Below are positions 1 through 26,876 of a stretch of 26,876 nt of DNA, in pieces (positions within the stretch are counted from its first letter, which is position 1; each line of letters opens with the position of its first letter). A program made the position numbers and the translations under genes. The stretch covers positions 1 to 26,876 of the forward strand of contig LKUE01000363.1 of the NCBI GenBank assembly GCA_001412365.1, written 5' to 3'. The notes beneath the pieces are model-generated. The model was not told the DNA's origin, did not search any database, and worked only from the letters and a program-made list of their open reading frames with translations. The DNA is from Desulfuromonas sp. SDB. Lineage in GTDB: Bacteria > SDB-A.

Positions 1-54
1 TTGTACTGTGATTTCTATTTACCATCTTACTGGGATTTTTATTTACCATTTCCA
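1..54. mobile_element. Probable insertion-sequence end (IS21-like)
   Basis: Positions 5-28 and 29-52 are two copies of one 24-bp unit differing at four positions. Read on the - strand, the stretch starts with TGGAAATGGTAAATAAAAAT at 54. Short repeated units next to a terminal TG (CA on the other strand) are typical of IS21-family ends, where they bind the transposase. The repeat stops exactly where the BrnT reading frame becomes recognisable (55), as expected if an element had inserted into that toxin gene. No transposase is visible because the window begins here, so the family is inferred. Confidence 0.45.
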
Positions 55-243
55 AAAGCACTATAGGATGATCCAGACTTGCTCGAGATTTCTGCAACAA
101 CCGAAGATAAACCTCGATATTTGGTAATAGGCATAATAGAAAAGAAATTCTGATCGGGTGTTATTACATACAGGGATTCCAGAATCAGAATATTATCAGT
201 ACAAAGATCGAGAGATGAGGAAGTGACACTTTATGAAGGCTAA
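55..243 (+). pseudogene. brnT: BrnT-family toxin remnant with two nonsense codons
   Basis: Reading from 55 in the frame that ends with TAA at 241-243 gives K-A-L-stop-D-D-P-D-L-L-E-I, then residues like the BrnT core (PRYLVIG, ITYRDSRIRILS, SRDEEVTLYEG). The frame is broken by TAG at 64-66 and TGA at 151-153. From memory of the family, both fall where BrnT proteins carry tryptophan (LWDDP and xWSxVITYR), so each can be explained by one G-to-A change in TGG. The 5' third is absent, replaced at 54 by a probable IS end. The 3' end overlaps the antitoxin start at 233, the normal BrnT-BrnA arrangement. BrnT is a small RelE-fold ribonuclease; this copy should be inactive. Other genes here end in TGA, which argues against reading TGA as Trp. 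Confidence 0.8.
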
Positions 244-460
244 GGATTTTGATAAGAAGTTCGATGACGGTGAGGATGTACTCAAGTATTTAGAACTTGC
301 CAAAGCCAGGTGTGAAGAACAAGAGCAAAAGAGAGTGAATGTTGACTTTCCAATCTGGATGATTCACTCTCTGGACAAAGAAGCAAAACGGTTGGGCATA
401 CCTAGGCAATCCCTGATTAAGATGCTCATCGCCAAGCATATCGAACAACAAAGAGCATAA
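233..460 (+). CDS. brnA: BrnA/CopG-type antitoxin
   Basis: This 75-residue protein has an acidic and basic N-terminus followed by the ribbon-helix-helix segment RVNVDFPIWMIHSLDKEAKR and a second helix starting GIPRQSLIKMLIAKHIE. That layout is typical of antitoxins paired with BrnT-like toxins: they bind DNA as dimers and cover the toxin. The start ATG lies inside the last codons of the toxin remnant, so the pair was translationally coupled. The toxin frame is broken while this frame is intact, so the gene is now an orphan antitoxin. It could persist as a repressor, as an anti-addiction factor against a related toxin, or simply as a remnant. A promoter upstream would have been lost with the IS insertion. 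Membership in the BrnA/CopG group is well supported; function in this cell is inferred. Confidence 0.85.
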   Translation: MKAKDFDKKFDDGEDVLKYLELAKARCEEQEQKRVNVDFPIWMIHSLDKEAKRLGIPRQSLIKMLIAKHIEQQRA

Positions 461-463
461 TTT

Positions 464-543
464 ATCTGAACAAGCGGCTGCAACGGAATTGTAGCAATGT
501 ACAGAGAGGTTAGGGGGCAATCCGCTAAGTCTTTACGTTAGAT
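464..543 (+). other. attC site 1 (after brnA)
   Basis: The left box is ATCTGAAC (464-471) followed by AAGCGGCTGC, and the right box is a perfect GTTRRRY match, GTTAGAT (537-543). Inside, AGCGG on the left side can pair with CCGCT near 521-526. The site is 80 bp long, within the usual range. Recombination would be between G537 and T538, which starts the MazEF cassette. Confidence 0.65.
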
Positions 544-576
544 TCTCAAAATCATTCAATAAATCAACAATTCTCC

Positions 577-610
577 TTGACAAATTAGATAAATGTAATT
601 ACGGTAATTA
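577..610 (+). promoter_or_regulatory. mazEF promoter and palindromic operator
   Basis: A perfect -35 hexamer TTGACA lies at 577-582. At the expected -10 distance is a perfect inverted repeat TAATTAC-G-GTAATTA (596-610) with a weak -10-like TACGGT (600-605) inside it. A palindrome over the -10 is where a MazE-type antitoxin, alone or with MazF, is expected to repress its own transcription. The repeat is directly visible; its role as an operator is inferred. Confidence 0.55.
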
Positions 611-646
611 TATATAACGAATGAAGATAAATTTAGCAAAGGAAAT

Positions 647-919
647 ATGATGACCGTTAAAACAAAAAATGTCAAATTGATTCAAATAGGAAATTCAAAA
701 GGAATTAGATTACCTAAACCACTATTGAAAAAATATGGATTTAGCGAATCAATCATCATTGAAGAATTGGAGAATGGTATTTTACTGAAAAGAACAGATA
801 AAAAATTAAGTTGGGAAGATACATACAAAGCAATAGCAATGGAGAATGAAGATTGGTCAGATTTTGATGTTGCTTTGATGGAAGGGATTGATGATGACTT
901 TGATTCCGAAAAGATATGA
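647..919 (+). CDS. mazE: MazE-type antitoxin (AbrB/SpoVT fold)
   Basis: The N-terminal 50 residues match the swapped-hairpin AbrB DNA-binding domain of MazE: VKLIQIGNSKGIRLPKPLL followed by an acidic beta hairpin and GILLKR. The C-terminal 40 residues are very acidic (AMENEDWSDFDVALMEGIDDDFD), the kind of flexible tail that wraps the toxin. Length (90 aa) is normal. AAAGGA at 638-643 precedes ATG 647; a second ATG follows at 650. It overlaps the MazF frame downstream, so the two are co-translated. It should neutralise MazF and repress the pair through the palindrome at 596-610. The pair fills one integron cassette (538-1380), where toxin-antitoxin modules are common and thought to stabilise the array. 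Confidence 0.9.
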   Translation: MMTVKTKNVKLIQIGNSKGIRLPKPLLKKYGFSESIIIEELENGILLKRTDKKLSWEDTYKAIAMENEDWSDFDVALMEGIDDDFDSEKI

Positions 920-1226
920 AATTTATTATGCCGATCTTAATCCTGCCTTAGGAAGTGAATACAAGAAAATAAGACCAGTTTGCATCATCAGTCAGGATGA
1001 AATGAATAGACATTTAGAATCAGTTGTTATTTGTCCGATAACAACAAGAATTCATAAGAAATGGCGGAGCCGAATTATAATACAATGTGCTGGAAAAAAT
1101 GCAGAAATTGCTGTTGATCAGATCAGGACAATCAGTAAACAAAGATTGCGAAAGAAAATTGATCAACTTAATCTTGATGATGCTCAAAAATTACGACTAT
1201 TAATAACTGAAATGTATGGCGAATAA
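891..1226 (+). CDS. mazF: MazF-type endoribonuclease toxin
   Basis: This protein of about 111 residues carries the PemK/MazF signature: RYEIYYADLNPALGSEYKKI, then RPVCIISQDEMN, VVICPITT, and a C-terminal part with AVDQIRTISKQRL. Family members cut mRNA at short specific sequences through a conserved Arg and Thr in the RP and PITT segments, both present here. Three start codons lie close together: TTG 888, ATG 891 and ATG 894. GGAAGGG at 880-886 is best spaced for 891 or 894. The gene overlaps the 3' end of mazE by about 29 bp, the normal order and coupling. Nothing is missing, so it is probably an active toxin. The cleavage sequence cannot be predicted. Confidence 0.9.
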   Translation: MMTLIPKRYEIYYADLNPALGSEYKKIRPVCIISQDEMNRHLESVVICPITTRIHKKWRSRIIIQCAGKNAEIAVDQIRTISKQRLRKKIDQLNLDDAQKLRLLITEMYGE

Positions 1227-1256
1227 TTTTATTTTTTGCTTGTAAAATAAAGGAAA

Positions 1257-1386
1257 ATATAACAAGTCGTTGAACTCTGTGCCCAACCGTTTTCTCTCAG
1301 GATGGAGTTCACTGGTAAATTTTGCTATGCTGTGGTTGATCGATGTACAGGTTGGTTTGTCGGGTCCGGTTAACTTTGCGATAGAC
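1257..1386 (+). other. attC site 2 (after mazF)
   Basis: The left box is ATATAAC (1257-1263) with AAGTCGTTGAACTC after it. The right box is GATAGAC (1380-1386), one change from GTTAGAC. The segment GGTCCGGTTAAC near the right end is roughly complementary to the left arm around GTTGAACTCTGTGCC. The length of about 130 bp resembles the long attC sites of chromosomal integrons. Confidence 0.65.
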
Positions 1387-1420
1387 AGTTTTAGACATAC
1401 TAAACTGCAAAGGAGTCTGG

Positions 1421-2182
1421 TTGTTTCATGATCATGCCACACCTCTCGTTATAGCCTATTTGATCGCTTTGGGCGGATGGTTGCTAGCAAACCGTGTTTT
1501 TCCTGGCATTTGGCAAAGTAAGTCGGATGAAGTCATTGCTAAGCCCCGTGTGGAGTTCGGATATGCTCTTCTCGGTGTAATTGGTATTCTCGTAATGGGG
1601 ATGCTGTGGACAAAAGGTATACGAATTCCAGAAAGTGGTATGTTTGCTTCCATCTCGGGTGCACTTAATCAGATTCTGATTTTCATGCCTATAATCCTTG
1701 TTATGGTAATTCGCAGGCAATCGTGGGATACAGCATGGATTCCCAAAGATCGGATATGGATTCGAATTCTAGTGGGGCTCATTTTAGCTAGCTTAGCCGT
1801 CACCACGTACTCAATTTTGCGAGTTGGCGCAGATTCACCATGGACAATTATTGTTAGAATTTGGAGATATGAGCATCTTGACAAAATTGTACAAGTGTTT
1901 CTCGAGGATCTTACGATCGCAATTTTGTTTATTCGTTTAGCAAAAATAATCGGACATGCATGGGCTACAGTTGTCGTTGCGTGCCTTTTTGCTGCTGGGC
2001 ACATCCCGGTGATGGTGTCACAGGGAACTACTTGGTTGGAGTTGTATGGATTACTTCGAGATGCTGGGCTAGGGGTTGCTGTAATCCTGATTCTTCAAAA
2101 ATCGCGCGACTTTATTTGGTTCTGGTTCATACACTTTTGTATGGACATGACTCAGTTCAATGGTATAAGTGGTGTTGGATGA
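1421..2182 (+). CDS. CPBP-family intramembrane protease (cassette gene)
   Basis: A 253-residue protein with about seven hydrophobic segments (around residues 8-25, 48-62, 82-96, 112-128, 165-180, 184-200 and 215-232). Three conserved CPBP/Abi motifs are in order: LEDLTIAILFIRLA (Glu with Arg after it; the usual EExxxR is reduced to one Glu), CLFAAGHIP (FxxxH) and WFIHFCMDM (HxxxD). These Glu and His residues form the predicted active site of membrane proteases of the Rce1 type; bacterial members have been linked to bacteriocin immunity and peptide processing. The start is a TTG at 1421, chosen because AAAGGAG sits at 1409-1415 and no early in-frame ATG exists. Only about 35 bp separate the attC end from the start, so the gene probably lacks a promoter of its own. 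Confidence 0.8.
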   Translation: MFHDHATPLVIAYLIALGGWLLANRVFPGIWQSKSDEVIAKPRVEFGYALLGVIGILVMGMLWTKGIRIPESGMFASISGALNQILIFMPIILVMVIRRQSWDTAWIPKDRIWIRILVGLILASLAVTTYSILRVGADSPWTIIVRIWRYEHLDKIVQVFLEDLTIAILFIRLAKIIGHAWATVVVACLFAAGHIPVMVSQGTTWLELYGLLRDAGLGVAVILILQKSRDFIWFWFIHFCMDMTQFNGISGVG

Positions 2183-2207
2183 TTAAGTTAATGGAGGAAT
2201 ATTAACT

Positions 2208-2341
2208 GTCTAACTATCGCATACAGCTGAAGACTCTGCCCTGTCATAGCTCTGGCAGGGGCAGCGACTGGCATACACTGGCTTGGTCTATCGGCCAGAG
2301 CCGCGCCAGGTCATCCCTAGCTGATACGAGGGATGTTAGCT
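2208..2341 (+). other. attC site 3 (after CPBP gene)
   Basis: The left box GTCTAAC (2208-2214) fits RYYYAAC exactly and is followed by TATCGCATACAGCTGAAG. The right end carries AGCTGATACGAGGGAT and then GTTAGCT (2335-2341). The arms CATACAGCT and AGCTGATACG are roughly complementary. The left box pairs with the start of this same cassette (ATAGAC at 1381-1386) with one mismatch, as expected for a circularised cassette. Confidence 0.75.
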
Positions 2342-2350
2342 CTCTAGAGA

Positions 2351-2911
2351 ATGACGATACGTAAACCCAGGTATAAGACGCTTCGGGATATCCTTGCGAA
2401 CGAGTTTGTGACAGAGGAAGATTCGGTGACTGCCGACTTGATTAAGTCCCTTCGCCATGTGAAGCGCGAAAAGGTTCTCACAAAGCGTGAGCTGATCGCG
2501 ATCTGTCGCTGGAAGAGCCCACGTGCAATCCGGCATATCAAAGCAAATCACCCAGCAACCGTCAGACGGCTGACCTTAAAGGTTTTCTCGACTCGAAGTG
2601 AACAGAAAAGAATAGAATACCTCACGAAGCTTCGCGGAGTCAGCCTTCCAATGGCCTCGGCGATTCTCACCCTCGTGGATCCCAAACGGTATGGGGTAAT
2701 CGACATCCGTGTCTGGCAACTCCTATTCGCGATCAACTCGGTTCGCAAGAATCCGAAGGGAATTGGCTTTACCTTCAAGAACTGGTATAACTACCTCTGT
2801 AAGCTCCGGTATCATGCGAAGGAACTTGGTGTTTCCGTACGTGCCGTGGAGCGTACGCTCTTCTACTACCATCGGGAGATTCAGGTTGGTGTCCTTTACA
2901 ATGTAGAATGA
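2351..2911 (+). CDS. Helix-hairpin-helix (HhH-GPD-like) protein of unknown role
   Basis: This 186-residue basic protein contains LRGVSLPMASAIL (residues 94-106), a good helix-hairpin-helix motif, followed by VDPKRYGVIDIRVW with Asp118. DNA glycosylases of the HhH-GPD superfamily carry their catalytic Asp shortly after this hairpin in a similar context. The hairpin and Asp are visible, but the protein is shorter than typical glycosylases and no iron-sulfur Cys cluster or catalytic Lys after the hairpin is apparent. A DNA-binding or base-excision-like role is plausible; substrate unknown. ATG 2351 lies only 16 bp after the cassette boundary with a weak GAGA upstream, so transcription must come from elsewhere. 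Its base composition is visibly more GC-rich than its neighbours, a sign of separate origin. Confidence 0.6.
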   Translation: MTIRKPRYKTLRDILANEFVTEEDSVTADLIKSLRHVKREKVLTKRELIAICRWKSPRAIRHIKANHPATVRRLTLKVFSTRSEQKRIEYLTKLRGVSLPMASAILTLVDPKRYGVIDIRVWQLLFAINSVRKNPKGIGFTFKNWYNYLCKLRYHAKELGVSVRAVERTLFYYHREIQVGVLYNVE

Positions 2912-2913
2912 AC

Positions 2914-2984
2914 ACCGAACAAGGCGCTCCACCGGACGGTAATTCTGCTGCGCTCCATTGCCGCTGCTGATTTTAACGTTATAT
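2914..2984 (+). other. attC site 4 (after HhH gene)
   Basis: Left box ACCGAAC (2914-2920) followed by AAGGCGCTCCACCGGACGG, right box GTTATAT (2978-2984). This is close to the classic short attC layout of about 70 bp. The left box pairs poorly with the start of its own cassette (TTAGCT), so one of the boxes may have been exchanged. The right box pairs exactly with the left box of attC 5, marking the next cassette. Confidence 0.7.
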
Positions 2985-3050
2985 TGCCTAAAGTTATAAA
3001 TTAGACATAATAAATATTTTCATTATAATAGATCCGAATCAAAAGATAAA

Positions 3051-3079
3051 TTGACAATGTATATACAAAATTCTATTAT
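3051..3079 (+). promoter_or_regulatory. Promoter with palindromic operator for second BrnT/CopG pair
   Basis: TTGACA (3051-3056), a 17-bp spacer and TATTAT (3074-3079) form a near-consensus sigma-70 promoter. The spacer holds a perfect palindrome TGTATATACA (3058-3067), the kind of site bound by ribbon-helix-helix antitoxins. The predicted transcription start falls about at the ATG (3085), so the toxin message would be leaderless. Confidence 0.75.
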
Positions 3080-3084
3080 TTAAA

Positions 3085-3351
3085 ATGGATATAATCTGGG
3101 ATAAAAATAAAAATGATCTACTGAAACTAAGCAGGAATATATCTTTTGAAGAAATAAGTGAAAAAATAGTTAATAAAGAATACATCGATATAATAGAGAA
3201 TCCAATAAGAGAAGATCAATTATATTTTATAATGAGCATTAATAATTATATTTGGATATTGCTATTTATTATTGATGAAAAATTAAATATTGTATTAAAA
3301 ACAGCCTTTCCGAGTAGGAAGTTCAATATGAAATATGGAGGGAGAAAATGA
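3085..3351 (+). CDS. BrnT-like toxin
   Basis: An 88-residue protein beginning MDIIWDKNKNDLLKLSRNIS, close to the BrnT opening (hydrophobic-x-W-D-x-x-K, then a helix and SFEEI). It continues with a strand-rich core (QLYFIMSINNYIWILLFIID) and ends KTAFPSRKFNMKYGG, as in many short BrnT/RelE-fold toxins whose C-terminal Arg and Tyr/Lys residues act in RNA cleavage. No Shine-Dalgarno sequence lies upstream of ATG 3085; the -10 box ends five bases before it, so translation may start on a leaderless message. The frame overlaps the antitoxin by four bases (ATGA at 3348-3351). Very AT-rich, unlike the preceding cassette. Assignment to BrnT-like toxins is by pattern and partner; divergence from the classical family is considerable. 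Confidence 0.75.
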   Translation: MDIIWDKNKNDLLKLSRNISFEEISEKIVNKEYIDIIENPIREDQLYFIMSINNYIWILLFIIDEKLNIVLKTAFPSRKFNMKYGGRK

Positions 3352-3659
3352 ATAATAAATATAAACTCACAGAAGAAGAAAAGATAATAGAAGAGGAATT
3401 AGATAATTATAAAGCTGTAACAGGGAAAAAAAGAGAAAAAATAGAAAAAATAATTGAAAATGCAAAGAAGAATAAAGCAATAAGTTTACGCATGACAAAT
3501 TTTGATCTTAAAAAAATAAAGGAAAAAGCAAAAGATGAAGGAATACCATATCAGACATTGATAACAAATATTCTTCATAAATATATTACAAACCAATTAT
3601 TTGATAAAGAAGAAATGCTAAAAACTATAAGATTATTAAAAGAAGAAAAGGCAATATAA
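3348..3659 (+). CDS. CopG/BrnA-like antitoxin
   Basis: A 103-residue, highly charged protein. Residues 44-83 form the probable ribbon-helix-helix domain: KAISLRMTNFDLKKIKEKAK, then DEGIPYQTLITNILHKYIT, the pattern of CopG antitoxins that follow BrnT-like toxins. The N-terminal 40 residues are predicted helical and rich in Glu and Lys, probably the toxin-contacting part. It starts at the ATGA overlap with the toxin stop, so the two are coupled. It likely represses the promoter at 3051-3079 through the TGTATATACA palindrome. Its stop codon TAA (3657-3659) is embedded in the left box of attC 5, a compact arrangement seen in cassettes. Confidence 0.8.
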   Translation: MNNKYKLTEEEKIIEEELDNYKAVTGKKREKIEKIIENAKKNKAISLRMTNFDLKKIKEKAKDEGIPYQTLITNILHKYITNQLFDKEEMLKTIRLLKEEKAI

Positions 3660-3786
3660 CAACCACTTGGAGTTGAACTGACGGTGAATATGGCAAAGAA
3701 GATGTTGAATTTGAGAACTGGAGTAAAATGGTTAAAAAAATAGGCTAATTAAAAATAGCACCAGGATATTCAAGTTAACATTAGAC
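3654..3786 (+). other. attC site 5 (after second toxin-antitoxin pair)
   Basis: Left box ATATAAC (3654-3660), overlapping the antitoxin stop codon, then AACCACTTGGAGTTGAAC. Right end CAAGTTAAC and ATTAGAC (3780-3786), one change from GTTAGAC. The left box is the exact reverse complement of GTTATAT at the start of this cassette (2978-2984). Length is about 133 bp. Confidence 0.7.
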
Positions 3787-3833
3787 TGTACATAAAATTA
3801 AGTATTTATTGACATAAAGATAAAGAGTATTAC

Positions 3834-4835
3834 ATGGAAAAAGCCGTTTCAACTTTCTTGACGGATACTGTGATCCAAGAAGCTGGAAAGCTCTTCGGGG
3901 CAACATCATCTTCATATCGCCTGATTAGTGATGTTGAAAACTTTGTGTATGAATATCAGCGAGGTAACGCATCATGTATTTTACGAATTACACACCATTC
4001 ACATCGCACCTGGCACCAAATCATGGGAGAATTGGATTGGATAAACTATTTATCCAACCACGGAATCAATGTTCTAAAAGTGCTTCATTCTGTTAAAGGC
4101 GCCCTGGTGGAGACGATTAAAGGGACTCAGGGGTGTTTTTTTGTCACTGCATTTCGTAAGATCAAAGGCACATCACTTCTAGAATCGGATGCTTGGACAT
4201 CATCTGTCTATACTGAATGGGGAAGAGTGATGGGCAAGATGCATCGTGTAACCCAGCATTATTGTCCCCTGGAGTCTTCTTGGCGGCGACCAACTTGGCA
4301 GGAGAATGATCTACTTGTGAAACGAACAGAGTATCTTGCCGGACAAACACATCTCCTCGAGAGAATTCAGGATATACTCAATATGGTAATTCAACTTCCA
4401 CAAGACCCTGATGCCTATGGGCTTATACATGGAGATTTTACTGACGTGAACTATTTTCTGCATAATGATCAGATCATTGTCTTTGATTTTGATGATAGTG
4501 AGTATCACTGGTTTGTCTATGATATTGCCGTCGTCCTGCATGATACTGTGCCATGGTTGCCACATTACGGAATGACACTTGATGAGTTTGTGAAATTCTT
4601 TTGGACTCGCTTTTATACTGGATATTTAACTGAACATTCTCTGACTGCATATTGGCTTCAGCAATTACCGCTATTTCTGAAACTTCGTGAGATCATGGTG
4701 TATCTATTTTTTCACAAGAAATGGGAACTGGATGCCCTAACGGAACGGCAGCAAACTCTTTTGTCCAGTTATAAAAACAATCTAGAGAATGACATCAGGA
4801 AATACAATGTATCTTTTGTGGAAGATCTTAAATAA
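3834..4835 (+). CDS. Aminoglycoside-phosphotransferase-fold kinase
   Basis: A 333-residue protein of the APH/choline kinase/homoserine kinase II superfamily. The catalytic loop is IHGDFTDVNYFL (residues 198-209), with Asp201 as the predicted base and Asn206 as a metal ligand, followed by IIVFDFDDSEYHWFVYDIA (214-232) holding the metal-binding Asp. The N-terminal lobe has the strand pattern ENFVYEYQ and CILRITH, with the usual EVE/Lys-type contacts not obvious. Such kinases phosphorylate small hydroxylated molecules; the family includes antibiotic-inactivating enzymes, but also SrkA-like and other kinases, so resistance cannot be claimed. Being the sole gene of an integron cassette makes a selectable role plausible. 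AAAGAG at 3822-3827 is a weak ribosome site; TTGACA at 3809-3814 has no well-placed -10. Confidence 0.8.
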   Translation: MEKAVSTFLTDTVIQEAGKLFGATSSSYRLISDVENFVYEYQRGNASCILRITHHSHRTWHQIMGELDWINYLSNHGINVLKVLHSVKGALVETIKGTQGCFFVTAFRKIKGTSLLESDAWTSSVYTEWGRVMGKMHRVTQHYCPLESSWRRPTWQENDLLVKRTEYLAGQTHLLERIQDILNMVIQLPQDPDAYGLIHGDFTDVNYFLHNDQIIVFDFDDSEYHWFVYDIAVVLHDTVPWLPHYGMTLDEFVKFFWTRFYTGYLTEHSLTAYWLQQLPLFLKLREIMVYLFFHKKWELDALTERQQTLLSSYKNNLENDIRKYNVSFVEDLK

Positions 4836-4847
4836 GAAAGAATTATT

Positions 4848-4980
4848 GCCTAACAAGCAACTACAACCGACCTTTATACGAATGCCTGCGAGTTTAGTAC
4901 CTGTGCAGAGTTATCCGTTGTCGGTCAGGTATACTGCCTGCTTCATCGTTGTCAAAGGCGGCTGAGCAGGATCGTTATCT
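4848..4980 (+). other. attC site 6 (after kinase gene; imperfect arms)
   Basis: The left box GCCTAAC (4848-4854) fits RYYYAAC exactly and is followed by AAGCAACTACAACCGACC. The right box is GTTATCT (4974-4980). Unlike the other sites, the left arm is not clearly complementary to the sequence just before the right box (GGCTGAGCAGGATC); a possible partner, GTTGTCGGTC, lies internally at 4917-4926. The left box pairs with the start of its own cassette (TTAGAC, 3781-3786) with one mismatch. Confidence 0.55.
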
Positions 4981-5015
4981 TAAAAATGATATGAAAAAAC
5001 AGAAAAGTATGCTTA

Positions 5016-5055
5016 TTGACAATCTTGACAGAATGTTGTATATCTTAAATATAAT
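5016..5055 (+). promoter_or_regulatory. Promoter(s) for leader RNA and NYN nuclease
   Basis: Two TTGACA hexamers occur at 5016-5021 and 5025-5030. The first has TATATC at 5039-5044 with a 17-bp spacer; the second has a perfect TATAAT at 5050-5055 with a 19-bp spacer. Either would start transcription between about 5051 and 5063, just ahead of the two hairpins. The doubled -35 is unusual and suggests strong or alternative initiation. Confidence 0.7.
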
Positions 5056-5056
5056 C

Positions 5057-5114
5057 ATCCCTAGTGGGATTTATCTCACTAGCCACCTCTGGGTTACGAT
5101 CCAGAGGTTTTTTT
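5057..5114 (+). ncRNA. Structured leader RNA upstream of NYN nuclease
   Basis: Hairpin 1 pairs CTAGTGGGA (5061-5069) with TCTCACTAG (5074-5082) around a TTTA loop, nine pairs including one G-U. Hairpin 2 pairs CCTCTGG (5086-5092) with CCAGAGG (5101-5107) around GTTACGAT and is followed by seven T. ATCCC (5057-5061) can instead pair with GGGAT (5066-5070), which excludes hairpin 1. The RNA would be about 50 nt, bounded by a strong promoter and a terminator-like end, with the nuclease start five bases further on. It may be a separate small RNA, an attenuator, or a substrate/inhibitor of the nuclease. I cannot match it to a named RNA family. Confidence 0.6.
5086..5114 (+). terminator. Terminator-like hairpin in the leader, overlapping the ribosome site
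   Basis: A perfect 7-bp GC-rich stem (5086-5092 with 5101-5107) with an 8-nt loop runs into TTTTTTT (5108-5114), the form of a rho-independent terminator. Its right arm ends in AGAGG, the only Shine-Dalgarno-like sequence before ATG 5119 (11-nt spacing), so the hairpin could also hide the ribosome site. Confidence 0.75.
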
Positions 5115-5118
5115 ATAT

Positions 5119-5754
5119 ATGAACAGAATAACATATCTCATTGACGGGTTTAATGTATACCACTCCATTTTAAGCCTTAAAAGGCGTACAGGTTACTGCA
5201 CAAAATGGCTCAATCTATCATCCCTTTGCAAATCATATCTAAATTTATTTGGTAAAGATGCTAAGATACAAGATATATACTACTTTTCAGCACTAGCCCA
5301 TTATCTAAGCACAAAAAATTCTAATAAAGTTAAAAAACATGAGGACTACATTACTTGTCTCAAATCACTTGATATCAAAATTGAACTTGGTAGATTCAAA
5401 GAAAAAGATGTATTTTGCGATAATTGCAAAACTATGATTTTGAAACATGAAGAAAAAGAAACTAATGTGGCTATTGGAGTAAGATTAGTAGAAGTTCTAT
5501 TTACCGATTCTTGCGATAGCGTTATTATTATGTCTGATGACACCGATCTATCTCCCGCCATCAGGAGATGTACAGAATTATTCCCAGACAATAAGATAAT
5601 TTTTGCCTTCCCTTTTGCCCGTAAAAATAAAGAGTTGCTTTCATTAGCTCCGGGTTCTTTCTCGATAAGCAAAAAACAATACATTAGACATCAATTACCT
5701 AACCCGGTAGTTTTACCGGATGGAAAAGAAATATATAAACCGAGCTCTTGGTGA
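5119..5754 (+). CDS. NYN/PIN-domain ribonuclease (LabA-like)
   Basis: A 211-residue protein. It starts with a strand and YLIDGFNVY (Asp9), the first acidic motif of NYN domains. Residues 98-104 hold VFCDNCK, a CxxC pair (Cys100, Cys103) likely binding metal; then KHEEKETNVAIGVRL (109-123), where the family usually has an Asp at the position of Asn116; then VIIMSDDTDLSPAI (135-148) with Asp141 and Asp143, and a conserved-looking C-terminal stretch (FAFPFARKNKEL, LAPGSFSISKKQYIRHQLP). NYN domains are PIN-fold, metal-dependent RNases. The gene fills one integron cassette (4975-5824), has its own promoter, and follows a two-hairpin leader. A toxin or defence role is possible but inferred. The Asn116 change could lower or alter metal binding; Glu112 or Glu114 may compensate. 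Confidence 0.85.
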   Translation: MNRITYLIDGFNVYHSILSLKRRTGYCTKWLNLSSLCKSYLNLFGKDAKIQDIYYFSALAHYLSTKNSNKVKKHEDYITCLKSLDIKIELGRFKEKDVFCDNCKTMILKHEEKETNVAIGVRLVEVLFTDSCDSVIIMSDDTDLSPAIRRCTELFPDNKIIFAFPFARKNKELLSLAPGSFSISKKQYIRHQLPNPVVLPDGKEIYKPSSW

Positions 5755-5764
5755 AAAAAATAAA

Positions 5765-5830
5765 AGATAACAACTCACTCCAGGCGAACGAAAACCAGCA
5801 CTTTCCGACGCCTGAGCTTGAATGTTAAGA
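5765..5830 (+). other. attC site 7 (after NYN gene; end of array)
   Basis: Left box AGATAAC (5765-5771) and right sequence GTTAAGA (5824-5830). Inner arms CAGGCG (5781-5786) and CGCCTG (5809-5814) are perfectly complementary, with CTCACTC and GAGCTTG extending the stem. Length of 66 bp is classic. The left box is the exact reverse complement of GTTATCT (4974-4980) at the start of the same cassette. The last A of the right box is the first base of the next gene's ATG. Confidence 0.75.
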
Positions 5831-6186
5831 TGAAACCAACTGAAAAAGTAAAAATTCAGGTTTATTGCCCTAAATCTCATGCTGATGAAGTTAGATTGGC
5901 TATTGGAGATGCAGGAGGGGGGATAATAGGAAATTACACCTACTGTGCTTTTATAAGCCAGGGGAAAGGTTATTTCCTGCCTCAAACAGGAGCTGATCCC
6001 TATTTAGGCGAAATAGGAAGGATTGAAGAAGTGGAAGAAGTGAAGATTGAATTTGTCTGTGAAAAAAATAAAGTTAAAGAAGTAGTAAAAGCTATTGAAA
6101 AAGCTCATCCTTATGAAGAAATTCCAATGGATATCTTTCCATTATGTAATTTAGATGAATTTAAGTTAAATGAGCAAGACTCATGA
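5830..6186 (+). CDS. NIF3/YqfO-like (CutA-fold) domain protein
   Basis: A 118-residue protein resembling the stand-alone form of the ferredoxin-like insert domain of NIF3/YqfO proteins: KVKIQVYCPKSHADEVRLAI, GDAGGGIIGNYTYCAF, GYFLPQTGADPYLGEIG and VVKAIEKAHPYEEIPMDIFPL. The HPYEE near the end and the GxIGxYxxC turn are the hallmarks. Its biochemical role is not firmly known; the domain resembles CutA and PII-like trimers. ATG 5830 is chosen because the longer frame from TTG 5818 lies inside attC 7. No clear ribosome site remains between the attC and the start, so insertion of the array may have removed native upstream sequence. The stop overlaps the next gene by four bases (ATGA, 6183-6186), so this gene opens a chromosomal operon. 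Confidence 0.85.
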   Translation: MKPTEKVKIQVYCPKSHADEVRLAIGDAGGGIIGNYTYCAFISQGKGYFLPQTGADPYLGEIGRIEEVEEVKIEFVCEKNKVKEVVKAIEKAHPYEEIPMDIFPLCNLDEFKLNEQDS

Positions 6187-6635
6187 ATAGGAAACTTTGG
6201 GACATTATATTAATGACGTTTACCGGAATATGTTTTCTGGTCAACATTATAATTATAAATATCATTCCTCCCAGGATTAAAATATTGGTTATCGTCGGTT
6301 ATGTAATATTGGGATTGGGGATATTACTTTTTTTCATTTCTCTGCTTACTTTGCTGAAAAATAAACCGGGTCAGTTAATTAAAACCGGAATATACCGTTT
6401 GGTGAGACATCCTATGTATTTGGGTGCAATAATTATGTTCTCCTCCCATATTTTTTTCGGTCAGCATTGGATTGTTTTTCTAAGTACTTCAGCGGGGATA
6501 ATTTGCTGTTATTTGATAATGATTTCCGGAGATCAAAGAAATTTAATAAAATTCGGTGATGATTACAAAAACTATATGAAATCAGTACCTCGTTCTAATA
6601 TTTTATTGGGGATTTTTAAGCTGGTAAAATCCTAA
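6183..6635 (+). CDS. Isoprenylcysteine carboxyl methyltransferase-family membrane protein
   Basis: A 150-residue protein with about four membrane segments (residues 7-29, 35-55, 78-95 and 98-113). Between them lies GIYRLVRHPMYLGAII, the ICMT/PEMT signature (GxYxxxRHPxYxG) that contacts S-adenosylmethionine, and near the C-terminus GDQRNLIKFGDDYKNYMKSVPR, the matching F-x-x-x-Y-x-x-Y-x-x-x-V-x-R motif. Bacterial members methylate small molecules, lipids or protein thiols; the substrate here is unknown. It overlaps the preceding gene by four bases. A second, more divergent protein of the same superfamily follows after about 37 bp. Confidence 0.8.
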   Translation: MNRKLWDIILMTFTGICFLVNIIIINIIPPRIKILVIVGYVILGLGILLFFISLLTLLKNKPGQLIKTGIYRLVRHPMYLGAIIMFSSHIFFGQHWIVFLSTSAGIICCYLIMISGDQRNLIKFGDDYKNYMKSVPRSNILLGIFKLVKS

Positions 6636-6672
6636 AATAAATAAAATAAGTTGCTATATATTGAATAATTTT

Positions 6673-7233
6673 ATGAGATATTTTTTGATATTTTTGATAA
6701 TGCTATTCTATGTTTTCTTCTTCATCCGATCATTTTTTCTGTCAAAATCTATGGGTAAAAGCATTGTCGGTGAAAATCCTATTGTTTTCCTTTCCGTTTT
6801 TTTTGCAGGAATATCTTCCTTATTGTTTTTAATCTATCTTATTTTCCCGGTAATTGGTGACTATCTTTATATAATTTACTTTACCCCATTATTATTTCTG
6901 ATTGGCACTATACTGATCATTCTTGGTTTATTAACCAGTATAACCGCCTCTTTGGCAATGAAGGATTCCTGGAGAATTGGTATTAATCATCAGGAAGAAA
7001 CTGAACTGATAACTACAGGAATTTTCCAGATTTCTCGAAATCCTTATTTTTTATCTTTCAATATGGTTTTGCTGGGAATGATTCTCTGTTTTATATCTCC
7101 GGTGCTAATTTTAACTGTATCTGTTACTATGATTTTATTTCATCAGTTAATTTTAAATGAGGAGAAATATCTGGAATCAGTACATGGTTTAGAATATTTA
7201 AATTACAAGAAAAAAGTGAGAAGATATCTTTGA
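6673..7233 (+). CDS. Second ICMT-like membrane methyltransferase
   Basis: A protein of about 186 residues with roughly five hydrophobic segments and a partly kept ICMT core: TGIFQISRNPYFLSFNMVLLG (Arg-Asn-Pro instead of Arg-His-Pro) and NEEKYLESVHGLEYLNYKKKVRRYL at the C-terminus, with the Glu-Glu-x-x-Leu and Tyr-x-x-Tyr pattern of the family. S-adenosylmethionine-dependent methylation at the membrane is inferred. ATG 6673 was chosen over TTG 6661; neither has a clear Shine-Dalgarno sequence. It is probably cotranscribed with the ICMT gene upstream. The two are not close copies: the membrane layout and the RHP motif differ, so their substrates may differ. Confidence 0.7.
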   Translation: MRYFLIFLIMLFYVFFFIRSFFLSKSMGKSIVGENPIVFLSVFFAGISSLLFLIYLIFPVIGDYLYIIYFTPLLFLIGTILIILGLLTSITASLAMKDSWRIGINHQEETELITTGIFQISRNPYFLSFNMVLLGMILCFISPVLILTVSVTMILFHQLILNEEKYLESVHGLEYLNYKKKVRRYL

Positions 7234-7260
7234 GATTAATTTAAATGATGAAGGTTTAAT

Positions 7261-8409
7261 ATTAAACAGATTGTAATAAAAGATAAAAACAAAAAACTGG
7301 TAAATGCAGTTATCAGCATCAATGCTGGATGGAGAAATGAAAAAGAAGGGCAAAAGGGAATTACCCATTACCTTGAACATGCAATCTTTTTGGGGAATAA
7401 ACAACATCCTGATCCGGATTTAAAAACTGCAAAACTTGGCGTACAAATTGAAGGAAATACGGGAAGTGAACGAACTCTTTTTTACTGCAGTTCACTTAAG
7501 GAGGATTTTCCAATTGTTTTAAAATTATTACTTTCATTGATTTTTCATCCGGAATTTCAACCGGAAAAGTGTGAAAGAGAAAAAAGAGAGAGTATATTAA
7601 CTGCGGTTAACCAGGAAACGAATTATACTTACTGGAAACTTTCCGAACTATGGGCGGAAAACTTGGTTTTCAAATGGGATAGATTGAAAAGTTTAGGAAA
7701 TTATCAGGATATAGTTTCTTTAGACATTGATGATTTAAAGACAAGACATAAAAAATATTTTAATACAGGTAATAGTTACATTATTGTTCACGGTGATATA
7801 TATAAAAAAGATCTTTCCAACTTGGTTAAGCATGTAAAAATTCCTGAAAAAGGAGAGAAACCCAAAGTTTATAGAACTGCCTATAATGAATCCGATGTAT
7901 GGTTAAACAGGAATAATCCGCCAATAGTGGAAACTTATTATGGATTTTCAATTCCTGAATTTCATCCGGGATGGGAATTAATAAAAAAAATCATGGGGAA
8001 TTATCCGGAATTCAAATTATGGAAAGGTGGATTTCATAGTCTATGTTACATGGTTGATTCAAAGATTAAATGGACAAGTACCAACGGAGGTTTTTTCTTG
8101 TATTTCGGGGCGAGTTCAAAGAAAGATTCAATAGAAGTTGATATAGCTATATGGGATTTACTTGAAAATTTCCATATTACTGATGATGAGTTAACTTATG
8201 CAAAAAAAATAAAAATTATTGAAATAATGAAGATGAAAGAAGGAGGAGAACTGGGATTAATTAGTTTTCTTAATAGTAATCCCTCTTTACGATATAAGGA
8301 TTTTGATGAAATGGAAGATGGCATTATTAAAGTTGATAAAACGGAAATTTCAAATCTAGCGGCAAAATACCTTAAAAAAAATAATTCCATTAGAGTCAGA
8401 GTTGGATAA
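7261..8409 (+). CDS. M16-family peptidase-like protein, irregular start
   Basis: The frame is open from after a TGA at 7249-7251 to 8409, about 382 residues. It carries GITHYLEHAIFLGN with the HxxEH zinc motif (residues 36-40 counted from 7261), and further M16-like segments such as RTLFYCSSLKEDFPIVLKLL and HPEFQPEKCEREKRESIL. The second glutamate ligand, usually in an L-E-E-I segment about 76 residues after HxxEH, is not seen: the matching place reads LTAV. So the enzyme may be inactive or bind metal differently. No ATG, GTG or TTG starts the frame before the motif. Either ATT 7261 is used (AAGG at 7251-7254), or one extra T in TTT 7255-7257 separates it from ATG 7245. It follows the ICMT-like gene by 27 bp. 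Confidence 0.75.
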   Translation: MKQIVIKDKNKKLVNAVISINAGWRNEKEGQKGITHYLEHAIFLGNKQHPDPDLKTAKLGVQIEGNTGSERTLFYCSSLKEDFPIVLKLLLSLIFHPEFQPEKCEREKRESILTAVNQETNYTYWKLSELWAENLVFKWDRLKSLGNYQDIVSLDIDDLKTRHKKYFNTGNSYIIVHGDIYKKDLSNLVKHVKIPEKGEKPKVYRTAYNESDVWLNRNNPPIVETYYGFSIPEFHPGWELIKKIMGNYPEFKLWKGGFHSLCYMVDSKIKWTSTNGGFFLYFGASSKKDSIEVDIAIWDLLENFHITDDELTYAKKIKIIEIMKMKEGGELGLISFLNSNPSLRYKDFDEMEDGIIKVDKTEISNLAAKYLKKNNSIRVRVG

Positions 8410-8445
8410 AATAATATTATAACTTGTGTTGAACTAAAATTTAAA

Positions 8446-9345
8446 ATGCACGTAAAAGCTTATCTAAACCCTAATCCGGAATTTTGGGGGGAAACCCTTA
8501 TCAATCCACATAATCATGAAATTGAAATGAAAAATTCGCCTTTTCTGGAAATTGAATTGGTAAATTTCCCCCAGGATGAATTTGAAATCAAATTAATATC
8601 ACCATTTATATTGACCGCCAAAGCTAAAGTAAATTCCTCAAACTGTTCGGTGTTATTTTATGATAAAAAATTTCAAAATCCCTGGATTAATCAAATCAAA
8701 GTTGACATCACCAGTCAAAGCATCCGAAGCCAATTCAATATACCCATTAATATCCAGCAACTATCCGGTACTGTTTTTAACTTTGATGAGAGTCCCGTTG
8801 CTGCTTATCTATATGCCACCCGAAATCAGAAGGAAGATCATAATATCATGGTAAAAACAGATTTAGATGGGAATTACAACCTTTACTATCCAAGAGGAAG
8901 ACGGTTGAGGGTATTTGTAGCTGATTCCACCTATGGTCAAAAAAATCTGGAATGCTGGATTATGGCAGATGATCTTAGACAAAATGTTCAAATAAATCCT
9001 CATATCGGAAATAGAATGGAACTATACGAGTTGAAAGTTTGGCATTTTGACGGAATCTGGAATGTATTCTTCCTTCCGGCTATTGTAGATGAAGTTTTTC
9101 CTCCAATTTTAAATAAGCAGAACATTCAGATCTGGTTCAATGATTCAGAAGGAGACATTAAAAGTTTTACTTTCCACAAAGTTTATTATAAGGGAACCAA
9201 GGAAACATTTTATCCAGCTTATATTCTTAGTGTATCAACTAAAAAAACTTTAAAAGAGATGTCTTTGCCCGTGAAAATAAGGGTATTAGTTGATGTTCCC
9301 GGTTCGGGAAAAGGCGAATCCTGGTTTATTTATTATCCCAGTTAA
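8446..9345 (+). CDS. Unknown protein with carboxypeptidase-regulatory-like domain
   Basis: A 299-residue protein without signal peptide or membrane segment. Residues about 104-165 (LSGTVFNFDESPVAAYLYAT, then KTDLDGNYNLYYPRGRRLRVFVADS) look like a prealbumin-like/carboxypeptidase regulatory beta-sandwich: G-x-V, a hydrophobic strand, then T-D-x-D-G-x-Y. The rest is rich in beta strands and aromatic residues and I do not recognise it. Such domains usually bind proteins or glycans outside the cell, but no export signal is visible, so the role stays open. It lies 36 bp after the M16-like gene and may belong to the same operon. Confidence 0.6.
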   Translation: MHVKAYLNPNPEFWGETLINPHNHEIEMKNSPFLEIELVNFPQDEFEIKLISPFILTAKAKVNSSNCSVLFYDKKFQNPWINQIKVDITSQSIRSQFNIPINIQQLSGTVFNFDESPVAAYLYATRNQKEDHNIMVKTDLDGNYNLYYPRGRRLRVFVADSTYGQKNLECWIMADDLRQNVQINPHIGNRMELYELKVWHFDGIWNVFFLPAIVDEVFPPILNKQNIQIWFNDSEGDIKSFTFHKVYYKGTKETFYPAYILSVSTKKTLKEMSLPVKIRVLVDVPGSGKGESWFIYYPS

Positions 9346-9378
9346 AAATTTTTGTCAAAACCTGACTTTTGATTAAAC

Positions 9379-9423
9379 CACAACTTAACTAAAAACGTCA
9401 TATTAATAATGATGTTGGTTGTG
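9379..9423. repeat. Inverted repeat before the DUF1566 protein gene
   Basis: AACGTCAT (9394-9401) faces ATGATGTT (9409-9416) with one G-T pair across a 7-nt loop, and CACAAC (9379-9384) faces GTTGTG (9418-9423) further out. It could end transcription from the upstream operon or act as a binding site for the exported-protein gene. No T run follows, so a simple terminator is not supported. Confidence 0.3.
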
Positions 9424-9448
9424 TAAAATTTTTTATCCGGGAGTTGTT

Positions 9449-10975
9449 GTGCAGATATTTTTAAATCTTTTTAAAATTAAATTATTGAGGTTAATTTGTT
9501 TAATCATTATCTCAATTTCTTCAGTAAGTGCTTCTAGCTATGATCTGGCAGACACTGACCAGTCCCTTTGTTTTGATACCCTTGAACTCATCACTCCTCC
9601 TCAACCCGGAGAACCGTTCAACGGTCAGGATGCCCAGTTTGATGGATTGCTGCCGAGTTATACAGATAACGGTGATGGTACGGTGACCGATAATAACACC
9701 GGTCTGATGTGGATAAAGGAATTGGCAGAGGATAAGATGACCTGGGATGATGCCATGGCTGGAGCGGATACCTGTACGGTGGGGGGATATAATGACTGGA
9801 GATTGCCAACCATTAAGGAACTTTATTCTTTGTTATTGTTCAGCGGCACCGATCCCAGCGGACCTGATCCGGATAATTTAATTCCCTTCCTGGACACTGC
9901 TTATTTTGAATTCAGGTACGGGGATACTTTAAGCGAGGAGAGGTTAATTGATGCTCAATACTGGTCCAGCACGGTGTATCGGGGTCTGACCATGAATGGC
10001 GATTCCACTGCATTTGGAGTGAACTTCGCCGACGGAAGAATTAAAGGATATCCCAAAGATCTAGTCGGTCCTCCCGGTCAGCAGTTTCAGATGACCTCCT
10101 TTGTTAGGTATGTGAGAGGGAGTTTCTACGGACAAAATCAATTTCAGGACAACGGCGACGGCACGGTGACTGATCTGGCTACCGGGCTTATGTGGCAGAA
10201 AGCAGATGATGGAGTGGGTAGAAACTGGGAACAGGCTCTGGTTTATGCGGAAAGTCTGGAATTAGGGGGATATGATGACTGGAGACTCCCCAATGCCCAT
10301 GAACTGCAGAGTATTGTGGATTACACCAGATCACTGCAGGGTACTGGTTCTCCGGCTATTGATACTGTCTTTATCTGCACAGAAATAATTGATGAGGGGG
10401 GAGGTACCAATTACGGATTTTACTGGACCGGCACTACCCATAAATCTTCTAATAATCAAAACATGGGAACTTTTGCGGTGTACATAAGCTTTGGGGAAGC
10501 TTTAGGTTGGATGATGACTCCTGATTCTCTGAATTGGATGCTCTGGGATGTTCACGGAGCAGGGGCTCAGCGAAGCGATCCGAAATGCGGCGATCCATCG
10601 CAATATCCCCACGGTCATGGTCCCCAGGGAGATGTGGTCAGGATATACAACCTGGTTAGATGTGTTAGAGATGTCTCGGTGGGAGTTAATGAAAGATCCT
10701 ACCGTGATCCTGGAGGTAGTCAGCCGCTGCAAGTAATTGAAAATGTAGTTAATCCAAGCTCAGTAGTGTTCAGATACAATCTAAAAGCTGATAGTCCGGT
10801 AGTTTTCTTCATATATGATCTAAGCGGTAGAGAAATAACTACTCTAATTAATGGACAGGTTAAATCCGGACAGGGAGAAATAACTTGGAATTCAGAGGGT
10901 ATATGTTCAGGTATGTATTTCGGAGTTATGAAGACATCTTATTCCATATTCACGATTAATTTCATTCTGATTTAA
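9449..10975 (+). CDS. Exported protein with two DUF1566 (Lcl C-terminal) domains
   Basis: About 508 residues. GTG 9449 is chosen because CGGGAG (9438-9443) is well placed; it is followed by a basic stretch and a hydrophobic signal core (LLRLICLIIISISSVSAS). Two similar domains follow. Each opens with DNGDGTVTD and a T-G-L-M-W motif, and continues through W-x-x-A, GGYNDWRLP or GGYDDWRLP and a later YWSS- or YWTG-type strand and a V-R-x-V-R end. This is the DUF1566 fold, found in surface and adhesion-like proteins. The last 75 residues (VVFFIYDLSGREITTLING, EGICSGMYF) resemble a type IX secretion C-terminal sorting domain, though the end is less regular than usual. Likely exported or surface-attached; the ligand is unknown. 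Confidence 0.75.
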   Translation: MQIFLNLFKIKLLRLICLIIISISSVSASSYDLADTDQSLCFDTLELITPPQPGEPFNGQDAQFDGLLPSYTDNGDGTVTDNNTGLMWIKELAEDKMTWDDAMAGADTCTVGGYNDWRLPTIKELYSLLLFSGTDPSGPDPDNLIPFLDTAYFEFRYGDTLSEERLIDAQYWSSTVYRGLTMNGDSTAFGVNFADGRIKGYPKDLVGPPGQQFQMTSFVRYVRGSFYGQNQFQDNGDGTVTDLATGLMWQKADDGVGRNWEQALVYAESLELGGYDDWRLPNAHELQSIVDYTRSLQGTGSPAIDTVFICTEIIDEGGGTNYGFYWTGTTHKSSNNQNMGTFAVYISFGEALGWMMTPDSLNWMLWDVHGAGAQRSDPKCGDPSQYPHGHGPQGDVVRIYNLVRCVRDVSVGVNERSYRDPGGSQPLQVIENVVNPSSVVFRYNLKADSPVVFFIYDLSGREITTLINGQVKSGQGEITWNSEGICSGMYFGVMKTSYSIFTINFILI

Positions 10976-11180
10976 TAATTTTATTGCCTTAAATTTGTTC
11001 TTGAGGTAATTAACCGCAGGTTGATGAGTAAATAAAATCCTGAACGGAAGTTGCCCGATATTTTTATTTTCCACCAGAAAAAAATCAGGGATAGACAGAA
11101 AAACGGAATTTATAGTTATCCATATTTTACTATGTTAATATTTTTGAAAATTGAATCTGAAGAAAAAAGGATAATAAAAA

Positions 11181-13391
11181 ATGAAGCCAATTTATCTTGA
11201 TTACAATGCCACTACTCCTCTGGATCCGGAGGTGGTAAAGGCAATGGATCCCTATCTCCGGGAATATTTTGGAAATCCCTCCAGTACCCACTGGTATGGA
11301 ATCCAAACCAAAAAAGCAGTTGAACATGCCCGTAAACAGGTGGCGGAACTTCTAAATTGTCATCCTGATGAAGTTGTGTTTACCAGTGGAGGCACTGAAT
11401 CAAACAACTACGCGATCAAAGGAATTGCTTTGCATAAGCAGAACCAGGGAAGACATATAATCACTTCCCAAATTGAGCATCCCGCAGTTATAGAGGTATG
11501 CAGATATCTTGAAAATATCGGATTTCAAGTAACCTACCTGCCAGTGGACAGTTTTGGTCTAGTAGAGGTAGAAGATGTGAAAAAAGCTATAACTCCCCAC
11601 ACTATACTGATTACAATTATGCACGCCAATAACGAGGTTGGAACTATTCAGCCTATTTCAGAAATTGCTGATTTAGCCAGAAAAAATAATATCGTAATGC
11701 ACACTGATGCTGCCCAATCGGTAGGGAAAATTCCCACCAGGGTTGATCAATTAGGAGTGGATCTATTGTCTATAGCCGGTCATAAACTTTATGCCCCCAA
11801 AGGAGTTGGCGCATTGTTTATACGCCGGGGCATAAAATTGTCAAAATTAATCCACGGAGCTGATCATGAACAGAACCGGAGAGCGGGTACTGAAAATGTA
11901 TTGGAAATTATAGGATTGGGTAAAGCCTGTGAAATTAGTTTTCAAGATCTCGAAGAAAATGCCCGGCATATGAAAGATATGAGAGATAGATTATATAAAA
12001 AATTAATACAAAACTTGGGAGAAATAAAATTAAATGGACATCCGGAGTTTAGGCTGCCTAATACTCTTAGTATCAGTTTTTCCAATATTGAAGCTAATCT
12101 AATTCTTTCTGAAATTGAGGAAGTTGCAGCCTCTGCAGGGGCAGCCTGCCATTCTGACTCTGTGGATATATCTCCGGTGTTGACTGCGATGAGAGTTCCG
12201 GTTGAACAAGCTATGGGAACAATTAGATTTAGTACCGGAAGAATGACCGGGGAGGAAGAAATAGATAGAGCAGCTGAATTTATAAGTGATGCTATAAAGA
12301 GGTTAAACCCCTCTCTATCCTCCACTGGACAAAAGAAAGTTGACATTTCCAGGATAAAACTGACCAATTTCACCACCGGATTGGGCTGCGCCTGTAAACT
12401 TCGACCACAGGTGCTGGAGAAAATACTGGCAGATATGCCCTTGCCGGATGATAAGAATATATTAGTGGGAACAGAGACAGGAGATGATGCTGCGGTATAC
12501 CGCATAAATGATCGCACTGCAATTGTGCAAACTGTAGATTTTTTCACTCCCATTGTAGATGATCCCTATCATTTTGGAGCAATTGCCGCTGCAAATTCCT
12601 TAAGTGATATTTACGCTATGGGCGGGAAACCGTTATTTGCATTGAATATTGTGGGTTTCCCTTCGAACCGGCTTCCTTTGGAAATATTGAGACTGATTCT
12701 CAAGGGAGCTTTGGATAAAGCTGAACAGGCGGGGATCAGTATACTGGGCGGACATACTGTTGATGATAATGAACCCAAGTTTGGAATGGCAGTTGCCGGA
12801 ATTGTTGATCCCCGGAGAATTTTAACTAATTCTAATGCCCAGCCTAAAGATGTTTTAATTTTAACCAAGCCCATCGGTTTGGGAATAATTACAACTGCGA
12901 TAAAAAGAGGTTTAACTGAACAATCAACAGTTGACCGGGCTATTGAAATAATGAGTGCACTAAACCGTGATGCTGCGGAAATATTGAATAATTTTCCGGT
13001 TAACGCCTGTACCGATGTAACTGGTTTTGGTTTGCTGGGGCATCTCAAGGAAATGTCTGAAGCAAGCAGGGTTGATGCTGAGATTTATCTGGATAAAATT
13101 CCTACGATAGCTGAAGCATGGGATTTTGCAGCTGCTAATGTAGTGCCCGGAGGAACCTTGAATAATCTGGAGTTTGTCAATGATATAATCCAATGGAGTG
13201 ATCAGATATCAGATGTTGCTAAAATAATCCTCTGCGATGCTCAAACCTCAGGGGGACTGTTATTTTCTGTTCCTTCATCATATCAAGGTGAGCTGATAAA
13301 ACAAATGCAGCAGAAGGGAATTTCCCACGCCAGCTGTATTGGAAAATTTACTAAAAAGGGCACGGGGAAAATCATGGTTAATAAGAGTTAA
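11181..13391 (+). CDS. selD: Cysteine desulfurase-selenide, water dikinase fusion (NifS-SelD)
   Basis: A 736-residue two-enzyme protein. Residues 1-375 are a class V aminotransferase-fold cysteine desulfurase: YLDYNATTPLDP, SGGTESNNYAIKG, HTDAAQSVGK, SIAGHKLYAPKG with PLP lysine Lys202, and ASAGAACHSD with catalytic Cys323. From about 390 a full SelD follows: LGCACKLRP with Cys403 and Lys406 at the places of E. coli Cys17 and Lys20, then VGTETGDDAAVY, QTVDFFTPIVDDPYHFG, TDVTGFGLLGHL and DAQTSGGLL. The first half can take selenium (or sulfur) from cysteine compounds, the second makes selenophosphate for selenocysteine or selenouridine. Fusion should pass selenide directly between sites. The active Cys is encoded as Cys, not selenocysteine. 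ATG 11181 is preceded by AAAAAAGGATAA. The CPBP gene follows after 5 bp. Confidence 0.95.
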   Translation: MKPIYLDYNATTPLDPEVVKAMDPYLREYFGNPSSTHWYGIQTKKAVEHARKQVAELLNCHPDEVVFTSGGTESNNYAIKGIALHKQNQGRHIITSQIEHPAVIEVCRYLENIGFQVTYLPVDSFGLVEVEDVKKAITPHTILITIMHANNEVGTIQPISEIADLARKNNIVMHTDAAQSVGKIPTRVDQLGVDLLSIAGHKLYAPKGVGALFIRRGIKLSKLIHGADHEQNRRAGTENVLEIIGLGKACEISFQDLEENARHMKDMRDRLYKKLIQNLGEIKLNGHPEFRLPNTLSISFSNIEANLILSEIEEVAASAGAACHSDSVDISPVLTAMRVPVEQAMGTIRFSTGRMTGEEEIDRAAEFISDAIKRLNPSLSSTGQKKVDISRIKLTNFTTGLGCACKLRPQVLEKILADMPLPDDKNILVGTETGDDAAVYRINDRTAIVQTVDFFTPIVDDPYHFGAIAAANSLSDIYAMGGKPLFALNIVGFPSNRLPLEILRLILKGALDKAEQAGISILGGHTVDDNEPKFGMAVAGIVDPRRILTNSNAQPKDVLILTKPIGLGIITTAIKRGLTEQSTVDRAIEIMSALNRDAAEILNNFPVNACTDVTGFGLLGHLKEMSEASRVDAEIYLDKIPTIAEAWDFAAANVVPGGTLNNLEFVNDIIQWSDQISDVAKIILCDAQTSGGLLFSVPSSYQGELIKQMQQKGISHASCIGKFTKKGTGKIMVNKS

Positions 13392-13396
13392 TAATT

Positions 13397-14128
13397 ATGA
13401 AAGATGAAAAAGAGCAGCATAAGAATATTTCTTTAGTTGAGGCTGCTGTAATCTTTCTGTCATCTACCGCTTATTTTTATTTACTGCTGATTTTTGTATA
13501 TCCTTATTTAAAATCTAATTTAACTGTAAATCCAGCATTATACTGGTTTATAACCGGTTTTCTTTTATTTGTGCCCCTATTTGTTTTTTCAGTATTAATG
13601 GTGAGAAAGGAAGGCAACAGAAGTTTTAACAAAATTATCCAGGCATTGTATATTAAAAAATTATCGGGTAGGGATTGGTATTATTCAATAACCGGGTTGA
13701 TACTGATTTTTTTATTAAGCGGATTGATTTATGGGATTAGCTGGATTTTAAACTGGTGGCTGGGAATTGGTATGATTGATACCCAGCCCTGGTTTATGGA
13801 TCAGTTCAGACCATTTAAATGTTGGGAAATACTGCTGTTGCTGGTCTGGTTGGCAATGTTTTTTTTCAATATTGCAGGTGAGGAAATTTTATGGAGAGGA
13901 TATATCCAAGCCAGGTTGAACAGTAAATACTCCTGGTTATGGTGCTGTTTGCTGTGGGCAGTTTTTCATCTGCCCTTCGGTTTGAATATTATATTAATGG
14001 CTTCTCCTGCCTTAATTATCATTCCCTATATCTTTAGTAAAACAAAGAATACTACCATAGGAATATTTATTCATGGTCTTTACAATGGACCAATATTTAT
14101 TGCTATATCCCTGGGATTGTTGAACTAA
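13397..14128 (+). CDS. CPBP-family intramembrane protease
   Basis: A 243-residue membrane protein with about seven hydrophobic segments and the full CPBP motif set: GEEILWRGYIQ (EExxxR) near residue 160, AVFHLPFG (FxxxH) near 190 and HGLYNGP (HxxxN) near 230. These are the predicted Glu/His active-site residues of Rce1-like membrane proteases. It starts 5 bp after the NifS-SelD stop, so it is cotranscribed with it, but no functional link to selenium use is known to me. It is a more standard CPBP protein than the cassette-borne one at 1421-2182, which lacks the second Glu, and the two are not obvious paralogues. Confidence 0.85.
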   Translation: MKDEKEQHKNISLVEAAVIFLSSTAYFYLLLIFVYPYLKSNLTVNPALYWFITGFLLFVPLFVFSVLMVRKEGNRSFNKIIQALYIKKLSGRDWYYSITGLILIFLLSGLIYGISWILNWWLGIGMIDTQPWFMDQFRPFKCWEILLLLVWLAMFFFNIAGEEILWRGYIQARLNSKYSWLWCCLLWAVFHLPFGLNIILMASPALIIIPYIFSKTKNTTIGIFIHGLYNGPIFIAISLGLLN

Positions 14129-14225
14129 GCAAATTTCAATTTCAATAATGTAAACACCTGAAATTTAATTAATTCATGGTGAAACTTAAGAATTAACAGG
14201 GCGGTAAAACAGTTTAAGCATCATA

Positions 14226-14456
14226 TCATTCCAGCATCTTCAACTCCTCCACTATCATTCTGGCAATTTCACCTTGATTGGGCAGGATTTCTTTAGGTAC
14301 TTTGGTAAAATCCAAGGCAGTAACAATAATGTAAATTGCGCATTTAGAATTATCTTTATGACAGTAGAGGTGTTTTAATACTTCATCGGCTCGAGGAGTA
14401 TCCCCCGGTTCTTTATTGTAAAAAGGACATTTATTTATATATTCACAATCAGGCAT
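14226..14456 (-). CDS. Small Cys-rich protein, unknown function
   Basis: A 76-residue protein with MPDCEYINKCPFYNKEP at the start and YCHKDNSKCAIYIIV later. The four cysteines (4, 10, 32 and 39) are spaced C-x5-C and C-x6-C, a pattern I associate with small unnamed proteins in anaerobes that begin C-x5-C-P-F-Y/F. A metal or iron-sulfur site is possible but unproven. It is transcribed alone on the - strand, divergent from the aminotransferase gene (170 bp between starts) and convergent with the CPBP gene. A reasonable coding frame; function not assigned. Confidence 0.65.
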   Translation of the reverse strand: MPDCEYINKCPFYNKEPGDTPRADEVLKHLYCHKDNSKCAIYIIVTALDFTKVPKEILPNQGEIARMIVEELKMLE

Positions 14457-14626
14457 AGATATTCCTAGTTATTTATTATAGAAGTTCTGTTAGTAGTTAT
14501 CAATAACTTTAAGTTTGATAAAACTTCTGTATAAAATTGATGAGTTCGGTAAAATTAATTGTTAATATAATTCCTATAATTAAATTGCCATAATCATTAA
14601 TTGTAATAATTGATAAGGGGAGGTAA

Positions 14627-15805
14627 ATGGTGAATGAATTAATAGGGCAGCCCGTTATTTCAAAACGGGTTTCTGAAATACCAAAATCCGCAATTCATGA
14701 GATGACCAGATTATCCAAGCAGATTGAAGATGTTGCTTTTCTCTCTTGGGCTAAACCAACTTCTGATACTCCTGAACATATTAAACAGGCTGCCAGCAGC
14801 GCAATTCTGGAGGGAAAGGTTGGAGGGTATTCAGAGCCGGGAGGATTGATTCAGTTAAGGGAAGCCGTGGTGAAAAAATTAAATAAATACAATAAAATTG
14901 ATGCTTCTCCCCAGGAGGTAGTCGTTACCGTAGGGGCGATAGAAGGACTTGCGGCAGCAATTATGTCAGTTGTTGATCCCGGAGATGAAGTTATTATCCC
15001 TGTGCCCGGATACTCCACCCACATCAGGCAAGTGCAGCTGGCTTCAGGAAAACCGGTTTGTGTTCCCACCATTGAGCAGGAAGGTTTTAAATTAGATTTA
15101 GATAAAATTGAAAACTCCATAACTGAAAAAACCAGGGCGATAATGTACAGTGATCCGAATAATCCCACCGGATCAGTTTACAGTTTAGATGAACTGACCC
15201 ATTTAGCTGAAATTGCTAAAAAGCATAATTTAATTGTAATTACAGATGAAGCTTATGAATATTTTACCTATGATAACAGCCCCCATCTCAGTATTGCCAG
15301 TTTGCCCGGGATGAAAGACAGGGTAATAAGTGTATTTACCTTTACCAAAACTTATGCCATGACCGGCTGGAGAATTGGATATTTGCATGCGGTTACCGAT
15401 CTGGTTAACCAGATAAAAAAAGCCCATATTCCCATGGCAATTTGTGCTCCGGTAGTGTCTCAATATGCGGCATTGGCAGCATTAAATAATTCCCAGGAAT
15501 GTGTAGATATTTTCCGCAACCACTATTTGAAAACTAGAAATCTAATGTGTGAGCGTCTGGATAAACTAACTGATATCTTCAGTTACATTCGTCCTGCTGG
15601 TTCTTATCTGATGTTTCCTAAAATCCGGGGAGAAAGGGGAGAAGATTCCATTAGTTTTGCCAAAAATCTTCTCAATCAAGCCGGAGTTTCTACAACTCCG
15701 GGAATAGCATTTCAAGGAGAATCTCATCTTCGGATGTCATTTTGTGTACCTGAACAGATGATCAATAAAGCATTTGACCGGATGGAAAAATATTTCAAAA
15801 TATAA
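14627..15805 (+). CDS. Class I/II pyridoxal-phosphate aminotransferase
   Basis: A 392-residue fold-type I aminotransferase. Visible signatures: GYSEPGGLIQLREAV, VTVGAIEGLAAAI, IIPVPGYSTH, YSDPNNPTGSVYS, VITDEAYEYF and TFTKTYAMTGWRIGYLH, the last containing the PLP-binding Lys. It is closest to the aspartate/aromatic-type aminotransferases, but the substrate cannot be read from sequence. A strong GGGGAGG (14617-14623) precedes ATG 14627. The radical SAM gene follows after 21 bp, so the two are probably one transcript; a shared pathway acting on an amino acid or small peptide is an inference from this pairing. Confidence 0.9.
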   Translation: MVNELIGQPVISKRVSEIPKSAIHEMTRLSKQIEDVAFLSWAKPTSDTPEHIKQAASSAILEGKVGGYSEPGGLIQLREAVVKKLNKYNKIDASPQEVVVTVGAIEGLAAAIMSVVDPGDEVIIPVPGYSTHIRQVQLASGKPVCVPTIEQEGFKLDLDKIENSITEKTRAIMYSDPNNPTGSVYSLDELTHLAEIAKKHNLIVITDEAYEYFTYDNSPHLSIASLPGMKDRVISVFTFTKTYAMTGWRIGYLHAVTDLVNQIKKAHIPMAICAPVVSQYAALAALNNSQECVDIFRNHYLKTRNLMCERLDKLTDIFSYIRPAGSYLMFPKIRGERGEDSISFAKNLLNQAGVSTTPGIAFQGESHLRMSFCVPEQMINKAFDRMEKYFKI

Positions 15806-15826
15806 ATAAAAATTGTTGGAATATTT

Positions 15827-16777
15827 ATGTTGAATAAATACCTGCCCTTAAACCGCTTGGAATTTGCAGTAACCTATCAGTGCAATGGTAAATGCATACA
15901 TTGTTATACAGTTCAGGGTAAACATAAATACCCTTTGTCCATTGATGGAATGCTGGGTGAAGAAATTGTTGAAAGTTTAACCGGATATTTTAACATTGAA
16001 TCGGTGATGACTTTTGGCGGAGAACCTCTGCTGTTACCTCAAATAACTGCAAAAATCCACCGGAAGGCAAAAGATAAAGGGATTCCCTCCCGGGAAGTGA
16101 TCACCAATGGCTATTGGTCTAATCATTCTGTTGACATAGTTGAAATTGCAAATCTGCTGTATGAATCAGGAGTTAATGAATTGATTTTTTCAGTGGACAG
16201 TTTTCATCAGCAGTTCATTCCTGTGGACATAGTCAGGAAAAGCATCATTGCCAGTGTAGAAGCTAAAATTGATAAGGTGATTTTAAATCCCTGCTGGATT
16301 AATGGAAACACCAATGAAAATGAATACAATAATAAAACAAAATCAATATTAGCCAGCTTATCCGATCTACCGGTAATTGTATCTGAAGGTAATATTGTGG
16401 AGCCGGTGGGTTTAGCCCGAAATAATTTAACTGAATTCTTCCCCCCTAAAAAACCAATTCCTGGGGGCAGATGTGAAGAGGTCCCCTATTCAGATCGTTT
16501 AGACAGTATTTCATCTATCTGCATTGAACCGGATGGAAAAGTGGCGGTGTGCAATGATCTGCATATAGGTAATGCTGGGGAAGATAATATTATTGAAATC
16601 CTTAAAAGTTATGATCCCTATAAAAATCCAGTAACCAATGCAATATTATTGGGAGGTTTGAAAGAGTTGGTTAATTATGCAAGAACATATGATATTGAAC
16701 CGGATATAGGTGGTTATTATTCGATTTGTGATCTTTGTACAGATATCCGGCATAAAATTGCTGAATTATTAAAATAA
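15827..16777 (+). CDS. Radical SAM protein with C-terminal Cys-rich region
   Basis: A 316-residue protein. YQCNGKCIHCYT holds the CxxxCxxC cluster (Cys19, Cys23, Cys26) for the SAM-binding 4Fe-4S; MTFGGEPLLLP is the GGE motif. The C-terminal third carries GGRCEEV, SSICIEPDGKVAVCNDLHIGN and YYSICDLCTDIRHK, a set of extra cysteines laid out as in SPASM or twitch domains, with the CxxPxGxxxxC element typical of SPASM. Such enzymes modify peptides or act as anaerobic maturases. No small precursor peptide gene is seen nearby. Cotranscription with the aminotransferase just upstream is likely. Substrate unknown. Confidence 0.85.
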   Translation: MLNKYLPLNRLEFAVTYQCNGKCIHCYTVQGKHKYPLSIDGMLGEEIVESLTGYFNIESVMTFGGEPLLLPQITAKIHRKAKDKGIPSREVITNGYWSNHSVDIVEIANLLYESGVNELIFSVDSFHQQFIPVDIVRKSIIASVEAKIDKVILNPCWINGNTNENEYNNKTKSILASLSDLPVIVSEGNIVEPVGLARNNLTEFFPPKKPIPGGRCEEVPYSDRLDSISSICIEPDGKVAVCNDLHIGNAGEDNIIEILKSYDPYKNPVTNAILLGGLKELVNYARTYDIEPDIGGYYSICDLCTDIRHKIAELLK

Positions 16778-16865
16778 TAGGAACATCGTGAAGTTGGGGA
16801 AATATTTCTGTTTATAAAATTAGAAATTTTCTATTAAAATATATGTAAATTTACAAGGAGAATCC

Positions 16866-18080
16866 ATGAATAATTTTGAAAAACACTGTTTTTTATTCCT
16901 GGGAGTATTTTTGATTTTTGTACAATCATTGACCAGTGCAGATATTTTAAATCCTGAAGATTACCAGATCGCTATGGGAAATAATTCCTTCGGGATTGAA
17001 ATGTATAGGCAGTTAAGCAGAGATAATACTGAAAATATCTTTTTTTCTCCCTTTAGTTTATATACATCCCTGTCTATTCTGTACGAAGGAGCTGATGGCT
17101 CTACCCGTCAGAAAATAAAAGCAGTATTGGAATTTTATGATGATGATCAAATGTTAAGATCGGGATTTGAAAGTATTATGGCTTATTACAATTCAATCAC
17201 TACTCAAAATCAGCTGATTTTAGCTAATGCCCTGTGGTTTCAGCAGGATTATCCGGTATCCGATGATTTTATTAAGATTATCCAACAGTACTATCAAGGT
17301 GAAGTAGATGAATTGGACTTCTGTAATCATCCGGATCAGTCTGCTCAACAGATAAACCAGTGGATTTATGATAAAACCCTGGGAAAAATTGAGAATATAG
17401 TAAGTGAAGAGATGATTGATCCATTAACCGTGATGATTTTAACCAATGCAATATATTTTCGGGGAGTCTGGAAGTATCAGTTTGATCCGGAAATGACTGA
17501 TTCGATGTTTTTCTTTGTCACCAGTGAACGAAAAGTCAAAGTTCCCATGATGTTGATAAATGATGAAGATTTGTTATTTGACTATGCTGAAAATGAATTA
17601 CTTCAGGCATTGGAGTTGCCCTATGAAGGTGAAAATTTAGTAATGACCATTTTACTCCCCAAACAAAATCTATCTGAAGTTGAACCGGAGTTTGATTATG
17701 AAAATTTAAATGAAATATTAGATGATCTGCATTCTGAAAATGTAACTGTATACCTGCCCCGATTCAGTTTTAACAGCAAATATATCGTTAATGACTATCT
17801 ATCTGACTTAGGTTTAGGAGAAATTTTTTCATCCGATTCAGATTTTAGCCGGATAAGTTCCCTGAACAATTTATTTGTTAACTTAATTTTACATCAGGCA
17901 TTAGTTGAAGTTAATGAACAGGGAACCGAAGCGGCAGCGGCAACCGTAGTAATGATTGCGGCAAATGGGCACAGCTATCAAAAAGTTTTTTACGCCAACC
18001 GCCCGTTTATATTTATGATTAGAGACAGGCAAACCGGATGTATTTTGTTTATGGGTAGATTGGTTGATCCATCTGTATGA
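16866..18080 (+). CDS. Exported serpin 1 (serine protease inhibitor family)
   Basis: A 404-residue serpin with a signal peptide (hydrophobic core FLFLGVFLIFVQSLTSA). Serpin landmarks: NIFFSPFSLYTSLSILYEGA, LILANALWFQ, LTNAIYFRGVWKYQFDP, NLVMTILLP, VTVYLPRFSF, the hinge VEVNEQGTEAAAAT and the end RPFIFMIRDRQTGCILFMGR. The hinge is alanine-rich with small residues, as needed for loop insertion, so it should be inhibitory. Counting 14 residues from the hinge Thr (P14) places Asn at P1 and Gly at P1', with VVMIAA before it; the exact P1 is uncertain by one or two. AAGGAG (16855-16860) precedes ATG 16866. A second serpin follows after 83 bp. Likely targets are exported proteases, host or bacterial. 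Confidence 0.93.
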   Translation: MNNFEKHCFLFLGVFLIFVQSLTSADILNPEDYQIAMGNNSFGIEMYRQLSRDNTENIFFSPFSLYTSLSILYEGADGSTRQKIKAVLEFYDDDQMLRSGFESIMAYYNSITTQNQLILANALWFQQDYPVSDDFIKIIQQYYQGEVDELDFCNHPDQSAQQINQWIYDKTLGKIENIVSEEMIDPLTVMILTNAIYFRGVWKYQFDPEMTDSMFFFVTSERKVKVPMMLINDEDLLFDYAENELLQALELPYEGENLVMTILLPKQNLSEVEPEFDYENLNEILDDLHSENVTVYLPRFSFNSKYIVNDYLSDLGLGEIFSSDSDFSRISSLNNLFVNLILHQALVEVNEQGTEAAAATVVMIAANGHSYQKVFYANRPFIFMIRDRQTGCILFMGRLVDPSV

Positions 18081-18163
18081 TTGAAATTTAATTAATAGGG
18101 ATAATTTGGAATAATAAATTGTTGAAATCAGTAAATATTATTTAAACAAAACAAGGAGTAATT

Positions 18164-19414
18164 ATGAGAAAATTTAAGTTTTTTTGGCTATTTTTCATTA
18201 TGTTTAATTTTGTTGGAATCAGTCAAATAGCCTGGGCAGTAGATGACTCTGGTTCAGATCAGGAAGGAGTTCAGATGGTGGTGGAAGCTAACAATCAGTT
18301 TGCTCTGGAAATGTTTGCACAGGTAAGTGAACAGGATTCAGGGAATGTATTTTTCTCTCCGTACAGTGTATCTACAGCTCTTGCCATGACTTATGAAGGA
18401 GCCAGGGGTGAAACAGCAGATCAGATTAGATCGGTTTTTCATTATCCTGAAGATGATATGACCAGAAGATATAATTTTGCCCGAATCTACAATCTACTGA
18501 ATCAGCCTGATCAAAAATATCAACTTAATACTGCCAATGCCTTATGGGCACAGGAAGATTATCAATTTGCTGATGAGTATTTTAAAGTAATTGATCAGTA
18601 CTACGGAGGGAAAGTCACCAATATGAACTTTGCCGCTCAACCCGAACCGTGCAGACAGACCATTAACCGCTGGGTGGAAGATCAGACCAATGATAAAATT
18701 AAAGATCTGATTCAATCAGGACAAATTACTCCCTTAACCACCTTAATATTAACCAATGCCATTTACTTCAAAGGAACTTGGAAATATCAATTTGATCCTG
18801 AGCAAACGCAGGAAATGGATTTCAGGATTTCTCCGGATGAACAGGTAAAAGTGGATATGATGTTTTTTGATAAGAATGAAGAAAATCAATTCAACTACGC
18901 CCAAACTGACCAGTTTCAAATTTTAGAATTACCCTATGATGGAGAAAATCTATCCATGCTGATTTTACTTCCCATTATTGGCACTGAAACTAAAAATTTT
19001 AATTGTCAGGAAATAAATCTTGATCTTCAACAGATTGAAGAATTTAAACAGCTTCTTACTCCCCAACCTGTAACCATCTATCTTCCTAAGTTTAAAATTG
19101 AAACCAGATATCTGCTCAATGATTGCCTTACCAGCTTGGGTATGCCCCTGGCTTTTGAGCGGAGGGCTGACTTTTCAGGAATGACCGGTTATCAGGATCT
19201 TATAATTAGTTTAGTAATTCACCAGGCATTTGTAGAAGTTAATGAAGAGGGAACCGAAGCAGCGGCAGCCACTGCAGTGTTGATGGAAAGAACCACTACT
19301 GCTATTCCCCGCAATGTATTTAAGGCAGATCATCCCTTTTTGTTTTTCATCCAGGATAACCGTACTGGTATGATCTTATTTATGGGGCGTATTACCAATC
19401 CTTCTGAAGGTTGA
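18164..19414 (+). CDS. Exported serpin 2 (serine protease inhibitor family)
   Basis: A 416-residue serpin with a signal peptide (FKFFWLFFIMFNFVGISQIAWA). It shares all landmarks of serpin 1: NVFFSPYSVSTALAMTYEGA, NTANALWAQ, LTNAIYFKGTWKYQFDPEQT, NLSMLILLP, VTIYLPKFKI, hinge VEVNEEGTEAAAAT and HPFLFFIQDNRTGMILFMGR. The reactive loop differs: from P14 Thr the count gives MERTTT, with Thr at P1 and Arg at P2, or Arg at P1 if shifted by one. So the two inhibitors probably trap different proteases. AAGGAG lies before ATG 18164. The gene ends 47 bp before a convergent rhodanese gene, with a terminator between. Probably a tandem duplication followed by loop divergence. Confidence 0.93.
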   Translation: MRKFKFFWLFFIMFNFVGISQIAWAVDDSGSDQEGVQMVVEANNQFALEMFAQVSEQDSGNVFFSPYSVSTALAMTYEGARGETADQIRSVFHYPEDDMTRRYNFARIYNLLNQPDQKYQLNTANALWAQEDYQFADEYFKVIDQYYGGKVTNMNFAAQPEPCRQTINRWVEDQTNDKIKDLIQSGQITPLTTLILTNAIYFKGTWKYQFDPEQTQEMDFRISPDEQVKVDMMFFDKNEENQFNYAQTDQFQILELPYDGENLSMLILLPIIGTETKNFNCQEINLDLQQIEEFKQLLTPQPVTIYLPKFKIETRYLLNDCLTSLGMPLAFERRADFSGMTGYQDLIISLVIHQAFVEVNEEGTEAAAATAVLMERTTTAIPRNVFKADHPFLFFIQDNRTGMILFMGRITNPSEG

Positions 19415-19429
19415 CCGATTTTAAAAGTT

Positions 19430-19462
19430 AAAGACCGGATAAAATTCTCCGGTCTTTTTTTT
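19430..19462. terminator. Bidirectional terminator between serpin 2 and rhodanese genes
   Basis: AAAGACCGGA (19430-19439) pairs perfectly with TCCGGTCTTT (19448-19457) around an 8-nt loop. T residues follow on the + strand (to 19462) and the stem begins AAA, giving a short T run on the other strand too. It sits between two convergent genes and should end both transcripts; it overlaps the rhodanese stop codon by two bases. Confidence 0.9.
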
Positions 19463-20171
19463 ATTTTTCCACTTCCATCCCTGCATCTACCCAAGCTTGA
19501 AAATTGCCTAAAAGACGGTAAACTCTGGAAAACCCTGCCATGTTTAACATCAATGAAGCAGTTATTGCCGGTTGATCCCCATGACAGTAAATCAGGTAAG
19601 GCAGGCTGCGATCTAGATCAGGAATGACTTCTTCAAAGGAACCATCTCCTAAAGGATAATTGATTGCTCCGGGCAAATGACCCTGGTTATAAACAGGAGA
19701 AACATCAATAATTACTAAATCCGGATTATTTTGTTGAAGGGTAACAATCTGTTCTGGAGTAAGATCCCAGTAGACCAGTTGATTATCTTCCAATCCTCCC
19801 CTGATTTCATATCCTGCTAAAATCCAAGCTATGAAATTTCCCTGCAAACGGTAAACTTCGTTGAAGCCGGATTTAATCATCATTTCCGCTCCGGCTATGG
19901 AAGCTTCATCAGTGTGACAGTAAACCAGATAAGTTTTAGATTTATCCAGTTCTTCCAGCGCTTCAGCTAATGTTCCATCCCCGATGAAATAATTAACTGC
20001 CTCGGGGATATGTCCTTGGTCATACATTGGTGAAACATCCAAAATTATCAATTCCGGCATTTCATAGATGATCATCTTTGCTTCTTGGGCTGAAATATCC
20101 TGATAACTTTGAGCATGAACAACAGAGATAAATAAACCGAAAATTACTAAAAAAGTGCTTAAATACTTCAT
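19461..20171 (-). CDS. Exported tandem rhodanese-domain protein
   Basis: A 236-residue protein with a signal peptide (YLSTFLVIFGLFISVVHAQS). Two rhodanese domains of about 100 residues each follow. Domain 1 has LIILDVSPMYDQGHIPEAVN and LVYCHTDEAS; domain 2 has LVIIDVSPVYNQGHLPGAIN and LIYCHGDQPA, each ending GNFxAW. They are alike throughout, so they arose by internal duplication. Both keep the active-site Cys at the base of the loop, so sulfur transfer in the envelope is possible; the physiological donor and acceptor are unknown. AGGAG lies just before ATG 20171 on the - strand. Confidence 0.9.
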   Translation of the reverse strand: MKYLSTFLVIFGLFISVVHAQSYQDISAQEAKMIIYEMPELIILDVSPMYDQGHIPEAVNYFIGDGTLAEALEELDKSKTYLVYCHTDEASIAGAEMMIKSGFNEVYRLQGNFIAWILAGYEIRGGLEDNQLVYWDLTPEQIVTLQQNNPDLVIIDVSPVYNQGHLPGAINYPLGDGSFEEVIPDLDRSLPYLIYCHGDQPAITASLMLNMAGFSRVYRLLGNFQAWVDAGMEVEK

Positions 20172-20289
20172 CTGAAAATCTCCTGGCTAATGGTTATTAA
20201 ATGACTCATATATTAGCAAATATATTGATTTTTAAACTTTTAACCAGGATTTTTTGGAATATTTATGATTATTTTATAAATGAAGATAT

Positions 20290-20889
20290 TTATCTGATTT
20301 TTTTTATTCTATTAATTTCCGCTTTAGTCATTTCAGAATTAGCCTGATTTTGAGAGATGAACTGTTGAGGTGAAAGTAAATTCTTGTTTTCCGGAGAGCC
20401 AAATAAATATTCCTGAGGGCAGGAATGTTTAACTTGGGTGAATTTTTCCATGAGGAGGGTAAACAGCTTAAAACTGTCATTCTTGGGCAGACAGAAACGG
20501 ACTGAATAACCTTCCCGGTGACTTATAAACAGATGATAGAATGGTTTTAACAATCTACGAGCAGAGATGCCTTCAGCTCCCGCCCCTTGGGGCAAAATTT
20601 TTACCAGATAAATTTTATCAATTCCCATTCCTGAATTTATCGCTTTTATAATGACCTGCTTGTCTTTGTTTTCCCGGTACATCAACCAAATCAAGGCGAT
20701 CATGAGTAAAGTCATAATTATTCCCATTGAAAAAAACAAAGGACCGTTGTTTCCCCCCAGGATAATTCCCAAAATTGAAAAACCCGGTCCCACTAAAATT
20801 CCACATATCAATCCGAAGATAAATAATCCGGTTCTAATGTTTAAACCTCTGTACAATAATTTCTTAATGATTTTGTCTTGATCTTTCAT
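20290..20889 (-). CDS. Small membrane protein of unknown function
   Basis: A 199-residue protein with two hydrophobic segments (about residues 17-45 and 50-70) separated by a short GGNNGP turn, then a soluble C-terminal domain of about 125 residues (IKAINSGMGIDKIYLVKIL, KPFYHLFISHREGYSVRFCL) with a basic end. No known domain recognised. It lies 7 bp downstream of the hybrid histidine kinase stop in the same direction, so it is probably cotranscribed and may act with it, but that is only context. Confidence 0.65.
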   Translation of the reverse strand: MKDQDKIIKKLLYRGLNIRTGLFIFGLICGILVGPGFSILGIILGGNNGPLFFSMGIIMTLLMIALIWLMYRENKDKQVIIKAINSGMGIDKIYLVKILPQGAGAEGISARRLLKPFYHLFISHREGYSVRFCLPKNDSFKLFTLLMEKFTQVKHSCPQEYLFGSPENKNLLSPQQFISQNQANSEMTKAEINRIKKIR

Positions 20890-20896
20890 AATAAAC

Positions 20897-23800
20897 TTAT
20901 GTTTTATTGGGATTTAGCGATTCTCCTACTACCTTGCTTAAGGTTTCCAGCCGGTAAGGTTTTTCAATGCGGGAGATAAATCCGTAATCATTAAAATTGG
21001 CAATGGTGGGATCATCTGAATAACCGCTGGAGACAATTCCCTTTGCTTCTGGATGAATTTTCATAATTTCTTCCATAGTCTTTTTGCCCCCCATCCCCCC
21101 GGGAATGGTGATATCCAGAATTACCAAATCGTAGATGTTTTTCTCATCTATTGATTTCTGATATAATTCCACTGCCTGTTTTCCTTCTTTAGCTCCATCT
21201 ACCTCGTAACCTAAGTATTTAAGCATTTTACCTACACTTTTCCTGATCATCTCATCATCATCCATCAGCAAGATTCTTCCCTTGCCGAAAACCAAACTGT
21301 GTTTTTTTGCCTTAGCCTGTTCGGCTTTCTTTGCTGCAGGAATGTATATTTGGAAAACACTTCCTTTACCCGGTTCCGAGTATACCGATAGGTGACCATT
21401 GTGGTTCTTGATAATTTTAAAGGAAATAGCCAAACCTAACCCGCTTCCCTTTTGTTTGGTGGTGTAAAAGGGATCAAATAACCTGTTCAGATGCTTCTGA
21501 TGAATTCCTACTCCTTCATCAATAACTGAAATTTTTACATAATTACCCGGCTTCAAGGGAAGACTGGATTGATTAATCCTAACATTTTCCGCGGAAATAT
21601 TAATTTTACCTCCATCGGGCATGGCTTGATCTGCGTTTAGCACCAGATTATTGATAACTTGGCTTATCTGGCCTGGATCCACTTCCACTGCGGAAATTTG
21701 GTCAGGAATATCAAATTCACAAATGGAATTAGAACCGGACAGAATGAAACTGGCGGTTTCCGTAATGATATTTTTTATGGAAGTTATCTCCTTCACCGGA
21801 GTTCCTCCTTTGGAGAATATCAATAACTGGGAGGTTAAATCTTTGGCTCTCATTATTCCCTGTTCAGCGTTAGTTAAATATTCGGTTACAATCTTATTTT
21901 TATCCGAGCTGATTTTAGCCAGAGAAACATTATTTAAAATTCCCGCCAGAAGATTATTGAAATCATGAGCAATTCCTCCTGCCAGTAAACCAATTGAATC
22001 CATTTTATCCAGCTTGTACAGTTCCTGATCCAATTTTCTTTTTTCAGTAATGTCCCTGAACACCAATACTACTCCGATTATATTTCCCTGTTTGTCTTTA
22101 ATCGGTGCAGCGCTGTCGGTAATTATTCTTTCCTGATTATTTCTGGATATCAACAAAGTAGTTGAAGGGAGTGTGTATAAATTGCCCGTGGAAACTGCTT
22201 TTAATACTGGGTTGTCCACGGGTTCCCGGGATTGGCTGTCAAAAATGTGAAAGACCTCGCTAACCGGCAATCCTATACTTTCCTTCTCTGACCAACCGGT
22301 CAATTCTTCCGCTTTGGAATTTTGCATGACGATACTTCCCTCAGTATCGGTGACAATTACTCCGTCTCCTATAGATCTTAAAGTAACTGCCAGCCTTTCC
22401 TTTTCCGATATCAAATTTAATTCAGCTTTTTTCCAATCGGTTATATCCAACATCATCCCTTTAATATTCTTGCCTTCCAAGTATGCATTGATCATAACTT
22501 TTTTGGTCTTACCATTCATAGTGGTTAGATCTAATTCGTAATTTTCAATTTTTGAATATTTTGTTAAATGCTCGATAAATGGAATTCTATCTTCTGGATT
22601 AGCATAAATGTCGGATACATTAATATCCATCAACTGACCTGAATTATTGTATTCCAATATATTGACCATTGCTTTGTTTACAAAAACAAAATCACCGTCC
22701 AGATTGGTTATGTATACTCCCACCAGGGCTGCATCTACCAGATTCCTGTACTTCTGTTCGGATTCTTCCAGCTTCAGCTGGGTTTGTTTCCTCTGTTCGG
22801 TTTGGTAAGCTAATAAGATAATATCCCCTATGGAATGAAAGAAGTTGTGGTCATGGTGTGTCCACAGTTGATCTGGTTTGTTTGATTCTATGCTGAGTAC
22901 TCCAATTATTTTATCGTGTACTCTTAAACTTATATCTAATTTGGTTTTAACCTCAGTTAAATCGAAATATGTTTTTAGGGAATTTTGTCTTTTCTCTTCT
23001 AAATGATTGGCAAAATTATAAAGTAACCGGTTATCCATAATTTCCCTGAAGTAATCGGGATAATCATCTGCGCTAAAAATTACAGACTTTGATGAATTCA
23101 CTGTGGTCTGGCAATAAATCATTTTTGGCTCAAGCTTCTGATAATCATTGCTGAAAAACCACAATCCTGCTTTATCCACATCACAAGTTTGGCAAATACT
23201 CTGCAGAATTAGTTCATAATAATGATCTACTTCTGAAAATTTGGTTTTTATCAATCTGAACAAAACATCCTGTTTTTTTTCCTCGTAAAGTTTTTGTCTT
23301 TGATCTTCAATTTCTTTTAACTTGTTCTCTGTAATTTCATTGGTAAGTATTACTACTCTATCCACTTCCCCTTTTTCATCGGTTATTGAATAAAAATGCT
23401 GGGAAACCCATATTGATTCTTTGGTTCTCCTGGTTTCCGGCACAAATACTTCAGGAAGGTAAAGTGATCCCCCCTCCGTATATATTTTCTTGACATCAGA
23501 TTTTAAACCGGTCAGATATAAATCCCGTTTATCAAAAGAAAATGTCTCTCTTTTTCTTTGGTCTTCTAGTATATCTTCATCCTCCATTCTCCAGATGTTT
23601 TTCCATTTCTTGTTGTAGTAAAGTAGTTGACCGGTTTTATCCCTTACCGAAATTCCCAGAGGAGAATTCTCGATTATCGCTCTATTCATCTGTTCGTTTA
23701 AGGCAAGATTCCTGGTGGAATTTTTAAAATTGTCAATTAATATATTAATAGTGTTAGCCAGGGAAGAAATATTATCCTCTCCGGGCAGAGTTATCTTTTC

Positions 23801-24034
23801 GCTGAAATTATCACTGGAGGCAATATTCTGGGTTGATTTCAATAATTCTTCAATCCTATCTTGATAAGTGGTGGTAATGGTAAGGGGATAAAACCAAGAT
23901 AAAATTATCACAGCGGCAAAAAATAGCAGTATTATAATTTTAACAATGACACTGATCGGCAAAAATATACTGATTAATGCAAGTAGAAATAATATAGAAA
24001 TGATAAGATACTTAAATATTATTTGTTTATTCAT
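20897..24034 (-). CDS. Hybrid sensor histidine kinase (PAS-GAF-PAS-PAS-HisKA-HATPase-REC)
   Basis: About 1045 residues. Two membrane segments (roughly 7-26 and 30-50) are followed by a HAMP-like stretch, a PAS (about 120-245), a GAF (260-420; GVLSIES motif), two more PAS domains (430-545 and 550-675), HisKA with GGIAHDFNNLLAGIL (phospho-His about residue 690), a HATPase with NLVLNADQAMPDGG, DEGVGI and GSGLGLAI, and a C-terminal receiver with ILLMDDDE, VILDITIPGG and a late Lys (EKPYR). The HDFNNLL type box is typical of kinases that pass phosphate internally. ATG 24034 is preferred to TTG 24040; no strong ribosome site precedes either. No response regulator with DNA-binding output is adjacent, so the final target is unknown. 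The short membrane-protein gene downstream is 7 bp away. Confidence 0.93.
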   Translation of the reverse strand: MNKQIIFKYLIISILFLLALISIFLPISVIVKIIILLFFAAVIILSWFYPLTITTTYQDRIEELLKSTQNIASSDNFSEKITLPGEDNISSLANTINILIDNFKNSTRNLALNEQMNRAIIENSPLGISVRDKTGQLLYYNKKWKNIWRMEDEDILEDQRKRETFSFDKRDLYLTGLKSDVKKIYTEGGSLYLPEVFVPETRRTKESIWVSQHFYSITDEKGEVDRVVILTNEITENKLKEIEDQRQKLYEEKKQDVLFRLIKTKFSEVDHYYELILQSICQTCDVDKAGLWFFSNDYQKLEPKMIYCQTTVNSSKSVIFSADDYPDYFREIMDNRLLYNFANHLEEKRQNSLKTYFDLTEVKTKLDISLRVHDKIIGVLSIESNKPDQLWTHHDHNFFHSIGDIILLAYQTEQRKQTQLKLEESEQKYRNLVDAALVGVYITNLDGDFVFVNKAMVNILEYNNSGQLMDINVSDIYANPEDRIPFIEHLTKYSKIENYELDLTTMNGKTKKVMINAYLEGKNIKGMMLDITDWKKAELNLISEKERLAVTLRSIGDGVIVTDTEGSIVMQNSKAEELTGWSEKESIGLPVSEVFHIFDSQSREPVDNPVLKAVSTGNLYTLPSTTLLISRNNQERIITDSAAPIKDKQGNIIGVVLVFRDITEKRKLDQELYKLDKMDSIGLLAGGIAHDFNNLLAGILNNVSLAKISSDKNKIVTEYLTNAEQGIMRAKDLTSQLLIFSKGGTPVKEITSIKNIITETASFILSGSNSICEFDIPDQISAVEVDPGQISQVINNLVLNADQAMPDGGKINISAENVRINQSSLPLKPGNYVKISVIDEGVGIHQKHLNRLFDPFYTTKQKGSGLGLAISFKIIKNHNGHLSVYSEPGKGSVFQIYIPAAKKAEQAKAKKHSLVFGKGRILLMDDDEMIRKSVGKMLKYLGYEVDGAKEGKQAVELYQKSIDEKNIYDLVILDITIPGGMGGKKTMEEIMKIHPEAKGIVSSGYSDDPTIANFNDYGFISRIEKPYRLETLSKVVGESLNPNKT

Positions 24035-24119
24035 GATCAATAATTATATATTTAATATTAATAATAACACAAATTCTATATAGATTTAATTTTAAAGCAT
24101 GGATATGATCTAGGATAAC

Positions 24120-25121
24120 ATGAATGGTATAAACCGGCATTCTGAATACAAGTCCAGGATAAACAGGGTAATTGACTATATTGACAGTAATATTGACAAA
24201 TACATGACATTAAATGAATTGGCTAATATTGCTAATTTTTCTCCTTACCATTTTCACCGGATTTTTAAAGCAATAGTCGGAGAGACTATTAATAATTTCA
24301 TTCAGAGGGTCAGGATTGAAAGGGCAGCGATGATGTTGGTGTCCAATCCCAAAAAATCAATTACTGAAATTGCTTTTGATACAGGTTTTTCCAGTTCAGC
24401 ATCTTTTGCCAGGGCATTTAAAGAATATTTTAAAATGAGCGCCAGTCAGTGGAGGAATGGCGGTTATAGGAAATATAGCAATTTAAATCAAACAGTTAGC
24501 AAGAACGGTAAAAAAGATAGCAATCAGGGGAAAGAATATCCTCGCTCCTCATGCTATGATCTTAATGCTGCAGCAAATACAAGAAGCAAGGAAGATCAAT
24601 TGAACAAGAGGAGTGATGAAATGAAAAACGAAGTTAAAGCAAAAGTTGAAGTTAGAAAATTCCCTGAAATGACGGTTGCCTACATCAGGCATATTGGTCC
24701 TTATCAGGGAGATGTGAGGTTATTTGAACGGTTGTGGAATAAACTGATGAAGTGGGCTGGTCCCCGGGAGCTTTTAAGTCAAAAAGATTTAAAATGTTTA
24801 TGTTTATATCATGATGATCCTAATATAACTGAACAGGACAAATTAAGGGTAAGTGTTTGTATCTCTGTGCCTGAAAATACTTCGGTGGATGGGGAAATTG
24901 GAAAGATGAAAGTGGAGGGGGGAAAGTATGCGGCAGGATATTTTGAAATTGATCCTGATCAGTATCAGCAGGCTTGGGATTATATGTTTGGTCAATGGCT
25001 TCCCCCCAGCGGGTATCAGCCTGATGACCGGGCTTGTTTTGAGATGTTTTTAAATAATCCTGAGGAACATCCCCAGCACAAGCATCAAGTTGAGATTTGT
25101 ATTCCAGTAAAACCGTTGTAA
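24120..25121 (+). CDS. AraC-type regulator with GyrI-like effector domain
   Basis: A 333-residue protein. Residues about 10-105 are an AraC DNA-binding domain with two helix-turn-helix motifs (LNELANIANFSPYHFHRIFK and the later ITEIAFDTGFSSSASFARAFKEYF). After a polar linker, residues from about 175 are GyrI/SbmC-like: VEVRKFPEMTVAYIRHIGPY, KMKVEGGKYAAGYFEI, WLPPSGYQPDDRACFEMFLNNP and HQVEICIPVKPL. This pairing occurs in regulators of the Rob/SoxS style that sense small lipophilic compounds. The target promoter is not visible in the window. The gene is read divergently from the histidine kinase and ends at a terminator hairpin. Confidence 0.9.
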   Translation: MNGINRHSEYKSRINRVIDYIDSNIDKYMTLNELANIANFSPYHFHRIFKAIVGETINNFIQRVRIERAAMMLVSNPKKSITEIAFDTGFSSSASFARAFKEYFKMSASQWRNGGYRKYSNLNQTVSKNGKKDSNQGKEYPRSSCYDLNAAANTRSKEDQLNKRSDEMKNEVKAKVEVRKFPEMTVAYIRHIGPYQGDVRLFERLWNKLMKWAGPRELLSQKDLKCLCLYHDDPNITEQDKLRVSVCISVPENTSVDGEIGKMKVEGGKYAAGYFEIDPDQYQQAWDYMFGQWLPPSGYQPDDRACFEMFLNNPEEHPQHKHQVEICIPVKPL

Positions 25122-25127
25122 CTTATC

Positions 25128-25161
25128 ACCGGGGTTGCCTTTTAGGCAACTCCGGTATTTT
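25128..25161 (+). terminator. Terminator after the AraC-GyrI gene
   Basis: ACCGGGGTTGCC (25128-25139) pairs with GGCAACTCCGGT (25145-25156) around TTTTA, with one G-T pair, followed by ATTTTT. It lies between the regulator stop (25121) and the phosphoribosyltransferase start (25171), so the latter needs its own promoter or readthrough. Confidence 0.85.
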
Positions 25162-25170
25162 TAAATTTTT

Positions 25171-25842
25171 ATGAAAACTCTTACTATAAACAACCAGCAG
25201 ACTTATTTTGCAATCCGCAGTTTCTTTTCCAGCAGGAATATCAACCACTATGTTATTGATAAATATCATCTGGAAAAAAAATTGATTATCAAACAGAGTT
25301 TGTTAGCTGATCAACAACAGCAACAATTTTTGTTGCATTTGAAGTATCATAAATTTTTCCGGTGGCTGGAGTCAGGTCTGGAAGATGTGGTTTTTTGGGA
25401 AAGACCGGAACTGTATCCTGCTTTAGTAGCGGATTTTAAAAATTTAACCGCGGATTTAAAATTTCACTACATCGCCCCTATTGAAGCAAGAGGATTTATA
25501 TTGGGAGGAATATTTGCGGGAGAACTGAACCTCCCTCAGTATTTAATCAGAAAATACAAACCCTGGTTTGATAACTTCCCCGGAGAAAATGTAGAATTTA
25601 TCAACTGGAGAAAAGAAAAAGAAAAATTGTTTGTTTTTGATAAAAAGCTGGCTGGCAGTAGTGTATTGATTGTAGATGATCTGCTGGATACTGGTAATTC
25701 TCTAACTGCTTCCGTAAAAGCCCTTGAAAAAGTGGGGATGGAAATAAGCGGTGCTTTCTATCTGGCAGATGCCCGGGTTGATGATCAGGAGGATAACTTC
25801 AATTTTCCAATTCTAAGCCTGGTTAAAACTAGTGCAGTTTAA
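25171..25842 (+). CDS. Phosphoribosyltransferase-family protein (APRT-like)
   Basis: A 223-residue protein. The phosphoribosyl-pyrophosphate loop VLIVDDLLDTGNSLTA (about residues 165-180) is clear, with the two acidic residues followed by the TG-type phosphate loop. Upstream, IAPIEARGFILGGIFAGELN matches the GxEARGF element of adenine phosphoribosyltransferases. The N-terminal 75 residues are unusual for the family (long, with QQQQQFLLHLKYHKFFRWLE), so purine salvage is the best guess but the base is not certain. It is read convergently with the nuclease gene; their stop codons overlap by four bases (25839-25842). Confidence 0.8.
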   Translation: MKTLTINNQQTYFAIRSFFSSRNINHYVIDKYHLEKKLIIKQSLLADQQQQQFLLHLKYHKFFRWLESGLEDVVFWERPELYPALVADFKNLTADLKFHYIAPIEARGFILGGIFAGELNLPQYLIRKYKPWFDNFPGENVEFINWRKEKEKLFVFDKKLAGSSVLIVDDLLDTGNSLTASVKALEKVGMEISGAFYLADARVDDQEDNFNFPILSLVKTSAV

Positions 25843-26876
25843 TTTTGATGATGAGGGGGCAGGAGGGAGTAGGGATACTGGATATTTATTATCATTGATT
25901 TTGGCAGAACTGATTTTAATTTTTTTAGGTTAATTGATTTGTACATTTCCGGATTGGTAATTTTAATTTTTACCAATGCGGAAGGAGAAAAAGTTTTACA
26001 TTTTTTGATAATTACCTGATTTAGATTATTTGATTTACTGTCCCCACTGTTGATGGAGATAATTTCCATAGGTCTGGTTTTTAAAACTATGAAATTTAAA
26101 CTGTCCAGCTCCCATTTTACTCTTTTACTAAATTCAATTAGATAAAAACCTTTAGGTTCGTCTTTTTCCGAAAATGAAGTTCTTTCAGTAGATCCGGAAA
26201 ATATTATAGGTATATTTTTTGTGTCGCTATTTTTCCACAGTACCTGGCGCCGGTGAATATGTCCGCATAAAATGGCTTGGAAATTGGAGGGAAGATCATC
26301 CTTCTTAATTACTTCTTCCCCTGTTCTAAATTTGTAATTTTTTGGCCCGATGGTTGCTCCTTCCACAATGTGATGCATGCACAGCAAATTAAGCTGCGAT
26401 TTTAACCACAGGGGTTTTATCTTGTTAATTATCTCAGGAAATTTACTCCGGATATTTTTTTGATAGGGAAATCCAGTTAAAGCTATGTCCGGAGGACTTG
26501 AGTTGTCATTTAAATGAATCTGGAATGTTTTGAGAGTTTTGAATATATTCAAGTGTGGATTTTCAAAAAAAATTGAAGGGGGAAGAATTGATCGTTCATG
26601 GTTACCCGGAACTATAAATAAAGGTATCCTGTGTTTGGAAAATTCAATCAATCTTTTATAAACCTGGTCAATAATTACAGGGGGAATTTTCGACCGGTAG
26701 AAAAGATCTCCGCCGTGGATAAGACAGTTTACTCTTTGGCTTACTGCAAATTCCAGGATATATTGAAAATTTCTAAAGAAATCCTCTCCTCTAAATGTCT
26801 GTTTAGTGGTTTTTCTTAAGGGATAATCAAAACCTAGATGGGTATCCGAGAAAAAAAGTATTCTTACTTTAGATTT
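25839..26876 (-). CDS. SbcD/Mre11-like metallophosphoesterase (5' end outside window)
   Basis: The frame runs open from the right edge to TAA at 25839, at least 345 residues. It carries the calcineurin-fold phosphoesterase motifs of Mre11/SbcD in order: FFSDTHLGFD, HGGDLFY, IVPGNHERS, LLCMHHIVEG and LCGHIHRRQV, the metal-binding Asp, His and Asn residues all present. Mre11-type proteins cut DNA ends and hairpins with an SbcC/Rad50 partner; no partner gene is visible and would have to lie beyond the edge. The start codon is outside the window. The last 60 or so residues are less conserved and Lys-rich. Function as a DNA-repair nuclease is by family; a stand-alone phosphoesterase is an alternative. 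Confidence 0.88.
   Translation of the reverse strand, partial: KSKVRILFFSDTHLGFDYPLRKTTKQTFRGEDFFRNFQYILEFAVSQRVNCLIHGGDLFYRSKIPPVIIDQVYKRLIEFSKHRIPLFIVPGNHERSILPPSIFFENPHLNIFKTLKTFQIHLNDNSSPPDIALTGFPYQKNIRSKFPEIINKIKPLWLKSQLNLLCMHHIVEGATIGPKNYKFRTGEEVIKKDDLPSNFQAILCGHIHRRQVLWKNSDTKNIPIIFSGSTERTSFSEKDEPKGFYLIEFSKRVKWELDSLNFIVLKTRPMEIISINSGDSKSNNLNQVIIKKCKTFSPSALVKIKITNPEMYKSINLKKLKSVLPKSMIINIQYPYSLLPPHHQN

Follow-up and report, generated by a model that had tools for sequence, protein, structure and literature searches.

In the type III toxin-antitoxin (TA) systems ToxIN, CptIN and TenpIN, a promoter, an RNA, a Rho-independent terminator and an RNase gene follow one another in that order, and the antitoxin precursor consists of tandem RNA units (PMC5772629, PMC5086642). 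Phages are known to escape such a system by means of an RNA that mimics the type III antitoxin (PMC3475682). In AbiF/RCd22, a small terminated RNA likewise lies upstream of the gene of a toxic protein, in this case an Abi_2 protein; the RNA, for which two motifs have been described, is active in trans by direct binding (PMC12373285). HEC-09, a candidate family for phage defence, has the NYN/PIN nuclease fold and putative anti-phage activity; in one survey, its presence correlated with susceptibility to phage (PMC12447246). The PADLOC model for HEC-09 consists of the protein alone and does not include a partner RNA. In the literature that we searched, a partial coverage without preprints, we found neither a dedicated RNA partner gene for NYN-domain RNases nor a description of an NYN protein paired with a structured RNA. 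Here we describe a gene cassette of Desulfuromonas sp. SDB in which a small, structured RNA is located directly ahead of a HEC-09 gene, together with its relatives.

Results

The window, that is, the whole 26,876-nt stretch of DNA that was analysed, is an array of gene cassettes, which include MazEF-like and BrnT/CopG-like toxin-antitoxin cassettes. The cassette studied here is bordered on the left by an attC-like recombination site at 4848-4980 (GCCTAAC...GTTATCT), with 22 outer pairs when folded. On the right, an inverted repeat read from the sequence, TAACAACTC...GAATGTTAAG, suggests a short and atypical attC-like border at 5766-5830; a stricter attC scan did not find it. An integron integrase above the NCBIfam cut-off (396 bits) is encoded elsewhere in the same genome (G000:C253), and the contig with the integrase has an attC-like stretch of its own, which shares 89% identity over 47 nt with positions 2918-2964 of the window. 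With attC-like borders, of which the atypical right one is putative, and an integrase in the genome, the unit has the make-up of an integron gene cassette.

Several other features of the window were recorded. The BrnT-like and CopG-like ORFs at 3085-3659 share one cassette and are probably a divergent BrnT/BrnA pair, and a cassette ORF at 2351-2911 is weakly similar to N-glycosylase/DNA lyase. A 736-aa ORF at 11181-13391 appears, as judged from its sequence, to be a fusion of cysteine desulfurase and selenophosphate synthetase. Two adjacent serpin-like ORFs at 16866-19414, whose DNA stretches are 71-77% identical, are likely a tandem duplication.

NYN-fold proteins are RNases. The gene at 5119-5754 on the + strand encodes a putative RNase of this fold, of 211 aa, which matches the PADLOC HEC-09 model PDLC04163 over its full length (E = 1.1e-45; residues 1-211, profile 1-202/203) and Pfam NYN with 1.2e-5. 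The AlphaFold model has a pLDDT of 97.5, and the top matches in the fold comparison were 2qip (Z = 17.4) and the NYN domain of MARF1 (Z = 15.4), while a sequence search of the PDB gave weak relatives only. The conserved acidic residues are D9, E112, D141 and D143. The predicted fold and these active-site residues indicate an NYN-domain RNase with putative catalysis, in agreement with the NYN/PIN RNase that the initial annotation had placed downstream of the RNA. All 62 aligned family members match the HEC-09 model. The Desulfuromonas sp. SDB genome contains one HEC-09 gene, and none was present in the few relatives searched from the phylum of this organism.

The RNA ahead of this gene, which we call type A, is about 60 nt long, occupies 5055-5114 on the + strand, and scores 76.1 bits with the type A covariance model, R1. 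It begins with UCAUCCC, followed by hairpin P1 (5061-5082; 9 bp, loop UUUA), a linker, and P2 with its U tract (5085-5114), in which the hairpin (10 bp, 5085-5108) is capped by a UACG tetraloop. Both hairpins are seen in folding and in family covariation, and P2 with the U tract was also detected as an intrinsic terminator between the RNA and the NYN gene. The U tract ends at 5114, leaving a four-base gap to the ATG at 5119. The folding energy of the leader is -26.1 kcal/mol, compared with a mean of -11.9 for shuffled sequences (z = -5.7), and 0 of 200 shuffles were as good. No pseudoknot was found in the RNA. Thus, the two hairpins and the terminator-like end described at the outset are retained, while the proposed length of about 50 nt is too short. 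The RNA had also been described as lacking repeats, which is true of the window copy, a single unit, but not of its relatives, which can have tandem units. The window genome has no second convincing copy, the best other R1 match having E = 0.07.

The promoter was originally read as a doubled TTGACA with TATAAT. A promoter signal is indeed present, but the pair is probably a different one. TATAAT (5050-5055) overlaps the conserved 5' end of the RNA (UCAUCCC, 5055) and is 19 nt from the second TTGACA. Furthermore, the distance from the start of TTGACA to the 5' end of the RNA is 35-40 nt in 40 of 52 type A loci (mean of 8.1 loci after shuffling). In an 81% identical relative (L014), TTGACA-17-TATATT is retained, and neither the second TTGACA nor TATAAT remains. 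Because of this family register and the conservation in L014, we assign the probable RNA promoter to 5016-5044 on the + strand, with the first TTGACA at 5016-5021, a 17-nt spacer, and TATATC at 5039-5044. The pair with TATAAT was probably wrongly chosen.

The set of homologues was drawn from plasmids, phages, bacterial genomes and viral contigs. A leader of about 60 nt was found before HEC-09 genes in >15 phyla, many of the sources being MAGs with uncertain taxonomy and frameshifts. In close homologues the upstream region follows the same plan: UCAUCCC, a hairpin, a GG-CCCC linker, and a terminator hairpin that often has a UNCG cap. In the alignment of 22 type A sequences, 95.7% of the cells are paired and double changes are seen at 13 of 17 pairs, with compensatory changes in both stems. 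The covariation score is 0.509, compared with 0.234 (sd 0.018) for shuffled and at most 0.185 for slid alignments. The starting set was chosen by eye and motif; R1 then recovered loci that were not part of it, such as L043, L036 and L029, and also found type A in three loci (L200, L204 and L205) of an unbiased sample of 297 genomes from one phylum. When R1 was run on both strands of 166 sources (about 960 kb), 63 sources had matches with E <1e-3, a rough value from a short calibration, on the NYN strand and immediately before NYN. Below this threshold there were two exceptions: L039 has a second copy, and L038 has a palindromic echo of 24 nt. The Omnitrophota genome containing L014 has three weak R1 matches with 125-nt spacing (G004:C24:97-388), which may belong to a tandem repeat unrelated to the RNA.

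A related clade outside type A has a second two-hairpin RNA, type B, with the plan ACCCCGCC-P1-GGCCCGACG-P2-UUUCUUU. It is 94.4% paired, with a covariation score of 0.454 against 0.202 when shuffled. Type B is antisense to NYN in 22 of 24 loci and sense in the other two (L066 and L012, the latter left out of the type B model, R2). The antisense copies have a promoter in the gap, directed away from NYN, and 16 of 21 have TTGACA at a distance of 33-51 nt upstream (2.7 when shuffled). Since it is antisense and has its own promoter, the type B RNA cannot be the NYN mRNA leader in most loci. Independent genome samples gave two further antisense copies and one sense copy (L198, L201 and L199), and two more antisense copies were found in L245 and L246. 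A third RNA, type C, has the plan CCCC..GGUUUCGACC..GGG followed by a GC-rich terminator hairpin, and covaries at 14 of 17 pairs (15 sequences). Pseudomonas, Pantoea, Klebsiella and small E. coli plasmids have other structured RNAs before NYN, and several of these RNAs, which belong to none of the three types, were assigned by eye. No leader has an Rfam match at gathering score, and weak matches at a loose threshold are far below the gathering scores; the RNA families described here are absent from Rfam 15. We predict a discrete RNA of about 60 nt with a 5' start at UCAUC or UUAACCCC.

How closely is the RNA linked to the protein? In an unbiased sample of Thermodesulfobacteriota, 17 of 17 full-length HEC-09 genes have a structured element (judged by eye). 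In the 150 nt upstream of HEC-09 genes, a terminator is present on the + strand in 79 of 149 cases (53%) and on the - strand in 24 of 149, compared with 12 of 611 (2%) and 11 of 611, respectively, for other genes of the same loci. Furthermore, the RNA type tracks the NYN protein tree, with one A/B change over 68 labelled rows. The initial annotation had named two findings, either of which would speak against the unit: a leader missing from homologues, or a lack of covariation in the stems. A structured RNA occupies the corresponding position in nearly all homologues, the unbiased genome samples included, and the stems covary not only in type A but in types B and C too.

The tandem arrangement takes several forms. 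Three non-identical two-hairpin units of about 50 nt each are found in seven loci (L053, L101, L102, L104, L124, L125 and L088), with a U tract after the last unit only. Two type C units are present in L146, and two type B units in the antisense loci L063, L067, L082, L086 and L091.

HEC-09-like NYN genes also occur on cryptic plasmids of small size (3.5-5.7 kb) from E. coli, Salmonella and Klebsiella (L002-L004, L009, L229 and L230), downstream of a structured, terminated intergenic RNA; some of these plasmids have a divergent helix-turn-helix gene. In a Thiothrix locus (L233, 2195-2710), a convergent gene of a ProQ/FinO-family RNA chaperone follows NYN, and a Marinobacter plasmid with a HEC-09 gene also carries a PAGEV sRNA (RF03037; L008, 908-1135).

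The RNA also occurs without NYN. A Thermoleophilia genome (G017) has nine R1 copies, several of them adjoining degraded or absent NYN genes, and another genome (G010) has a second, NYN-less R1 copy with a promoter. Among 274 Gammaproteobacteria, R2 matched in 8 genomes and HEC-09 in 10, with both in 5, and five of the R2 places have no NYN nearby. In IMG/VR, 20 contigs fit the type B pattern, of which 19 were confirmed by R2 (40-77 bits). No HEC-09 gene was found in the fetched stretches of these contigs, although viral records may be fragments with an NYN gene beyond their ends. Thirteen viral records with an orphan RNA (five type A, eight type B) were searched whole, and no HEC-09 was found, while the control record was positive. 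Genes for terminase, portal and replication proteins are located near the orphan viral RNAs. One candidate from a relaxed phage pattern (L286) was discarded when R2 did not confirm it, as were three type A pattern candidates (L260, L266 and L270) that R1 did not confirm. Weak R1 matches in Thermodesulfobacteriota genomes without NYN (L188-L197, 24-31 bits) were excluded from the orphans. A separate NYN-less type A RNA (L186, 1501-1562; 51.8 bits) was seen in a Thermodesulfobacteriota genome.

Discussion

What is the function of the RNA? Because it can be in either orientation, in tandem units, and in copies without NYN, we argue that it probably acts in trans on the NYN protein. The cassette is, in our judgement, probably a two-part module of an RNA antitoxin acting in trans and an NYN-fold RNase. 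In the mechanism that we propose, the RNA would be made in excess from the strong promoter, with most transcripts ending at P2, and the NYN mRNA would arise by read-through past P2. The folded RNA would bind the NYN protein and keep the nuclease inactive. If the supply of RNA drops, as might happen upon phage shut-off of host transcription or loss of the mobile element, the nuclease would be freed to cut cellular or phage RNA, with addiction or abortive infection as the result. A phage with an NYN-less copy of the RNA could then neutralise NYN. The binding of RNA and protein, inhibition, toxicity, phage activity and transcript levels in this scheme are what we infer from comparison of sequences. 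The RNA-antitoxin-like unit suggested by the initial annotation is nevertheless strengthened by the covariation, the near-universal RNA, and the antisense, tandem and NYN-less copies, with binding, inhibition and cleavage putative. We also count the BrnT/CopG- and MazEF-like cassettes of the array in favour of the antitoxin. Against it are the single unit and the lack of a pseudoknot in the window RNA, and the correlation of HEC-09 with phage susceptibility (PMC12447246).

Alternatively, NYN might depend on the RNA for target cutting, as other RNA-dependent nucleases do, with the RNA as an activating cofactor or scaffold and the phage copies as decoys, possibly inactive ones. The strict linkage of RNA and NYN, the co-evolution of RNA type with NYN clade, the use of either orientation and the tandem units would all suit such a ribonucleoprotein effector, but the RNA consists only of stems, short loops and conserved single strands, with no variable or guide-like segment, and NYN-less RNAs that persist in bacteria are easier to explain for an antitoxin than for a cofactor. 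Furthermore, we favour inhibition over activation because of the excess of RNA before the terminator, the RNA outlasting loss of NYN, and the phage-borne copies. This is not proof, and we regard the cofactor as the main rival reading, though an unlikely one.

A cis-acting attenuator or riboswitch, in which the hairpins and the terminator set NYN read-through upon a signal, is less likely again. In type A, the distance between the terminator end and the start codon ranges from a few to some tens of nt, and some loci are missing a clear Shine-Dalgarno sequence, as might be expected for such control. However, most type B RNAs are on the other strand and directed away from NYN by their own promoter, and cannot attenuate it; the NYN-less copies in phages and bacteria, and the U tract on the last tandem unit only, also argue against attenuation, and an alternative antiterminator pairing is not visible in about 60 nt. 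An attenuator should always be in cis, in the sense direction and upstream, and the antisense and NYN-less copies are not; type A alone could still fit. Slightly less probable still is that NYN is not a toxin but matures a small regulatory RNA with targets elsewhere. As an RNase, NYN could be a processing enzyme, and the tandem units do resemble a precursor for cutting, but the stems vary freely between species and the conserved single strands are short, which suits recognition by a protein better than pairing with mRNA, and the distribution is mobile (small plasmids, phage contigs, an integron cassette). An ordinary terminator or insulation element unrelated in function to NYN is very improbable, for although intrinsic terminators are common and the element ends like one, the 53% rate against 2% at control genes, the conserved 5' end, linker and loops, the lineage-specific RNA type, and model matches almost only at NYN loci all speak against it.

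The HEC-09 NYN proteins may, with a little less than even probability, be the toxins of a new and very widespread class of RNA-guarded nucleases, in which the RNA is of several unrelated types, encoded either sense or antisense, and NYN-less copies serve phages as anti-defence RNAs. If so, the candidate defence gene HEC-09 would gain a missing partner and a mechanism, RNA-antitoxin control would have arisen on yet another nuclease fold, and the disarming of the system by phage RNA copies would become a directly testable question. The small natural E. coli plasmids with homologues would permit simple laboratory tests.

The window protein shares its fold and conserved acidic residues with LabA-like proteins and the NYN domain of MARF1, and it is a member of PADLOC HEC-09. 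Its order of promoter, RNA, terminator and RNase gene behind one promoter, which is also that of the other type A loci, is that of type III TA systems, while 22 of the 24 type B loci, being antisense, depart from it. The tandem RNA units of some HEC-09 relatives follow the type III antitoxin precursor plan, and the mobile spread is also alike, as is the precedent of a phage RNA mimic (PMC3475682). By contrast, the toxins ToxN, CptN and TenpN have the MazF/Kid fold rather than NYN/PIN; each RNA unit here has two hairpins, and the RNA is often antisense with its own promoter. With a different toxin fold and a single-unit RNA, the window system is outside the described type III families. AbiF shares the small terminated RNA upstream of the protein gene, but its protein is Abi_2, whereas NYN is the only Pfam domain found in the window protein, and its abiF motif, RF03085, has no match here. 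The window system is not AbiF, and it would act like type III TA systems and AbiF with an unrelated protein fold and an unrelated RNA.
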